Of a stretch of DNA of 64,000 nucleotides, positions 1-64,000 are shown piece by piece (position 1 is the first letter of the stretch; each line of letters begins with the position of its first letter). The DNA comes from Streptomyces sp. NRRL S-455. Its GTDB lineage: Bacteria; Actinomycetota; Actinomycetes; Streptomycetales; Streptomycetaceae. The notes beneath the pieces were generated by a model. The model was given only the letters and a program-made list of their open reading frames with translations, had not been told where the DNA came from and searched no databases. Both the position numbers and the translations under genes were made by a program. The stretch covers positions 10,530-74,529 of the forward strand of contig NZ_JOCT01000033.1 of NCBI RefSeq assembly GCF_000717875.1, written 5' to 3'.

Positions 1-825
1 CCGAAGAAGGCCCCGGCCGGCCCGCGTGGCGTCTACCTCGACGGCGGTTACGGCGTCGGCAAGACCCACCTGCTGGCCTCCCTGTGGCACGCCACCCCCG
101 CCGAACCCGGACTCAAGGCGTTCGGCACCTTCGTGGAGCTGACCAACCTGGTCGGCGCCCTCGGCTTCCAGCAGACCGTTCAGACCCTGTCCGGCCACCG
201 CCTGCTGTGCATCGACGAGTTCGAGCTCGACGACCCCGGCGACACCGTCCTGGTCTCCACCCTGCTCGGCAAGCTCGTCGACGCGGGGGTGGCGCTCGCC
301 GCCACCTCGAACACGCTGCCGGGCAAGCTCGGCGAGGGCCGGTTCGCCGCGGCCGACTTCCTCCGCGAGATCCAGGGCCTGTCGGCGCATTTCCGCCCCC
401 TGCGCATCGACGGCGAGGACTACCGCCACCGCGGCCTGCCCGCGGCGCCGCCGCCCTACTCCGACGAGCAGGTGACCAGGGCGGCGCACGCCACCGAGGG
501 CGCGTCCCTTGACGCGTTCCCGTCCCTCCTGGAGCACCTCGCACGGGTCCACCCCAGCCGGTACGGCGCTCTGACCGACGGAATCGAGGCCGTGTGCCTC
601 ACCGGAGTGCGGCCGGTTCCCGACCAGTCGACGGCCCTCAGGCTCGTCGTGCTCGCGGACCGGCTCTACGACCGCGAGGTGCCCGTGATGGCCTCTGGCC
701 TGCCCTTCGACCAGCTGTTCAGCGAGGAGATGCTGAACGGCGGCTACCGCAAGAAGTACTTCCGGGCCATCTCCCGGCTCACCGCCCTGGCCCGCGACGC
801 GGGCCGACTCGCGAACCCCCGGTGA
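1..825 (+). CDS. zapE: ZapE/AFG1-like P-loop ATPase, 5' end outside window
   Basis: The reading frame is open from base 1, so the N-terminus lies outside the window; 274 codons remain. Visible are a Walker A motif GGYGVGKTH (about bases 43-69), a Walker B-like LLCIDEFELDD (about 202-234), and the C-terminal FDQLFSEEMLNGGYRKKYFRAISRL block typical of the AFG1/ZapE family. These are AAA-like ATPases linked to cell division in E. coli and to protein quality control in mitochondria. The role in Streptomyces is inferred from family only. It runs codirectionally towards a small secreted-protein gene but about 200 bases separate them, with a strong inverted repeat in the gap, so it is probably the last gene of its transcript. 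Confidence 0.85.
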   Translation, partial: PKKAPAGPRGVYLDGGYGVGKTHLLASLWHATPAEPGLKAFGTFVELTNLVGALGFQQTVQTLSGHRLLCIDEFELDDPGDTVLVSTLLGKLVDAGVALAATSNTLPGKLGEGRFAAADFLREIQGLSAHFRPLRIDGEDYRHRGLPAAPPPYSDEQVTRAAHATEGASLDAFPSLLEHLARVHPSRYGALTDGIEAVCLTGVRPVPDQSTALRLVVLADRLYDREVPVMASGLPFDQLFSEEMLNGGYRKKYFRAISRLTALARDAGRLANPR

Positions 826-922
826 CCACGAGCCCAATACCGCGCCCAACTACCGTGAAGTAAGGGCTGATTCGCGCCAACCCAGCCACGGTTTTCAGGC
901 TCTCTTCAGCTTGAAACGTTAA

Positions 923-954
923 GTTAACCCTGCAAACGACTTTGCAGGGTTAAC
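923..954. terminator. Perfect 14-bp inverted repeat downstream of zapE
   Basis: GTTAACCCTGCAAA (923-936) and its exact reverse complement (941-954) flank a 4-base loop CGAC. It lies about 100 bases after the zapE stop and 70 before the next start. A factor-independent terminator for zapE is the simplest reading, although no U-run follows and the arms are AT-richer than the surroundings, so an operator for the downstream gene is possible. Confidence 0.55.
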
Positions 955-1024
955 GTGTTTCTTGACCAGTCATTGACCAAGTGTTGGTCAGCGCTAGGCG
1001 TGTCGAGCACCTGAAGGGGGGCGC

Positions 1025-1453
1025 ATGTACCGAGGTACGACGGCACGGACCGTGGTTTCGCTCCTCGCCGCCGTCCTGCTCGCCCTTCAGTTCTTCGCAC
1101 CGACCGCGTCCTTCGCAACCGCGCACACGACCAGTCAGGTCGAGGCCAAGGCTCATCCCGGAACCAAACCCTCCGGCAAGTCCTCGCGTCCCGGACCCGA
1201 GTTCTCCGGGAAGGCAGTGCGCGACGAGATCACCTCGTGCCGCGCCGGGCACCACGGGGACCCGACCGGTCCCCTGCGGACCCGCCTCCGGTCCCAGGCC
1301 GCCACCTCCGCGCACCCGGCGCCCGAGCGGCCGCTGCTGAGGCACATCCAGCCGACGGCGGAGGAACCAGTCATCCCCGGCGCCGCGCATCAACGCACGC
1401 CGAGATCCTCGGTGTCACACACCCCGGCAGCGCTTCAGATCTTCCGCTGCTGA
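1025..1453 (+). CDS. Small secreted protein of unknown function
   Basis: A 142-residue protein with a clear Sec-type signal: basic start (MYRGTTARTV), hydrophobic core SLLAAVLLALQFF and a likely cleavage after TASFATA, near residue 33. The mature part is hydrophilic and rich in Pro, Ser, His and Arg, with only two cysteines (CRAGH and the final residue C142), and no domain I recognise. It precedes the carbonic anhydrase gene by about 80 bases in the same direction and may be cotranscribed. I do not recognise a function; third-position GC and the signal peptide support that it is a real gene. Confidence 0.6.
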   Translation: MYRGTTARTVVSLLAAVLLALQFFAPTASFATAHTTSQVEAKAHPGTKPSGKSSRPGPEFSGKAVRDEITSCRAGHHGDPTGPLRTRLRSQAATSAHPAPERPLLRHIQPTAEEPVIPGAAHQRTPRSSVSHTPAALQIFRC

Positions 1454-1534
1454 GGAACAGAGCCGTTCCATCCCCCACCTCTGTCATGCCCGTCCGACGC
1501 GCCCCCACGCGCGCCAGGAGGAGTCACCACACTC

Positions 1535-2116
1535 ATGCAACCCCTCATCGACAACGCCCGCATGTTCGGACAGCGCCCTGAGGAGTTCGCTCGCCTCGCC
1601 GAGGGTCAGTCCCCCGACGTCCTGTTCATCACCTGCTCCGACTCCAGGGTCGTACCGGCCCTGATCACGGGCGCCCGGCCCGGCGAGCTCTTCGAGCTGC
1701 GCACCGCGGGCAACGTCGTCCCGCCGTACACCTCCGCCACCCCCACCGGTGAGGCGGCCACCATCGAGTACGCCGTGCAGGTGCTCGGCGTCCAGCACGT
1801 CGTGGTGTGCGGCCACTCCCACTGCGGCGCCGTCGGCGCGGTGGTGCGTCACGACGATCTCGCCGCCGTACCCGCGGTACGCGACTGGCTCGCCCACGCG
1901 GCGGACGAGCCCAAGTGCTCCGACCCCGCCGACCCGACGGTCGCCGAGGCCGTGCAGAACCACGTGCTGACGCAGCTGCTGCGGCTGCGGTCCTACCCGT
2001 GCATCGAGAAGCGCCTCGAGGCGGGTGAACTCCAGCTGCACGGCTGGTACTACGAGGTCCACACGGGCGTCGTGCGGGAACACAGCACGGAGTCCGACAC
2101 GTTCGAGACGCTCTGA
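1535..2116 (+). CDS. Beta-class carbonic anhydrase
   Basis: A 193-residue zinc enzyme that interconverts CO2 and bicarbonate. The beta-class zinc ligands are present: C34 with the D36-R38 dyad in CSDSR, and H94/C97 in CGHSHCGA. The stretch ELRTAGNVVPP (54-64) is also typical. The length matches short bacterial beta-anhydrases. An AGGAGG-like site (CAGGAGG, about 1515-1521) precedes the ATG. The SulP transporter follows after 8 bases; carbonic anhydrase-SulP pairs are common and suggest bicarbonate uptake or recycling. Confidence 0.93.
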   Translation: MQPLIDNARMFGQRPEEFARLAEGQSPDVLFITCSDSRVVPALITGARPGELFELRTAGNVVPPYTSATPTGEAATIEYAVQVLGVQHVVVCGHSHCGAVGAVVRHDDLAAVPAVRDWLAHAADEPKCSDPADPTVAEAVQNHVLTQLLRLRSYPCIEKRLEAGELQLHGWYYEVHTGVVREHSTESDTFETL

Positions 2117-2124
2117 GGGGGCCG

Positions 2125-3624
2125 GTGACCATGCTGTCCAAGTTCCCTTACCTGAAGCAGGACTTCCTCGCCTCGATCGTCGTCTTCCTGGTGGCGGTGC
2201 CGCTGTGCGTCGGCGTGGCGGTCGCCTCCGGTGTCCCGGCCGAGCTCGGCCTCATCACCGGCATCGTCGGCGGTCTCGTCACCGGGCTGATGCGCGGCAG
2301 CAGCCTTCAGGTGTCCGGGCCCGCGGCCGGTCTCACCGTGCTGGTCTTCGAAGCCGTCAGCGAGTTCGGAGTGGCCACGCTCGGCGTGATCGTGCTGCTC
2401 GCCGGACTGCTCCAGCTCGCCATGGGCTTCCTCGGCATAGGCCGCTGGTTCCGCGCGATCTCCGTCTCCGTCGTCGAGGGCATGCTCTGCGGTATCGGAC
2501 TGGTGATCATCGCCGGTCAGATCTACGCGGCGGCCGGCCTGAAGGCCCCGGAGTCCGGACTCGGCAAGATCGCGGGGCTGCCCGGGGCGTTCGCCGACGC
2601 GCTCGGCAGCACCAAGGCCCTGACCTCCCTCGCGATCGGCGCGGGCACCATCGCCGTCATCGTGCTGTGGAAGAAGATGCCGAAGGCGGTCCAGACCGTG
2701 CCCGGCGCCCTCGCGGCGGTCGTCCTCGCCACGGTCGCCACGCTCGCCTTCAGCCTGCCGGTCGCCACCGTCCAGGTGGAGGGTCTGCTCGGCGTCATCC
2801 AGCCGCCCGGGGCCGAGGCCTTCGGCGAGCTGGCGAGCCCGGCCATCTGGGGCACCATCCTCGCCTTCGCGCTGATCGCCTCCGCGGAGAGCCTGTTCAG
2901 CGCGGCGGCCGTGGACCGGCTGCACAACGGCCCGCGCACCGAGTACAACAAGGAGATGATCGCCCAGGGCGCGGGCAACACCCTGTGCGGTCTGCTCGGC
3001 GCGCTGCCGATGACCGCGGTCATCGTGCGCAGCTCGGCCAACGTCGCCGCGGGTGCCAAGACCAAGGCGTCGCGGGTGCTGCACGGCGTGTGGCTGCTGC
3101 TGTTCGCCGCCGCGATGCCGTGGGCCCTGGCCCTGATCCCGATCCCCGCCCTGGCCGGCATCCTCGTGCACGCCGGCTGGAAGCTGATCCCGTTCCGTCA
3201 GATCACGGCGCTGTGGCGGGCACACAAGGGTGAGGCGCTGATCCTCGTCGTCACCGCCGTGTCCATCGTCGCGGTGAACATGTTCGAGGGTGTGCTCATC
3301 GGTCTGGCCCTGTCGGTCGTCAAGACCGCCTGGGAGGCCTCGCACGTCAAGCTCGAGGTCATAGACAAGGGCGCCGGCCCCATCCAGGCGTACCTGTCGG
3401 GCAACGCGACGTTCCTGCGGCTGCCGAAGATCCTGGACAGCCTGGAGAGTCTGCCGCAGGACCGCCCGGTCGAGCTGGACCTGAAGGGCCTGCACCACCT
3501 CGACCACGCCTGCCGCACGGCCCTGGAGAGCTGGGCCGAGCGCCACAGCGCGGCGGGCACCGAGCCGGTGAAGGTCATGGAGCCCGAGGAGTCGTCGGAG
3601 AGCGAGAAGGTGGCGGCGGCCTAG
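2125..3624 (+). CDS. SulP-family anion transporter (probable bicarbonate/sulfate permease)
   Basis: A 499-residue membrane protein with about ten or more hydrophobic segments through residue 400. The N-terminal core begins FLASIVVFLVAVPLCVGVAVASG, as in SulP permeases. A shortened STAS-like domain (about residues 410-480, LDLKGLHHLDHACRTAL) ends the protein. The pairing with a carbonic anhydrase 8 bases upstream favours bicarbonate as substrate, but sulfate cannot be excluded from sequence. Two in-frame starts exist: GTG at 2125 and ATG at 2131. The GAGGGG at 2115-2120 suits the ATG better by spacing (10 versus 4), so the true start may be 2131. Confidence 0.9.
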   Translation: MTMLSKFPYLKQDFLASIVVFLVAVPLCVGVAVASGVPAELGLITGIVGGLVTGLMRGSSLQVSGPAAGLTVLVFEAVSEFGVATLGVIVLLAGLLQLAMGFLGIGRWFRAISVSVVEGMLCGIGLVIIAGQIYAAAGLKAPESGLGKIAGLPGAFADALGSTKALTSLAIGAGTIAVIVLWKKMPKAVQTVPGALAAVVLATVATLAFSLPVATVQVEGLLGVIQPPGAEAFGELASPAIWGTILAFALIASAESLFSAAAVDRLHNGPRTEYNKEMIAQGAGNTLCGLLGALPMTAVIVRSSANVAAGAKTKASRVLHGVWLLLFAAAMPWALALIPIPALAGILVHAGWKLIPFRQITALWRAHKGEALILVVTAVSIVAVNMFEGVLIGLALSVVKTAWEASHVKLEVIDKGAGPIQAYLSGNATFLRLPKILDSLESLPQDRPVELDLKGLHHLDHACRTALESWAERHSAAGTEPVKVMEPEESSESEKVAAA

Positions 3625-3651
3625 CGACCGACCGGAAGGCCGGCAGCCACC

Positions 3652-3686
3652 GGTCCGGGGTGCGCAGAGCATGCGCGCCCCGGACC
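3652..3686. terminator. Hairpin terminator after SulP gene
   Basis: A 14-bp stem with one mismatch (GGTCCGGGGTGCGC at 3652-3665, GCGCGCCCCGGACC at 3673-3686) around a 7-base loop starts 27 bases after the SulP stop. No U-tract follows, as is usual in Streptomyces. It should end the carbonic anhydrase-SulP transcript before the slipin gene. Confidence 0.65.
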
Positions 3687-3792
3687 TTCGCGTGTCCGGG
3701 CCGGCCCGGACACCGAGGCATGGCCCCCGCCCAGCATCCGGGCATATCGTTACAGGAGCAGACGAATCGGGACCTCTGGACGGGAGGTCGTC

Positions 3793-4647
3793 ATGCTCGA
3801 AGAGCTGGTCGCGGCGGTTGTGGCCGCCGGGGCCGCCGGTCTGGTCTATCTGACCGCGGCGGCGCGGGTCGTGAAGCAGTACGAGCGCGGGGTGGTCTTC
3901 CGGCTCGGCCGGCTGCACGGCGACGTACGCCGGCCCGGTTTCACCGTGATCGTCCCCGCGGTGGACCGGATGCGCAAGGTCAACATGCAGATCGTCACCA
4001 TGCCGGTGCCCGCCCAGGAGGGCATCACCCGGGACAACGTGACCGTGCGGGTCGACGCGGTCGTGTACTTCAAGGTCGTGGACCCGGGCGCCGCGGTCGT
4101 CAACGTCGAGGACTACCGCTTCGCCGTCTCCCAGATGGCACAGACCTCGCTGCGCTCGATCATCGGCAAGAGCGAGCTGGACGACCTCCTGTCCAACCGG
4201 GAGAAGCTCAACCAGGGCCTGGAGCTCATGATCGACAGCCCGGCCGTGGAATGGGGCGTGACCATCGACCGCGTGGAGATCAAGGACGTGTCCCTGCCGG
4301 ACACGATGAAGCGTTCCATGGCCCGCCAGGCCGAGGCCGACCGCGAGCGGCGGGCGCGCCTGATCAACGCGGATGCCGAGTACCAGGCCTCGAAGAAACT
4401 GGCCCAGGCCGCCCACCAGATGGCGGACACCCCTTCGGCGCTCCAACTCCGGCTGCTGCAGACCGTGATGGCCGTGGCGGCGGAGAAGAACTCCACCCTG
4501 GTGCTGCCCATCCCGGTGGAGCTCCTGCGGTTCCTGGAACGGGGCCGCGAGGAGGGCCGGCAGACGCCCGCGGACGACAAGGCGGACGACGACGTCGACA
4601 AGACCGAACGGGCCATGGAGGACCTGCGGCGCGCCGTCGAGCGATGA
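3793..4647 (+). CDS. Slipin / SPFH (band 7) membrane scaffold protein
   Basis: A 284-residue protein with one N-terminal membrane segment (about 2-24) followed by an SPFH domain: VVKQYERGVVFRLGRL, the RKVNMQIVTMPVPAQE strand and the MAQTSLRSIIGKSELDDLLSNRE helix are classic stomatin/slipin features. The C-terminal part is helical (MARQAEADRERRARLINADAEYQ) with an acidic, Asp-rich tail. Family members oligomerise at the membrane and organise microdomains or associated proteases. Start ATG at 3793 has GGGAGG (3782-3787). No NfeD-type partner is adjacent, so it appears to stand alone between two terminator-like gaps. Confidence 0.9.
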   Translation: MLEELVAAVVAAGAAGLVYLTAAARVVKQYERGVVFRLGRLHGDVRRPGFTVIVPAVDRMRKVNMQIVTMPVPAQEGITRDNVTVRVDAVVYFKVVDPGAAVVNVEDYRFAVSQMAQTSLRSIIGKSELDDLLSNREKLNQGLELMIDSPAVEWGVTIDRVEIKDVSLPDTMKRSMARQAEADRERRARLINADAEYQASKKLAQAAHQMADTPSALQLRLLQTVMAVAAEKNSTLVLPIPVELLRFLERGREEGRQTPADDKADDDVDKTERAMEDLRRAVER

Positions 4648-4737
4648 CGCGCGCTACGCGCGTGGTTCCGGCGAACCGCACCAGGTGATAGACACAGCGG
4701 GATCACTGTTCCTGTCCGCCAGCAGGAAGGTTTCCCC

Positions 4738-6120
4738 ATGACCGAAAACGGTCGTTCCGCCACACGACGTCAGGTGCTCGCCGGGACGGGCGCCGCGGGC
4801 CTCGGGATCGCGTTCTCCGGCGCCCTGTCAGAACTCTTCGCCGGTACCGCCGCCGCGCAGCCCCTCGGCCACGACGGCTACGGCCCGCTCGTGCCCGACC
4901 CGAAGGGCCTGCTCGATCTACCGAAAGGCTTCAGCTATCGGGTCCTCTCCCGGCAGGGGGACGAGCTCCGTTCGGGTGAGGGCAAGGTCCCCTCCAACCA
5001 CGACGGCATGTCGGCCTTCGCCGGCAGAGCCGGCCGTGTCCACCTGGTCCGCAACCACGAGAACCGCGCCGACGGCAAAATCCCGGTCCCGGCCGTCGAG
5101 GGCCTCACCTACGATCCGGCCGGCAAGGGCGGCTGTACGGCACTGACGCTGGACTCGCGGGGCCGGGTGCTGTCGGAGCGGGTCGCGATCGCCGGTACCG
5201 CCGTGAACTGCGCGGGCGGCCCCACTCCGTGGGGTACCTGGCTGACCTGCGAGGAGACCGAGGACAAGGCCGGCACCAACGGCTACACCAAGGACCACGG
5301 CTTCATCTTCGAGGTCGACCCGGTCGACCCCCGCCGCACCGGAGCCGTACCGCTGACCGCGATGGGCCGCTTCCAGCACGAGGCGATCGCCGTCGACCCC
5401 CGGCGGGGCGTGGTGTACGAGACGGAGGACGCCTTCGAGAAGCCCTTCGGTCTCTTCTACCGCTTCCTGCCGGAGAAGCCGCTGGGCGGCCGGGGTTCGC
5501 TGCGCGCGGGCGGCCGGCTCCAGGCCATGCGCGTGCCGGGCGTACCCGACCTGTCCACCATCCAGGACATCGGCGCCGAGTTCGACGGCGTCGAGTGGGT
5601 GGACGTCCCCGACCCGCAGGCCGCGGGGACGCCCATCCGGTTCCAGGACTTCGGCCGCGGAGGCATCACGCACGCGCAGAAGCTGGAGGGCTGCTACTGG
5701 GGCGGCCGGTCGGTGTACTTCGTGTCGTCCTTCGCGCGCCGGTCGGAAGGTTCCGCGGCCGACCACTACGGGCAGGTCTGGCGCTACGACCCGGAGCGCC
5801 GCAGGCTGACCCTGGTGATCGTCTTCGGTCCGGACAGCGACCTGCAGCTCCCGGGTGAGTCGCCGGACAACATCTGCCTGGCGCCCAGCGGCGGCCTGAT
5901 GGTCTGCGAGGACGGCGAGGGCGCCCAGCACGTCTACGGAGTGACCCGGCGCGGCGAGGTCTACGCGATGGCCCGCAACCGGCAGACCATCGGCACCCCG
6001 GAGGAGCCCGAGTGGGGCGAGTTCGCCGGTGTGACCTTCTCCCCCGACGGCGACACGATGTACGTCAACTGCTACAGCCCCGGCACCACGTTCGCGGTGA
6101 CGGGCCCCTGGCGCTGTTAG
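4738..6120 (+). CDS. phoX: Tat-exported PhoX-family phosphatase
   Basis: A 460-residue protein with a twin-arginine signal (ATRRQVLAG, R10-R11, hydrophobic core to about residue 40, cleavage probably after AAA in TAAAQP). The body has PhoX/DUF839 features: LVRNHENR, TYDPAGKGGCTALTLD, WGTWLTCEETE, GRFQHEAIAVDP, and the C-terminal SPDGDTMYVNCYSPGTTFAVTGPW. PhoX enzymes are calcium/iron-dependent periplasmic or extracellular alkaline phosphatases. GGAAGG sits 8-10 bases before the ATG. I saw no PHO box by eye. Divergence within the DUF839 group means substrate is inferred. Confidence 0.88.
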   Translation: MTENGRSATRRQVLAGTGAAGLGIAFSGALSELFAGTAAAQPLGHDGYGPLVPDPKGLLDLPKGFSYRVLSRQGDELRSGEGKVPSNHDGMSAFAGRAGRVHLVRNHENRADGKIPVPAVEGLTYDPAGKGGCTALTLDSRGRVLSERVAIAGTAVNCAGGPTPWGTWLTCEETEDKAGTNGYTKDHGFIFEVDPVDPRRTGAVPLTAMGRFQHEAIAVDPRRGVVYETEDAFEKPFGLFYRFLPEKPLGGRGSLRAGGRLQAMRVPGVPDLSTIQDIGAEFDGVEWVDVPDPQAAGTPIRFQDFGRGGITHAQKLEGCYWGGRSVYFVSSFARRSEGSAADHYGQVWRYDPERRRLTLVIVFGPDSDLQLPGESPDNICLAPSGGLMVCEDGEGAQHVYGVTRRGEVYAMARNRQTIGTPEEPEWGEFAGVTFSPDGDTMYVNCYSPGTTFAVTGPWRC

Positions 6121-6230
6121 CCGCGGCCGCTCCGGCCGGGGCGGCGGGCGCGGAACCCGGCGCCCTGGCGGACCGTCGAGGTACCGGACCGGACGCGACC
6201 GGCCGCAGCGGTCGTGCCCGCGCCCGGCCG

Positions 6231-6258
6231 CGGCAGTCCTGACGCGGCAGTCCTGACG
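6231..6258. repeat. Exact 14-bp tandem duplication
   Basis: CGGCAGTCCTGACG occurs twice back to back (6231-6244 and 6245-6258) in the convergent gap between the phosphatase and SRPBCC genes. It is a short local duplication; the region also contains GC-rich palindromes that may serve as a bidirectional terminator. Confidence 0.8.
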
Positions 6259-6269
6259 CGGCCGGACGG

Positions 6270-6755
6270 TCAGGCGGCGAGCAGGGCGTCGATCTGCCCG
6301 ACGGCCTCCTTCAGGCCCTCCTCCATGCCCATGGCGGCCAGCTTCTCCATCTCCTCGCGCGTGTCGAAGAGTGAGCGCATCTCCATCCGGGTGCCGCCGC
6401 CGTGTTCACTGAGGCGCACGCGCACGGACATGGTGGGCATGTCGTCCTTGGGTTTGCCGTCGTCGTCGGCGAAGCCGTCGGTGAACTCCAGGGACGTCGG
6501 CGGGGTGACCGAGGAGACCCGCCACCAGCCGCGGTACCGGTCGCCCTCCGGGCCGGTCATGAAGTAGGTGACCTCCCCGCCGGGGGTCAGATCGTGCTGC
6601 TCCACGGTCGCCGGATAGGCCGGCGGGCCCCACCAGCGCTCCAGCTGCCGGGGGTCGGCCCACAGCCGCCAGACCCGCTCGACCGGGGCGGCGAAGTCGG
6701 CGATCAGAGTGAGGGTGAGGTTGTCGAGGTCCTTGTCGACACTGGTGACACTCAT
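6270..6755 (-). CDS. SRPBCC / AHSA1-family protein
   Basis: A 161-residue START-like (AHSA1) domain protein. Diagnostic stretches are LTLIADFAAPVERVWRLWADP, WWGPPAYPATVEQHDLTPGGEV and a C-terminal amphipathic helix (REEMEKLAAMGMEEGLKEAVGQIDALL). Such proteins bind hydrophobic ligands or act as chaperone activators and are commonly encoded with an ArsR-type repressor. Here the start ATG overlaps the TGA of the upstream ArsR gene (ATGA), implying translational coupling. A longer frame upstream of this ATG is only the shadow of the ArsR gene. Confidence 0.9.
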   Translation of the reverse strand: MSVTSVDKDLDNLTLTLIADFAAPVERVWRLWADPRQLERWWGPPAYPATVEQHDLTPGGEVTYFMTGPEGDRYRGWWRVSSVTPPTSLEFTDGFADDDGKPKDDMPTMSVRVRLSEHGGGTRMEMRSLFDTREEMEKLAAMGMEEGLKEAVGQIDALLAA

Positions 6756-7126
6756 CTCCGGGGTCCTTCCGTGGTGTCGTTCTCTGCGGTTTCCGGGTCC
6801 TCCGCGAGGAGCCGGGCCATCCGGTCCACACGGCCGCGCCACGCCGACTCGAGCTCGTCGAGGGCCTGGCGTGCGCGGCCCACGGCGTCGGGGTCGGTGC
6901 GCACGAGCTGCTCCCGTCCGCTGCGCTGTTTGGTGACGAGACCGGCCCGCTCCAGCACCGCGACGTGCTTCTGCACCGCCGCGAAGCTCATCGGATAGGC
7001 CTCGGCCAGCCGGGACACCGACAGCTCCCCGCGCACACATCGGCGCAGTATGTCCCGGCGCGTGGTGTCGGCCAGGGCGTGGAACAGCCGGTCCACCGTC
7101 TCGTCGTTCAACTCATCTACAACCAT
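6752..7126 (-). CDS. ArsR/SmtB-family winged-helix repressor
   Basis: A 124-residue regulator with HTH core LFHALADTTRRDILRRCV, LSVSRLAEAYPMSFAAVQKHVAVLERAGLV and QRSGREQLVRTDP, typical of the ArsR subgroup paired with SRPBCC/AHSA1 genes. No metal-binding cysteine pair is visible, so it is not an obvious metal sensor. I chose the ATG at 7124-7126 (MVVDELND) because it lies at the conserved family start and inside a perfect palindrome; an upstream ATG at 7180 would add 18 atypical residues. It is divergent from the Rieske-type oxidoreductase gene. Confidence 0.85.
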   Translation of the reverse strand: MVVDELNDETVDRLFHALADTTRRDILRRCVRGELSVSRLAEAYPMSFAAVQKHVAVLERAGLVTKQRSGREQLVRTDPDAVGRARQALDELESAWRGRVDRMARLLAEDPETAENDTTEGPRR

Positions 7127-7138
7127 TTGGTTGTAGAT
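7115..7138. promoter_or_regulatory. Palindromic operator overlapping the ArsR start codon
   Basis: ATCTACAACCA (7115-7125) and TGGTTGTAGAT (7128-7138) form a perfect 11-bp inverted repeat with a 2-base centre. The proposed ArsR start codon (7124-7126, minus strand) is inside it. It is unusually AT-rich for the region. This is the expected kind of site for ArsR autorepression, and it could also act on the divergent gene starting at 7213. Confidence 0.75.
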
Positions 7139-7212
7139 TACCTCTGCCGGGCCCGTCCCGTAAAGCGACACATCGGACACTGGATCGGGCGGACGGGGGT
7201 ACTCGGCGACCC

Positions 7213-8730
7213 ATGAGCGAGAAGCAGCAGGTCAGCAGCTCGTACTGGCTCGAAACGGCACCGGACGGCCGTCATCCGGCTCTGACGGATGACCTGGACG
7301 TCGACGTGGCGGTCATCGGCGCCGGCATCGCCGGACTGAGCACGGCATGGGAACTCACGCGGGCCGGACGGAGCGTGGCGGTGCTGGAGGCCGGGCGGGT
7401 CGCCGCCTCGGTCACCGGGCACACCACCGCCAAGGTCACCGTCCTGCACTCGCTCGTCTACGACAAGCTGCGCCGCACCCGCGGCCCCGAGGGCGCGCGG
7501 CTGTACGCACGCTCGCAGTCCGAGGCGCTCGAGCACGCGGCCGCCATCGTCGACGAACTGGGCATCGACTGCGAGTGGGAGACCAGGAGCGCCTACACCT
7601 ACGCCTGTGACGCGGGCCGGGTGGAGGAACTGCGCGCCGAGGCGCGGGCCGCGGCCGAGGCCGGGCTGCCCGCCTCGTTCGTGACGGAGACCGGGCTGCC
7701 CTTCCCGGTGGCGGGCGCGGTCCGGGTCACCGGCCAGGCCCAGTTCCACCCCCGCAAGTACCTCCTGGCCCTCGCCGCCGACCTGGTGGGACGCGGCGGG
7801 CGCATCTACGAGGACACCACCGTCCTCGGCATGGACGAGGGCGAACCGTGCCGGCTGTCGACGGCTGCCGGGGCGACGGTCCGGGCCCGGGACGTCGTCG
7901 TCGCGACGCACTACCCGATCTTCGACCGGGCACTGCTGTTCGCCCGTTTGTCGCCGCGCCGCGAGCTGGTCGTCGCCGGGACGATCCCCGCGGACCAGGA
8001 CCCCGACGGCATGTTCATCACTCCCGACGAGGGCACCCGCTCGGTGCGCACCGCGCCCTACGAGGGTGACCGGCGCCTGCTCGTGGTCACCGGCGAGCAC
8101 TTCACGCCCGGCACGGGCGACCCGCGGGCCAGTTTCGAGAACCTCACCGCCTGGGCCCTGGACCACTTCCCGGACCTCGACATCACCCACCGCTGGGCCA
8201 CGCAGGACAACGACCCGACGGACACCGTGCCGATGGTGGGGCCGCTGCACCCGGGCGCCCGGCACGCCTATGTGGCCACCGGCTTCGCCGGCTGGGGCAT
8301 GACCGGCGGCATCATGGCGGGCCGTCTCCTCACCGCGCAGATCACCGGCGAGGAGTGCGCCTGGAGCGGGCTGTACGACCCGCGCCGGGTGAAGCCCGCC
8401 GTGCGTGAGGCGCCGTCGTTCCTCAAGACACAGGCCAAGGTCGCCGGGCACTTCGTGGGCGACCGGCTGCGGCCGTCGCCGCCGGTGGAGTCCCTGCCGC
8501 CCGGCGAGGGCGCCGTGGTCCGTGCCGACGGTCACCGCGTCGCGGTCTACCGGGACGACGACGGCGCGCTGCACGCCGTCTCCGCCCGCTGCACCCACCT
8601 GGGCTGCCTGGTCTCCTTCAACGGCGCCGAACGCGCCTGGGAGTGCCCCTGCCACGGCTCCCGTTTCGACACGGACGGCAAGGTGATCCAGGGACCGGCG
8701 ACCAAGCCGCTGGAGCGGCGGGACATCTGA
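7213..8730 (+). CDS. FAD-dependent oxidoreductase with C-terminal Rieske [2Fe-2S] domain
   Basis: A 505-residue two-domain protein. The N-terminal DAO-type domain carries the FAD dinucleotide motif [17 protein letters not shown] and ARDVVVATHYP, with a GFAGWGMTGG C-terminal FAD contact. The C-terminal 80 residues are a Rieske domain with ligands C460-x-H462 and C478-x2-H481 (CTHLGC and CPCHGSRF), plus the disulfide cysteines C465 and C480. This architecture is widespread in actinobacteria and bacilli; the substrate is unknown. It starts 87 bases from the divergent ArsR gene and may be subject to the same operator. Confidence 0.92.
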   Translation: MSEKQQVSSSYWLETAPDGRHPALTDDLDVDVAVIGAGIAGLSTAWELTRAGRSVAVLEAGRVAASVTGHTTAKVTVLHSLVYDKLRRTRGPEGARLYARSQSEALEHAAAIVDELGIDCEWETRSAYTYACDAGRVEELRAEARAAAEAGLPASFVTETGLPFPVAGAVRVTGQAQFHPRKYLLALAADLVGRGGRIYEDTTVLGMDEGEPCRLSTAAGATVRARDVVVATHYPIFDRALLFARLSPRRELVVAGTIPADQDPDGMFITPDEGTRSVRTAPYEGDRRLLVVTGEHFTPGTGDPRASFENLTAWALDHFPDLDITHRWATQDNDPTDTVPMVGPLHPGARHAYVATGFAGWGMTGGIMAGRLLTAQITGEECAWSGLYDPRRVKPAVREAPSFLKTQAKVAGHFVGDRLRPSPPVESLPPGEGAVVRADGHRVAVYRDDDGALHAVSARCTHLGCLVSFNGAERAWECPCHGSRFDTDGKVIQGPATKPLERRDI

Positions 8731-8792
8731 CGGTCGGGTGACAACCGCACGGTGCGGGCATATCCGGGTGATCCCGCTCATATCTTCATACG

Positions 8793-9650
8793 GTGATCGC
8801 CTTTCTCCGTCGGGCCGGCCTGGTGTGCGCCCTCGGCGCCGCCCTCGCCGCCTGCGGGACCGCCCATCCGCCGCGGAAGGCGCCCCGCGCGCCGGTGTCC
8901 GCGCCGCCGTCGAGGCCCCCGACCCTCGCGCCCGGCCCGGCCGGGCTGACCCCCGTCTTCGAGCACGGCTCCCGCACCCGCGGCAGGACCCTCGCGCTCA
9001 CCTTCGACGCCGACATGACCGCCGGGCAGGGGGCGCGGGCGGCGGCGGGTGAGCGGTTCGATCATCCACGGCTGATCTCGACGCTGCGCGCGCTGCAGGT
9101 GCCGGCCACCGTGTTCATGACCGGGCGGTGGGCCGAGGAGTACCCGGACCAGGCCCGCTCCATCGGCCGGGACCCGCTCTTCGAGGTCGCGAACCACTCC
9201 TACAGCCACTACGCGTACACGCGGGACTGCTACGGCCTGCCGGTCGTGCCCGGGGAACGGATGCGATCGGACGTGGAGCGGGCGTACGCCGCCTTCCGGA
9301 CGGCCGGCGTGCGCGATCCGATGCCGTACTTCCGCTTCCCCGGCGGCTGTTACGACCGGCGGGCGCTCAGGGCGCTGACGCCGACCGGCGTGACCGCAGT
9401 GCAGTGGGACGTCGTCGGGGGCGACGCGTTCGAGACCGACGCGGACGTGGTCGTCCGGCAGGTGCTCGACGGGGTGCGCCCGGGGTCGGTGGTCGTGCTG
9501 CACTGCACGCGCAGTGCCGCTCCGGCGACCGAACGGGCGGTGCGCGCGATCGTGCCCGAGCTGCGCGGCAGGGGCTTCCGGTTCGTGAAGGTCTCCGAGC
9601 TGATCGGGGCGGCGGACGACGGTGCACGTCCCGGCCCCCGAGCCCGCTGA
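8793..9650 (+). CDS. Lipoprotein polysaccharide deacetylase (NodB-like)
   Basis: A 285-residue exported protein starting at GTG. The signal peptide ends in a lipobox LAAC with C21 as the lipidated residue. After a Pro/Ala-rich linker the NodB fold follows: TFDADMT (catalytic-type D72 and D74), metal-binding NHSYSH (H135, H139), YFRFPGGCYD and VVLHC. It should remove acyl groups from peptidoglycan, chitin-like or other cell-surface glycans. A CYGLPVV/GGCYD pair could form a disulfide. It is followed after 18 bases by a tiny zinc-ribbon gene. Confidence 0.88.
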   Translation: MIAFLRRAGLVCALGAALAACGTAHPPRKAPRAPVSAPPSRPPTLAPGPAGLTPVFEHGSRTRGRTLALTFDADMTAGQGARAAAGERFDHPRLISTLRALQVPATVFMTGRWAEEYPDQARSIGRDPLFEVANHSYSHYAYTRDCYGLPVVPGERMRSDVERAYAAFRTAGVRDPMPYFRFPGGCYDRRALRALTPTGVTAVQWDVVGGDAFETDADVVVRQVLDGVRPGSVVVLHCTRSAAPATERAVRAIVPELRGRGFRFVKVSELIGAADDGARPGPRAR

Positions 9651-9668
9651 CCGTCCTACGCTGGCCGT

Positions 9669-9848
9669 ATGAGCGAGAACGACTACTGCCTGATCGACGC
9701 GACCAGGCCGCCCCTGGCGGACGGACCGCCGTACGCGGAGTGCGTGCTGTGCCGGGAGCCGACGGAGTACCCGGAGGCGTACAAGGGCATCACGCTGTGC
9801 CCGGCGTGTGAGTGGCGGGAAGCGGAGCGCACCACCTGCTCAGGGTGA
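9669..9848 (+). CDS. 59-residue zinc-ribbon-like protein
   Basis: A short frame starting ATG AGC GAG AAC GAC with two CxxC knuckles (C25-x2-C28 and C44-x2-C47, spaced 15 residues apart), as in small zinc ribbons. Codon third positions are strongly GC-biased, supporting real coding. It follows the deacetylase by 18 bases and runs convergently into the ABC permease gene, overlapping its 3' end by 9 bases. No function can be assigned; RNA, DNA or protein binding are the usual possibilities for such domains. Confidence 0.7.
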   Translation: MSENDYCLIDATRPPLADGPPYAECVLCREPTEYPEAYKGITLCPACEWREAERTTCSG

Positions 9849-10511
9849 CCTGCGGGCCGCCAGCGCACCGGCCAGGGCCAGCGCGGCGGCCGTGACCAGG
9901 GCTGCCGCGGCCAGGGGCAGCAGCGGCAGCGGGACGGTGCCCGACCGTGAGCCGGTCACCAGGCCCTGCACCGCCGCCTGCGCCGGAGAGCCGGTGGCCA
10001 CCAGGGACAGCAGCGTCGCCAGCAGCAGCGCCAGGACGGCACGGCCACGCGACCGCAGGAGCGGGCGGCTGGTGAGCGCGCCGACGGCCGTGCCGAGCAG
10101 GGCGCAGGCCAGGGCGGCGAGGAGCCCGGCCCCGCAGGCGGGGGCGAGCGGTACCCGGGTGCGGTGGTCGGAGGCGACGGGGTCGCTGAGCAGGGTCACC
10201 AGCAGGGTCGCGACCGTGCCGAGCGCCGCCGCCGCGGCCGGTGCCACCAGCAGACAGGCCACGTGGGCCCGCGCCGGCCCGACGGCCGCCGCCACGCAGC
10301 CGCGCGCGGCGTCCGGCTCACCTGTGACGCAGATCCGCGTCAGCCAGGCGGCGACCGGCAGCAGTGCGGCGGCGGAGTAGCCGAGCGAGTCCAGCACCGG
10401 CTGGCCGGCCTGGACGCTGACCGCGAGGAAGGCGGCGTACAGCAGGAACGGCGGCAGCCAGCGCTGCGAACGCAGCAGGAGGGCGGCGTGGTAGCGCAGC
10501 AGGGCGGTCAT
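9840..10511 (-). CDS. ABC transporter membrane protein
   Basis: A 223-residue very hydrophobic protein with about six predicted membrane segments (for example LLYAAFLAVSVQAG, AACLLVAPAAAAALGTVATLLVTLL, LLALLLATLLSLVATG, LLPLAAAALVTAAALALAGALAA). It is the membrane partner of the ATPase immediately upstream: its ATG overlaps the ATPase stop (ATGA). Sequence does not indicate the substrate. The 3' end overlaps the convergent zinc-ribbon gene. Confidence 0.82.
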   Translation of the reverse strand: MTALLRYHAALLLRSQRWLPPFLLYAAFLAVSVQAGQPVLDSLGYSAAALLPVAAWLTRICVTGEPDAARGCVAAAVGPARAHVACLLVAPAAAAALGTVATLLVTLLSDPVASDHRTRVPLAPACGAGLLAALACALLGTAVGALTSRPLLRSRGRAVLALLLATLLSLVATGSPAQAAVQGLVTGSRSGTVPLPLLPLAAAALVTAAALALAGALAARRSP

Positions 10512-11374
10512 CGGCGGCTCCCGGACGTGTCGTCCCGCTGGGACACGCTCACCACGTGCCAGGGCGGGCGGGCCGTGAGGAGGGTGCGGAGCAGGACGTC
10601 GGAGTGCGGGGCGGGGACGGTCAGGCGGTAGCGGCCCGGCCCGGTCTCCTCGGCCGAAGTGGCCGTCCGGCGCACGTCCTCCGGGAGCTGTCCGTCCGGT
10701 GGGCCCTGCGTCTCGACGGTCATGTGCGGGCCGGTCGGCACCGCCTCCCGTGACGTCTGCGGGACGAGGCGTCCGTCGTGCACGGCGTAGGTCGCGTCGG
10801 GCAGCCCGGCGAGGCGGCGCGGGTCGTGGTCGACGAACACCACGGAGCCGCCGGCCGCCGTGCGCTCCGCGACGGCCCGTTCGAACTCGGCGCGGGCATC
10901 GGCGTCCAGACCGGTCCAGGCCTCGTCCAGCACCAGCAACTCCGGCTCCCCCAGCAGGGCCTGCGCGACGGCGACCTTCTGGCTGGTGCCCTTGGACAGC
11001 CGGGCCATCGGCGTCCCGGCGTACGCGGCGGCGCCGAGGCGTTCCAGGCACTCGCCCGCGGCACGGACGGCCGCCGCGCGGGTCAGGCCGTGCACGGTGC
11101 CGAGGTGGGTGAGGTAGCCGAGGGCGGTGAACGGCAGGGCCGCCGGAAACCGCTCGGGGACGTAGGCCGTGCGCGGGCGGCCGGTGATCCGGCCCTCGCT
11201 GGGGGCGTCGATTCCGGCGAGCAGCCGCAGGAGGGTGGACTTGCCGCTGCCGTTGGCGCCCTGGACGCGGACGAGCCGGCCCGGTGCCACCGTCAGGTCG
11301 ACGCCGCGTAACACCCAGGGGCCGCGCAGACCATAGCGGCGGCCCGCGTTGTGAAGGCACAGGTCGGGTCGCAT
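10508..11374 (-). CDS. ABC transporter ATP-binding protein
   Basis: A 288-residue ATPase: Walker A GANGSGKST (39-47), signature LSKGTSQKVA (126-135) and Walker B LLVLDEAW (146-153), then the H-loop FVDHDP. The signature is LSKGT rather than LSGGQ, and the Q-loop position reads YVPERF, as in drug/antibiotic exporter ATPases. A C-terminal extension of roughly 80 residues follows the nucleotide-binding domain and is of unknown role. It is translationally coupled to the permease. It is divergent from the Pth2-like gene, starting inside the latter's upstream region. Confidence 0.88.
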   Translation of the reverse strand: MRPDLCLHNAGRRYGLRGPWVLRGVDLTVAPGRLVRVQGANGSGKSTLLRLLAGIDAPSEGRITGRPRTAYVPERFPAALPFTALGYLTHLGTVHGLTRAAAVRAAGECLERLGAAAYAGTPMARLSKGTSQKVAVAQALLGEPELLVLDEAWTGLDADARAEFERAVAERTAAGGSVVFVDHDPRRLAGLPDATYAVHDGRLVPQTSREAVPTGPHMTVETQGPPDGQLPEDVRRTATSAEETGPGRYRLTVPAPHSDVLLRTLLTARPPWHVVSVSQRDDTSGSRR

Positions 11375-11416
11375 GCGGCCATCCTGCACGATCTGACGGC
11401 TGGCACACTGGGATTC

Positions 11417-12154
11417 GTGAGCGAAGACCCCACGCCCGTGAGTGACAGCCCCTTCCGGTCCGAACCCTCGGCACGCGACGCGGCACCGCAGTTCGTGATG
11501 CCGCTGGTCGTGCGGATCGAGCGTACGGACCCGCCGGCGCGTACGGACGCGCTGGAGACGGCCGCGCGGGCCGTGCTGACCATCCTCGCTGACGAACGGT
11601 CGGCCGACGACGGCGAGTGGGCCCGTGCCATGCGCGACTGGCAGGACGCCCGGATCCGCAAGGTGGTGCGGCGGGCCCGGGGCGCCGAGTGGCGGCGGGC
11701 CGAGGCGCTGCCCGGCATCACGGTCACCGGCAAGTCGGCCCAGGTGCGGGTCTTCCCGCCGGTCCCGCTGGACGGCTGGCCCAAGGACCTGGCCCGGCTC
11801 CAGGTCTCCGGCACCGACCTGGACGACCCGGAACCGCCGGTGGACGCGGACGCGACCGCACCCGTGCTGTGGCTGAACCCCGAGCTCGGCATGTCGGCCG
11901 GCAAGGCGATGGCCCAGGCCGGGCACGCCGCGCAGCTCGCCTGGTGGGAGCTGTCCGGCGAGGAGCGTGCCGCGTGGCGCGACGCGGGCTTCCCGCTCGC
12001 CGTACGGACCGCCGAAGCGGCCCGCTGGCCCGGACTGACGGGCAGTGGACTGCCGTTGGTCCGCGACGCGGGGTTCACGGAGATCGCGCCCGGCTCGTGC
12101 ACGGTCGTCGCGGACCACCCCGCGCTGCGCCGGGGACGCCGGGACCTGTCGTAG
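11417..12154 (+). CDS. Pth2-like peptidyl-tRNA hydrolase family protein
   Basis: A 245-residue protein whose C-terminal part has Pth2 (archaeal/eukaryotic type peptidyl-tRNA hydrolase) features: LWLNPELGMSAGKAMAQAGHAAQLAWW resembles the KGKxAAQxxHA active-site helix, and GFTEIAPGSCTVVADHPA the later strand. The N-terminal 110 residues are specific to actinobacteria. I chose GTG at 11417 (VSEDPTP) over an earlier in-frame ATG at 11351, which lies within the divergent ATPase coding end. Hydrolase activity is inferred from family; a bacterial-type Pth would normally perform the housekeeping role. Confidence 0.75.
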   Translation: MSEDPTPVSDSPFRSEPSARDAAPQFVMPLVVRIERTDPPARTDALETAARAVLTILADERSADDGEWARAMRDWQDARIRKVVRRARGAEWRRAEALPGITVTGKSAQVRVFPPVPLDGWPKDLARLQVSGTDLDDPEPPVDADATAPVLWLNPELGMSAGKAMAQAGHAAQLAWWELSGEERAAWRDAGFPLAVRTAEAARWPGLTGSGLPLVRDAGFTEIAPGSCTVVADHPALRRGRRDLS

Positions 12155-12253
12155 GCGCTCCGGCGGCCACCCGTTCGGCGTAGCCGCGGGCGCGCCGGTC
12201 GCGGCCGAGTGCTCCAGTGGGGTTACCGGACAACCCCGACTCAGGAGGCAGCC

Positions 12254-12703
12254 ATGACCAGCGCCGCGCCCTCTCCCTCCGCCGACGACCGGACGCCCGG
12301 CGGTTCCGGCTCCGGCGGTGTCGACGATTCCTCGACGGCCGGAGATCTCGCTCTGAGCGGCACCCTGATGGTCGTCTACGGCCTCTTCGCGGTGTTCCAG
12401 GGCATCGCGGCGATCGCGAACGACGAGGTGTACACGAGCTTCGGCGACTACGTCTTCACCTTCGACCTGACGGCGTGGGGCTGGATCCACCTGGCCGTCG
12501 GCGTGCTCGTGGTGGCAGCCGGGTTCGGCCTGTTCACCGCTGAGCCCTGGGCGCGGGTCGTGGCCGCGGTCGTGGTCGGGCTGGCGCTGATCGCGAACTT
12601 CATCTGGCTGCCGTACCAGCCGTTCTGGTCGATCATCATGATCGTGACCGGCCTGTTCGTGCTGTGGTCGGTGTTCAACTACCGCTCCTCACGCACGATG
12701 TAG
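12254..12703 (+). CDS. Small four-helix membrane protein (DUF7144 type)
   Basis: A 149-residue integral membrane protein. A Ser/Gly/Asp-rich N-terminus (1-35) precedes four hydrophobic segments (TLMVVYGLFAVFQGIAAI, WIHLAVGVLVVAAGFGLF, VVAAVVVGLALIANFIWL, PFWSIIMIVTGLFVLWSVF). This is a common actinobacterial family without a known activity. AGGAGG at 12243-12248 fixes the start at ATG 12254. It stands as a single gene between Pth2-like and DUF692 genes. Confidence 0.82.
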   Translation: MTSAAPSPSADDRTPGGSGSGGVDDSSTAGDLALSGTLMVVYGLFAVFQGIAAIANDEVYTSFGDYVFTFDLTAWGWIHLAVGVLVVAAGFGLFTAEPWARVVAAVVVGLALIANFIWLPYQPFWSIIMIVTGLFVLWSVFNYRSSRTM

Positions 12704-12829
12704 CCGCCGGCCCGGCCCGCACCGAACCTCAAATGTTGCTCTGAAGGAGGGCGGGGCGGGGTTCGGGGGCGGACGGCTGGGCCATACCCCCCTCACGTTC
12801 GGGATCGGGCCGTGCGGAGGAGGGGGACG

Positions 12830-14560
12830 ATGGTGCGACTGGGGACGGGCATCGGGTGGCGACCGGAGATCGCGGACGCCGTGGAGCGCATGCCGGGCAT
12901 CGACTGGGTCGAGACCGTGGCGGAGAACGTCTGCCCCGGGCACCTGCCCGAGTCGCTGCGGCGGCTGCGCGAGCGCGGCGTCACCGTGGTGCCGCACGGC
13001 GTCTCGCTCGGCCTCGGGGGTGCGGACCGGCCCGACGAGGGACGACTGGCCGCGCTGGCGGAGCGGGTGGAGGCGCTGGGTTCGCCGCTGGTCACCGAGC
13101 ACATCGCGTTCGTACGGGCGGGCGGCGCGCTGACGGCCTCCCCTCATCTGGAGGCGGGCCATCTGCTGCCCGTCCCGCGGACCCGGGACGCGCTCGACGT
13201 GCTGTGCGAGAACGTGCGCATCGCGCAGGAGGCGCTGCCGGTGCCGCTGGCCGTCGAGAACATCGCCGCGCTGATCTCCTGGCCGGGCGAGGACATGACG
13301 GAGGGCCAGTTCCTGTACGACCTGGCGGACCGCACGGGCGTGCGGCTCCTCATCGACGTGGCCAACCTGCACACCAACCACGTCAACCGGGGCGAGGACC
13401 CGGCCAAGGCCCTCGCCGAGCTGCCTCTGGAGGCCATCGCCTACGTCCATGTCGCGGGCGGCTTCGAACGCGACGGCGTCTGGCACGACAGCCACGCCCA
13501 CCCGGTTCCGCGACCGGTCCTCGACATCCTGACGGACCTGGCGTCCCGGGTGTCCCCGCCGGGGGTTCTGCTGGAACGGGACGAGAACTTCCCGGAGCCG
13601 CCGGAACTGGAGCGGGAGCTGGGGGCGATCCGGCGGGCGTTGGACGCGGGGGCTGTGGAGCGGGTGAAGACGGAGGTGCGGGCGGCGGGCAGCGCGGCCG
13701 CGCGGCGAGCCTGGGCCGCCGCCGGACAGTGTGACGAGTGGGACGCCGCCGGTGAGGTGCGCGCGGGGAGGGACGCGGCTCGGCGGGCCGGGGCGTCCCG
13801 CCCTCAGCAGCACGCCGCACGCGATGCGGGAGCTTCCGCCGGAGGACGTGCCGATGGGGCCGGCCGTCGACACCGCGACCCACACGAAGCCGACGCCTCC
13901 GCCCTGCGGCGGGCAGCGGCGGCCCGCCCTCAGCACCGCGGCACACACGGGGCCGAAGCCTCGGCCCGGCGGCCGGAAAGGGCGACGCCCGGCACACAGC
14001 CGATGGGCGGCGAGCCCGGTACACGGGTCGCCGGCGGGCGGCACGGCGAGACCCACGGCACCGGGGGCACCGGTGCCGGGCGGCCGGGCGGGGAGGCCGG
14101 GGCGACACGGGGCGCCTTCGGCCTGCCCCGGCCCGGTGACGGCGGAGCCGCTCGGCAGCGGCTCGGCCTCGCGCAGGCCGCGCTGCTGTCCGCGCTGGTC
14201 GCCGGGACGCCCGTGCCCGAGGGGTTCGACCGGGTGCGGGTCGGTGTGCAGGCCCGGGCGCTGGCGGCGAAGCGGGCCGATGTCGTGGCCAAGGTCGCAC
14301 CCGAACTGCCCGCGATCCTGGGGTCCGGCTACCGCCCGGCCTTCCTGTCCTACGCCCAGACCCGGCCGATGACCGGCGGCTACCGGCATGACGCCCTCGG
14401 CTTCGCCGAGCACCTGCTCCACGCCGGGCGGCCCGGGGACGCCCGGGCGCGGCGCGAGCTGCGGGCGTGGTGGCTGGAGCGGTCGGGGCCGGCACCGCGC
14501 TCCGGGCGCCCGGCCCACCGGCTCGTCCGCGCCACGCGCAGGGCGCTGCTGCGGCGTTGA
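12830..14560 (+). CDS. DUF692/MNIO-type enzyme fused to a second C-terminal domain
   Basis: A 576-residue protein. Residues 1 to about 280 are a DUF692 TIM barrel with candidate metal ligands in [38 protein letters not shown] and HDSHAHPV. This family (multinuclear non-haem iron oxidases such as MbnB) modifies peptides in RiPP pathways. Residues about 450-576 form a second domain ([47 protein letters not shown]) resembling proteins usually encoded next to DUF692. The linker between them (about 295-445) is low-complexity and its codon third positions lose the normal GC bias. The normal partner gene appears fused here. No precursor peptide was recognised nearby. GGAGGAGGGGG precedes the ATG. 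Confidence 0.78.
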
Positions 14561-14707
14561 GGGCAGCCACCCTGCCCGCTCCTCTCGGACAGCCGAGCAC
14601 CCCGCACCGGCATCGGCGGCCCCGGCCGCGGATCCGCACGGTCGGGTGACGCACGGCTCCACCGCCCCCCCTCCCCCGTGGCCGCCGACGCCGGCCCGCG
14701 CCCCCTT

Positions 14708-16213
14708 TCAGTCGTGCTTCGGGCGAGCCCGGCCGGAGGAGGCGTGCCGCCGCCTCTTCGGCACCGCGTCGCCCGCCGGCGCGTCACCGCGGCCGTAGTG
14801 ATGGGTGGTGAACATGTAGAGCAGCCCGGTTCCGACCACCACGACACCGCTCAGCAGGACGATCCAGTTCTCCCACCAGGGCTTTTCCGGGGTGCGGGCC
14901 CAGCAGATGTTGACGATGGCGAAGATGCCGTAGGCCAGCGCCCCGATGTTCACCGCGAGTCCCCAGCGGCCCAGGGTGAACTCGCCCGCCGGACGCCATC
15001 CCTTGAGCCGGGCGCGCAGCGCGGCCAGCACCACCATCTGGAACGAGCCGTAGATGCCGAGGATGGCGAACGAGACGATGTTGGTGAGGGCGTCCTCGGA
15101 GAGCAGTGATGCGAAGGCGATGAGCATCGGCACCGCCGCGGACACCAGCAGCGCGTAGCCGGGAACCGCCCGTACGTGGGCGAACCGCCGCAGCAGCCCG
15201 TGCCCGACGATCATCTCGTCGCGGGCGTAGGAGTAGATGAGCCGGCCGGCGGCGGCCTGGAGGCTGATCGTGCAGGACAGGAAGGAGATCAGCACCACGG
15301 CCATCACGGCCCGCGCCCCGGCCGCGCCCATGGCGTCGTACAGCACGTCCACCACGGGGTCGGTCTGCTCACCGGAGATGACCGCCTCGTAGTCGGTGAC
15401 CGACAGCAGCAGCGACATGCAGGTGAACGTGGCCGCGGCGCCGCCGATGTAGATGGTGCGGCGCATGGCGCGCGGGATGACGCGGCCCGGGTGGGCGACC
15501 TCCTCGGCGGTGTCGCCGCACGCCTCGAAGCCGTAGTACTGGTAGAAGCCGATGATGGCGGCCGCGAGGAACACCGGCAGGTAGGAGCCGTCTCCCTCGG
15601 TTCCGTAGGTGTCGAAGATGACGCCGAGGCCGTGGTGGCGGTGGGTGGCCAGCAGGTAGATGCCGACGACGAGAGCGCCGATGAGTTCACCGGCGAAGCC
15701 GATGATGGCCGCCGCCGACAGTGCCTTGGTGCCCATGTAGTTGATGAGGATGGCGACCAGGATGAGCACGGCGGTGCACAGCACCGTGGTGTGCACGGTC
15801 GGGTCGAAGCCGAACAGGATGGCGATGTAGGGGCCGGCGCCGTAGGCGACGGCGGTGATGGTCACCAGCAGCGCCCACATGTACACCCAGCCGGTCATCC
15901 ATGCCCAGCGTGTGCCCCACAGCCGCCGCGCCCACGGGTAGACACCGCCGGCGATGGGGTACTGGGCGACGATCTCGCCGAAGATCAGCGCCACGAGGAA
16001 CTGGCCGCAGCCGGCCAGCACGAACGCCCAGATCATCGGCGGTCCGCCTTCGGCGAGCGCGGTGCCGAAGAGGGTGTAGGTGCTCACCACCGGGGAGAGG
16101 TAGGTGAAGCCGAGGGCGAAGTTCGCCCAGGGTCCCATGTCCTTGCGGAACTCCGAGCCGGGCTCCCCTCCGGGGACGCCCGACGCGGGGGCGGGGGGCT
16201 GCGTACCGGTCAC
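14708..16213 (-). CDS. APC-family amino acid/amine permease
   Basis: A 501-residue transporter with about 12 membrane segments. The N-terminal [19 protein letters not shown] and [21 protein letters not shown] regions are typical of the APC superfamily. It is the last gene of a three-gene operon with a GMC oxidoreductase and an aldehyde dehydrogenase, which suggests choline, ethanolamine or a related amine as substrate (inference). Its GTG start overlaps the GMC stop codon (GTGA, 16210-16213). A longer in-frame extension upstream only reads through the GMC gene. Confidence 0.88.
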
Positions 16214-17781
16214 CGCCGCGCCCCCCGGTCCTCGGGCCCGGGACGGCCGGTGATCAGGTCGGCGGCGCGTTCGGCGGCGAGCAGGACGGTCACCATCGGG
16301 TTGATGGTGGGCATCGTCGGGAACACCGACGCGTCGACGATCCGCACGCCCTCCACGCCCCGCAGTGTCAACTCGGGGTCGCACACGGCCAAGGGGTCGT
16401 CCGGGGCGCCCATACGGCAGGTGCCCGCCGGGTGGTAGACGGTGTGCGCCGCCCGGCGTCCGTACTCGGAGAGGCCGGCGTCGGAGACGACGTCCGGGCC
16501 TGGCGCCACCTCGCGGACGAGCCAGTCGCGCAGCGGGGCGGTGGCGGCGACCTCACGGGCGACCTTCAGACCGTCCACGATGGTGCGCTCGTCGTGGCCC
16601 TCGGGGTCGGTGAAGTACCTGAAGTCCAGGGCGGGATGCTCGTCGGGGTCGGCGCTGCGCAGCCACATGCGGCCGGTGGAGCGGGCACGCGGCACGTTGG
16701 GCGTCATGCACACCCCGTACCGCGGCACCGGGTAGCCGAGGCGTTCGGTGTTGACCGTGAACGGCACCTGGTAGAAGTGGAACATCAGGTCCGGGCGGGG
16801 TTGGCTCCTGTCGCGGCGCAGGAACAGGCCGGCGTCGGAGTCCATGGCGGAGTTGGGCGGCAGCGGACCGGCGATCTCCCAGACGATCACGGACTCGGGG
16901 TGGTCCAGCAAGTTCTCTCCCACCCCGGGCAGGTCGGCCGTCACGTCGATGCCCAGGGCGCGCAGGTCGTCGGCGGGTCCGACGCCGGACAGCATCAGCA
17001 GGCGCGGGGTGTCGACGGCGCCCGCGCACAGCACCACTTCGCGCTCGGCGCGCACGGTGGCGGGCTCGCCGTCGGCGCCCCGGACGGCGACGCGGGTCAG
17101 GCGTCCCGAGTCGTCGGTGAGCAGCCGGTGTGCCCAGGTCTCCAGCAGGAGCGTGAGGTTGGGCCGGTCGAGGACCGGGTGCAGGTAGGCGACGGAGGCG
17201 GAGGAGCGCAGGTTGCCCTCCGGCTGGTAGGCCAGGGAGAAGAAGCCGGTGCCGTCGGGGAAGGGCTCGGCGTTGAAGTCGTCGACGACGGGGACGCCGA
17301 GGGCGCGGGAGGCGGCGGTGACGAAGTCCTTGGCGATGGGGTTGCGGTCGGCCTCGGCGACCGGGACGATCCGGGTCTGCAGCCGGTCGCGGTAGGGGAG
17401 GATCGTCGCCGGGTCCCAGCCGGAGCAGCCCCGGCTCACCCAGTCGTCGAGGTCCCGCGGCAGCGGCAGGAAGCTGATCAGCGTGTTGTGCGAGGAGCAG
17501 CCGCCGAGCACACGTGCCCGTGAGTGCAGGATGTGGGAGTTGCCGCGGGGCTGCTCGACGGTGGTGTAGCCGTAGTCGTACTCCGAGCCGAGCAGGTTGA
17601 TCCAGTTGCGCAGGCGCAGGATGCGCTCGTCGCCGACGTCGCTGGGGCCGCCCTCGATGACACAGACGCGGCAGTCGGGATCCTCGCTCAGCCGGGCGGC
17701 GAGCACACAGCCGGCGGTGCCCCCGCCGACGATGACGTAGTCGTAGGCGGACTCGGCGCCGTGCGCGGTGGTGGGGGCCAT
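16210..17781 (-). CDS. GMC-family oxidoreductase (choline dehydrogenase-like)
   Basis: A 523-residue flavoprotein: FAD motif [18 protein letters not shown] (14-31), the GMC signature around [17 protein letters not shown], the second signature [16 protein letters not shown], and the C-terminal active-site regions [13 protein letters not shown] (His) and [17 protein letters not shown] (Asn-Pro). The family oxidises alcohols such as choline. The neighbouring aldehyde dehydrogenase would take the aldehyde to the acid, giving glycine betaine if choline is the substrate. ATG at 17779-17781; its 3' end overlaps the permease start. Confidence 0.88.
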
Positions 17782-17840
17782 GCGTGCCCTGCTTTCTTGG
17801 TCGTTCGGTGCGCCACGGGCTGGCGGTGTGCTGCCGGGGG

Positions 17841-19307
17841 TCAGCCCTTGAACCAGCCGGAGGGGGCGGGGGCCAGGTTCTGGTAGATGTGCTTGGCCTC
17901 CTGGTACTCGCGCAGCCCGGTGGGGCCCAGCTCGCGCCCGACGCCGGAGCGGCCGAAGCCGCCCCATTCGGCCTGCGGCACGTAAGGGTGGAAGTCGTTG
18001 ATCCACACGGTGCCGTGCCGCAGCCGCTGTGCGACGCGCTGGGCGCGGCTCGCGTCGGAGGTCCACACGCCGCCGGCCAGGCCGTAGCGGGTGTCGTTGG
18101 CCAGGCGCACCGCCTCGTCCTCGGTGTGGAAGCGCTCGACGGTGACCACCGGGCCGAAGACCTCCTCCTGGACGATCCGCATGGACCGGTGGCAGTCGGC
18201 GAAGACCGTCGGCAGCAGGAAGAAGCCGCGGCTCAGGGCGGGGTCGTCCGGGCGGGTGCCGCCGGTGACGAGGCGGGCACCCTCCTCTTGGGCGATGGCG
18301 ATGTAGCGCTCGACCTTCTCGCGGTGTTCGGCGGAGCTGAGCGGGCCGCTCTCGGTGCCGTCCTCCATGCCGTTGCCGAGGCGGATCGCGGCCGCGCGGC
18401 GGGCGAGGGTCCCGACGAACCGGTCGTGCAGCGCGTCCTGCACGAGCAGGCGGGAACCGGCCGAGCAGACCTGCCCGGAGTGCAGGAACGCGGCGTCCAG
18501 CGCGTAGTCGACGGCGGCGTCGAAATCGGCGTCGGCGAAGACGATGTTGGGGTTCTTGCCGCCGAGTTCCAGGGCGATGTTCTTCGGCCCCTCGGCGGCG
18601 CCGGTCATGATGGCGCGTCCGGTGGCGAGGCCGCCGGTGAAGGACACCAGGTCGACCTCGGGGTGGGTGGTCAGGGCGGCGCCGACGGTCGCCCCGGAGC
18701 CCAGCACCAGGTTGGCGACCCCGGGCGGTGCGCCGGCCTCCTCGATGAGCCGGATCAGGGCGATCGTGGTGAGCGGTGTGGTCTCGCTGGGCTTGAGGAC
18801 GAAGGTGTTGCCGGCGGCCAGGGCCGGGGCGACCTTCCAGGAGGCCTGGAGCAGCGGGTAGTTCCAGGGGGCGATGAGCGCGCACACGCCGACCGGCTGG
18901 TAGACGACGCGGCTGAGGACGTCCGGGCCGACGTCCACCACCCGGCCGCCGTCCTTGCCGGCGAGTTCGGCGAAGTAGCGGAAGGCGTTCGCCACGTCCT
19001 CCACGTCGATCCGGGCCTCGGCCAGTGTCTTGCCGGTGTCGAGCGTCTCGGTGCGGGCGATGTCCTCCTGGTCGCGCAGCAGCAGGTCGTGGACGCGCAG
19101 CAGCAGGTCGGCCCGGCGGCGGGAGGTGGTGTTCGCCCAGTCCTCCTCGTCGAAGGCACGCCGGGCGGCGCGTACGGCGCGGTCGACGTCGGTGGCGTCG
19201 GCCTCGTCGACGGTGGTGATGACGGACGCGTCGTAGGGGTTGACCACCTCGCGCCGGCCACCGGCCGCCGCCTGTGTCCACTCGCCGTCGATGTGCAGCT
19301 CACCCAC
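17841..19307 (-). CDS. NAD(P)-dependent aldehyde dehydrogenase (betaine-aldehyde type)
   Basis: A 488-residue ALDH. Hallmarks are the N-terminal [43 protein letters not shown], the glutamate region [17 protein letters not shown], the catalytic cysteine in [15 protein letters not shown] and QEEVFGPVV. It is most like betaine-aldehyde/gamma-aminobutyraldehyde dehydrogenases. First gene of the operon with GMC oxidoreductase and APC permease; 59 bases separate it from the GMC gene. Glycine betaine as product for osmoprotection is inferred from context. Confidence 0.9.
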
Positions 19308-19437
19308 CGCGGGGCCTCCTTGGCATCCGGCCGGCGCCGATCGGCTCGACCGTCAGCAACATGGCCCATCCGGGGGTCGGCGGCCATGGGGCGCACCGCC
19401 GCGAGGGCGTCCGGGCGCTCCAGAGGACCCGGGTGGA

Positions 19438-19545
19438 CTAGTGCCGCGGCAGGCGACGTTCGCCCCGCCGCGACGCCCGGCACGCCGGGATCACGTACCG
19501 GACGGGGCTCCTGAACGAGTAAACGTCGCCTGCTGCGGCACTGGT
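19438..19545. mobile_element. MITE-like element with 19-bp terminal inverted repeats
   Basis: TGCCGCGGCAGGCGACGTT (19442-19460) and AACGTCGCCTGCTGCGGCA (19522-19540) are inverted repeats with one mismatch, bounding a 99-bp element too small for a transposase. CTAG (19438-19441) on the left and CTGG (19541-19544) on the right could be a decayed 4-base target duplication, as IS701-type elements make at YTAR sites. Family assignment is a guess; the repeat geometry is seen directly. Confidence 0.65.
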
Positions 19546-19823
19546 TGGGGCCTGAGTCGACGCAGACCCCCGCGGTAGGGCGGTGGTCGGTCATAGGAGC
19601 CATCGGCCCCGCCGGGCAGTGCCGGATCACGCCGGTTTGGGCCACCGCCGCCACCGCCGCCACCGCGGACGCGGTACGCCGTATCGCCGACCGGCTGGAG
19701 GGCGCGGGGCCGGCGGTGCCCGACAGCGCCCGTGCGACGGTGGCGGCGGCCGTCCGGCAGGTGCGCGTGGCGGACGTCGCCGTGCTCGGCCCGGGCGTCG
19801 CCGCGCTGACCATGAGCGACTGA
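19545..19823 (+). pseudogene. Coding-like fragment of unknown family, possibly beheaded
   Basis: This 92-codon open frame has strongly GC-biased third positions from about 19600 to the stop, as real genes here do, and encodes ADAVRRIADRLEGAG and VADVAVLGPGVAALTMSD. It has only a weak TTG start at 19545, exactly at the edge of the MITE-like element, with no ribosome site. It may be the 3' remnant of a gene cut by that element, or a small gene with a later start. I do not recognise the family. Confidence 0.35.
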
Positions 19824-19936
19824 CGGACCGTGGCTCACCGGGGCATCGGGCCCGACACCGGCGGACGGTGCTTGCCTTCCCGCACCCCCGAACCAAACAT
19901 CCCTTTTGTCGCCGACGTGCTCCGAAGGGATACGTG

Positions 19937-21553
19937 ATGAGAGCCGCCCTCCTCTACTCGGCCGCGGGCTCCTTGCTGTTGAGCGCCCTCACCGCGGCGC
20001 CGGCCGCCACGGAGCGGGGGACGGCCGAGGTGCGCGGCACCGCGGTGGCCGCCGCGCGGGCCAGGGCGGCCGGTGTCGACTTCGGCCCGTGCCCCGACGC
20101 GCGGGACCTGCCGGGCAGCATGCGGTGCGGCACGGTGACCGTCCCGCTGGACTACGCCCGGCCGCACGGCAGGCAGATCCGGCTCGCCGTCAGCCGGGCC
20201 CGGGCCACGCACAAGGACCCGCGCAACAGCAAGCGCAAGGTTCCGCGCCAGGGCGCCCTGGTCTACAACCCGGGCGGGCCGGGTGCCTCCGGCCTGTACT
20301 TCCCGCTCATGGGGCTGCGTCCCGAGTGGAAGCGGATCGCGGCCGCGTACGACCTGGTCGGCTACGCCCCGCGCGGGGTCGGCCGTTCCGCGCCGCTGTC
20401 CTGCGAGAACCCGAAGCGGTTCTTCCAGGGGCCCACGCAGGCGCCGACGCACCCCTCCGAGTCGTACAAGAAGCAGCGCGTCGCCCGGGCGAAGGCGTAC
20501 GCGCGTGGCTGCGCCGAACGGGCCGGCGGCGCACTGCGTCACTACCACTCGCCGAACAACGCACGCGACCTCGACGTGCTGCGCGCCGCGCTCGGCGAGA
20601 AGAGGCTGACCTTCGTGGGCTCGTCGTACGGGACGTACTTCGGGGCCGTCTACGCGACGCTGTTCCCCGCGCACGTGCGGCGCATGGTGTTCGACTCGGT
20701 GGTCGACCCGGACCCCGGGGAGATCTGGTATCGCAACAACCTCGACCAGTCGGCGGCGTTCGAGGGCCGCTGGGCGGACTTCCGGAGGTGGGTCGCCCGC
20801 CACCACGACGTGTACGGGCTGGGCAGCACCGCGCGGGAGGTGCGGCGCAGCTACGAGCGGGTGAGCGCGCGACTGGCCGTGAAGCCGGCCGGAGGGAAGG
20901 TCGGGCCGGGGCAGTTGCAGGGGGCGTTCCTGCAGGCCGGGTACTACGACGACCAGTGGCCGCGGCGGGCGCACGCCCTGTCGGCGTACCTCAGAGGTGA
21001 TCCCGGGCCGCTGATCGAGCAGGCGGCGCCGCGGCCGGAAGCCGCGGCCGAGGCGGAGAACACCCGCGCGGTGTACGTGGCCGTGGAGTGCAACGACGCG
21101 CCCTGGCCGACGGACTGGACGGTGTGGGACCGGGACAACACCCGGCTCGCGCGGGTGGCACCCTTCGAGACCTGGGAGAACGTGTGGACGAACCTGCCGT
21201 GCGCCTACTGGCGGGGGCCACGGCAGCGCCCCGTCGATGTCGGCGCCGGGCCGGGCGAGCTGCCGCCGACGCTGATCATCGCCGCCGAACGGGACGCCGC
21301 CACGCCCTACGACGGAGCCCTCGAACTCCACCGCCGTCTGGCGGGCTCGGTCCTGGTGACCGAGCGGGACGCCGGCGCGCACGGCCTGGCGGGCGGGCCG
21401 AACGCCTGCGTGGGCGGCCACCTGGAGGCGTATCTGCTGGAGGGCCGCCTCCCGGGCCGGCGTACGGACTGCGCCCCGCACGCGGAGCCGGAACCGCACG
21501 CGCCGCACCGCGCGGCCCCGGGCGGGTCCGGGGCCGGACGGCCGCCTCGTTGA
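19937..21553 (+). CDS. Secreted alpha/beta hydrolase (TAP-like tripeptidyl aminopeptidase family)
   Basis: A 538-residue exported protein with a signal peptide (MRAALLYSAAGSLLLSALTAAPAA). Catalytic elements: oxyanion region YNPGGPGASG, nucleophile S230 in GSSYG (FVGSSYGTYFG), acid in LIIAAERDAATP and base in DAGAHGLAGG. The C-terminal TAP-like domain has ECNDAPWPTDW. Family members release N-terminal peptides or hydrolyse esters outside the cell. GAAGGGA (19924-19930) supports ATG 19937; an adjacent in-frame GTG at 19934 is possible. It is convergent with hemQ. Confidence 0.88.
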   Translation: MRAALLYSAAGSLLLSALTAAPAATERGTAEVRGTAVAAARARAAGVDFGPCPDARDLPGSMRCGTVTVPLDYARPHGRQIRLAVSRARATHKDPRNSKRKVPRQGALVYNPGGPGASGLYFPLMGLRPEWKRIAAAYDLVGYAPRGVGRSAPLSCENPKRFFQGPTQAPTHPSESYKKQRVARAKAYARGCAERAGGALRHYHSPNNARDLDVLRAALGEKRLTFVGSSYGTYFGAVYATLFPAHVRRMVFDSVVDPDPGEIWYRNNLDQSAAFEGRWADFRRWVARHHDVYGLGSTAREVRRSYERVSARLAVKPAGGKVGPGQLQGAFLQAGYYDDQWPRRAHALSAYLRGDPGPLIEQAAPRPEAAAEAENTRAVYVAVECNDAPWPTDWTVWDRDNTRLARVAPFETWENVWTNLPCAYWRGPRQRPVDVGAGPGELPPTLIIAAERDAATPYDGALELHRRLAGSVLVTERDAGAHGLAGGPNACVGGHLEAYLLEGRLPGRRTDCAPHAEPEPHAPHRAAPGGSGAGRPPR

Positions 21554-22306
21554 TCAGGCGAGGCCCGCGACCAGGTCGGCGATGTCCTTGCGGCGGCCGG
21601 TGAAGAACGGCACCTCCTCGCGGACGTGCCTGCGGGCCTCCGAGGCGCGCAGGTGACGCATGAGGTCGACGATGCGGTACAGCTCGTCGGCCTCGAAGGC
21701 GAGGATCCACTCGTAGTCGCCGAGGGAGAACGAGGCGACGGTGTTGGCGCGGACGTCCGGGTAGCCGCGGGCCATCTTGCCGTGGTCGGCGAGCATGCGG
21801 CGGCGGTCCTCGTCGGGCAGCAGGTACCAGTCGTAGGAGCGCACGAACGGGTAGACGCTGACGTAGTCGCGGGGCGTCTCGTCGGCGAGGAACGCCGGGA
21901 TGTGCGAGCGGTTGAACTCGGCGGGGCGGTGCAGCGCCATGTTCGACCACACCGGCGTGAGCGCCCGGCCCAGCCTGGTGCGGCGGAAGAGGTTGTACGC
22001 CTCCTGCAGCGCGTCGCTGGTCTCCGCGTGCCACCAGATCATGAGGTCGGCGTCGGCGCGCAGGCCGGAGACGTCGTACGTGCCGCGGATCGTGACGTCC
22101 TTGGCGGCGAGCTGGTCGAACAGCTCCTGGACCTCGTCGGCGTACCCGGTGCGGTCCTCGGGCAGGACGTCCTTCAGCTTGAAGACGGACCAGAGCGTGT
22201 AGCGGATGACCTCGTTGAGGTCCTTGGCCAGCTTGCCCTTGTTCGGGATGCGGTCGGGCGCGGTGCTGGAGGCCGGGGTGGAGGCGTCGTCACTCATGCT
22301 CCTCAT
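21554..22306 (-). CDS. hemQ: HemQ coproheme decarboxylase (chlorite dismutase family)
   Basis: A 250-residue enzyme performing the last step of the coproporphyrin-dependent haem pathway: oxidative decarboxylation of coproheme to haem b. Family features include [48 protein letters not shown] with the conserved haem-ligand-type His, and [18 protein letters not shown]. The ATG at 22306 overlaps the TGA of hemG (ATGA) and has GGAG seven bases upstream; a second ATG at 22297 (MSDDAST) is an equally plausible start. Translationally coupled to hemG. Confidence 0.93.
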
Positions 22307-24006
22307 TCTCCCGCTCCGCCGTGCAGGCTCTGCACCGGGTGGGCGGTGAGCTCCTGCACACCGCGCAGGTCACCCTGGATCTGGTCCACGGCCGCGTACG
22401 CGCTCGCGATGCAGGCCGGGATGCCGACGCCGTCGTACGGGGCACCGCACACGGCGAGCCCCGGGAGCTTCGCGACGTGCTCGCGGATACGGGCCACGCG
22501 GGCGTGGTGGCCGACGGGGTACTGGGGCAGGCCGTCGTCCCAGCGGGTGACGCGGGTGGCGACGGGGGTGGCGGCCAGGCCGGTCGCGGCCTTCAGGTCG
22601 TGCCGGGACACCTCGACGAGTTCGCTGTCGTCGCGCTGGAGGATCTCCGTCTCGCCGTACCGTCCGACGGAGGTCCGCAGGACGACGAGGCCGGGGTTCT
22701 CGTCGGCGATCCAGCCCCATTTGCGCGAGGCGAAGGTGGAGGCCTTGATGGTGCGCCCGTCCACCGGCGGCACCAGGAAGCCGCTGCCCTCGGGGAGGAC
22801 CGCCTCGGCCCGGCGGTAGGCGAGCGTGACCAGGGCCATGGAGGCGTACTCGACGCCGCTGAGCCCGGCGGCGGCCTCGGGACTCTCGGTGCGCAGGAGG
22901 CGGGCGGCGGCCGGGGCGGGGACGGCGAGAACCACCGCGTCGGCGTACAGCACGCGGTCACCGGCGACGACGCGCCATACCGCGGGCGGCTGCGGCGTCG
23001 CGGAGGTGGCGGCGGGGCCGCGGCCGGTGGCCGGTGGCCGGCCCGGGTCCGACCCGCCCTCGAGTCCGGTGTCTCGCGCCCCACCGGCTTCGGCCGGGTC
23101 CGGCGAACCCACGCCCCCCAGGCCCCGCGACCCACCCACGTCGCCCGGGACCGGGGAACCCATGCGCCCGACGCCCCGCGGCCGGCCCCCGTCGGCCGGG
23201 GTCGGCCGCCCGAGGTCCGCCGGCTCGCCGGCCGCGTCCGGCGGAGCCACCCTGCGCAGCTCCGTCACCGGCGTGCGCGTGAGGATCTCGCCCCCGCGAG
23301 CCCGGACCGACTCCGCCACCGCGAGGGGCAGGGTGCCCACGCCGCCCTCGATGCCCGTGAACACCGGGCCGGTCTGCTGGGCGGCGGCCGCCCTGGCCTG
23401 GATCTCGCGGACTCCCTCCGTCAGGGAGGCGTGGGCCCTGGCCGCCTGGAAGAGCTGCGGAACGGCCGAGCGCATCGAGATGCGGTACGCGTCGCCCGCG
23501 TACACGCCGCCCAGCAGGGGTTCCACCAGGCGGTCGACGACCTCGCGGCCGAGGCGCGCCGCCACGTACTCCCCCACCGCCGCGTCGTCGCCGACCTCCG
23601 TGCGGGGCAGCTCGGCGTCCCGCTCGATGCGGGCGAGGCCCTCGTCGGACAGCACGCCGGACAGGGCGGCGGCGGTGCCGGGCACGCCCATCACATGCCC
23701 CTTGGGCATGGGGCGCAGCGCGCCGCGCGTCCAGATGGACGCCGTAGCCGTGGCGGGCGGCTGGAGGCGGTCGGCGAGGCCCACCTCGCGGGCGAGCGCC
23801 ACCGCCTCGGGGCGGCGGGCCAGCATCGACTCGGCGCCGAGGTCCACGCGGCCGCCCGCGATCTCCCCGGGCAGCAGCTTGCCGCCGACCCGGTCGGAGG
23901 CCTCCAGCACGGTCACCCGCGCCCCTCGCTCCAGCAGCCGGTGCGCGGCGGCAAGACCCGCGATGCCGGCCCCGATGACGACGACGTGCTCTCGTGCTTC
24001 GCGCAT
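22303..24006 (-). CDS. hemG: Coproporphyrinogen/protoporphyrinogen oxidase with an internal insertion
   Basis: A 567-residue FAD enzyme oxidising coproporphyrinogen III (or protoporphyrinogen IX) before HemQ. It has [22 protein letters not shown] (FAD motif), [10 protein letters not shown], and the C-terminal [23 protein letters not shown]. The family is usually about 470-490 residues; the excess is a Gly/Pro-rich, repeat-like segment at about residues 252-338 (bases 22,990-23,255) that interrupts the middle of the fold. It begins an apparent hemG-hemQ operon. hemE is separate at 47.5-48.5 kb. Confidence 0.92.
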
Positions 24007-24163
24007 GCCCCCAGCCTCTCAGACCCCACCGGCAGCGCTCCCGGGGCCCGGTGTCCCGCACGAGTCCCGACCGTGACCGCATCGGAACCGTCCCGGGCCA
24101 AACGTCCGGCACGGTCCGGGCGTCGAAGTAGCGTCAGCGAAATCGACCCCGGGGGATGCCCGC

Positions 24164-25165
24164 ATGCGCACACAACGACCCGCACGACGTTCCGCACCGC
24201 CCCTGGCCGCCCTCCTGCTGGCCGCGGCCCTCGCGGTCACAGGGTGCAGCGGCAGCGGCGGCGACATGGGCGGAAGCTCGGCCGACCGCGGAATGGCCGC
24301 GTCCCAGGGGGACGCCAAGGCCGACGCGAAGGAGGCCGCTCCGGGCGGCGCCGGAAGCGGTGCCCGGGCGACCGCGCCGCCGAAGCTCACGCCGAACCAC
24401 ATCATCCGCACGGTGTCTCTGACCGTGCAGGTCAAGGACACCCCGAAGGCCCTGGAGGAGGCCCGCGCCGGCACCGAGAACGCCGGCGGCTACGTCGGCG
24501 ACGAGACCACCACCCGGGACGAGGAGGGCCGCGAACGCACCCGGGTCGTGCTGCGCGTGCCCGTCGAGAAGTACGAGGAGGTCCTCACCGCCCTGGAGGG
24601 CGCCGGCAAGCTCCTCGACCGCAGCGCGAAGGCCCAGGACGTCACCGACCAGGTCGTGGACGTGGAGAGCCGGATCAGGTCGCAGCGTGCCAGCGTGGCC
24701 CGGATCCGGGAGCTGATGGACCAGGCGACGAAGCTCAGCGACGTGGTGACCCTGGAGGGCGAGCTGAGCAGCCGCCAGGCGGACCTGGAGGCGCTGCTGG
24801 CCCGGCAGGCGTCCCTGAAGGACCGCACGAGCCTGGCCACCATCACCCTCTCGCTGTCCGAGACACCGGTGAAGAAGGCGGAGAAGAACGACGACCCGGG
24901 GTTCGTGGACGCGCTCGCGGGCGGCTGGAACGCGTTCGTGACGATGCTGCGCTGGCTCGCGGTGGCACTCGGCGCGCTCCTGCCGTTCGCGACGGTGGCC
25001 GCCCTGATCACGCTGCTCTGGCTGCGCGTCGTACGTCCCCGCCTGCCGCGCCGCCCGCGACCGGCGCCCGCGCCCGCGTCCGCCATGAGCGCCCTCGGCC
25101 CGCTGCCGACGGCCCGGCCGGCGCCGGAGTCCGGGACTTCGCGAACCCAGGGTGAGCAGGACTGA
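24164..25165 (+). CDS. DUF4349 membrane-anchored lipoprotein
   Basis: A 333-residue protein with lipobox LAVTGC (C28). After a Gly/Ser/Ala-rich linker comes the DUF4349 domain (about 75-245): RTVSLTVQVKDTPKALEEA, NAGGYVGDETTTRDEEG, VVLRVPVEKYEEVLTAL, the coiled-coil QDVTDQVVDVESRIRSQRASVARI and LEGELSSRQADLEALLARQ. A C-terminal transmembrane helix (LAVALGALLPFATVAALITLLWLRVV) and a basic Pro-rich tail follow. Function is unknown; an envelope-spanning role is suggested by the two anchors. Confidence 0.88.
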   Translation: MRTQRPARRSAPPLAALLLAAALAVTGCSGSGGDMGGSSADRGMAASQGDAKADAKEAAPGGAGSGARATAPPKLTPNHIIRTVSLTVQVKDTPKALEEARAGTENAGGYVGDETTTRDEEGRERTRVVLRVPVEKYEEVLTALEGAGKLLDRSAKAQDVTDQVVDVESRIRSQRASVARIRELMDQATKLSDVVTLEGELSSRQADLEALLARQASLKDRTSLATITLSLSETPVKKAEKNDDPGFVDALAGGWNAFVTMLRWLAVALGALLPFATVAALITLLWLRVVRPRLPRRPRPAPAPASAMSALGPLPTARPAPESGTSRTQGEQD

Positions 25166-25192
25166 AATGCCTTGCTCCCGTAGCGTGTTCGC

Positions 25193-26590
25193 ATGAGCAT
25201 GAGCCGCACGCGGGGAACACGGGAGCGACTGGTCGTGATCGGCGGCGACGCCGCGGGAATGTCCGCGGCGTCGCAGGCACGCCGTCTGAAGAAACCCGAC
25301 GAGCTGGAGATCGTGGCCTTCGAACGCGGCCACTTCACGTCGTACTCGGCGTGCGGCATCCCGTACTGGGTGGGCGGCGACGTCCCGGACCGGGACGAAC
25401 TCATCGCCCGCACCCCCGAGGAGCATCGCGCGCGGGACATCGACCTGCGGCTGCGCACCGAGGTCATGGAGCTCGACCTCGACGGGCAGCGGGTGCGCGC
25501 ACGGGACGTCGACTCCGGCGCCGAGTCCTGGACGTCGTACGACAAGCTCGTGATCGCGACCGGGGCCCGGCCGATCCGGCCGGACATGCCCGGCATGGAC
25601 GCCCCCGGGGTGCACGGTGTGCAGACCCTGGACGACGGCCAGGCGCTGCTCGACACGCTGGCAGGCACGAGTGGCCGTCACGCGGTGGTCGTCGGGGCCG
25701 GCTACATCGGTGTGGAGATGGCCGAGGCGCTCATCAAGCGCGGCTACGGGGTGACGGTCGTCAACCGCGGCAGCGAGCCCATGTCGACCCTCGACCCCGA
25801 CATGGGCCGCATGGTGCACGAGGCCATGGAGGGCCTGGGCATCACGATGGTCAACGACGCCGAGGTCACCGAGGTCCTGACGGGGGACGACGGCCGGGTG
25901 CGCGCGGTCGCGACGAAGGAGCGGGAGTTCCCGGCGGACGTCGTCGTGCTCGGCATCGGCGTGCGCCCCGAGACGACCCTCGCGAAGGCGGCCGGTCTCC
26001 CCCTGGGCACGCACGAGGGTCTCCTCACGGACCGGTCGATGCGGGTGCGCGGCCACGAGAACATCTGGGCCGGCGGCGACTGCGCCGAGGTCCTGGACCT
26101 GGTCTCGGGCCAGGAACGGCACATCCCGCTGGGCACGCACGCCAACAAGCACGGCCAGGTCATCGGCACCAACGCCGGCGGCGGATACGCCACGTTCCCG
26201 GGCGTGGTCGGCACGGCGGTCAGCAAGGTCTGCGATCTGGAGATCGCGCGCACGGGACTGCGCGAGAAGGACGCACACCGCGCGGGTCTGCGTTTCGAGG
26301 CGGTCACCATCGAGTCGACCAGCCGGGCCGGCTACTACCCGAACGCCTCCCCCATGACGGTCAAGATGCTCGCGGAACACCGTACGGGCCGCCTCCTCGG
26401 CGTCCAGATCGTCGGCAGGGAGGGCGCGGGCAAGCGGGTCGACATCGCGGCGGTCGCCCTCACGGCCGGCATGACGGCGGAACAGATGACGGCCCTGGAC
26501 CTCGGCTACGCCCCACCGTTCTCCCCCGTCTGGGACCCGGTCCTGGTAGCGGCGCGCAAGGCGGCGGCGAAGGTCCGCGGTTCCTTGTAG
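25193..26590 (+). CDS. Pyridine nucleotide-disulfide oxidoreductase (CoA-disulfide reductase/NADH oxidase-like)
   Basis: A 465-residue flavoprotein: FAD motif LVVIGGDAAGMSAASQARR, active-site type cysteine in YSACGIPYWVGG, NAD motif AVVVGAGYIGVEMAEALIKRG, FAD-binding IWAGGDCAEV and a C-terminal dimerisation domain (GVQIVGREGAGKRVDIAAVAL). The single-cysteine arrangement near residue 55 matches CoA-disulfide reductases and NADH oxidases/peroxidases. The exact electron acceptor is not determined by sequence. It follows the DUF4349 gene by 27 bases. Confidence 0.88.
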   Translation: MSMSRTRGTRERLVVIGGDAAGMSAASQARRLKKPDELEIVAFERGHFTSYSACGIPYWVGGDVPDRDELIARTPEEHRARDIDLRLRTEVMELDLDGQRVRARDVDSGAESWTSYDKLVIATGARPIRPDMPGMDAPGVHGVQTLDDGQALLDTLAGTSGRHAVVVGAGYIGVEMAEALIKRGYGVTVVNRGSEPMSTLDPDMGRMVHEAMEGLGITMVNDAEVTEVLTGDDGRVRAVATKEREFPADVVVLGIGVRPETTLAKAAGLPLGTHEGLLTDRSMRVRGHENIWAGGDCAEVLDLVSGQERHIPLGTHANKHGQVIGTNAGGGYATFPGVVGTAVSKVCDLEIARTGLREKDAHRAGLRFEAVTIESTSRAGYYPNASPMTVKMLAEHRTGRLLGVQIVGREGAGKRVDIAAVALTAGMTAEQMTALDLGYAPPFSPVWDPVLVAARKAAAKVRGSL

Positions 26591-26714
26591 AGGGCGGTGC
26601 GGTCATGCCCTCCAGGGGCGCGGGGCTGCATCACTGTGCGGCTCCGCCGCGCGGGCGCGAACGGCCACAACGGCCCCGCACCCGGCAGCGAACCCGCACC
26701 CCTGCGGCGAAAGC
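26591..26714. repeat. Streptomyces-type intergenic GC-rich repeat
   Basis: The convergent gap carries GGGGCGCGGGGCTGCAT followed by GCGGCTCCGCCGC (a 5-bp stem, 3-base loop), a pattern I know from many Streptomyces intergenic regions. It may act as a bidirectional terminator between the flavoprotein gene and the following minus-strand gene. Confidence 0.5.
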
Positions 26715-27047
26715 CTAGGCAGTCCCAGCAGTCCCGTTGATCCGGTCGATCGCCTGCCGCGCCTGCTCCGCCGGCGGCCGCGACGGCAGCGACGAAACCG
26801 ACGCCGAGGCGGCCGTCACCGCCGGCGGCTGCTCCCCCGCCGGCTTCGCGTGCGCCGCGATCCGCGAGGAACGCAACCGGTGACTCACCGCCTCGTCCAG
26901 CGTCACGGGCCGCCGCATCTGAGAGGCCAGCCGCCCGGCCTCCTGGCCGAGGCGGGCCACGTCCTCCCAGGGCAGCCGCACCACCAGCGTCAGCTCCGCC
27001 TCGCCGTCGGGCAGTGCGTGCATGGGAGGAGTAACTCGGTCGTTCAT
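26715..27047 (-). CDS. Hypothetical protein, 110 residues
   Basis: Begins MNDRVTPPMHALPDGEAELTLVVRLPWEDVARLGQEAG, continuing with MRRPVTLDEAVSHRLRS and a disordered Ala/Pro/Ser tail ending in an amphipathic AEQARQAIDRING. The strand-helix N-terminus resembles small ribbon-helix-helix or antitoxin-like proteins, but this is weak. Start at ATG 27047; upstream codons in frame are not family-like. Convergent with the flavoprotein gene and divergent from the rhomboid gene. Confidence 0.6.
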   Translation of the reverse strand: MNDRVTPPMHALPDGEAELTLVVRLPWEDVARLGQEAGRLASQMRRPVTLDEAVSHRLRSSRIAAHAKPAGEQPPAVTAASASVSSLPSRPPAEQARQAIDRINGTAGTA

Positions 27048-27181
27048 CGCCTGTTCCTCACGTCGGCCCCGCGACCCGCCTTCCCCGCGCCGCGGGCGGT
27101 TGCCGAGACATACGCACACCTGGACGACTGTGTTCAGCCGTGTCCCCGATTCACCGGCGACTCGATGGGAACACGTGTGAG

Positions 27182-28000
27182 GTGGTCATCCCCGTCCATG
27201 ACGTGAACCCCGCGCGACGCACCCCCTGGGTGACGTACGCGCTGCTCGCCGCCAACATCGTCGTGTTCCTGCTCACCCCCGGCATGGCCGGCTCCGTGAC
27301 GGGCGGGAGCAGCCTGGCCGAACTGTGCCACCTCCAGGCGTTCCTGGACCATTACGCGGCGGTGCCCAGGGAGCTGATCCACCATCAGATGCCACGGCTG
27401 GTGCCCACGGGCGACGTCGGGGTGGGTGCGCGGGGAGCCGGCTGCGTGGTCGGCCCCCCGCCCTACGACAAGTCCCCGGAACTCAGCGTCCTGACGGCGA
27501 TGTTCCTGCACGGCAGCTGGCTGCACCTGCTGGGCAACATGCTGTTCCTGTGGATCTTCGGCAACAACATCGAGGACCGGTTGGGACACATCCGGTTCCT
27601 GCTCTTCTACGCCGTCTGCGGATACGCGGCCGCGTATGTGTTCGCCCTTGCCGACTCCAGCTCGGCCGGCCCCCTGATCGGCGCCTCCGGGGCGATCGCC
27701 GGCGTGCTGGGCGCCTACCTCGTGCTGTACCCGAAGGCCCGGGTCTGGGTCCTGGTCCCCTTCCTGATCTTCCTGCCGCTGCGGCTGCCGGCCTGGCTCG
27801 TCCTCGGCTCCTGGTTCGCGCTCCAGGCGGTGTACTCGTCCGGTGAGGGCGTCTCCGAGGCGGGGACCGTGGCCTACCTGGCGCACGTCGCGGGTTTTGT
27901 GGCGGGCATGCTGATCGCCTGGCCGCTGCGTCCCGGCACCCCGCCCCCGCCGGAGCCGCGCGGTGTGCTGTTCGGCAGGCGCGCACGGCCCGGGTGGTGA
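27182..28000 (+). CDS. Rhomboid-family intramembrane serine protease
   Basis: A 272-residue polytopic protein. The rhomboid dyad is visible: Ser in GASGAIAGVLGAYL and His in HVAGFVAGMLIAWPL. HGSWLHLLGNMLFLWIFGNNIEDRLG is the conserved TM2 region. An N-terminal arm MVIPVHDVNPARRTPWVTYALLAANIVVFLL is typical. GTG 27182 is the most likely start; the frame stays open upstream to 27140. Substrates are unknown. Confidence 0.88.
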   Translation: MVIPVHDVNPARRTPWVTYALLAANIVVFLLTPGMAGSVTGGSSLAELCHLQAFLDHYAAVPRELIHHQMPRLVPTGDVGVGARGAGCVVGPPPYDKSPELSVLTAMFLHGSWLHLLGNMLFLWIFGNNIEDRLGHIRFLLFYAVCGYAAAYVFALADSSSAGPLIGASGAIAGVLGAYLVLYPKARVWVLVPFLIFLPLRLPAWLVLGSWFALQAVYSSGEGVSEAGTVAYLAHVAGFVAGMLIAWPLRPGTPPPPEPRGVLFGRRARPGW

Positions 28001-28011
28001 GGACGGCCGAC

Positions 28012-28027
28012 CCGGCCCAAGGGCCGG
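28012..28027. terminator. Compact inverted repeat after rhomboid gene
   Basis: CCGGCCC-AA-GGGCCGG, 12 bases after the rhomboid stop, could fold as a short GC stem. It overlaps a degenerate version of the palindrome found upstream of the stress genes (GGCCGACCCGGCCC, 28005-28018), so it may instead be a regulator site for the kinase gene at 28117. Confidence 0.4.
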
Positions 28028-28116
28028 CGACCGCCTCGACAGGTGTGCTCACGTGGAGGGCGGACCGTTCCGGCATGATGAGGGGTGCCAGCGACACCTG
28101 ATCCGGAGGAGCGGGG

Positions 28117-29856
28117 ATGGCGGACAGTCCGGCCGAGGAGCGCAGGAGCCGTCCGGCGGCACCCCAGTTGCGGCTGGATGAGCTGCTGGAGGGACTCCAG
28201 GCGCAGGTGGAGCAGGTCCGCGCGGCCCGGGACCGGGTGCACACGCTGCTGGACGCGGTCCTCGCCATCGGCACCGATCTGGATCTCGACGTCGTACTGC
28301 GGCGGATCACCGAGTCCGCGGTCACCCTGGTGGACGCCCGGTACGGGGCCCTGGGCGTGCTGGGTGAGGAAGGGAAGATCCGGCAGTTCATCACGGTCGG
28401 CATGGACGAGGACACCATCCGCGCCATCGGCCACTATCCCGAGGGCCAGGGCATCCTGGGCCTGCTGATCAGGGAGCCGGAGCCGCTGCGGCTGGCCGAC
28501 CTGGGCCGGCATGCCGACTCGGTGGGCTTCCCCGAAGGCCATCCGCCGATGACGACGTTCCTGGGCGCGCCGGTGCGCGTGCGCGACCAGGTCTTCGGAA
28601 ATCTGTACCTGACCGACAAGCGCGGCGGCGCGGAGTTCGACGACGATGACGAGGCGGTGCTGCGCACCCTCGCGGCCGCGGCGGGCGTCGCGATCGACAA
28701 CGCGCGCCTGTACGAGGACACCCGCCGCAGGGAGCGGTGGCTGGCGGCGAGCAGCGAACTGACCCGCAGCCTGTTGTCCGGCACCGACCCGGACCAGGTG
28801 CTGCACCGAGTCGCCGCGACCGTCAGGGAGTTGTCCGGCGCTGATCTGGTGACGCTGGCGGTGCCGTTCGACGGCGGCGACGAGCTGGTGATCGAGGCGG
28901 CCGACGGCGAAGGCGCCGAGCGGGTGCAGGGATTGGTGCTGGCCGCCACCACACTGGCCGCGAAGGTCTACCACTCCAACGAGCGAATCACCAGCGGTGC
29001 GCTGTCCGGCGAGGCTCAGGCGGGAGGCGGCTCCGCGGCGCTGATCGATCTGGGGCCGGGGTTCCTGCTCCCGCTGGGAGGCGGCGAGCATGTCCGCGGG
29101 GTCCTGCAGGTCGCCAACCGGGCCGGCGGGGCCGGGTTCTCGGACTCCACCATGACCATGATCAGCGGTTTCGCCGACCAGGCGGCGCTGGCGCTGGAGA
29201 TCGCCGAGCACCGTCGCGAGGCCGACCAGTTGCTGGTGCTGAGCGATCGCGATCGCATCGCCCGGGACCTGCACGACCTGGCCATCCAGCGGCTGTTCGC
29301 CTCCGGCCTGACACTGAACTCGGTACTCGGCCGCGTCTCCGACCGGCCCCAGGTGGCCGAGCGGGTCCAGCGGGTCGTCGACGACCTCGACGACACCATC
29401 AAGACGGTACGGGGCACGATCTACGCGCTGCACGAGCGCGACCGCTCCGACGGCCGCGGCGGACTGCGCGCGAAGCTTCTCGCCGAGACCGACCAGGCCG
29501 CCGCTGTGCTGGGTTTCAGTCCCGCTCTGCGGATGTCCGGTCTGCTGGACACCGACGTGCCCTCCGGCCATGCCGAGCACCTCGTCGCGGTGCTGCGGGA
29601 AACGCTGTCGAACGCCGCCCGGCACGCGCATGCCACCGCCGTCGAGGTCGCCGCCGAGACGGATGGCAGCCGGCTGCGGCTGCGCGTCGCCGACAACGGA
29701 ACCGGTATCGACCCGGCCGTCGCCCGCCGCAGCGGCCTGGACAACCTCCGCCGGCGCGCCACCGACCTCGGCGGCAGCTTCACCCTCACCCCGAACGAGC
29801 CCACCGGCACGGTCGCGGAATGGGCGGTGCCGTTGCCCGCACACATGCACGCCTGA
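28117..29856 (+). CDS. DevS/DosS-like histidine kinase with two GAF domains
   Basis: A 579-residue soluble kinase. GAF1 (about 55-195) contains GHPPMTTFLGAPVRVRDQVFGNLYLTDK, with H142 at the position where DevS/DosS proteins bind haem; GAF2 (about 220-355) follows. The HisKA_3 domain has DRIARDLHDLAIQRLF with phospho-acceptor H386, then an HATPase domain (LRETLSNAARHAHA, RVADNGTGID). Such kinases sense oxygen, NO or CO. No regulator is adjacent; the likely partner is the DevR-like gene at 33,254-33,946. Haem binding is inferred. Confidence 0.9.
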   Translation: MADSPAEERRSRPAAPQLRLDELLEGLQAQVEQVRAARDRVHTLLDAVLAIGTDLDLDVVLRRITESAVTLVDARYGALGVLGEEGKIRQFITVGMDEDTIRAIGHYPEGQGILGLLIREPEPLRLADLGRHADSVGFPEGHPPMTTFLGAPVRVRDQVFGNLYLTDKRGGAEFDDDDEAVLRTLAAAAGVAIDNARLYEDTRRRERWLAASSELTRSLLSGTDPDQVLHRVAATVRELSGADLVTLAVPFDGGDELVIEAADGEGAERVQGLVLAATTLAAKVYHSNERITSGALSGEAQAGGGSAALIDLGPGFLLPLGGGEHVRGVLQVANRAGGAGFSDSTMTMISGFADQAALALEIAEHRREADQLLVLSDRDRIARDLHDLAIQRLFASGLTLNSVLGRVSDRPQVAERVQRVVDDLDDTIKTVRGTIYALHERDRSDGRGGLRAKLLAETDQAAAVLGFSPALRMSGLLDTDVPSGHAEHLVAVLRETLSNAARHAHATAVEVAAETDGSRLRLRVADNGTGIDPAVARRSGLDNLRRRATDLGGSFTLTPNEPTGTVAEWAVPLPAHMHA

Positions 29857-30033
29857 CCCTGTCGGAACTCGCGTTCGACAAACATCTCCCGCGAGCCGAA
29901 AGCCAACAGCCGCCGAGGGCACCGATTTATGTGATTCCTGACATCGATCTTCATCCGTCTGCTTTGATTGATCATCGATTGGCGAGCGTCGAGAGACTTC
30001 TCTGAGCTCCCTCATTTGTGCAAGGAGCACGCT
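29857..30033. other. AT-rich leader region before the GTPase operon
   Basis: The 177 bases between the kinase and the GTPase gene are markedly AT-richer than the surroundings (for example ATTTATGTGATTCCTGACAT at about 29926). It probably holds the operon promoter and marks the edge of acquired DNA. I could not assign -35/-10 boxes with confidence. Confidence 0.5.
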
Positions 30034-30699
30034 TTGCCGCTGCCTGTGATCGTCGGTGCCGTCGTGCTGACGGGAGCAATCGGGACGGCTGTCGCCGTTC
30101 GTCGTCTCAAACGTCCCGCAAAGATCATCTTGCTCGGTGAAGGGATGAGCGGCAAGACCACTCTGCTGAACACCTGGCAGGGCAAGTGGGGTGAGCCGGT
30201 GCACCGGACCCACCCAGCGGGCGAGTTCATCGGACGAATCCGGCTGGACACCGGGAAGAAGGTTCTCTGGGTCGACAAGCCGCTCAAGTTCAGGAACGTC
30301 AAGGACTTCAGCGGGATGGACGAGATCCTCGACGCCTCCCGAGACGGCGTGGAGGCGGCCCAATACATCATCTACCTCATCAAGGCACCCCATCTCGAAG
30401 CGGATGAGGAAGCCCCCGGAGCATCCGAGGCGTATGAGCGGCTGGCTGCTGACGTCGCCCGTATCAAGAGATACAGCACCAAGATCAAAAAGGTGATCTT
30501 CGTCATCACTTTCGCCGACAAGGACCCCCGATACGATCTGCTGGGCTCGGCCGCCTATCTGACTCGTGTGCGCGGGCAACTCAGCGACCTCATCAGCCTG
30601 CTGAGTATGCGCGAAAAGACCAAGGTGGTGGTCGGCAGCCTCGCCACTCTCGAATCCGCCGAACTCCTCGCGAGCGAAGTCGTCCAGGCGATGCTATGA
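30034..30699 (+). CDS. Membrane-anchored small Ras-like GTPase of unknown system
   Basis: A 221-residue protein starting at TTG, with AAGGAG (30022-30027) six bases upstream; an in-frame start at 29968 lacks this support. Residues 3-22 form one membrane helix. The P-loop is GEGMSGKTT (35-43); DFSG is a candidate DxxG switch II, FADKD a degenerate N/TKxD, and GSLAT a possible G5. About 220 residues with an N-terminal anchor resembles TRAFAC-type GTPases found in conflict-type operons, but I cannot name a family. Its stop overlaps the next ATG (ATGA). Codon usage is less GC-biased than neighbours, suggesting transfer. Confidence 0.75.
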   Translation: MPLPVIVGAVVLTGAIGTAVAVRRLKRPAKIILLGEGMSGKTTLLNTWQGKWGEPVHRTHPAGEFIGRIRLDTGKKVLWVDKPLKFRNVKDFSGMDEILDASRDGVEAAQYIIYLIKAPHLEADEEAPGASEAYERLAADVARIKRYSTKIKKVIFVITFADKDPRYDLLGSAAYLTRVRGQLSDLISLLSMREKTKVVVGSLATLESAELLASEVVQAML

Positions 30700-31199
30700 G
30701 CGTCCGTCTGATGCTGGTCTACGCGGAATACGAGAGCGGCGAGCCGCCCTTCGTCTGGCTCGACGGGATGCGCCGGAGCCCCGAGGAGAAGCGACGGGCC
30801 ATCCACGTGATCGGCCGACTCGGCCGAGAAGGGCGGCACCGCCGCGGGGAGCCGGGTCTGGCAGTTCGCTTCAGGGGTTGGCTGCTGATCCAGACAACAG
30901 TCGGGCTCCGGCATGACGGCAGTGGGCCACAGGGTGTCGTCGTGATCGTCGAAGGCCCCGACGCCGCGACTGGTTGGGAGGCCGCGGTCACGGAACGGAT
31001 CACCGAGGTACTGCTCGCCGGCCGGATCACCGTGGATCGTGAGAAGTTCCGCTCCGTTCTGGAATGGGGTGCCAGATCGAGGATCGAGGAGGGGAAGCAG
31101 GCCCTGAAGGCCATGGTGGGAGACCCATGGGCGGCCGCCAGAACAAGAAGGAAGCGAATCGACCAGAAGACAGATGGGGAACATGCAGATTCCGGATGA
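30696..31199 (+). CDS. Unknown protein, second gene of GTPase operon
   Basis: A 167-residue soluble protein (MSVRLMLVYAEYESGEPPFVWLDGMRRSPEEKRRAI...), with alternating strands in the first 90 residues and a long basic helix at the end (VDREKFRSVLEWGARSRIEEGKQALKAM; RTRRKRIDQK). No membrane segment or catalytic motif is evident. Translation is coupled to the GTPase by an ATGA overlap and its 3' end overlaps the third gene. By position it is likely an adaptor or regulator of the GTPase; this is inference. Confidence 0.65.
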   Translation: MSVRLMLVYAEYESGEPPFVWLDGMRRSPEEKRRAIHVIGRLGREGRHRRGEPGLAVRFRGWLLIQTTVGLRHDGSGPQGVVVIVEGPDAATGWEAAVTERITEVLLAGRITVDREKFRSVLEWGARSRIEEGKQALKAMVGDPWAAARTRRKRIDQKTDGEHADSG

Positions 31200-32004
31200 A
31201 CTGGCCGATCGGCTGCTGACCGTATCGCTGGAGGACTTCGTTCGCATCTCCGACGACGACCCGGAGCGGCTGCGTGACCATCGCATCACGATCGTGCCGG
31301 TTCCGCTGTTCGGCCGGTGGAAGCGCTTCCCCGAGTTGCGGGAGACCGTCCTGCATCCTGACCTGGCCTATGTGCGCGATCGTGACACCGCCTATCGCTA
31401 TGTGGCAGCCGAGAACGCGATTCAGGGGACAGCGTTGCGGAAGTGCCGTCTCGCACTCAAGGTATGCAAGGAACTCGGGGCCAGGTCGCTGCACGTCATG
31501 GAGTCTCGGGCGGAGTCAGGCGGGTACAGCGTCGACAACGAGTACACCGCTCAGACACGGGCCGGACGGAACGGAGAGGCGCGCAAGAAGCCGTCGAACG
31601 CGAGCCTGTCCGTCGAGGAGAAGAGTTCGCTCCGTCTTGCCGCCCATCTACGTCGCGATCTGAAGCTGACCATCGAGGCGGAAGGGAACTGGCCAGGCCA
31701 CGCGCCTTCGATCGCAGGAGCCCTGGGGGTCCTGGATGGGTACGATCCGAGCGACGTCGAAGACCTGCGAATCTTCATTGAGCAGCGGGACGGGACGCAT
31801 AATGTGACCACAAGTCTTTCGCTCGTGGTCAATCTGCTCAGCGAGCTGAATCGCGATTTCGATCTGTTCTGCAAGACCGCCGCCGGTCTCGAGGCAACAC
31901 TGGGACGCCGGCAGGTGAAGGCCGAAGCGAGCATGAGCAACACATTCAAGATCCAGTTCGAACGAACGAGGATGGTCTCGCTCGCCCTCAAAGTCGAGTT
32001 CTGA
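31174..32004 (+). CDS. Unknown protein, third gene of GTPase operon
   Basis: A 276-residue protein with no recognised domain. N-terminal MQIPDELADRLLTVSLEDFVRI leads to a helical region (TALRKCRLALKVCKELGARSLHVME), then strand-rich segments: KLTIEAEGNW, VEDLRIFIEQRDG, TTSLSLVVNLLSEL and a C-terminal beta pair NTFKIQFERTRMVSLALKVEF. It could be the effector of the operon. Two starts are possible: ATG 31174 and ATG 31183 (GGGGA close upstream). Overlaps gene two by 26 bases. Lower GC than neighbours. Confidence 0.65.
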   Translation: MGNMQIPDELADRLLTVSLEDFVRISDDDPERLRDHRITIVPVPLFGRWKRFPELRETVLHPDLAYVRDRDTAYRYVAAENAIQGTALRKCRLALKVCKELGARSLHVMESRAESGGYSVDNEYTAQTRAGRNGEARKKPSNASLSVEEKSSLRLAAHLRRDLKLTIEAEGNWPGHAPSIAGALGVLDGYDPSDVEDLRIFIEQRDGTHNVTTSLSLVVNLLSELNRDFDLFCKTAAGLEATLGRRQVKAEASMSNTFKIQFERTRMVSLALKVEF

Positions 32005-32097
32005 ATGGTGCCGCCCGCACGCGGTCGAGGCGGCACACGCGCCATCGACCCCCGACATCCCCGGCCCGTTCGTCAGGGCCGTACGCCGCCACGGGTG

Positions 32098-32111
32098 GGG
32101 CCGATCGGCCC
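32098..32111. promoter_or_regulatory. Perfect palindrome upstream of universal stress protein gene
   Basis: GGGCCGATCGGCCC is a perfect 14-bp palindrome 80 bases before the USP start. Near-copies occur upstream of the DevR-like, CBS and adhE genes (34066, 34261, 35250). I infer a binding site of the local DevR-like regulator, since members of this family activate stress genes from near-palindromic sites. Confidence 0.65.
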
Positions 32112-32190
32112 TGCTGCCGAGAGGCCTCCGGCTGACACCGTGTCAACGGGACGCGGAAGGCGCCCCGTTCACTGCCAGGAGGTCCTTGCC

Positions 32191-33087
32191 ATGCCCCGTA
32201 CCGTGACCGTCGGAGTGGACGGCTCCCCCGAGAGTCTCGCCGCCGCGGAGTGGGCCGCGCGCGAGGCGGAACTGCGTGGTCTCCCCCTGCACCTGGTGCA
32301 TGCCTGGGACTGGCAGCCCTACGCCCTGCCGGTGCCTGACAACGCGGCACACCGGCACTGGGGTGGGAAGGTCCTGCGCGAGGCGACCAAGCGGCTGCAC
32401 GAGCACCACCCCGGCCTCGAGATCACCTCCCAGCAGGTTCCGCAACCGCCCATGACGGCGCTGGTGTCGGCGTCCGCGGACGCCGAACCGCTGGTCATCG
32501 GATCCAGAGGCCTCGGCGGCACCGTGGGTTTCCTCGTCGGTTCCGTCGGGCTCGCTCTCGTCGCGCACACCGACCGCCCCGTCGTCCTCGTACGCTCCGG
32601 TGTGAGCGCCGAGGACGAGCACCGGCTGGACGCGGACGGCCGGCCGTCGAGCACCACGCCGTACCGGGACGTCGTGCTGGGGCTGGACCATCAGCACCCC
32701 GACGACGCGGTCATCGCGTTCGCGTTCGAGGCGGCGGCCCGTCGTTCGGCCAGGCTGCGCGTGGTGCACGGATGGAGCCTGCCGCCCTATTTCGCGTACG
32801 GGCTTCCCCCGGACCCGGTACTCAACGCAGAACTCGCCCGTGAGGAGGCGAACGCCGTCGAGGCGGTCCTGGCGCCGTGGCGCGAGAAGTTCCCCGGTGT
32901 GGAGGTCGTGGAGCAGACCTCGGCCGGCAGCGCCGGCGACCATCTGGTGGACGCCGCCCGGGAAGCGTCGCTGGTCGTCGTCGGCCGTCGCATCCGGCGT
33001 ACCCCGCTGGGTGCCCGCATCGGACCCGTCACGCACACGGTCCTGCATCACGCCACGGCGCCGGTCGCGGTGATCCCGCACGAGTGA
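32191..33087 (+). CDS. Tandem universal stress protein (UspA x2)
   Basis: A 298-residue protein of two UspA domains (about 3-136 and 155-297). Domain 1 has the ATP-binding loop GSRGLGGTVGFLVGSVG; domain 2 has GRRIRRTPLGARIGPVTHTVLHHA, a weaker version. AGGAGG (32177-32182) precedes the ATG; longer upstream frames lack it. Tandem USPs are typical targets of DevR/DosR regulators in hypoxia and dormancy, and a matching palindrome sits upstream. Confidence 0.92.
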   Translation: MPRTVTVGVDGSPESLAAAEWAAREAELRGLPLHLVHAWDWQPYALPVPDNAAHRHWGGKVLREATKRLHEHHPGLEITSQQVPQPPMTALVSASADAEPLVIGSRGLGGTVGFLVGSVGLALVAHTDRPVVLVRSGVSAEDEHRLDADGRPSSTTPYRDVVLGLDHQHPDDAVIAFAFEAAARRSARLRVVHGWSLPPYFAYGLPPDPVLNAELAREEANAVEAVLAPWREKFPGVEVVEQTSAGSAGDHLVDAAREASLVVVGRRIRRTPLGARIGPVTHTVLHHATAPVAVIPHE

Positions 33088-33136
33088 CCCAAGGACCGAG
33101 TGATGGCGAGGAGGTGTGGCGGTGTCCGGGCCAGGC

Positions 33137-33221
33137 GGGGATCCACGGTCAGTGAGGCGCCGCCATGCACGACGGCGCGGCCGGTGCGGCCGAAGCCGTT
33201 GATGCCCGCCTCCGCGTTCAT
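33137..33221 (-). pseudogene. Possible N-terminal remnant of glyceraldehyde-3-phosphate dehydrogenase
   Basis: On the minus strand an ATG at 33221 reads MNAEAGINGFGRTGRAVV, containing the INGFGRxGR motif that opens GAPDH, followed by unrelated sequence. Only about 15 residues match, so this is a weak call. It fits the decayed character of the surrounding island. Confidence 0.3.
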
Positions 33222-33253
33222 GTGCCCTGCGGGTAGGGGCCGTGTGGGGAGGC

Positions 33254-33946
33254 TCAGTGTCCTTCGTGCCGCAGCCGGTCCTGGGCCTGGGTGGCGATGA
33301 CCGCCGCCTGGATGCGGCGCTCCACGCCGAGCTTGGCGAGCAGGCGGGAGATGTGGTTCTTGACCGTCTTCTCGGCGAGGTAGAGCCGCTGGCCGATCTG
33401 GCGGTTGGTCAGGCCCTCGCCGATCAGGGCCAGGATCTCCCGCTCGCGGGCGGTGAGCCCCGGCAGGGCGTCCGGCTCCTCCTCCGGCTGCTGGTTCTGG
33501 CGCAGCCGGGCCATCACCTTGGCGGTGGCGCTCGGGTCGAGCAGGGACTGGCCGACGGCCACCGCGCGCACGGCGGAGACCAGGTCCGTGCCCTGGATCT
33601 GCTTCAGCACGTATCCGGAGGCGCCGGCCATGATCGAGTCGAGCAGGGCCTCCTCGTCGTCGAACGAGGTGAGCATCAGGCAGGACAGGTCCGGCATGCG
33701 CGAGCGCAGCTCGCGGCAGACGGTCACGCCGTCGCCGTCGGGCAGGCGCACGTCGAGCACGGCCACCTGCGGACGCAGCGCGGGAACGCGCACCAGGGCC
33801 TGTTCGACGGTGCCGGCCTCGCCGATCACAGCGATGTCCGGCTCGTCGTTCAGCAGGTCGCGCACCCCGCGCCGTACCACCTCGTGGTCGTCCAGCAAGA
33901 AGACCCGGATCGGGTTGTCGGTACCGGGTCGCTCGCTGTCCGCCAT
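33254..33946 (-). CDS. DevR/DosR-like NarL-family response regulator
   Basis: A 230-residue regulator. The receiver has acidic pair D19-D20, phospho-acceptor D65 ([13 protein letters not shown]) and the conserved Lys in GYVLKQ. The LuxR-type HTH is [48 protein letters not shown], closely DevR-like. The start is ATG 33946 (MADSERPG); the longer frame upstream is the promoter region. Likely partner of the DevS-like kinase at 28,117. A palindrome 120-133 bases upstream suggests autoregulation. Confidence 0.92.
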
Positions 33947-34065
33947 CGACGGCTCCTGTTCTGTCTCGTCTGTGTCGTCCGTGTCCCGCACCGGAACACG
34001 CCTCTCATGGGCGGGACCGGTCCATCCCTGTCGCAGATCTTGCGCGATGCAGCACTGAACGGCCA

Positions 34066-34079
34066 GGGCCGACCGGCCC
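34066..34079. promoter_or_regulatory. Palindromic site upstream of DevR-like gene
   Basis: GGGCCGACCGGCCC differs by one base from the perfect palindrome at 32098. It lies 120 bases upstream of the regulator start. The T5 run after it means a small terminator on the plus strand is an alternative, but no plus-strand gene precedes it closely. Confidence 0.6.
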
Positions 34080-34260
34080 TTTTTGCTCTCACGTTTCCGC
34101 CTTCCCACGGGTAGCGGTCTCTTTCGCACGGGGCCTGACGGCGCCACTGCCAGGGCAGGCCGGCACTTCCCCGCGGCGGCGGCGTGCCCGGGTGACGGCC
34201 GGTATCACCGCCGCCCCCCGGGGGCCGGCCGACGAGAGGGCGCTTCGGCCAGGGAGCTCG

Positions 34261-34274
34261 GTACCGGTCGGCCC
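34261..34274. promoter_or_regulatory. Related site upstream of CBS-BON gene
   Basis: GTACCGGTCGGCCC matches 11 of 14 positions of the 32098 palindrome, with the right half intact. It is 231 bases before the CBS gene start. Confidence 0.4.
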
Positions 34275-34504
34275 TGCCCCTTCAAGCCCGGTGCGCAGGA
34301 GGCTGAAGAGGCATCAGGGGGCCGGCCACCCGGGACAGTCCAACGGGAGAGCGGCAGCGGTCTGGCCGCCCTCACAAGTGGGTCCCGGCTCCCGATGCCC
34401 ACCGCGCACCACAAGGCCCGACGGGGATACGGGCCGGCCCGGAGCGGCCGTACGCAGGGAAGACCGGTGGCCCTCCACAGGCACCAGCGGAGAAGGGAAC
34501 TGCC

Positions 34505-35227
34505 GTGAAGACCCGCAAGGTGGGCGAAGTGATGACCCCCGACGTCATCCAGGCGTACCAGGACACACCGTTCAAGGACGTGGCACAGCTCCTGGCCCGG
34601 CACCGGATCAGCGGCCTGCCGGTGGTGGACTCCGACGACAAGGTCCTCGGCGTCATCTCCGAAACCGACCTGGTGCACCGGCAGGCGGCGCAGGCCGAGC
34701 GCGGCCGGGAAGGGCGCTTCCGGCTGCCGGCACTGCGCCGCACGGCACGTGTCGCGGCGGCCAAGGCCCGCGCCATGACCGCCGGGCAGCTGATGACGAC
34801 ACCCGCGATCACCGTGCACCCGGAGCAACGCGTCGCGGCCGCGGCGCGAGTGATGGAGCGTCACCGCATCGAACGGCTGCCCGTGGTGGACGAGGAGCAC
34901 CGCCTGATCGGCATCGCCACCCGCCGTGACCTGCTGCGGGTCTTCCTGCGCACCGAGGCGGAGATCCGTCAGGAGATCATCGACGAGGTACTGACCCACG
35001 CCATGTGCCTGCCGCCGCACACTGTCCTCGTCTCGGTCCACGACGGCACGGCCACGCTGGAGGGACGCCTGGAACGCCGCAGCGACATCCCGGTGGCGGT
35101 CCGGCTGACCTGGCGGGTGGACGGCGTGGTGGGTGTGCTGAACGGCCTCACCTTCCGTGACGACGACACCCGCCCGCCCGAGAAGCACTCCTCCCGGATC
35201 GCCCGCCACTGGCTTTCCGAGCGGTGA
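34505..35227 (+). CDS. CBS-pair plus BON-domain protein
   Basis: A 240-residue protein starting at GTG: CBS1 (about 6-62, KVGEVMTPDVIQAYQDTPFKDVAQLL and GLPVVDSDDKVLGVISETDL), a basic linker, CBS2 (about 95-150, TAGQLMTTPAITVHPEQRVAAAARVM), then a BON-like domain (about 155-220, VLVSVHDGTATLEGRLERRSDIPVAVRLTWRVDGVVGVLNGL). CBS pairs bind adenine nucleotides. This architecture is common in DevR/DosR-type stress regions of actinobacteria. Confidence 0.9.
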   Translation: MKTRKVGEVMTPDVIQAYQDTPFKDVAQLLARHRISGLPVVDSDDKVLGVISETDLVHRQAAQAERGREGRFRLPALRRTARVAAAKARAMTAGQLMTTPAITVHPEQRVAAAARVMERHRIERLPVVDEEHRLIGIATRRDLLRVFLRTEAEIRQEIIDEVLTHAMCLPPHTVLVSVHDGTATLEGRLERRSDIPVAVRLTWRVDGVVGVLNGLTFRDDDTRPPEKHSSRIARHWLSER

Positions 35228-35249
35228 CCCCGACCGGCCCCGGCGACCC

Positions 35250-35263
35250 GGGCCGGTCGGGCC
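35250..35263. promoter_or_regulatory. Related palindromic site upstream of truncated adhE
   Basis: GGGCCGGTCGGGCC matches 12 of 14 positions of the 32098 palindrome and is 146 bases before the adhE start. Part of the presumed DevR-like regulon. Confidence 0.4.
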
Positions 35264-35409
35264 CGGACCGGGACCTTCGACGCCTGGGGGGCGGCTCCCG
35301 TCCGCGGGACGGTGGCGGTGGGAGCGGTACCGGCGCCCGCGGTGCCGCTCCCGCACGGCAGGCTGCCGGACTTCCGGCCTACGACCTCGACGATGGAGGC
35401 ACAACCCTC

Positions 35410-36162
35410 ATGACCCGACAGGACGCCCGAACCAGCCCCGCCGCCCCGGGCGGCGAGCCGTCCGAGACCGTCATCGCCGTCGACCGGCTGGTCACGAACG
35501 GGCTCAAGGCTCTCGCCGACTATGAGGATCTGACGCAGGAGCAGGTCGACCACATCGTCAGGAAGGCGTCGGTCGCCGCCCTGGACCAGCACACCGCACT
35601 GGCCCGCCTGGCGGTGGAGGAGACCGGACGCGGTGTCTTCGAGGACAAGGCGGCCAAGAACATGTTCGCGTGCGAACACGTCACGCACAGCATGGGAGGT
35701 ATGAAGACCGTCGGTGTCATCGCCCGTGACGACATCGAGGACATGGTCGAGATCGCGGAACCGGTGGGGGTGGTGTGCGCGATCACTCCGGTCACCAACC
35801 CGACCTCCACCACGATCTTCAAGGCGCTGATGGCGCTGAAGACCCGCAATCCGGTCGTGTTCGCCTTCCACCCCTCCGCCCAGCGGTGCAGTGCCGAGGC
35901 GGCCCGGGTCGTGCGCGACGCGGCCGTCGCCGCGGGCGCTCCGGAGCACTGCGTCCAGTGGATCGAGACCCCGTCGGTCGAGGCGACCGGCACGCTCATG
36001 CGCCACCCGGGCGTCTCGCTGATCCTGGCCACCGGCGGCAACGCCATGGTCAAGGCCGCCTACTCGGCCGGCAAGCCCGCCCTGGGCGTCGGCGCCGGCA
36101 ACGTCCCGGCCTACGTCCACAGAGCGCCAGGCTCCGCGGAGTACCGGTCTCACCACGGCTGA
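35410..36162 (+). pseudogene. adhE: adhE, truncated after the N-terminal part of the aldehyde dehydrogenase domain
   Basis: The first ~240 of 250 residues match the start of bifunctional aldehyde-alcohol dehydrogenase AdhE: EQVDHIVRKASVAALDQHTALARLAVEETGRGVFEDKAAKN, PVGVVCAITPVTNPTSTTIFKALMALKTRNPVVFAFHPSAQ, LATGGNAMVKAAYSAGKPALGVGAGNVPAYV. Full AdhE is about 870 residues. Homology stops near base 36,122 and 11 unrelated residues lead to a stop, so the catalytic cysteine region and the whole iron-alcohol dehydrogenase half are missing. It cannot make ethanol from acetyl-CoA. I see no 3' part nearby. Confidence 0.85.
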
Positions 36163-36454
36163 ATTTCAGTCCGGGCCCCGATCCCTCAGGTCGCCCGGAC
36201 GGGTTCTGGTGGCGCAGACGCCCTGTGGTGAAGGCGGAAGATCCCGTATCGAGTGTGCCCGGAGCGTGGGAGATGTGCGCCCGCATGTCGAAAGGGTGTG
36301 ACTTTGTGTCCATAGAGGGATCCCAGCGGCACGTCGGCCCTTTGCGGGCGCCTACCGTCAGAGACGCGCTCCGTATCCCGCACCGGGGCGAAAAGCGCCG
36401 GCAGGGTACGGGTTGCCACATCAGTGAGACAGCAATAGCCAGATGAGAGGGATC
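36163..36454. other. Gap between truncated adhE and small secreted gene
   Basis: About 290 bases without a gene. AT-richer than neighbours. A weak half-match to the local palindrome (CGGCACGTCGGCCC, 36327-36340) lies about 115 bases before the secreted-protein start. Confidence 0.4.
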
Positions 36455-36838
36455 ATGAGTTCTTCGATGCTCCGACGGCTGTCCGCTGCCCTGGTTGCCG
36501 CCGCCGCGGTGGTGACTGCGGGGGCGGCTTCCCCGGCCACGGCCGCGCAGCAGCAGCCGTCCGCGGACTACTGGGCGTTCTGCTGGATGGCCCCGGCCGG
36601 ATCGTTGAAGGTCACGTTCGCTGACGGGGACACCTCCTGCCTCAGCGGCCAAGGCTATGTGGGGTTCAGCCCGAACGACCCGGCCTGGACCGTCCACAAG
36701 ATAGAGACGAACAACAACTGGGGCTCGGCCGTGTACCCGGGTACGGTAGACCCGCCGAAGAGGGATTTCGGCCGCGAGCAGGTCCACGTCCTCGACTCGC
36801 GCCTCAACGGGATCTTTCTGAACACCCGGTATCCCTGA
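36455..36838 (+). CDS. Small secreted protein, possibly beta/gamma-crystallin-like
   Basis: A 127-residue protein with a Sec signal (MLRRLSAALVAAAAVVTAGAASPATAA, cleavage near residue 31). The mature part of about 95 residues is rich in aromatic residues and Asn/Gly (YWAFCWMAPAGSLKVTFADGD, GYVGFSPNDPAWTVHKIETNNNWGSAVYPG) with two cysteines that could pair. It resembles small secreted Streptomyces beta-sandwich proteins, but the family is not certain. ATG 36455 has AGAGGG just upstream; an earlier ATG at 36443 is possible. Confidence 0.65.
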   Translation: MSSSMLRRLSAALVAAAAVVTAGAASPATAAQQQPSADYWAFCWMAPAGSLKVTFADGDTSCLSGQGYVGFSPNDPAWTVHKIETNNNWGSAVYPGTVDPPKRDFGREQVHVLDSRLNGIFLNTRYP

Positions 36839-37048
36839 CCCGCGGGGCAGACGCGGCCTTCAGGAATCACCGCACCTCCGAGCACATCGCGACCAGCGCG
36901 AACACCACCCCGTGGTGATCAGGCGGCTGATCGGCGAGCTGCGCAGAGCCGGACTCGTGGACGTGTACGAGGCAGTGGAGCCCGGCCCGCGTCACACTCG
37001 CGGACGTACTCCGGCACGTACTCGCGGCACCTCGCTCGCGCTCCTCGG
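36839..37048. other. Gap with a possible gene fragment
   Basis: Bases 36912-37000 (plus strand) encode VIRRLIGELRRAGLVDVYEAVEPGPRHT with GC-rich third positions, then run into the shadow of pflA. It could be a fragment of a lost gene. No start signal or family is recognised. Confidence 0.3.
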
Positions 37049-37795
37049 TCACAGTGCCCGAAGGCCGTGCTCCCGGAACTGCTCGCGCACCCGCTCCGTC
37101 AGGTCGGGTCCCGGCGCGGGTGTGTCGCGCAGCGGGAAGGGGATGCCCAGCGCCTCGTACTTGCGGGCGCCGAGCTTGTGGAACGGCAGGACGTCCACCC
37201 GGTCGACGTTGCCCCGCCCGGCCAGGAACGCGCCCAGGCCGTCGACGGCCGCCGGGGCGTCGGTCCACCCGGGAACGAGGACGTAACGGATCCACACCGG
37301 GACGCCGAGCCGGTCCAGGCGGGTGGCGAAGTCCAGGGTCGGGGAGAGGTCTCCTCCGGTCAGCTTCCGGTAGGTGCGGACGTCGAAGGACTTGATGTCC
37401 AGCAGGACCAGGTCGGTGTCGGTGAGCAGTTCGTCGGTCGCGCGGGCGCCGAGGAAGCCGGAGGTGTCGAGGGCGGTGTGCAGGCCGAGTTCCTTGCAGC
37501 GGCGGAAGACCGCGGCCGTGAAGGCGGGCTGCAGCAGCGCCTCGCCGCCGGTGAGGGTCACTCCCCCGCCGGCGGTGGTGATGAAGGGCCGGTACTTCTC
37601 GATCTCGGCCAGCACCTCGTCGACGGTGGTCCGCTTGCCGTCGCGCATGTGCCAGGTGTCCGGGTTGGCGCAGTACAGGCAGCGCAGCGGGCAGCCGCTG
37701 AGGAAGAGCACGAACCTGGTCCCGGGACCGTCCACTCCCGTGGACAGGTCCCAGGAGTGGATCCGGCCCGTCACCGGCTCGACGGTGGTGTTCAC
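37049..37795 (-). CDS. pflA: Pyruvate formate-lyase activating enzyme (radical SAM)
   Basis: A 248-residue glycyl-radical activase. The radical-SAM cluster motif is C35-x3-C39-x2-C42 ([13 protein letters not shown]), with [15 protein letters not shown] for SAM binding and [13 protein letters not shown] downstream. The length matches PflA (about 246). It installs the glycyl radical on pyruvate formate-lyase under anoxic conditions. The GTG start overlaps the stop of the upstream chimera (GTGA), so translation is coupled. No intact pyruvate formate-lyase is in the window, only its C-terminal end within the chimera. Confidence 0.92.
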
Positions 37796-38925
37796 AGTGA
37801 TCCGTGGAAGGTGCGGCTGATCACGTCGAGCTGCTGCTCGCGGGTCAGGCGGACGAAGTTGACCGCGTACCCGGAGACCCGGACCGTCAGCTCCGGGTAC
37901 TTCTCCGGGTGTTCCATGGCGTCCTCCAGCGTCGCCCGGTCCAGGACGTTGACGTTCATGTGGAAACCGCCCGAGGCCATGTACGCGTCGAGAATGCCGG
38001 CCAGGTGCGCGGCACGCTCGGCCGGGTCGTGCCCCAGGCCCTCGGGGGTGATCGTCGTGGTGAGCGAGATGCCGTCGATGAGCGGTTCGCGTCCCATGGA
38101 CCAGCCCTGGGGAAGATGCCGGGGCGCTGAGCGGGGGTTGTCGTGAAGGACGAGGTAGCCGGCCTGGGCGTACGGCTTGGCGCCGGGCGCGCCCGGCTCG
38201 CCGGTGAGGCGGCGCCAGCGGGCGGTGTTCATACGCTGCTGTTCGGGGGTGAGTGCGGTGTAGAGCCAGCCGTCGGCGTGTTCGGCGGTCCATTCCAGTG
38301 GCAGCCCGCCGCGGCCGGTCATCAGCATCGGCAACCGGCCGTGGAGCGGTTTCGGTACGAGTTCCACGCCGGGTGCCAGGTCTCCGAGTGGTGACGCGTA
38401 TCCGGCGGTGGACCGTCCGGTGAGGTGGCGGAGGTAGTCCCAGCCGTCGCGCAGCCGTGCTCCGATATCCGCTCCGGCCAGGCCGAAGGTGGGTACTTCG
38501 GCGGGGCGGTCCCCGGCGGCGAGGCCGAGCAGCATCCGTCCCCGTGTGAGGTGGTCGACGGAGACCGCGGCCTTGGCGACATGGGCGGGGTGACGCAGGG
38601 GGAGCACGGTGCTGGCCGTGCCGAGGGTGATGCGCCGGGTGACGGTGGCCAGTGCGCCCAGGTACACCCAGGGGTCGTAGAGCTGTCCGCCGTCCCCCGG
38701 GCCGGGCACGAGGAGCGGGACATCGCGCAGCCACAACGACGCGAAGCCCAGGTCCTCGGCGACGCGGGCGAGCTCCAGATGGTCCGTCACGGTGGGAAGG
38801 TCACCGGCGAACGACTCCAGGGGCGCGATCAGTCCGAGCGTCGCCCGGCCCCCGGGGAAGGCTCGTGCCATCCCCGGGTGCGCGGCGAAGGACGGCGTAC
38901 GGACCGCGGTGGGCTCAGTGCGCAT
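37792..38925 (-). CDS. Chimera: luciferase-like monooxygenase fused to glycyl-radical C-terminus of pyruvate formate-lyase
   Basis: A 377-residue protein. Residues about 20-275 are a bacterial luciferase-like F420/flavin monooxygenase ([65 protein letters not shown]). From about residue 285 the sequence is the C-terminal end of pyruvate formate-lyase: [36 protein letters not shown] and the intact glycyl-radical motif RVSGYAVNF, ending [17 protein letters not shown]. The join is in frame. The lyase active-site cysteines and about 85% of the lyase are missing. The coupled activase gene follows. It could be a deletion fusion, or a GrcA-like radical domain on a new partner. Confidence 0.85.
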
Positions 38926-38953
38926 GGGACCGGGGGTGTGACCGGAGGGCCTG

Positions 38954-39220
38954 CTACAGCCTGGCGTTCTCCTGCTCCAGATGCGCGATGCGCTGCCGGA
39001 CGGGCTTGAGCGCGTCATCCAACTCGGCCGCGGTGTAGCGGGGTTCGATGTGCTGGGCGCAGTCCCAGTCGTACGCCTCGACCTGGACGAGGACGATCCG
39101 CTCGACGTTCGCCCGGTAGCCGCCGGGCAGCACGTCACCGGCCGCCTCCGGCCACCGGTCGACGCCGGCGGTCCGGGCACGGCCGAGGATCTTCAGCCGG
39201 CTCCGGGAGGGACAGTCCAT
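38954..39220 (-). pseudogene. PPOX-family (pyridoxamine oxidase-like) protein, N-terminus missing
   Basis: The 88 codons from the ATG at 39220 encode the C-terminal half of a pyridoxamine 5'-phosphate oxidase-family protein: [46 protein letters not shown] and a C-terminal helix [15 protein letters not shown]. Homology continues upstream of that ATG (AVCDDRVSLLL, to about 39253) and then stops where the divergent synthetase fragment begins. The FMN-binding N-terminal part is therefore lost. It is upstream of the chimera on the same strand, which may have lost its promoter. Confidence 0.7.
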
Positions 39221-39764
39221 GAGGAGCAGCGAGACACGGTCGTCGCAGACCGCCCTTGACCTGACGGATCGCCCGCTGGGTCTGATGCGGGGCTACGTGG
39301 GAGACGAGGCCCGTACGGAGAAGGCGTTCGCCGACGGCTACTACCACACGGGGGACCTCGCGCTGCGTACCCCGGACGGCGCGCTCACCTATCTGGCGCG
39401 CGCCGACGACATGTTCAAGGCGTTCGACCACCGGATTTCCCCGCGCGAACTGGAGGACGTGCTGCTGCGCCACGCGGCGGTGGCCGACGCAGCCGTGGTG
39501 CCGGTGCCCGATCCGGTGGGCCTGTGGGCGCCCAAGGCCTATGTGGTCCCCACGGCGGACCACCCTGCCGGGCCCGGCACGGCGCAGGGGATCCTGGAGC
39601 GGGTGCGGGCGCAGTTGCCGCCCGAGAAGTGGGTGCGGGTGATCGAGTTCGTGCCGTCCCTGCCGCGTACCACTTCGGGGAAGGTACGCCGCGCCGAGTT
39701 GAGGGAGCGGGTGGCGGGCGGCGTCGAGCACCGCATCGACGTGCGGGAGCCCCACGGAGGCTGA
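39219..39764 (+). pseudogene. Acyl-CoA synthetase C-terminal fragment
   Basis: From about 39258 this frame encodes the C-terminal part of an AMP-forming acyl-CoA synthetase: LTDRPLGLMRGYVGDEARTEKAF, GYYHTGDLALRTPDG (the hinge Asp motif), YLARADDMFKAFDHRISPRELEDVLL and the acylation lysine in RTTSGKVRRAEL. Around 370-400 N-terminal residues, including the P-loop, are missing. The first 13 codons are the reverse complement of the PPOX fragment. It ends before a strong terminator. Confidence 0.8.
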
Positions 39765-39830
39765 TCTCGCCGTTCCTCTCGCGCTGCGGCCGGTCACACC
39801 GTACGCGGCCCGCCGGTCGGGCCGTGTGCG

Positions 39831-39868
39831 AGGGCCCGGGCCTCGGATGTTCACGAGGCCCGGGCCCT
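39831..39868. terminator. Bidirectional terminator hairpin
   Basis: A perfect 14-bp stem (GGGCCCGGGCCTCG at 39832-39845, complement at 39854-39867) with an 8-base loop sits between convergent genes: the synthetase fragment (plus) and the CGNR regulator (minus). Streptomyces terminators commonly look like this. Confidence 0.8.
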
Positions 39869-39920
39869 TCGGCGTACGCGTCCCGGCCGGCCACCGCCCG
39901 GGCCTGTCGCGGCGCGCCGG

Positions 39921-40496
39921 TCAGAGAGGGTTCTGACGGGCGTAGTGGCGGCGGGCCTTGGCGCGGTTGCCGCAGCCCGCCATCGAGCACCAGCGCCGGG
40001 TTCCGTTCTTCGAGACGTCGTAGAAGTGCAGCACGCACTCGTCGTTGGAGCAGGGGCGTATCCGGTCGGGGCGGTCGGCGAGCAGCCGCAGGAAGTTCTC
40101 GGCCGCCGACCAGGCCGGCAGCCAGGACGGCTCGTCCACCTCGACCACGGTGTCGGGCCGGCCGTCGGGACGCAGCAGGTGGCGGACCAGGCCGTGCGCC
40201 AGAACGTCGTTGAGGGCGGTCGCGGCGCCCGGGGCCGGGTGGTGCAGGGCCGTGACCGCCTTGTCGAGGGCGGTGCGGGCCTGAAGGAGCCGCTCCAGGG
40301 TGCTCTCGTCGGCCGGTACGGGACGGTCGCCGAGACTCTGGCGGACCGGGGGGCTGCCCAGCCACACGGCCAGGCCGGCGACGGAGTCGAGCAGGTCGTG
40401 GCGGCCCCCGGCGTCGATCCACCGGGTGTTGAGCAGGTCGATGGAAAGGGGCTCTCCGGTCAGCGGCCGGGGGTCGGCCTCGGTGGGCGACGGCAC
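39921..40496 (-). CDS. CGNR zinc-finger protein with ABATE domain
   Basis: A 191-residue putative regulator. The N-terminal ABATE-type domain (LSIDLLNTRWIDAGGRHDLLD) is followed by the C-terminal CGNR zinc finger: C-x4-C in IRPCSNDECVLHFYD and C-x4-C in RRWCSMAGCGNRAKARRHY. Such proteins are thought to be stress-linked transcription regulators. GTG 40496 is supported by AAGGA about eight bases upstream. It is divergent from the VOC-PPOX-ferredoxin genes and probably regulates them. Confidence 0.88.
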   Translation of the reverse strand: MPSPTEADPRPLTGEPLSIDLLNTRWIDAGGRHDLLDSVAGLAVWLGSPPVRQSLGDRPVPADESTLERLLQARTALDKAVTALHHPAPGAATALNDVLAHGLVRHLLRPDGRPDTVVEVDEPSWLPAWSAAENFLRLLADRPDRIRPCSNDECVLHFYDVSKNGTRRWCSMAGCGNRAKARRHYARQNPL

Positions 40497-40659
40497 AGGC
40501 CAGGTCCTTCCTGCGGGGCGGAGACGGACGGAATCACCCCACCAACGATAACCGGTCATTCCTTGATCACCGGTTGACGATCGTCAACCTAACCACTAAC
40601 TTCATTTTCAACGGTTACGGGAACGCCTCGTGGCCCCTACAGAAGGCATGTGATTGACG

Positions 40660-41115
40660 ATGAGCAAGGCACCCAACCTGCAGACCGGCCACGTCGGACT
40701 GAACGTCACGGACCTGGACCGCTCCCTGCCCTTCTACCGCGAGGTCTTCGACTTCGAGGTCATGGCCGAAGGCAAGGACGAGGGCCGCCGCTGGGCCTTC
40801 CTCGGCCGCGGCTCCCGCCTGCTCGTCACCCTCTGGCAGCAGAGCGGCACCGCCTTCGCCGCGGACCGGGCCGGCCTGCACCACCTCTCCTTCCAGGTCG
40901 ACACCATCGAAGAGGTCAGGGCCACCGAAGAGGTGCTGCGCGGCCTGGGCGCCGAGTTCAACTACGCCGGCGTCGTGCCGCACGGCGAGAGCGCCACCTC
41001 CGGCGGCATCTTCTTCACCGACCCCGACGGCATCCGTCTGGAGGTCTACGCCCCCACCGGGGCCGACCCGGCCGACGCCCCGACCACCGGCACGCCGACC
41101 TGCGGCTTCTTCTAG
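40660..41115 (+). CDS. VOC-family (glyoxalase/dioxygenase fold) protein
   Basis: A 151-residue single-domain VOC protein: TGHVGLNVTDLDRSLPFYREVFDF, LHHLSFQVDTIEEV and GIFFTDPDGIRLEVYAP supply His/His/Glu metal-ligand positions. Substrate unknown. ATG 40660; an upstream in-frame TTG at 40654 has better spacing from AGAAGG (40641-40646). First of four plus-strand genes (VOC, PPOX, ferredoxin, reductase), divergent from the CGNR regulator. Confidence 0.88.
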   Translation: MSKAPNLQTGHVGLNVTDLDRSLPFYREVFDFEVMAEGKDEGRRWAFLGRGSRLLVTLWQQSGTAFAADRAGLHHLSFQVDTIEEVRATEEVLRGLGAEFNYAGVVPHGESATSGGIFFTDPDGIRLEVYAPTGADPADAPTTGTPTCGFF

Positions 41116-41176
41116 GAAGCGACCACACCCCACATCGGTCGCCGCCCACACTTCGGACCCTTCGGAAAGGAACGCC

Positions 41177-42109
41177 GTGGCCACGTATCACAGCGGTGAG
41201 ATCGCGGTGCAGAAGCGTGCGGCTCTCACCGACCAGGCACACTTCTCCCTCGGCGGCATCGGCGACTCCGTCCCCGCGGTCGCGGCGGAATTCCTCGCCG
41301 AACAGCCGATGATCGTCGTGGGGAGCACCGATCGCGCGGGCCGCGTCTGGGCCACCCAGCTGACGGGGGCACCCGGGTTCCTCCGGGTGCCCGACCCCCG
41401 CACCCTCGTCATCGACGCGCTCCCGATCCGGGAGGACCCGCTGTCAGCGGTACTGGCGGAAGCCGGGGCCGACGGTCCGGCCCGGATCGGGATGATCGCC
41501 ATCGAGCCCGCCACCCGGCGCCGGATGCGGATGAACGGCAGGGCCGTCCGGGACGGCGGCGGCCTGCGCGTCGACCTCGACCAGGTCATCGCCAACTGCC
41601 CCAAGTACATACAGAAGCGCGACCACCACGCCCTGCCGCCGACCGAGGAGGCGATGGCGGCCGGGGCCCGTACCGTCACCGAAGGCACGGAACTCAGCGC
41701 CGCCCAGCTCCGGGCGGTGAGCGCCGCGGACACCTTCTTCATCGCCACCGCCTCCGACCGGGGCGACGCGGACGCCTCGCACCGCGGCGGAAACCCCGGT
41801 TTCGTACGGGTTCTCTCCCCGACGCTGCTGCGCTGGCCCGACTACGCGGGGAACGCCATGTTCCTCACGCTCGGCAACCTGCTGCTCAACCCGGCCGCGG
41901 GCATCGTCGTCCCCGACTGGGAAACGGGCTCCTCGCTCCAGCTGACCGGCACCGCACGCATCGTGTGGGACGCGGAGGAGGTCGCGCCGATTCCCGGCGC
42001 GCAACGACTGGTGGAGTTCTCCGTCGAGGCCGTACGGGAGATCTCGGCGGCCTCGCCCCTGCGCTGGACGGCGCCCGGCTACTCGCGCTTCAACCCGCCG
42101 GTGGCCTGA
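41177..42109 (+). CDS. Pyridoxamine 5'-phosphate oxidase-family protein
   Basis: A 310-residue protein with two split-barrel regions: AEFLAEQPMIVVGSTDRAGRVWATQLTGAPGF near the N-terminus and TFFIATASDRGDADASHRGGNPGFVRV, YAGNAMFLTLGNLLLNPAAGIVVPDW in the second half. Such larger PPOX-like proteins bind FMN or related cofactors. GTG start at 41177 with GGAAAGGAA upstream. It precedes the ferredoxin gene by 49 bases, suggesting a redox operon. Confidence 0.88.
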   Translation: MATYHSGEIAVQKRAALTDQAHFSLGGIGDSVPAVAAEFLAEQPMIVVGSTDRAGRVWATQLTGAPGFLRVPDPRTLVIDALPIREDPLSAVLAEAGADGPARIGMIAIEPATRRRMRMNGRAVRDGGGLRVDLDQVIANCPKYIQKRDHHALPPTEEAMAAGARTVTEGTELSAAQLRAVSAADTFFIATASDRGDADASHRGGNPGFVRVLSPTLLRWPDYAGNAMFLTLGNLLLNPAAGIVVPDWETGSSLQLTGTARIVWDAEEVAPIPGAQRLVEFSVEAVREISAASPLRWTAPGYSRFNPPVA

Positions 42110-42158
42110 GCGGCACCGGCCCCCTTACTCGACCTTGCACCCCGCAACGGAGCCAGAC

Positions 42159-42356
42159 ATGCAGATCACCGTGGACATGAACCTCTGCGAGAGCCACGGG
42201 CAGTGCGTCTTCGCGGCGCCCGAGATCTTCTCCTTCGACGACGAGGACTACCTCGTGTACGACGCCGGGCCGTCCGAGGCCCTGCGTGACAAGGCCGAGA
42301 AGGCCGCCGCCGTCTGCCCGGTGCGCGCCATCACCGTCGGTCCGGCCGCCCCGTGA
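42159..42356 (+). CDS. Small [3Fe-4S]-type ferredoxin
   Basis: A 65-residue acidic ferredoxin with three cluster cysteines C10 (LCESHGQC), C16 and C53 (VCPVRAI), as in P450-partner ferredoxins of Streptomyces. Start ATG 42159. Its stop overlaps the GTG of the ferredoxin reductase (GTGA). No P450 is in the window, so the electron acceptor is either the neighbouring PPOX/VOC proteins or an enzyme elsewhere. Confidence 0.92.
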   Translation: MQITVDMNLCESHGQCVFAAPEIFSFDDEDYLVYDAGPSEALRDKAEKAAAVCPVRAITVGPAAP

Positions 42357-43579
42357 GCCGCACCGACCCCCGCGGACTGCTCATCGTGGGTGCCTCCCTG
42401 GCCGGACTGCGCACGGCCGAGGCCCTGCGCGCCCAGGGCTTCACCGGTGCGCTGACCATCGTCGGCGACGAACCCCACCGGCCGTACGACCGCCCGCCGC
42501 TGTCGAAGCAGGTCCTGACCTCCGACGGGCCGCCCCCGGGCGCCGAACTGCCGCTGTCCGGGGATCTCGAGGCCCGCTGGCTGCTCGGCGGGCCGGCGGT
42601 CCGCCTCGATGAGGGCACGAGGACCGTCACCCTGTCCGACGGGACGCACCTGCCCTTCGACGGGCTGCTCATCGCGACCGGTTCGACCGCGCGCGGCTGG
42701 CCCGCGGACCGGCCGGCACCGCCACGGGGTGTGTTCACCCTCCGCGGGCGGGACGACGCGCTGGCGCTGCGGGCCGAACTCGTGCCGGGGCGGCGGCTCG
42801 TCGTGGTGGGGGCGGGCTTCCTCGGCGGCGAGATCGCCGCCGCTGCCCGTGGCCGGGGTCTCGACGTCACGCTGGTCGAGGCGGGTGCCCAGCCGCTGCA
42901 ACGCGCCATCGGCGCCGAGGGCGGCGCCTTCATGGCCGCGCTGCATCGCGAGGCGGGCATCGACCTGCGGACCGGCACCACGGTCACGGACTTCCGCTCG
43001 TCGGCCGATGGCCGGATCACCGGCCTCCGCCTCTCCGACGGCACCGAGTTGCCCGCCGACAGCGCCGTGCTGGCCCTCGGAGCGGTCCCCGCCACCGGCT
43101 GGCTGACCGGATCCGGCCTCGCCATCGAGGGCGGCGTGCGCTGCGATCCGTATCTGCGCGCCCTGCGCACCGACGGAACGGTGGTGCCCGGTGTGGTCGC
43201 CGCCGGCGACGTCGCCAAGGTGCCGCAACCGCTGGCCGACGGCACCGCACTGGCGCTGGGCCACTGGACCAACGCCGTGGAACAGTCGGCCACCGCCGCG
43301 CACACGCTCCTCAACCCGGCTGCCCCACAGCCCTACACGGGCGTGCCGTCCTTCTGGTCGGACCTGCACGGCGTCAAGGTCCGCTCAGTCGGCCTGCCTG
43401 CCGCGGCGGACGAGGCCCGCGTCGTCGAGTACGACCTCGAAGCCCGCCGCCTCGACATCACCTACCATCGGGCCGGCCGACTGGTCGGAGCCTTGACCAT
43501 CGGCCGAACGAACCGCCTCGCGGCCTACCGCAACGCACTGCGGCAACCGTTGGAGGAGTTGCCGCGGGCCGCCGCCTGA
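42353..43579 (+). CDS. FAD/NAD(P)-dependent ferredoxin reductase
   Basis: A 408-residue reductase of the rubredoxin/ferredoxin reductase type: FAD motif LLIVGASLAGLRTAEALRAQG, RPYDRPPLSKQVL, NAD motif [24 protein letters not shown] contact VPGVVAAGDVAK and the C-terminal YTGVPSFWSDLHGVKVRSVG. It passes electrons from NAD(P)H to the ferredoxin whose gene overlaps its start. A strong hairpin follows. Confidence 0.92.
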   Translation: MSRTDPRGLLIVGASLAGLRTAEALRAQGFTGALTIVGDEPHRPYDRPPLSKQVLTSDGPPPGAELPLSGDLEARWLLGGPAVRLDEGTRTVTLSDGTHLPFDGLLIATGSTARGWPADRPAPPRGVFTLRGRDDALALRAELVPGRRLVVVGAGFLGGEIAAAARGRGLDVTLVEAGAQPLQRAIGAEGGAFMAALHREAGIDLRTGTTVTDFRSSADGRITGLRLSDGTELPADSAVLALGAVPATGWLTGSGLAIEGGVRCDPYLRALRTDGTVVPGVVAAGDVAKVPQPLADGTALALGHWTNAVEQSATAAHTLLNPAAPQPYTGVPSFWSDLHGVKVRSVGLPAAADEARVVEYDLEARRLDITYHRAGRLVGALTIGRTNRLAAYRNALRQPLEELPRAAA

Positions 43580-43659
43580 CGAACACCCGCACAGGCGGTG
43601 TACTCCTCCGGCGGGGGCGTCTTTGACACCCGGGAACCTGGCCGCTGCCGCGGGGCCGT

Positions 43660-43691
43660 GGGGGCGGGGCACCGTGCGGTGCCCCGCCCCC
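43660..43691. terminator. Bidirectional terminator hairpin
   Basis: GGGGGCGGGGCACC (43660-43673) and its exact complement (43678-43691) with a 4-base loop, between the convergent ferredoxin reductase and MFS genes. Confidence 0.8.
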
Positions 43692-43710
43692 GGGCCGGAG
43701 GGCCGTCGGG

Positions 43711-45009
43711 TCAGACGGTCGCGGCCAGCGGCTCGGAGGCCGGCGCCGCCAGTCGGCCGGTGCGGTGCAGGCCGTACAGGGAGGCCGCGCAGGCCAGGCC
43801 GAGCGCGCACAGCGTGATCCAGGGCAGTGCGGGCATCCCGGCCGCGCGGGCGGCGTCGAGCGCGGCGCCCGTGCCCAGGTTGCCGACGGTGATACCGATG
43901 CCGCAGATCGTGTTGTACAGCCCGTAGTGAGTGGCGACGAGACGGTCACCGGAGAGGCGGACGATGGTGTCCATCTCGAACGGGTAGGCGATCATCGTGC
44001 CGAGGGCCAGCAGCAGCGCGGCGAGCGTCGGCGGTGCCGCCGCGAGCAGCCACAGCCCGATCCCGGACTCCGGTACCGGCACGGCGGTGGCGAGCAGCAG
44101 GGGCACGAAGGCCAGCCCCATCGCCGCCAGCCCCCGCACGAGCGCCTGTCCCGGCTCGTACCGCGCCCTGCACCACGCCGTCACCCGCGTCTGCCCGAGA
44201 ATCGTGCTCAGCCCGGAGACGGCGAAGAGCACCGCCACCGCCGCCGTGCCGGACTCCCCGTCACCGCCGAGCCGGCGCACCTCCAAGGGCAGCGCCAGAT
44301 AGACCTGGAAGGACAGGACGTACGAACCGATCATCGCGACGGAGAAGAGCAGGAACGGCCGGTTGGCGAGGATGCCGCGCCACTGGGCGAGTACGCCCTG
44401 ATCGCCGTCGCCGTCCTGCCGCCCGGTGTCCTCGGACCTTCGGGCGGGCAGCGCGCGGATCTGTACGGCGCTCAGCAGCGCGAAGATCGCGGCGGACACC
44501 AGGCACGTGACGCGGAAGTCCACCCCGGTCAGCACCATGCCCACCAGCGGGCCGAGCAGGATACCGGCCTGGTAGAACACGTTGAACAAGGCGAACGCCT
44601 CGACCCTGCGCTCCCCCGCGTCGGCCGCGAGGTACGCCCGTACGGCCGGGTTGAACAGCGCACCGGCCAGCCCTGTTGCCGCGGAGGCGGCGAGCAGGGC
44701 AGGCAGGGAGTCGACCAGTCCGAGCGTCGCGAAGCCGAGGGTGCGCAGCACGCACCCGGCGACGATCATCGGCTTGTAGCCGAGCCGGTCGGCGAGCGTG
44801 CCGCCGACCAGGAACATGCCCTGCTGGCTGAAGTTCCGTACGCCGAGGACGAGTCCCACGATCCAGCCGGCCAGGCCGAGGGTGCCGGAGAGGTGGGCGG
44901 CGAGATACGGCATCAGCATGTAGAAGCCGAGGTTGATGGTGAACTGGTTGACCATCAACAGCCGGACGCTGCGGTCGTACGAGCGGACCTGGGTGAACAG
45001 CCCCTTCAC
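43711..45009 (-). CDS. MFS transporter, probable exporter
   Basis: A 432-residue protein with 12 hydrophobic segments. The loop 2-3 motif [14 protein letters not shown] matches the MFS signature, and [20 protein letters not shown] is typical of drug/amino-acid exporters. The GTG start overlaps the stop of the cysteine-synthase-like gene (GTGA), so it likely exports that enzyme's product or a derivative. Substrate is inferred only. Confidence 0.88.
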
Positions 45010-46133
45010 CGGTCCTCCTCCGAAGCGCCGGACTCGGCGTCCGACACGTCCTGAGCGCCTTGCAGAGTGAGGGGATCGACGACGGTGGTGCACCGGGTCC
45101 AGCGGGTGACCTCCTTCTCGTCCAAGCGGCCGATCAGTTCCGGTTCGGGCGCCGGTGGGGAGTTCAGCAGGCCGTGGGCGACGCAGTAGTCGTCGTCGTA
45201 GACCGTCCCCAGGTAACGCTGGGGGCCATCGGGGAAGATCGCGACGATCCGTGCGTCCGCGGGCATCGTCCGGGCCAGCCAGCCGGCCACCAACGCGACC
45301 GCGCCGACGCTCCAGCCGCCGGTGGCGTAGTGGGAGGCGGCCAGTCGGCGGCACGTCCACACGGCCTCGTGCGGGGCGACCCAGTGCACCTCTGAGAAGT
45401 TCTCGTAGGCGACGTTGCGGGGGTGGATGCTGGAGCCGAGCCCACGCATCAGCCGGGGCCGTGCGGGCTGGCCGAAGATCGTCGAACCGGTCGTGTCCAC
45501 CCCGACGACGGTCAGCTCCGGATAGAGCTGGCGCAGGACCCGGGAGACACCGGCCGAATGGCCCCCGGTACCGACGCTGCACACCAGTACGTCGATGTGG
45601 CCCATCTCGGAGGCGAGTTCAAGAGCCAGCGGGGTGTAGGCGGCGACGTTGTCGGGGTTGCTGTACTGGTCCGGGCACCAGGAGCCGGGGTCCTGCTCCA
45701 GCAGCCGCTGCACGCGGTCGCGGCGAGCCTGCTGCCAGCCGCCCGTGGGGTGCGGCTCGGAGACGACGTTGACCTGGGCGCCGTACGCGGTCAGCAGCCG
45801 GGTCATGGACAGTTCCAGGCCTGGGTCGGTGACCAGCGTGACCGGGTGGCCGTACACCATGCCGGCCAGCGCCAGCCCCAGGCCCAGGGTCCCGCTGGTG
45901 GACTCGATGATCCGCCCGCCGGGCCGCAGGTCACCACGGGCCCGGGCCCGCTCCACCATGTGCAGCCCCGGACGGTCCTTGATGCCGCCGGGGTTGAACC
46001 CTTCGAGCTTCGCCCAGAAGCCACGCCCGGCCGGGGCCAGCGGCTCCGACACCCGCAGCAGCGGGGTGTTGCCCACCAGCCCGGACAGGGCGGCCTGGCC
46101 CGAGGGGATCGCGGCCTTGGTCAATGACTGCAT
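45006..46133 (-). CDS. PLP-dependent cysteine synthase-family enzyme
   Basis: A 375-residue fold-type II PLP enzyme: [17 protein letters not shown] lysine K52 in [15 protein letters not shown], the asparagine-loop equivalent [15 protein letters not shown], phosphate loop [10 protein letters not shown] and a C-terminal extension of about 50 residues. It could make cysteine, or a beta-substituted alanine such as 2,3-diaminopropionate as SbnA-type relatives do. Coupling to an MFS exporter favours a specialised product (inference). Confidence 0.87.
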
Positions 46134-46272
46134 GTCTGTGTGTTCACTCTCGCTCGATGAATTACCGGTGCGGGTTCATCTCGCGCGTCCTGGCCATGGG
46201 GCGGACCATGCGTCCGCGTCCGGGCCATGGGCACGCGGCAGCCGCGACGTCGGTCGGCTGCGAGCGAGCGGT

Positions 46273-46701
46273 CTAGATCCGCCACCGCGATGTGACGACG
46301 AGCGCCACGCGGCCAGTGCGTGCGCTGCGGCGTCTGCGAAACCCCGGCCGTACGAGGGGCCTGCCCACCACCGCGGACACCGCGAACAGTACGGCGACGG
46401 CCATCGCGCCGAGGGCAAGTTCCTCGGTCGGCTGGGCCGCGGTCCGCACGATCACATCCGCCGCACAGTCCTCGGCCCCATGGGGAGCGTGGGGCCCATG
46501 AGGGTCCCCGCCCGCGGCCGTCGCCGAGAATCCGGCAGGCGCGGAAACCGCCTCGTGCGTCTCCTGAGACACGCCATGCACGGCGCACAGCAGGAGTGCC
46601 ATCACGAGGACGCCGCGGACCGCCGAGACGAGTCGGCGCCATAAGGGAGAGCCGCGGAAGGCCGATGGGGCATGTGTGAGCGTAGGGAAATGTGTCGGCA
46701 C
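46273..46701 (-). CDS. Small membrane protein, His-rich
   Basis: A 142-residue protein with two hydrophobic stretches ([34 protein letters not shown]) around a His/Gly/Pro-rich loop GGDPHGPHAPHGAEDC, ending in a basic tail. It is similar in layout to DUF6153-type proteins. GTG 46701 is preceded by GGAGGA at good spacing; the longer frame to 46785 lacks a ribosome site. Function unknown; the His cluster hints at metal binding. Confidence 0.6.
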   Translation of the reverse strand: MPTHFPTLTHAPSAFRGSPLWRRLVSAVRGVLVMALLLCAVHGVSQETHEAVSAPAGFSATAAGGDPHGPHAPHGAEDCAADVIVRTAAQPTEELALGAMAVAVLFAVSAVVGRPLVRPGFRRRRSARTGRVALVVTSRWRI

Positions 46702-46879
46702 AGGTCCTCCGCGCTGCTGCCACGTCTCCGGCAGGGCGGAGCGAGGAGCAGGCATGGGTGGGGGCAGGACGGCTTCGACGAACATGACGCCCGGTCATGA
46801 TCAAGGGACAGGACGCCCGTCGCGCGGTACCAGCCGAACCGGTGACACCCGGCAGGCCGGTGAGAGGAGCTCCGTCCTC

Positions 46880-47338
46880 CTAGACCTGCCGCACCACGGA
46901 GGCTGCTCTCAGAGCCACGGGAGACGCACCGTCCATGCGGCCACCAGCGGTCGCGCCTCGAACAGTTGGGGCGTCGTAGGAACTGGACGATCCGCGAACC
47001 GACGGTGTGAAGCAGGGCCCTGCCAGAGCTGAACCCTGCGGGGGTTGCCCGGACACGCAGTGCTCGCCAGGATGTGACGGCTCATGGCCGCCGCGGTGAT
47101 CGTCGGTTTCCCCGGCGAACGGCGGCGCCGGCGCGACGGCCGCCTGGCCGACACCGTCGGCCGGCGATGCGGCGGGAACCATTGCGCTGGTGGAGAGATG
47201 CCCCTGGGCACTCTCCACATGAACGCCGTGCGTGATGAGGACACCGAACAGGAGCACGGCCAAGGCCGGCACGCGCAACAGCGGACCCGCACCGGAGCGG
47301 GTCCTGACGCTGCGCCAGAGCGACCAAGCCGTAACCAT
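46880..47338 (-). CDS. DUF6153-like exported protein
   Basis: A 152-residue protein with a signal-anchor segment (RVPALAVLLFGVLITHGVHV) followed by a His-containing loop (DDHRGGHEPSHPGEHCVSG) and cysteines at CVSG and GPCF. The layout, hydrophobic helix then HxxH-rich loop with Cys, is that of the actinobacterial DUF6153 family. It is codirectional with the similar gene downstream (46273-46701) and probably a distant paralogue. Function unknown. Confidence 0.6.
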   Translation of the reverse strand: MVTAWSLWRSVRTRSGAGPLLRVPALAVLLFGVLITHGVHVESAQGHLSTSAMVPAASPADGVGQAAVAPAPPFAGETDDHRGGHEPSHPGEHCVSGQPPQGSALAGPCFTPSVRGSSSSYDAPTVRGATAGGRMDGASPVALRAASVVRQV

Positions 47339-47477
47339 GCCGTGATCCTAGCGGCTCATCGGTGGTGATCGACCACCACTCCTGAAACACCGGGTTAACT
47401 CGTCGGAGTGAGGCGCTGCGCGCTCGAGGTCAGGCAGCTCGCGTACGAGCCCGGCCCCTGAGGGAAGGCAGCCCTCG

Positions 47478-48545
47478 TCAGCGGGCCGTCCGTGTGTGGA
47501 CGTACTCCACCAGCCGGGTCAGCGCGTCGGGGTCCGTGGACGGCATGACGCCGTGGCCGAGGTTGAAGACGTGGCCGTCCAGGCCCGCCGCCGCGTCCAG
47601 GACCTCCCGGGTCTTCGCCTCGACGGCCTCCGTCGGCGCGAACAGCACGGTCGGGTCGAGGTTGCCCTGGAGCGCCTTGCCGGGGCCGACGCGGCGGGCG
47701 GCCTCGTCCAGCGGGACGCGCCAGTCGACGCCGACGACGTCCGCGCCGGCCTCGCTCATGAGCGGGAGCAGCTCGCCGGTGCCGACGCCGAAGTGGATGC
47801 GCGGGACGCCGTAACCGGCCACGGCGTCGAAGACCTTCGCCGACGCCGGCAGCACGGAGCGCCGGTAGTCGGCCGGGGCCAGGGCGCCCGCCCAGGAGTC
47901 GAACAACTGGACCGCGGAGGCGCCCGCCTCGATCTGCACCTTCAGGAACGCCGCCGTGATGCCGGCGAGGCGGTCGAGCAGGTCGGCCCAGAGCTCGGGG
48001 TCGCCGTACATCATCGCCTTGGCGTTCTCGTACGTGCGGGAGGGGCCGCCCTCGACGAGGTAGCTGGCGAGGGTGAAGGGGGCGCCGGCGAAGCCGATGA
48101 GGGGCGTGGCGCCGAGCTCCCGGGTGAGCAGCCCGATGGCCTCGGTGACGTACGAGACGTCCTCGGGGGTCAGGTCACGCAGCTGCGCGAGATCGGCGCG
48201 GGTGCGGATCGGGCGCTCGACGACCGGGCCGACGCCCGGCTTGATGTCGAGGTCGACGCCGATGGCCTTGAGGGGGACGACGATGTCACTGAAGTAGATC
48301 GCCGCGTCCACGCCGTGCCGGCGCACCGGCTGGAGCGTGATCTCGGTGACGAGTTCCGGCCGCATGCAGGACTCCAGCATCGGAATGCCCTCGCGCACCT
48401 TGCGGTACTCCGGCAGTGAGCGCCCGGCCTGCCGCATGAACCACACCGGGGTGTGCGGTACGGGCTCGCGCCGGCAGGCCTTGAGGAAGGCGGAGTCGTA
48501 CGTGGCGGACGGCTGCTGGGCCCGGGGGGCGTCGTTGGCACTCAC
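47478..48545 (-). CDS. hemE: Uroporphyrinogen decarboxylase
   Basis: A 355-residue enzyme converting uroporphyrinogen III to coproporphyrinogen III. Hallmarks: [20 protein letters not shown] (signature 1 with catalytic Arg), [18 protein letters not shown] with the active-site Asp, [17 protein letters not shown] (signature 2), FDSWAG, and the C-terminal [16 protein letters not shown]. Starts at GTG 48545, divergent from the DUF3000 gene. Supplies substrate to HemG and HemQ encoded at 21.5-24.0 kb. Confidence 0.96.
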
Positions 48546-48646
48546 GGGCCAAGTTTCGCACGCCGCCGAGCGGCGTGATTCAGCCCCTGGAGAGGCGCGG
48601 GGTGTCTAGCCCGGCACCCGGGCTCAGGTCCCCGTAATCTTCCCGC

Positions 48647-49321
48647 ATGGCTGCGGCTCAGGGACGACTGTCGGACGGCGCTGGCGGAATGGACGAAGCG
48701 AAGGACACCGAGAAAGACCGGCGGGAGGCGGACACCGCCCCGCTGCCCTTCCGGGCCGCCGTCGAGGCGCTCAGGGCGGCGCGGCTGCGCCCCCAGATCG
48801 AGGTCGAGCCGACTCCCCCGCCGAAACGGCTCGCCCCCTACTCCTATGCGCTGGAGGCCGCGGTCGTCGACGGCGACCAGGACCTGGCCGACGGCCGGCT
48901 GGTGCTGCTGCACGACCCGGCCGGGCACGACGCCTGGCGGGGCACGTTCCGGCTGGTGACGCTGGTGCGCGCGGAACTGGAGCCGGAGATGGCCGCGGAC
49001 CCGCTGCTGCCGGAGGTGTGCTGGTCCTGGCTGACCGGCGCGCTCCAGGCGCGCGGCCTGACGTACGGGGAGCCGAGCGGCACGGTCACGCGGGCGAGCT
49101 CCCACTACTTCGGCGGGCTGTCCGAGCGCCCTGCCGCCTCGCAGATCGAGATCCGGGCGTCGTGGACGCCGCGCGAGGGCTTGGGCGGGGTGCCGGACAC
49201 GGCCGCGCACCTGGCCTCCTGGTGCGACCTGCTCGCCCAGATCGCCGGGCTGCCGCCGGCCGGGCCAGGAGACGCCTCGGTGGTGACGCTGCCGCAGCGG
49301 CGGGACCCGCAGTCCCGCTGA
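48647..49321 (+). CDS. DUF3000 family protein
   Basis: A 224-residue cytoplasmic protein of an actinobacteria-specific family, recognisable from PFRAAVEALRAARLRPQIEVEPTPPPKRLAPYSYALEA, GRLVLLHDPAGHDAWRGTFRLVTLVRAELE and TRASSHYFGGL. The activity is unknown. It is conserved next to hemE and RNase D in streptomycetes, which supports the core nature of this part of the window. Confidence 0.9.
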   Translation: MAAAQGRLSDGAGGMDEAKDTEKDRREADTAPLPFRAAVEALRAARLRPQIEVEPTPPPKRLAPYSYALEAAVVDGDQDLADGRLVLLHDPAGHDAWRGTFRLVTLVRAELEPEMAADPLLPEVCWSWLTGALQARGLTYGEPSGTVTRASSHYFGGLSERPAASQIEIRASWTPREGLGGVPDTAAHLASWCDLLAQIAGLPPAGPGDASVVTLPQRRDPQSR

Positions 49322-49718
49322 CCGGCCCCGCACCTCCCGGCCCTCACCCCTCAACGATCGACCCTGCGCGCCGATCGACCTCACACCGATCGATTTCACA
49401 CCGATCGACCTCGCACTGATCGACCTTGCACGAGGCGGTCAACTCCGGCCTGTCGACGATCACACCTGCGTACCTCTCTTGGCCGAATCACTTTGTCGAT
49501 ACGGCCACTTTCGACCGCGTAGCGACCCAGAGCGAAACCGTTCGACCTTCGAATGATCGACCGCGTGTCCGAATTGCACGGATTGTTATCACCGATTCGT
49601 GATCATTCTCTAAAGGCGGACGTGTTCGGTGCCGAAGACGACTGTGACCTTGAAAAGCACGGTTCGTCCCGGCTTCACCCCCCACGAGCCGGCCCCGTCC
49701 CGCACCCCAGGAGGCCTG
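49322..49718. other. Intergenic region with short tandem repeats
   Basis: The 397-base gap before the LuxR regulator contains five imperfect 15-base repeats at about 49,351-49,432 and an AT-richer stretch (49,560-49,620) likely to carry the regulator's promoter. In-frame codons upstream of 49719 are not family-like. No gene is seen. Confidence 0.65.
49351..49432. repeat. Five imperfect ~15-bp direct repeats (TCRCACCGATCGACC type)
   Basis: Units such as TCACACCGATCGATT, TCACACCGATCGACC and TCGCACTGATCGACC follow each other with 15-16 base periodicity, each containing GATCGA. They lie downstream of the DUF3000 stop. Each unit contains a GATC-centred palindrome CGATCG, so protein binding in helical phase is imaginable. 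Confidence 0.75.
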
Positions 49719-50381
49719 GTGTCCGTTCTCCTCGAGCAGCCCGCAAGCCTGGTCGCCTACCGCCCGAACAAGCCCACCGCCATGGTGGTCGTGGCCGACC
49801 CGCGCGTCCGCTCCACCGTCACCCGCCATCTGTGGGCGCTCGGTGTGCGCGATGTCATCGAGGCCTCGTCCGTCGCGGAGGCTCGTCCCCGCATCGGCAA
49901 CCCCCGGGATATCTGCGTCGCCGACGTCCACCTGCCGGACGGATCCGGCCTCACCCTGCTGTCGGAGACCCGCGCCGCGGGCTGGCCCAACGGGCTCGCC
50001 CTCTCCGCGGCCGACGACATCGGCGCCGTGCGCAACGCGCTCGCCGGCGGTGTGAAGGGCTACGTCGTCACCGGCACCCGCACCAACATCGGGCTCCCCA
50101 CCCGCCCGGGCGCCGCCCCCATCGGCGCCGCCGCCGCACGCCTGCACCGTCGCCCCCCGGGTGCCCCGAGCCACCCGGGCGGCTACCGCGAGCTGTCCGG
50201 CCGCGAGGTCGAGGTACTGCGACTGGTGGCGGAGGGCCAGTCGAACAAGGCGATCGGCGTCTCGATGGGCCTGTCCGCCCTGACCGTGAAGAGCCACCTC
50301 GCCCGCATCGCCCGCAAGCTCGGCACGGGCGACCGGGCAGGGATGGTCGCGGTGGCGTTGCGGACCGGGATCATCCACTGA
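49719..50381 (+). CDS. Orphan LuxR-type response regulator with degenerate receiver
   Basis: A 220-residue regulator. The receiver-like part (about 16-115) has VVVADPRVRST where a DD pair is expected, but keeps an Asp in VADVHLPDGSGL; GGVKGYVV contains the conserved Lys. The HTH is LSGREVEVLRLVAEGQSNKAIGVSMGLSALTVKSHLARIARKLGTGDR. No kinase is adjacent. GTG 49719 follows AGGAGG (49709-49714), so the longer frame from 49629 is not used. Phosphorylation may not be the signal. Confidence 0.88.
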   Translation: MSVLLEQPASLVAYRPNKPTAMVVVADPRVRSTVTRHLWALGVRDVIEASSVAEARPRIGNPRDICVADVHLPDGSGLTLLSETRAAGWPNGLALSAADDIGAVRNALAGGVKGYVVTGTRTNIGLPTRPGAAPIGAAAARLHRRPPGAPSHPGGYRELSGREVEVLRLVAEGQSNKAIGVSMGLSALTVKSHLARIARKLGTGDRAGMVAVALRTGIIH

Positions 50382-50566
50382 CCGCCCCACGGTGACCCTT
50401 TGTGATCATTCGCTCACGTGAACGAGGAACCGTCGTTCCCGTTCACGTCTCTCATGTCTCGCGAACCCCTTTTCTTTCCCCGACCTGACTGGTTTGCGAC
50501 CCTCGGGTGCCCGTCGCCGGAACGTTCCGTCGGCGGGCGCTGTCCATCCACGGATACCCTTGACAG

Positions 50567-51862
50567 GTGACCGACGCCCACGAGACCGCAGCAGACAGCT
50601 CACTGCGAACCACCGGAGGCGCCCCTCCGGACGACGGCGGAACTTCTGTTACGGAGGCGCCGATCCCTTTGCTCGAACCGCGTGAGGGCATTCCGCCCGT
50701 GATCGCGGACGAGGCCGCCCTGGCCCGGGTCATCGCCGCCTTCGAGGCGGGCACCGGCCCGGTGGCCGTCGACGCCGAGCGGGCGTCCGGCTACCGCTAC
50801 GGGCAGCGCGCCTACCTGGTGCAGCTGCGCCGCCAGGGCGCCGGCACCGCACTGATCGACCCCGTGGCCTGCCCCGACCTGTCCGCCCTGGGCGAGGCCC
50901 TGTCGGGTGCCGAGTGGGTCCTGCACGCCGCCACCCAGGACCTGCCCTGTCTGCGTGAGATAGGCATGGTGCCGACGCGGCTGTTCGACACCGAGCTGGC
51001 CGGCCGGCTCGCCGGGTTCCCCCGCGTCGGCCTCGGCGCGATGGTCGAGGGCGTCCTCGGTTTCGTCCTGGAGAAGGGACACTCCGCCGTCGACTGGTCC
51101 ACCCGTCCGCTGCCCGAGCCCTGGCTGCGGTACGCGGCGCTGGACGTCGAGCTGCTCGTCGACCTGCGCGACGCGCTGGAGAAGGAACTGGACCGGCAGG
51201 GCAAGCTGGACTGGGCCCGCCAGGAGTTCGACGCGATCGCCTCGGCCCCGCCGCCGGAGCCCCGTAAGGACCCCTGGCGGCGTACGTCCGGGATGCACAA
51301 GGTGCGCCGGCGGCGGCAGCTGGCCGTCGTGCGGGAGCTGTGGCAGACCCGGGACCGGATCGCACAGCGGCGGGACATCTCGCCCGGCAAGGTGCTCGGC
51401 GACGCGGCGATCGTGGAAGCGGCACTGGCACTTCCGGCCAACGTGCACGCGCTCGCCGCGCTGAACGGTTTCGGACACCGGATGAGCAAGCGGCAGCTGG
51501 AGCAGTGGCAGGCGGCCGTCGACCGGGCGAAGGCCCTGAGCGAGGCGCAGTTGCCGCAGCCGGGGCAGCCGGTCGCGGGACCTCCGCCGCCCCGCGCTTG
51601 GGCTGACAAGGATCCCGAGGCCGCGGCGCGGTTGTCGGCGGCGCGGGCCGCCGTTTCCGCCCTCGCCGAGCAGCTCAACATGCCGCAGGAGAACCTGATC
51701 ACACCGGATACGGTGCGACGGGTTTGCTGGGAGCCGCCCGCGGAAGTCGACACCGAGTCCGTGGCGGCCGCGCTGGCGGGTCACGGCGCGCGTCAGTGGC
51801 AGGTCGAGCAGGTGGCGCCGGTGCTGGTCGGGGCGCTGGCCGCGAAGGGGGCCCAGCCGTAG
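50567..51862 (+). CDS. rnd: Ribonuclease D-type 3'-5' exonuclease with HRDC domain
   Basis: A 431-residue nuclease: DEDD motifs AVDAERASGYRY, VLHAATQDLPCLRE and YAALDVELLVDL (YxxxD), followed by an HRDC domain (about 240-320, VVRELWQTRDRIAQRRDISPGKVLGDAAIVEAA). It trims structured RNA 3' ends such as tRNA precursors. GTG start at 50567. A C-terminal extension of about 100 residues is typical of actinobacterial members. The unusually long N-terminus (about 40 residues) is disordered. Confidence 0.93.
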   Translation: MTDAHETAADSSLRTTGGAPPDDGGTSVTEAPIPLLEPREGIPPVIADEAALARVIAAFEAGTGPVAVDAERASGYRYGQRAYLVQLRRQGAGTALIDPVACPDLSALGEALSGAEWVLHAATQDLPCLREIGMVPTRLFDTELAGRLAGFPRVGLGAMVEGVLGFVLEKGHSAVDWSTRPLPEPWLRYAALDVELLVDLRDALEKELDRQGKLDWARQEFDAIASAPPPEPRKDPWRRTSGMHKVRRRRQLAVVRELWQTRDRIAQRRDISPGKVLGDAAIVEAALALPANVHALAALNGFGHRMSKRQLEQWQAAVDRAKALSEAQLPQPGQPVAGPPPPRAWADKDPEAAARLSAARAAVSALAEQLNMPQENLITPDTVRRVCWEPPAEVDTESVAAALAGHGARQWQVEQVAPVLVGALAAKGAQP

Positions 51863-51891
51863 CGGTGCTCGTCCTACGGCGGCGAAGGACC

Positions 51892-52722
51892 TCACTTCGT
51901 GGCACCTTGCGTGAAACCGTTGTAGATGAACCGCTGCAGGAGCAGGAAGACGACCAGGGTCGGGACGATGACCAGGATCGTCCCCGCCGAGATGGTCTCC
52001 CAGTGGGCGCCGAAGGGGCCCTTGAAGCGGAACAGGGACGTCGAGATCACGCCAAGGTCTTCGGAGGGCATGTAGAGGAAGGGGATGTAGAAATCGTTGT
52101 AGACGTTGATCCCCTTCACGATGACGACCGTCGCGATCGCGGGCTTGAGCAACGGGAAGATGACCTTCCGGTAGATCGTGAAGGCGTTGGCGCCGTCGAG
52201 GCGGGCCGACTCGTCCAGTGAGACGGGGATGGACCTCACGAACTGCAGGAAGATGTAGATCGAGACGATGTCCGTCCCCATGTAGAGGGCGATCGGCGCC
52301 CACAGGCTGTCGAACATGCCGAGGCTGTTGACGATCTGGAAGGTGGCCACCTGGGTGGTCACCCCGGGTACCAGCGCGGCGACCAGGAACAGGGCCAGCA
52401 CCAGCTTGCGGAAGCGGAACCGGAAGCGGTCGATGGCGTACGCCGTCATGGAGCCGATGAGGACCGTGCCGCCGATGGCGACGACCAGGATGATCGCGGT
52501 GTTGCCGAAGGCCGAGAGCATCCGGCCGTCCTGGAACGCCGTGACGTAGTTGTGGACGTTGAACGGGTCGTCGGGCAGCGTGAGAGCGCCGCTGTCGCCG
52601 GCCATCTCCCCCGAGGTCTTCAGCGAGGTCAGGAAGACCACGGTGAGCGGCAGCAGCACGACCAGCGTCGCGAGGACCAGGGACAGGTACACAAGGGCAC
52701 GGGCCACGGCTCTGCGCGTCAT
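51892..52722 (-). CDS. Sugar ABC transporter permease (MalG/CUT1 type)
   Basis: A 276-residue permease with six membrane segments and the EAA loop SLDESARLDGANAFTIYRKVIFPLLKPA. Its ATG overlaps the stop of the MalF-type permease (ATGA). Part of the beta-mannoside uptake operon (binding protein, two permeases). No ATPase is encoded, as usual for Streptomyces CUT1 systems served by MsiK. Confidence 0.93.
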   Translation of the reverse strand: MTRRAVARALVYLSLVLATLVVLLPLTVVFLTSLKTSGEMAGDSGALTLPDDPFNVHNYVTAFQDGRMLSAFGNTAIILVVAIGGTVLIGSMTAYAIDRFRFRFRKLVLALFLVAALVPGVTTQVATFQIVNSLGMFDSLWAPIALYMGTDIVSIYIFLQFVRSIPVSLDESARLDGANAFTIYRKVIFPLLKPAIATVVIVKGINVYNDFYIPFLYMPSEDLGVISTSLFRFKGPFGAHWETISAGTILVIVPTLVVFLLLQRFIYNGFTQGATK

Positions 52723-53666
52723 ACGAGGTCCACCTTGTCGTCCGGGACGAGGCGCCGCTGCACCCAGGTCACCGCCAGGATGATCAGCAGCAGTACGACG
52801 GCCGCCGCCGAGGCGAGGCCCGTCTTGTTGAACTGGAAGGCCAGCTTCACGGTCTGGATCACGAAGGTCTCGGTGCCGGTCGCGCCGCCGGTCATGATGT
52901 ACGGGATCTCGAAGACGGACAGTGACCCGGAGACGGAGAGGATCACCGACAGGCTCAGCACGGGCCGGATGCCGGGCGCGATGATGTGCCGGAACTGCTG
53001 CCAGCGGTTCGCCCCGTCCAGTTCGGCCGCCTCGTACAGCTCCCCCGGGATGGCCTGGATCGCGCCGAGGAAGAGGACGAAGTTCAGGCCCAGGTAGCGC
53101 CAGACCGACACGGCGGCGAGCGAGGCGTTCGCGGACGTCGGGGTGGAGAGCCAGGCGCGGTCCGTCTCCGCGCCGAACAGGGCGAGGACGGAGTCGAGGG
53201 TGCCGCCGTCCTGGAAGAAGTAGAGGAAGACGAAGCCGATCGCCACTCCGTTGATCAGGTACGGGAAGAACAGCACGCCCTTGAAGAAGTTCCGGAAGCG
53301 GACGTTGAAGCTGAGGATCGTGGCGAAGTAGAGCGCGGCGACGATCTGGAGGACCGAGGCCGCCAGGTAGTAGCCGCTGACCCAGAAGACCTCGAACAGT
53401 TCGGGGCGAGTGAAGAGTTCGGTGTAGTTCCCGGCCCCCGTGTAGTGCAGCTCCGGGCTCACACCGTCCCAGTCGGTGAAGCCGTACGCGACCATGTTGG
53501 CGATCGGCGCGTACGTGAAGACGATCAGCAGCGTGAGCGGGACGAGCAGGAAGAGCCAGGGGGTGGCCCCGCGCCACCGGCGTGCGGCGCGCGGGGCGGG
53601 GGCCGGTCCGGGTCCGGGCGGCCCGGGCACCGACGCGCGGGCCGCCTTCGCGGTCGTGTCCGTCAT
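52719..53666 (-). CDS. Sugar ABC transporter permease (MalF/CUT1 type)
   Basis: A 315-residue permease. A Pro/Ala-rich cytoplasmic N-terminus precedes TPWLFLLVPLTLLIVFTYAPI and further membrane segments; the EAA loop is GELYEAAELDGANRWQQFRHIIAPGIRP. Its ATG shares one base with the binding-protein stop (TGATG), and its stop overlaps the next permease start, giving a tightly coupled operon. Confidence 0.93.
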   Translation of the reverse strand: MTDTTAKAARASVPGPPGPGPAPAPRAARRWRGATPWLFLLVPLTLLIVFTYAPIANMVAYGFTDWDGVSPELHYTGAGNYTELFTRPELFEVFWVSGYYLAASVLQIVAALYFATILSFNVRFRNFFKGVLFFPYLINGVAIGFVFLYFFQDGGTLDSVLALFGAETDRAWLSTPTSANASLAAVSVWRYLGLNFVLFLGAIQAIPGELYEAAELDGANRWQQFRHIIAPGIRPVLSLSVILSVSGSLSVFEIPYIMTGGATGTETFVIQTVKLAFQFNKTGLASAAAVVLLLIILAVTWVQRRLVPDDKVDLV

Positions 53667-54979
53667 CAGGACCCCAGCGACTTCTGCGTCTCGGTCCACT
53701 TCTTCGCGAGGTCGTCCAGGAAGTCGTCCAGGCTGCCCTTGGTGGCGCCGCGGGCGAGATCGACCAGATCCTGGCGGTAGCCGGGCTTGTTGATGCCGAC
53801 CTCGGACTGGTTGTCGATGGTCTTCACCTCGGCGCCCTTGCTGTCGTCGAGGTCGAGGATCCTCACCCCGGCCTCCTCGTACGGCTTCAGGACGTCGGGC
53901 AGCGGGGCGGACCTGAGCGGGGACAGCGCCAGGTTGTCCGCCGCGTAACCGGACTTGTCGGTGAACCAGTCGATCCAGGCGCGGGCGGCGGCCTTGTGCT
54001 CGGAGTGGATGTTGACGGCCTGGTTGTAGTCGGGCAGCGCCACCGCGCAGAACGTGCCGTTCTTCTGGGCCGGGAAGGGCATGAACCCGATGTCGCCGGG
54101 GTTCACGCCCGCCTGCTTCGCCGCGCCCCGCATCTGGATGACGGCCCAGGAGCCGAGCCACATCGTGGCGATCTCGCCCTTGGCCAGCTTCGGCTTGGAC
54201 GCCTCCCAGTTGGTCGTCGTCGGGTCCTTCTCGACGAGCCCCTCGCGCACGATGTCGTGGAGCAGCGTGTCGGCTGTGCGCAGGTCGGCGCCCTCGGCCC
54301 ACGGGTCGCCCTCGGCGAGCTTGGTGGTGGCCTGCTCGTCGCAGCTGACCGAGCCGTTGACCTGAGTCCACTGGGTGAGCGGCCACATGTCCTTGAAGTT
54401 GGTGTAGTACGGGACCGCGTCGGTCCGGGACTTGATCGCCTTGAGGTCGGCGAGGAACTCGGACGGGGTCTTCGGCCAGTCGGTGATACCGGCTTCCTGC
54501 CACACCTTCTTGTTGTAGATGAAGCCCGGGACCGCGCCGAGCGGGCTCTGGCCGTAGACCTTGCCCCCGACCGTGGTGTAGTCGGTGAAGCGGTACTTCT
54601 TGCTCCGCTCGGCCTGACTGCCCAGCGAGGCGAAGAACCTGGGGTAGTCCTTCTTCTCGATCACCCCGGGGATCATGAGGACGTCGCCGTAGTTCTCCGT
54701 GTTCATACGGATCTTGACTTCGCCCTCGTAGTCGGTGATTCCGTCGAACTCGACTTTCACCTTGGGGTAGGTCTTGCTGAACTCGGCGGCGTACTTCTTC
54801 ATCGTCCCGTCCTGCACGAGGTCGGTCCGGTGGGTGAGGACGGTGATGGTCCCGCTGACCTTGGCGGGGTCGTCGGGCGCCTCGGCATCCGCGCCCTTCG
54901 AGGTTCCTCCGGTGCCGGTGCAGCCGGAGGCCAGCAGGGCGGCGCCCACGGCGAGGGCGAGGACGGTACGGCGGTTCAT
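53666..54979 (-). CDS. Sugar-binding lipoprotein of ABC transporter
   Basis: A 437-residue extracellular solute-binding protein (family 1). The signal MNRRTVLALAVGAALLASGC ends at lipidated C20. SGTITVLTHRTDLVQDGTMKKYAAEFSKTYPKVKVEF and ATMWLGSWAVIQMRGAAKQAG are typical. Two ATGs are possible: 54979 (GGAG nine bases upstream) or 54985. It is first of the transporter operon and divergent from the beta-mannosidase, so beta-mannosides or manno-oligosaccharides are the likely ligand. Confidence 0.92.
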   Translation of the reverse strand: MNRRTVLALAVGAALLASGCTGTGGTSKGADAEAPDDPAKVSGTITVLTHRTDLVQDGTMKKYAAEFSKTYPKVKVEFDGITDYEGEVKIRMNTENYGDVLMIPGVIEKKDYPRFFASLGSQAERSKKYRFTDYTTVGGKVYGQSPLGAVPGFIYNKKVWQEAGITDWPKTPSEFLADLKAIKSRTDAVPYYTNFKDMWPLTQWTQVNGSVSCDEQATTKLAEGDPWAEGADLRTADTLLHDIVREGLVEKDPTTTNWEASKPKLAKGEIATMWLGSWAVIQMRGAAKQAGVNPGDIGFMPFPAQKNGTFCAVALPDYNQAVNIHSEHKAAARAWIDWFTDKSGYAADNLALSPLRSAPLPDVLKPYEEAGVRILDLDDSKGAEVKTIDNQSEVGINKPGYRQDLVDLARGATKGSLDDFLDDLAKKWTETQKSLGS

Positions 54980-55051
54980 GTGCATCAGCTCCGTTCGCGG
55001 AGAGGAACTCGGGACGGAAGAGCACGTGCGGTATGGCTGGTTCGGCACTCT

Positions 55052-55063
55052 GACAGCGCTTTC
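55052..55063. promoter_or_regulatory. LacI-type operator between transporter operon and beta-mannosidase
   Basis: GACAGCGCTTTC is one base from the perfect palindrome GAAAGCGCTTTC, the CG-centred form bound by LacI-family repressors. It sits in the 163-base divergent promoter region. The cluster's own LacI regulator (57767-58804) is the obvious candidate to bind it. Confidence 0.65.
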
Positions 55064-55132
55064 TCAACCGGTAAAGTCCCATTCCCGCCAAGGCTGAGAA
55101 TCCTGTACACGACTCTTCACTGGACCGGTTAA
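55064..55132. promoter_or_regulatory. Pair of ACCGGT-centred sites in the divergent promoter region
   Basis: CTCAACCGGTAAAG (55063-55076) and, in the other orientation, TGGACCGGTTAAG (55121-55133) share the core AACCGGT. The second directly precedes the beta-mannosidase ribosome site. They could be extra operators of the LacI regulator or sites of another factor. Confidence 0.45.
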
Positions 55133-55142
55133 GGGAGTGCGC

Positions 55143-57770
55143 ATGCTGGAGGCCACACCGCTCGGCGACGGATGGATCCTGCGGCACGAGCCGGACGCGC
55201 TGCCGGCGTCCGTGCCCGGCTGCGTGCACACCGACCTGATGGCGGCCGGGGTGATCCCCGACCCGTTCCTGGGCCGGAACGAGGCCGAGGTGGCGTGGGT
55301 GGGGCGCCGGGACTGGACGTACGAGCGGCAGCTCACGGCCCTGTCCGGGCAGGAACAGACCGACCTGGTCTTCGACGGGCTCGACACCGTCGCCGAGATC
55401 TCCCTGGACGGGCGGCTGCTGGGCACGGTGCGGAACATGCACCGCTCGTACCGGTTCGACGTGACGGGGCTGTCCGGGCTGCTGTCCGTGCGGTTCGTCT
55501 CCGCGTACGCCGAGGCCGAGGCGGTGCGGGGGCGGCTGGGCGAGCGGCCCGCGGCCTACGCCGAGCCCTACCAGTACCTGCGCAAGATGGCCTGCTCGTT
55601 CGGCTGGGACTGGGGGCCGACCCTGGTGACGGCCGGGATCTGGCGGCCGGTGCGGCTGGAGCACTGGTCGACGGCCCGGATCGCCCGGGTGCGTCCGCTG
55701 GTCACCGTCGAGGAGGCCGTGGGCGTCGTCGAACTGGACGTCGACGTCGAACGGACCCGGGTCGAGGCGCCGCTCACCGTGGAGGGGACGGTGGGCGACG
55801 TCCGGGCCCGTGTCGAGGTGGACGGCGCGCACGGCGTGGTACGGCTCCGGGTCCCGGAACCGGAGTTGTGGTGGCCACGCGGCTACGGCGAACAGCCGCT
55901 GTACGACGTGGAGTTGCGGCTGCTGCACGGCGAGGACACGCTGGACGTGTGGCGGCGGCGGATCGGCTTCCGGACCGTGGAACTGGACCGGCGGCCGGAC
56001 GCGCACGGCAGCGGCTTCACCCTGGTCGTCAACGGCGAGCGGCTGTTCGCGCGGGGCGTCAACTGGATCCCCGACGACGTCTTCCCCTCCCGGATCACCC
56101 GGGAGCGCTACCGGGAGCGGCTGGAGCAGGCGGCCGGGGCGGGTGTGGACCTGGTGCGGGTCTGGGGCGGCGGGATCTACGAGAGCGAGGACTTCTACGA
56201 CGCCTGCGACGAACTCGGGCTGCTGGTCTGGCAGGACTTCCCGTTCGCCTGCGCGGCCTACCCGGAGGAGCAGCCGCTGCGCGGTGAGGTGGAGGCCGAG
56301 GCGCGGGAGAACGTCGTACGGCTGATGCCGCACCCGTCGCTGGTGCTGTGGAACGGCAACAACGAGAACCTGTGGGGCTTCCGGGACTGGGAGTGGGAGG
56401 CGAGGCTGGCCGGGGACTCCTGGGGCGAGGGCTACTACCTGGGCGTACTGCCGCGGGTGGTGGCCGAGTCGGACCCGACCCGGCCGTACACGGCGGGCAG
56501 CCCCTGGTCGGGGTCCTGGCGGCACCATCCGAACGACCCGGCGCACGGCACGCACCACTCGTGGGAGGTGTGGAACCGGGAGGACTACGCCGACTACCGC
56601 CTGAACGTGCCGCGGTTCGTCGCCGAGTTCGGCTGGCAGGCGCCGCCCGCGTACGCCACACTCCGGCGCGCGCTGCCCGGCGAGGAACTCACGCCAAACT
56701 CCCCCGGCATGCTGCACCACCAGAAGGCCGACGACGGCAACGGAAAGCTGGAGCGGGGGCTGGCCCGTCACTTCGCCGTGCCGGACGGGGACTTCGACCG
56801 CTGGCACTACCTCACGCAGCTCAACCAGGCGCGGGCGATCGCGGCCGGGGTCGAGCACTGGCGCGCGCACTGGCCGGTGTGCGCGGGCACGGTCGTCTGG
56901 CAGCTCAACGACTGCTGGCCGGTGACCTCCTGGGCGGCGATCGACGGGGACGGCCGCGAGAAGCCGCTGTACCACGAGCTGAAGCGGCTGTACGCCGACC
57001 GGTTGCTGACGATCCAGCCGGGGGACGGCGGTCTGGTGCTGGCCGTGGTCAACCAGGGGGCGGAGGAGTGGAGGGTGGCGCTGACCCTGCGGCGGATGTC
57101 CGTCGAGGGGGAGGTGCTGGGGCACGCTGCCGTGGAGGTGAGGGCCGGGGGGCGGAGCGTGGCACGGGTCGACGTCCCTCGGGAGCTGACGCCGGTCGGG
57201 ACGAAGGAGTTCCTCGTAGCGGATGCGGAGGTGGGGGCGGGGGCGGACACGGGTGTTGGGACGGGCGCGGGCGCTGGCGTAGGCGCGGGCGCTGGCGTGA
57301 ACACGGCTGCGGGCACGGGCGCAGGCGTAGGCGCTGGCACGGCTGCCGGCACGGGGGCGGGCGCGGGCGCTGGCGTGGACACAGCTGCCGGCACGGGCGT
57401 AGGCGCGGGTGCTGGCACGGGCGCTGGCGCCAGGGCGGGCAGGGATGCCGGCGTCGGCTTCGGCAGGGATACGGGTGCGGGTGCCGGTGGGCTGCGGGCG
57501 CTGTACTTTCCGGTGCCCGACCGGGAAATCCCCTACCCCGAACCACGGTTCGACGTCGCTCTGGCACCCGGCGGCATCACCGTGACCGCCCGGACTCTGG
57601 TACGCGACCTGCTGCTGCAGGCCGACCGGCTGGATCCGGAGGCGAGGGCCGACCGGGGGCCGGTCACGCTGCTGCCGGGCGAAGAGGTGACCATCGGGGT
57701 GCGCGGCTGGAAGACCCCGGACGCGGAGAGCGCTCGTTCGGCCCTGTACTGCGTGGAGCCCACCCGATGA
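55143..57770 (+). CDS. GH2-family beta-mannosidase with Gly/Ala-repeat insertion
   Basis: An 875-residue glycoside hydrolase cleaving terminal beta-mannose. The GH2 fold is visible: [59 protein letters not shown], acid/base E408 in WNGNNE and nucleophile E495 in VAEFGWQ. Near the C-terminus (about residues 695-780, bases 57,226-57,490) a Gly/Ala/Val/Thr repeat is inserted before the last beta-domain ([24 protein letters not shown]). AAGGGAG at 55131 fits ATG 55143; GTG 55137 is less likely. No signal peptide, so it acts inside on imported sugars. Its stop overlaps the LacI start. Confidence 0.93.
57226..57490 (+). repeat. GC-rich minisatellite inside the beta-mannosidase gene
   Basis: Units related to GGCGCGGGCGCTGGCGTG and GCTGCCGGCACGGGC recur imperfectly for about 260 bases and encode Gly-Ala-Gly-Val/Thr repeats. 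Length variation between strains would be expected because the unit is a multiple of three bases. Confidence 0.8.
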
Positions 57771-58804
57771 CGGCAACGCCGGCCCCCCGCGTCACCATCA
57801 GGGACGTCGCCGCGCGCGCCGGTGTCTCCAAAGGTGCCGTGTCGCTCGCCTTCAACCACAAGCCCGGGTTGTCGGAGGCGACCCGGGACCGGATCTTCCG
57901 GGCGGCGCGGGAACTGGGCTGGGCGCCGAACCCCACGGCGCGGACCCTGGCCGGTTCGCGCGTGGACGTGGTGGGGCTCGCGGTGTGCCGGCCGGCCCGG
58001 ATGCTCGGGCTCGAGCCCTGGTACATGGAGTTCGTCTCGGGCGTGGAGAGCGTCCTGGCCGAGCACTCCTGCTCACTGCTGCTGAGACTCGTACGGAGCA
58101 TGGACGAGGAGGCGGCGGTCCAGGAGGCATGGTGGCGGGGGCGGCAGATCGGCGGGTCGATCCTCGTCGACTTCCAGGACGACGACCCCCGCGTGGGCCT
58201 GATGCAGCGGCTCGGACTGCCGGCGGTCGCCGTCGGGCATCCCGCGCTGACCGGAGGGCTCACGTCCGTGTGGACGGACGACGCCACGGCCGTGACGGAG
58301 GCCGTGCGGTATCTGGCCGCGCTCGGGCACCGGCGCATCGCCCGGGTGGGCGGGACGGCAGCGCTCGGTCACACGGCGATCCGGACGGCGGCGTTCGACG
58401 AGGCGGCGGGGGCGCTGGCGCTGGCCGGGGCGTGGCAGGTGGCGACGGACTTCTCCGGCGACGCGGGAGCACGGGCGACTCGGTCGCTGCTGATGGCCGA
58501 CGCGCCGGACCGTCCGACGGCGATCGTGTACGACAACGACATCATGGCGGTGGCGGGGCTGTCGGTGGCCGCGGAGATGGGCCTGCGGGTGCCGGAGGAC
58601 GTGTCGCTGCTGGCCTGGGACGACTCGCAGCTGTGCCGGCTGACGCATCCGACGTTGTCCGCGATGAGCCATGACGTGCACGGGTTCGGGGCGGAGGTGG
58701 CCCGGACGCTGTTCTCGGTGATCGCAGGGGGTGAGAGCGGGTCGCACCCTGTTCCCACCCCCGTGCTGACACCCAGGGGGTCCACGGCCCCGCCGAAGAT
58801 GTGA
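57767..58804 (+). CDS. LacI-family transcriptional regulator
   Basis: A 345-residue repressor with HTH VTIRDVAARAGVSKGAVSLAFNHKPGLSEATRDRIFRAARELGWAPNPTARTLAG and a periplasmic-binding-protein-like sugar domain ending in PEDVSLLAWDDSQLCRLTHPTLSAMSHD. Its ATG overlaps the beta-mannosidase stop (ATGA). It should control the mannosidase and the divergent transporter operon through the operator at 55052; the inducer is presumably mannose or a mannoside. Confidence 0.92.
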   Translation: MTATPAPRVTIRDVAARAGVSKGAVSLAFNHKPGLSEATRDRIFRAARELGWAPNPTARTLAGSRVDVVGLAVCRPARMLGLEPWYMEFVSGVESVLAEHSCSLLLRLVRSMDEEAAVQEAWWRGRQIGGSILVDFQDDDPRVGLMQRLGLPAVAVGHPALTGGLTSVWTDDATAVTEAVRYLAALGHRRIARVGGTAALGHTAIRTAAFDEAAGALALAGAWQVATDFSGDAGARATRSLLMADAPDRPTAIVYDNDIMAVAGLSVAAEMGLRVPEDVSLLAWDDSQLCRLTHPTLSAMSHDVHGFGAEVARTLFSVIAGGESGSHPVPTPVLTPRGSTAPPKM

Positions 58805-58849
58805 CCGGTGTGACCTTCACCGCTCGCCATGTCAGGACTGGGCAGCTAC

Positions 58850-58885
58850 GTTACTCATAAGTAGCATGGGATGAGCAAGCGCTCA
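58850..58885. promoter_or_regulatory. Two inverted repeats upstream of fadA
   Basis: GTTACTCATAAGTAGC (58850-58865) is a near-palindrome of the TTACT-N4-AGTAA kind, and TGAGC-AAGC-GCTCA (58872-58885) a perfect 5-bp inverted repeat. Both types resemble TetR/FadR-like operators of fatty acid degradation genes in actinobacteria; the assignment is inference. They lie 29-64 bases before the fadA start. Confidence 0.5.
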
Positions 58886-58913
58886 GCGTCCTGGACCCTG
58901 GAGGAGAGCCATC

Positions 58914-60131
58914 GTGCCTCGTACCGTCAGGGACGTCGTCTTCGTCGACGGCGTCCGCACCCCGTTCGGCAAGGCGGGCCCGAAGGGCATCTACCACGAG
59001 ACCCGTGCCGACGACCTCGTCGTGAAGGCGATCCGGGAGCTGCTGCGCCGCAACCCCGGTCTCGACCCGAAGAAGATCGACGAGGTCGCCATCGCCGCGA
59101 CCACGCAGATCGGCGACCAGGGCCTCACCATCGGCCGCACGGCGGGCATCCTCGCCGGGCTGCCGCAGTCCGTGCCCGGTTACTCCATCGACCGCATGTG
59201 CGCCGGCGCGCTGACCGCCGTCACCACGGTGGCCGGCTCCGTCGCCTTCGGGGCGTACGACGTCGCCATCGCCGGCGGTGTCGAGCACATGGGCCGCCAC
59301 CCCATGGGCGAGGGCGTCGACCCGAACCCGCGGTTCGTGAGCGAGAAGCTGGTCGACGAGTCCGCCCTGTTCATGGGCATGACCGCGGAGAACCTGCACG
59401 ACCGTTACCCGCAGATCACCAAGCTGCGCGCCGACGAGTACGCCGTGCGCTCCCAGGAGAAGGCCGCCAAGGCGTACGCCAACGGCAAGATCCAGGCCGA
59501 CCTGGTGCCGATCTCCGTTCGCCGCACCTCCCCCGAGGCCGGCGAGACGGGCTGGGGCCTGGTCACCGCCGACGAGCCGATGCGCCCGGGCACGACCCTG
59601 GAGAACCTGCAGGGCCTCAAGACCCCGTTCCGCGTCCACGGCCGGGTCACCGCCGGTAACGCGGCCGGTCTGAACGACGGCGCCACCGCCTCGCTCATCG
59701 CCTCCGAGGACTTCGCGCGGGAGCACGACCTCCCCGTGAAGATGCGCCTGGTCTCCTACTCCTTCGCGGGCGTGGAGCCGGAGGTCATGGGCTACGGCCC
59801 GATCCCGGCCACGGAGAAGGCGCTGGCCCAGGCCGGCCTGTCGATCTCCGACATCGGCCTGTTCGAGATCAACGAGGCCTTCGCCGTCCAGGTCCTGGCC
59901 TTCCTCGACCACTACGGCATCGCCGACGACGACGAGCGCGTCAACCAGTACGGCGGCGCCATCGCCTTCGGCCACCCGCTGGCCTCCTCCGGCGTCCGCC
60001 TGATGACGCAGCTGGCCCGCCAGTTCGAGGAGCAGCCGCACGTCCGCTACGGCCTGACCACCATGTGCGTCGGCTTCGGCATGGGCGCGACGGTCATCTG
60101 GGAGAACCCGCACTTCGAGGGGGACAAGTGA
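58914..60131 (+). CDS. fadA: Acetyl-CoA acyltransferase (thiolase), beta subunit of beta-oxidation complex
   Basis: A 405-residue thiolase. Nucleophile C96 lies in DRMCAGALTAV; the C-terminal acid/base residues are H354 (FGHPLASSG) and C385 (TTMCVGFGMG); NEAFAVQVLAF is the NEAF motif. It cleaves 3-ketoacyl-CoA in fatty acid beta-oxidation. GTG 58914 follows GGAGGAG (58900-58906). Its stop overlaps the fadB start (GTGA). Confidence 0.95.
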   Translation: MPRTVRDVVFVDGVRTPFGKAGPKGIYHETRADDLVVKAIRELLRRNPGLDPKKIDEVAIAATTQIGDQGLTIGRTAGILAGLPQSVPGYSIDRMCAGALTAVTTVAGSVAFGAYDVAIAGGVEHMGRHPMGEGVDPNPRFVSEKLVDESALFMGMTAENLHDRYPQITKLRADEYAVRSQEKAAKAYANGKIQADLVPISVRRTSPEAGETGWGLVTADEPMRPGTTLENLQGLKTPFRVHGRVTAGNAAGLNDGATASLIASEDFAREHDLPVKMRLVSYSFAGVEPEVMGYGPIPATEKALAQAGLSISDIGLFEINEAFAVQVLAFLDHYGIADDDERVNQYGGAIAFGHPLASSGVRLMTQLARQFEEQPHVRYGLTTMCVGFGMGATVIWENPHFEGDK

Positions 60132-62257
60132 GCACCACCGCCGAGCTTCTGAAGCAGGCTTCCGAACTGTTCCCGGACGAGGTCGTCACGAGTGCGCACG
60201 TACGCCACTTCGACCTCCCCCTGGGCGCCGGCCGCTTCGCCCTGATCACCCTGGACAACGGCCTGGACCACACCAAGCCGACCACCTTCGGCCCGGCCTC
60301 GCTGGCGAACCTCAACTCCGCCATCGACCAGGTCGAGAAGGAGGCCGCGGACGGCGAGATCGTCGGCGTCGGCATCACCGGCAAGCCGTTCATCTTCGCG
60401 GTCGGCGCCGACCTCAAGGGCGTGGAGATCCTCAAGGAGCACGAGCACGCCCTCGCCATCGGCAAGGGCGGCCACGAGGTCTTCAAGCGGCTGTCCAAGC
60501 TGGCCGTGCCGAGCTTCGCCTACTACAACGGCGCCGCGATGGGCGGCGGTGTCGAGGTCGGTCTGCACTGCACCTACCGGACCGTCTCCGCGGCCCTCCC
60601 GGCGTTCTCCCTCCCCGAGGTGTTCCTGGGCCTGGTCCCGGGCTGGGGCGGCTGCACGCTGCTGCCGAACCTGATCGGCGCCGACAAGGCCGTCTCGGTG
60701 ATCATCGAGAACAGCCTCAACCAGAACAAGCAGCTCAAGGGCAAGCAGGTCCACGAGCTCGGGATCGCCGACGCGATCTTCGAGGGCGCGGACTTCCTGG
60801 AGCAGTCCCTGATCTGGACCGCGTCCGTCCTCAAGGGCGAGATCGAGATCGAGCGCCCGGTGATCGACCGCGGCGAGGCCTGGGACCAGGCCGTCGCCAA
60901 GGGCCGCTTCATCGCCGACTCCAAGGTGCACGGCGCGGCCCCCGCCGCCTACCGTGCCCTGGACATCATCGCCGCCGCCAAGAACGGCGACCTGCAGCAG
61001 GGCTACGACGCCGAGGACAAGGCGCTCGCCGACCTCATCATGGGCGGCGAACTGCGCGCCGGCATCTACGCCTTCAACCTGGTGCAGAAGCGCGGCAAGC
61101 GCCCGGCCGGTGCCCCGGACAAGAGCCTGGCCCGCCCGGTCACCAAGGTGGGTGTCGTCGGCGCCGGTCTGATGGCCAGCCAGCTCGCCCTGCTGTTCCT
61201 GCGCCGCCTGGAGGTGCCGGTCGTGCTGACCGACATCGACCAGGAGCGCGTCGACAAGGGTGTGGGCTACGTCCACGCCGAGATCGACAAGCTGCTGGGC
61301 AAGGGCCGTGTCAACCAGGACAAGGCCAACCGCCTCAAGGCGCTGGTCTCCGGTGTGCTGGACAAGGCCGAGGGCTTCGCGGACGCCGACTTCATCATCG
61401 AAGCGGTCTTCGAGGAGATGGGCGTCAAGCAGAAGGTGTTCGCGGAGGTCGAGGCGGTCGCCCCGGCGCACGCGATCCTCGCCACCAACACCTCCTCGCT
61501 GTCGGTGTCGGAGATGGCATCGAAGCTGCAGCACCCCGAGCGGGTCGTCGGCTTCCACTTCTTCAACCCGGTCGCCGTACTGCCGCTGCTGGAGATCGTC
61601 CGCGGTGAGAAGACCGACGACGCCTCCCTCGCCACCGCGTTCGGCGTCGCCAAGAAGCTGAAGAAGACCGCGGTCCTCACCAAGGACGCCCCGGCGTTCG
61701 TCGTGAACCGCATCCTGACCCGCTTCATGGGCGAGATCCAGAACGTCATCGACGAGGGCACCCCCGTCGAGGTCGCCGAGAAGGCCATCGAGCCGCTCGG
61801 TCTGCCCATGTCGCCGCTGGTCCTGCTTGAGCTGGTCGGCCCGGCGATCGGCCTGCACGTCTCCGAGACGCTCAACCGGGCGTTCCCGGACCGCTTCAAG
61901 GTCTCCCCGAACCTCAAGGCGGTCGTCGAGGCGGGCAAGCGCGGCTTCTACGTCTACGACAGCGGCAAGCCCGAGCTCGACCCGGAGGTCGCCGCGCTGC
62001 TGAAGCAGGGCGACACCGTCCTGACGGAGGAGCAGGTCCGCACCCGCGTGCTCGACGCGGTGGCGCAGGAGATCGGCATCATGCTCGACGAGGGCGTCGT
62101 CGCCGAGGCGCAGGACATCGACCTCTGCCTCATCACGGGCGCCGGCTGGCCGTTCCACCTGGGCGGCATCACGCCGTACCTGGACCGCGAGGGAGTCTCC
62201 GAGCGCGTGAACGGCAAGAAGTTCCTGGCTCCGGGCGTGGCGAGCGTCCCGGCGTAA
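60128..62257 (+). CDS. fadB: Multifunctional enoyl-CoA hydratase / 3-hydroxyacyl-CoA dehydrogenase
   Basis: A 709-residue alpha subunit of the beta-oxidation complex. The hydratase/isomerase domain (about 15-290) has GKPFIFAVGADLKGVE and NGAAMGGGVEVGLHCTYR with LPEVFLGLVPGWGG; the NAD domain starts near residue 340 (VTKVGVVGAGLMASQLALLFLRR), followed by HFFNPVAVLPLLEIVRGEKT and two C-terminal 3HCDH domains. GTG 60128 overlaps the thiolase stop. Together with FadA it performs hydration, oxidation and thiolysis. Confidence 0.95.
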   Translation: MSTTAELLKQASELFPDEVVTSAHVRHFDLPLGAGRFALITLDNGLDHTKPTTFGPASLANLNSAIDQVEKEAADGEIVGVGITGKPFIFAVGADLKGVEILKEHEHALAIGKGGHEVFKRLSKLAVPSFAYYNGAAMGGGVEVGLHCTYRTVSAALPAFSLPEVFLGLVPGWGGCTLLPNLIGADKAVSVIIENSLNQNKQLKGKQVHELGIADAIFEGADFLEQSLIWTASVLKGEIEIERPVIDRGEAWDQAVAKGRFIADSKVHGAAPAAYRALDIIAAAKNGDLQQGYDAEDKALADLIMGGELRAGIYAFNLVQKRGKRPAGAPDKSLARPVTKVGVVGAGLMASQLALLFLRRLEVPVVLTDIDQERVDKGVGYVHAEIDKLLGKGRVNQDKANRLKALVSGVLDKAEGFADADFIIEAVFEEMGVKQKVFAEVEAVAPAHAILATNTSSLSVSEMASKLQHPERVVGFHFFNPVAVLPLLEIVRGEKTDDASLATAFGVAKKLKKTAVLTKDAPAFVVNRILTRFMGEIQNVIDEGTPVEVAEKAIEPLGLPMSPLVLLELVGPAIGLHVSETLNRAFPDRFKVSPNLKAVVEAGKRGFYVYDSGKPELDPEVAALLKQGDTVLTEEQVRTRVLDAVAQEIGIMLDEGVVAEAQDIDLCLITGAGWPFHLGGITPYLDREGVSERVNGKKFLAPGVASVPA

Positions 62258-62270
62258 CGCGTCACCCCTG

Positions 62271-62313
62271 AGGGGGGCGGGCGTACGGTGACCATCCGTG
62301 CACCCGCCCCCCT
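62271..62313. terminator. Hairpin terminator after fadB
   Basis: An 18-bp stem with two mismatches (AGGGGGGCGGGCGTACGG at 62271-62288, CCGTGCACCCGCCCCCCT at 62296-62313) and a 7-base loop, 14 bases after the fadB stop, followed by CTTCC. Confidence 0.8.
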
Positions 62314-62352
62314 CTTCCCGTCTCCGGCGGTCTCCGCCCGGGAACGGGCGAG

Positions 62353-63369
62353 TCAGATCTCCCGCCAGGCCTCCAGCGCGAGCCCTGGCTCGTCCTTGCG
62401 ACGGGTGAGCAGCAGCTTCCCGGTCGACGGTGTGAGGGACGCCGCGACGACCTCGCCCTGCTCGTCCAGCGCCACCGAGACCACGGCGTCGGCGGGCAAG
62501 CGGGGCCCCGACTCCGTCCACCAGGCACCGGCCGACTCCCGCTCGGTCGGATAGGCGGCGAAGGCGACCCGGCCGCTGGCCGACCGCTGGGCGAGCACCG
62601 TGCAGTCGTGCCCCTCGATGTCACAGCGCACGGCGGACACCGGCCCCGGCCCGGCGGCGGCGAGGAGCGTCACCGGCTTCCCGCCCGGCCGCCAGACGCA
62701 CAGGTCACCGGAGAGGTCCGTGAAGAAGAGGGAGGTCTGCTCGGCGGACGTGGCCAGCGCCCGCAGGGTCCCCGTCCGGACAGCCGCGTCCACCCCCTCG
62801 GACCGCACCGGCGTCTTCCCGTCCCCCTCCTGACGCCAGTGCAGAATCCCTCCCGGCACGGCGGCGTACACCTCGACCAGCCCAGACTCCCCGGTCACGG
62901 CGGCCAACTCCCCCTCGACGCCCTGCCCTTCGAGGTTCTGCCAGCCTCCCCAGCCGCCCTTCACCTTCTGATTCCGCAGACTCACCCCGCCGTCCTTGTT
63001 CCGGACGAAGACATAGGCCCGCCCCGCACCGTCGACGGCGACGGCCGGCGGGCCCGTCCGGTCGCCCTTCTTGTCGGGGTGCCCGATCGAAACCCAGTCC
63101 AGGGGCGCGAGCCGGGGCCGGAAGTGGGTGGAGTGCACGAGGCCCGACTCACCCAGCACGGTGGGCCGCCAGGCAGCCAGGTGGGCATACCCGTCGGCCC
63201 CCTGTCCGACCGCCGGGCCCGGGTGCAGCTTCTGGCTGCCGCCGACGGTGCGAGGGGCGTCCCAGGGGCCGGCGGGGCCTCGTTCGGCACGGCACAGGAC
63301 GGCGTCGCCGGAGGGAAGGTAGACGGTGAGGCGGCCGTCGCGGCCGCGGATGAGCCAGTCGCCGTTCAC
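62353..63369 (-). CDS. Hypothetical protein with beta-propeller-like repeats
   Basis: A 338-residue protein starting at GTG, without signal peptide or membrane segment. It is built of repeating strand blocks with Trp/Gly/Asp turns (DWLIRGRDGRLTVYLPSGDAVLCRAERGPAGPW, PPAVAVDGAGRAYVFVRNKDGGVSLRNQKVKGGWGGWQNLEG, AVVSVALDEQGEVVAASL), as in PLL-like lectin propellers. The ligand is unknown. It is convergent with fadB and divergent from the NYN-like gene. Confidence 0.72.
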   Translation of the reverse strand: MNGDWLIRGRDGRLTVYLPSGDAVLCRAERGPAGPWDAPRTVGGSQKLHPGPAVGQGADGYAHLAAWRPTVLGESGLVHSTHFRPRLAPLDWVSIGHPDKKGDRTGPPAVAVDGAGRAYVFVRNKDGGVSLRNQKVKGGWGGWQNLEGQGVEGELAAVTGESGLVEVYAAVPGGILHWRQEGDGKTPVRSEGVDAAVRTGTLRALATSAEQTSLFFTDLSGDLCVWRPGGKPVTLLAAAGPGPVSAVRCDIEGHDCTVLAQRSASGRVAFAAYPTERESAGAWWTESGPRLPADAVVSVALDEQGEVVAASLTPSTGKLLLTRRKDEPGLALEAWREI

Positions 63370-63421
63370 CGGTTCACCTTACGTGGGCGCGCCGGATGGG
63401 CGTCGTGCGACCCTGCCTTGC

Positions 63422-63793
63422 ATGAACAGCAACGCAGCCCTGCTTGTGGTCGTCGATGGAGCGAATGTCGTCGGGTCGGTGCCGGACGGCTGGTGGCGGG
63501 ATCGGCGAGGGGCGGCGGAGCGGTTGCGGGACCGGCTGGCGTCGGAGGGGGTTCCGGGTGTGGCCGGGCCGGTGGAGATCGTTCTTGTGGTGGAGGGGGC
63601 GGCACGGGGCGTGGAGTCCGTGTCGGGGGTGCGGGTCGAGTCGGCGCCGGGTAGCGGGGACGATCACATCGTGGAGGTCGTGGCCTCGGCCGGCGAACGT
63701 TCCGTGCTGGTGGTGACGGCGGACCGCGAGCTGCGGGGGCGGGTTGCGGAGCTTGGGGCGGAGGTGGCGGGGCCGCGTACGGTTCGTCCGTAG
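63422..63793 (+). CDS. Small NYN/PIN-like domain protein
   Basis: A 123-residue protein beginning LLVVVDGANVVGSVPDGWWRDRRGAAERLRDRLASEG, with GSGDDHIVEVVASAGERSVLVVTADRELRGRVAELGAEV. The DGANVVGS, GDDHIV and TADRELR blocks hold acidic residues in the order expected for a PIN/NYN RNase fold. Databases often label homologues NTP pyrophosphohydrolase, which the motifs here do not support. Start ATG 63422. Confidence 0.75.
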   Translation: MNSNAALLVVVDGANVVGSVPDGWWRDRRGAAERLRDRLASEGVPGVAGPVEIVLVVEGAARGVESVSGVRVESAPGSGDDHIVEVVASAGERSVLVVTADRELRGRVAELGAEVAGPRTVRP

Positions 63794-63893
63794 GGCGGGT
63801 TACTGCGCAGCTCGGCGCTGCGGGGTGCTCGGCGTTGGTGCTGAGGGCGGGGCGTTGCGCAGCCCGGCGGTGCGGGGTGCCGCTGCGCCCACC

Positions 63894-63914
63894 CGTGCCG
63901 CCCCCAGCGGCACG
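63894..63914. terminator. Hairpin in a recurrent Streptomyces intergenic sequence
   Basis: CGTGCCGC-CCCCA-GCGGCACG is a perfect 8-bp stem within GCGCCCACCCGTGCCGCC..., a block common downstream of Streptomyces genes. It probably ends the NYN-like transcript. The remaining bases to 64000 show no gene. Confidence 0.6.
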
Positions 63915-64000
63915 ACTGCCCGCAGCGACGGCCGACAGCGGCTGAGCGGGAGCGCGCCCGCACCCGCGCACGCACGGAAGGGGACGTGTCGGGGGGTGTC

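Follow-up and report, generated by a model that had tools for sequence, protein, structure and literature searches.

A compact three-gene cassette in the window, the whole stretch of 64 kb that was analysed, appears to be a signalling or defence module of a kind not yet described. Judged from the protein sequences it is essentially a two-component module, composed of a GTPase and a gene 2-3 partner, because genes 2 and 3 form one protein in several relatives. We tentatively read it as a horizontally moved module in which a membrane-anchored G-protein would recruit or switch a longin-like platform that carries the gene 3 output domain, a reading to which we give somewhat less than an even chance. 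The window was compared with three related loci from S. iakyrus (L002), S. indiaensis (L003) and Streptomyces sp. NBC_00620 (L004), and the cassette comprises the following features:

29924..30033, + strand: conserved leader, delimited by blastn ends and the four-way alignment; presumed promoter and ribosome-binding site AAGGAG
30034..30699, + strand: gene 1, TTG start, a 221-aa membrane-anchored Ras-superfamily-like GTPase
30696..31199, + strand: gene 2, 167 aa, a candidate longin-like domain (N-terminal ~127 residues) and a charged linker
31183 or 31174 to 32004, + strand: gene 3, 273 aa from ATG 31183 or 276 aa from ATG 31174; presumed output domain
32005, no strand: right cassette limit; 1 to 3 bases past the gene 3 stop codon the DNA similarity runs out

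Genes 1 and 2 share an ATGA overlap and genes 2 and 3 overlap by 26 nt if gene 3 starts at 31174, so the first-pass annotation was right about three tightly overlapping genes, their coordinates and both overlaps. In some relatives gene 3 is annotated from the position of ATG 31183, which gives an overlap of 17 nt with gene 2. The left limit proposed at first, 29857, is the base just after the stop codon of the upstream kinase gene. The most likely start of gene 1 is TTG 30034, since most aligned GTPase relatives begin at this position, AAGGAG, the TTG and the leader are kept in the four aligned loci, and the open frame extends upstream by only ~22 codons in the window and ~21 in G268, apparently the genome of L003 by sequence (stop-to-stop frames of 243 and 242 codons, respectively). 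No sigma-70 consensus promoter was found in the leader. Annotations of the GTPase differ: P0004 from S. qaidamensis is listed with 293 aa vs 221 aa, a 72-residue N-terminal extension (window 29968-30033). Given the conserved start and the stops close upstream of it in both the window and G268, this longer form would appear to be an annotation error.

All three genes are real and under purifying selection: dN/dS values, calculated by the Nei-Gojobori method against L002, L003 and L004, were 0.15–0.18 for gene 1, 0.37–0.38 for gene 2 and 0.13–0.14 for gene 3, which makes gene 3 as highly conserved as the GTPase. The foreign composition and codon usage proposed for the block were borne out: GC3 of the cassette genes is 0.76–0.78 compared with 0.87–0.92 in five neighbouring genes, and GC content is 0.621 vs a mean of 0.717 for the window. 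Only one of 2477 sliding windows of 2075 bp across the 64 kb has a GC content as low as the cassette, and the sole run of windows under 0.66 lies at the cassette. The named relatives of the window are mostly from Streptomyces, hence the stretch is Streptomyces DNA.

Gene 1 carries a hydrophobic helix near residues 4–22 with a Kyte-Doolittle value of 2.16, its sole such helix; genes 2 and 3 reach maxima of 0.94 and 0.83. By our own assignment its motifs are GEGMSGKTT (G1), DFSG (G3-like), TFAD (G4-like) and GSLAT (G5-like). The P-loop GxxxxGK[ST] and DxxG are present, and G35, S39, G40, K41, T42, D91, S93 and G94 are invariant in all 15 aligned sequences, as are T159 and D162 of the G4-like motif. 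The guanine-specificity motif NKxD is absent, its place being taken by TFxD (TYxD in P0019). The G-domain fold by which members of the Ras superfamily and TRAFAC GTPases are recognised is predicted for the protein, as a P-loop GTPase fold, with fair support, and the earlier description as a small GTPase with one N-terminal membrane helix holds. Arf was the best Pfam match for the window GTPase, P0013 and P0014, in each case below the cut-off. A search of the PDB by sequence gave weak P-loop matches only (best E 0.82 and 0.066), and profile comparison did not clearly match the protein to any GTPase system already characterised.

Genes 2 and 3 had been described as unassignable, and indeed neither has a significant match in Pfam, NCBIfam, PADLOC or PHROG (nothing below E 0.1 in the PHROGs search). 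PDB searches by sequence returned nothing credible for gene 2 (best E 0.015, collagen VI) or gene 3 (best E 0.66). In four of the eight non-self gene-3 clusters (P0032–P0035) both genes are joined in a single protein of 431–436 residues. An earlier proposal of NTPase switch, adaptor and effector thus keeps its switch-plus-partner layout but reduces essentially to two components. Fused and split forms have different linker DNA; on the basis of reading frames and linker DNA we considered a programmed frameshift at the gene 2/gene 3 junction as a possibility.

Structure prediction for gene 2, of moderate confidence, places a single helix between the second and third strands and a further two following the sheet. 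This helix placement fits the longin/roadblock superfold, the strand count inexactly, and the domain may be described as roughly longin-like. Most of the structural neighbours listed for the model are longin/roadblock domains that bind GTPases, among them SRX in complex with SR-beta; PAS/LOV structures tie with the longin-type ones. Sequence profiles gave no confirmation of a longin fold. No trustworthy fold was obtained for gene 3, and the strand-rich C-terminus once expected of an effector is not borne out by its model.

The cassette is rare. Among 392 genomes of the genus, two carry the GTPase (the source genome and G268); gene 3 was found in the source genome only among 100 genomes, complete in the source genome only among 296 genomes of the class, and in G268 only among 150 of its relatives, all counts that may include misses as the genome searches scored part of the first-look candidates (7/32 in the source genome, G000; 5/30 in the class search). 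Two weak class-level matches to gene 3 (18.6 bits over ~60 profile positions of a 594-aa frame, in two genomes) were taken as chance. Among ~5.8 billion proteins there are 19 clusters for gene 1, nine for gene 2 and nine for gene 3, the query's own included, and the named clusters extend to Kitasatospora and Actinomadura. No relatives were found in viral contigs, and none of genes 1 and 3 in plasmids.

All four loci that were read contain all three genes, and neighbouring locus tags occur in five gene pairs. Six of the eight non-self gene-2 clusters, and likewise six of eight for gene 3, have a longest contig as long as that of a GTPase cluster. Two clusters of each (P0026, P0027, P0031 and P0036) were not matched to a GTPase cluster in this way, one of each pair lying on a contig of <2 kb, and five of the 18 non-self GTPase clusters (P0006, P0009, P0012, P0018 and P0019) were not tied to a partner. 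Genes 2 and 3 in unrelated contexts would have spoken against a common module; no relative lacking the GTPase was shown. Co-occurrence was thus confirmed in the four loci, but the flanks vary. Six locus tags were looked for in the literature and none was found.

In blastn comparisons the left end of the DNA similarity varies with the relative (29924, 29931 or 29955; ~80–110 bp before the TTG), and the right end lies at 32005–32007 beside the gene 3 stop codon. Beyond the cassette the window matches L002, L003 and L004 only in one distant piece of 254 bp. At the level of DNA the cassette is self-contained, because similarity ends at its edges while the flanks differ. The four loci represent three settings, as L002 and L003 have their outer flanks in common: L002:8404-17536 and L003:8659-15007 are the same chromosomal region, in which the genes adjoining the cassette differ (metallophosphoesterase and GH43 in L002 vs NmrA-like and SMI1/KNR4 in L003), as in a site of variable content. 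A flank of this site, compared with 150 genomes, gave only partial matches at scattered places. In L004 a Tn7-like set (TniQ/TnsD-, TniB/TnsC-, TnsB- and TnsA-like; L004:12040-18759) directly adjoins the fused-form cassette, which may be its cargo; no convincing terminal repeats were found around L004. The cassette is probably transferable between genomes.

In the window the cassette has the gene of a GAF/HisKA_3 (DevS-like) kinase on one side and a Usp gene on the other. The surrounding stress-type cluster (27140-36162) contains a rhomboid, this kinase, a two-domain Usp, a LuxR-type response regulator, a CBS-BON protein and an aldehyde dehydrogenase; the frame of the latter (35224-36162, 312 aa) has a Pfam match ending at profile position 224 of 461 and may be truncated or run on in a different frame. 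A second DevS-like kinase of the source genome (G000:C2:270598-272301) is 52% identical to the one adjoining the cassette. The claim that the block splits this kinase from its regulon found no support: in the 19 kb around its closest orthologue (88%, G013) no DNA match over 150 bp turned up apart from the kinase itself, and the orthologues compared gave neither synteny at the cassette nor an empty site.

The preferred reading would work as follows. The small GTPase would sit in the inner membrane via its N-terminal helix, with a G domain predicted to be cytosolic because positive residues come after the helix. The longin-like platform of gene 2 would bind the GTPase in one nucleotide state, and gene 3, as putative output domain, would thereby be drawn to the membrane or activated. 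Translation of gene 3 is probably coupled to that of gene 2, to which it is covalently joined in several relatives. The longin fold is inferred from the model; that binding depends on GTP, which way the signal runs and what kind of output results are likewise inferences.

The layout resembles that of SR-beta and SR-alpha in the eukaryotic signal recognition particle receptor, where a membrane-helix GTPase meets a partner chain made of a longin domain and then an output domain. Shared with SR-beta/SRX are the single N-terminal membrane helix of the GTPase and, if the gene 2 model holds, a partner with an N-terminal longin domain and then an output domain in the same chain (here in the fused relatives). 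Differences are the lack of a significant SRPRB score (two proteins touched, E 0.14 and 0.062), a gene 3 without Pfam match and hence without SRP-type GTPase domain, and the bacterial origin, rarity and varying settings of the cassette in contrast to the eukaryotic pair. The cassette could be a mobile bacterial counterpart of SR-beta/SRX, with a longin-like platform sometimes fused to a new output domain and unrelated to the roadblock proteins of MglAB and conservons; we regard this narrower version as possible, at roughly a third of the probability. Owing to the strand count of gene 2 we marked down both this and the recruitment reading by a very small amount.

In its proposed function the cassette resembles the roadblock/longin–GTPase pairs described in the excerpts of PMC10933270 and PMC3521125. 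Across the excerpts used, longin–GTPase pairing is treated chiefly as a matter of Asgard archaea and eukaryotes. A longin in bacteria would not in itself be new, since a table in the excerpt of PMC4917890 lists 'Longin/Roadblock' as present in bacteria. Group 1 Rup GTPases are likewise bacterial Ras-superfamily GTPases in operons with proteins of unknown domains, and their neighbourhoods differ as described in the excerpt used (coiled-coil, OmpA, c-di-GMP or kinase genes; Wuichet and Sogaard-Andersen 2014, PMC4316618).

A role in phage conflict or abortive infection, in which, by analogy with the DO-GTPase/GAP1 systems, the GTPase would sense a threat and free gene 3 as a toxic effector that acts on the membrane, is unlikely but the strongest of the other readings, at about a quarter of the probability. 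It would account for the patchy occurrence, foreign GC and unrelated flanks. DO-GTPases, as the excerpted text of Kaur et al. 2020 (PMC7159879) describes them, are TRAFAC GTPases with a partner (GAP1) encoded next to them; some have a membrane segment at the N-terminus, and their neighbourhoods are mobile. PF19993 was matched in 4 of 11 GTPase members (best 20.5 bits vs the cut-off of 27), among them the distant relative P0019 at E 4e-4, under the cut-off, but neither it nor PF19975, the other DO-GTPase family of Pfam, is listed for the window protein at E<=10. Pfam also contains GAP1 and GASH models. However, an hhalign alignment to DO-GTPase2 covers only 17 P-loop columns (probability 52%), and gene 2, gene 3 and nine rows of A3 have no Pfam match to GAP1, GASH or FNIII. 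A variable effector was not seen either; gene 3 is conserved like the GTPase. Consistent with the first-pass statement that no known defence module is recognisable, PADLOC gave no match at E<=1 for the three genes; for the fused P0033 nothing reached E<=0.001. Among the few neighbours sampled from the other loci, only two sets matched PADLOC: the Tn7-like genes of L004 hit the TniQ and TnsB models, and the metallophosphoesterase of L002 gave a weak partial PDC-S10 match (18.2 bits, E 2.8e-4). A defence role is possible but unsupported.

That gene 2 is instead a PAS/LOV-type sensor, with genes 2 and 3 sensing a ligand and controlling the GTPase, we consider improbable. RsLOV rows (7 of 27) tie in Z with longin-type structures and align more residues, LOV ranks before TRAPPII in Foldseek, and PAS, GAF and longin folds are treated as kin in the excerpt of PMC4917890. 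Against this, gene 2 has no PAS Pfam match and its modelled helix placement fits longin better than PAS. Still less probable is an accessory cassette, likewise mobile, whose biochemical function is a different one, such as an ATP-binding GHKL-like gene 3, or with no switch at all; the GHKL fold was not accepted in view of ten-residue pLDDT means of only 31–60 in that part of the model, an hhalign value of 0.5% and the absence of gene 3 from the 95 PF13581 matches of its genome.

Least probable is a conservon-like module serving the adjoining kinase and stress genes: the kinase ends only 177 bp before the GTPase start, a Usp gene follows downstream, and a conservon combines a kinase, a roadblock protein and a GTPase (PMC13343842, excerpt), but the kinase has no DNA match in 20 kb of each of the three other loci, the similarity block begins past it, gene 1 is unlike CvnD (hhalign 5.9%) and gene 2 unlike Robl_LC7 (0.3%), and the genome already has 11 PF03029 and 14 PF03259 matches. 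With MglA-MglB and conservons (CvnA-D) the cassette shares a small GTPase and a small partner protein in an operon; it differs in that genes 1–3 lack PF03259 (Robl_LC7) and PF03029 at E<=1, no constant kinase was found by DNA match, the GTPase has a membrane helix, and the modelled order of elements in gene 2 is roughly longin, not roadblock. By the tests run, the cassette appears to be neither a conservon nor an MglAB or DO-GTPase system.

Genes 2 and 3 represent two protein families without significant match in the libraries searched. If the recruitment reading is true, the cassette would be, among the modules compared, a third design beside roadblock partners (MglAB, conservons) and GAP1 proteins (DO-GTPases), and would provide a simple three-gene system for testing switch-driven recruitment of an output protein.
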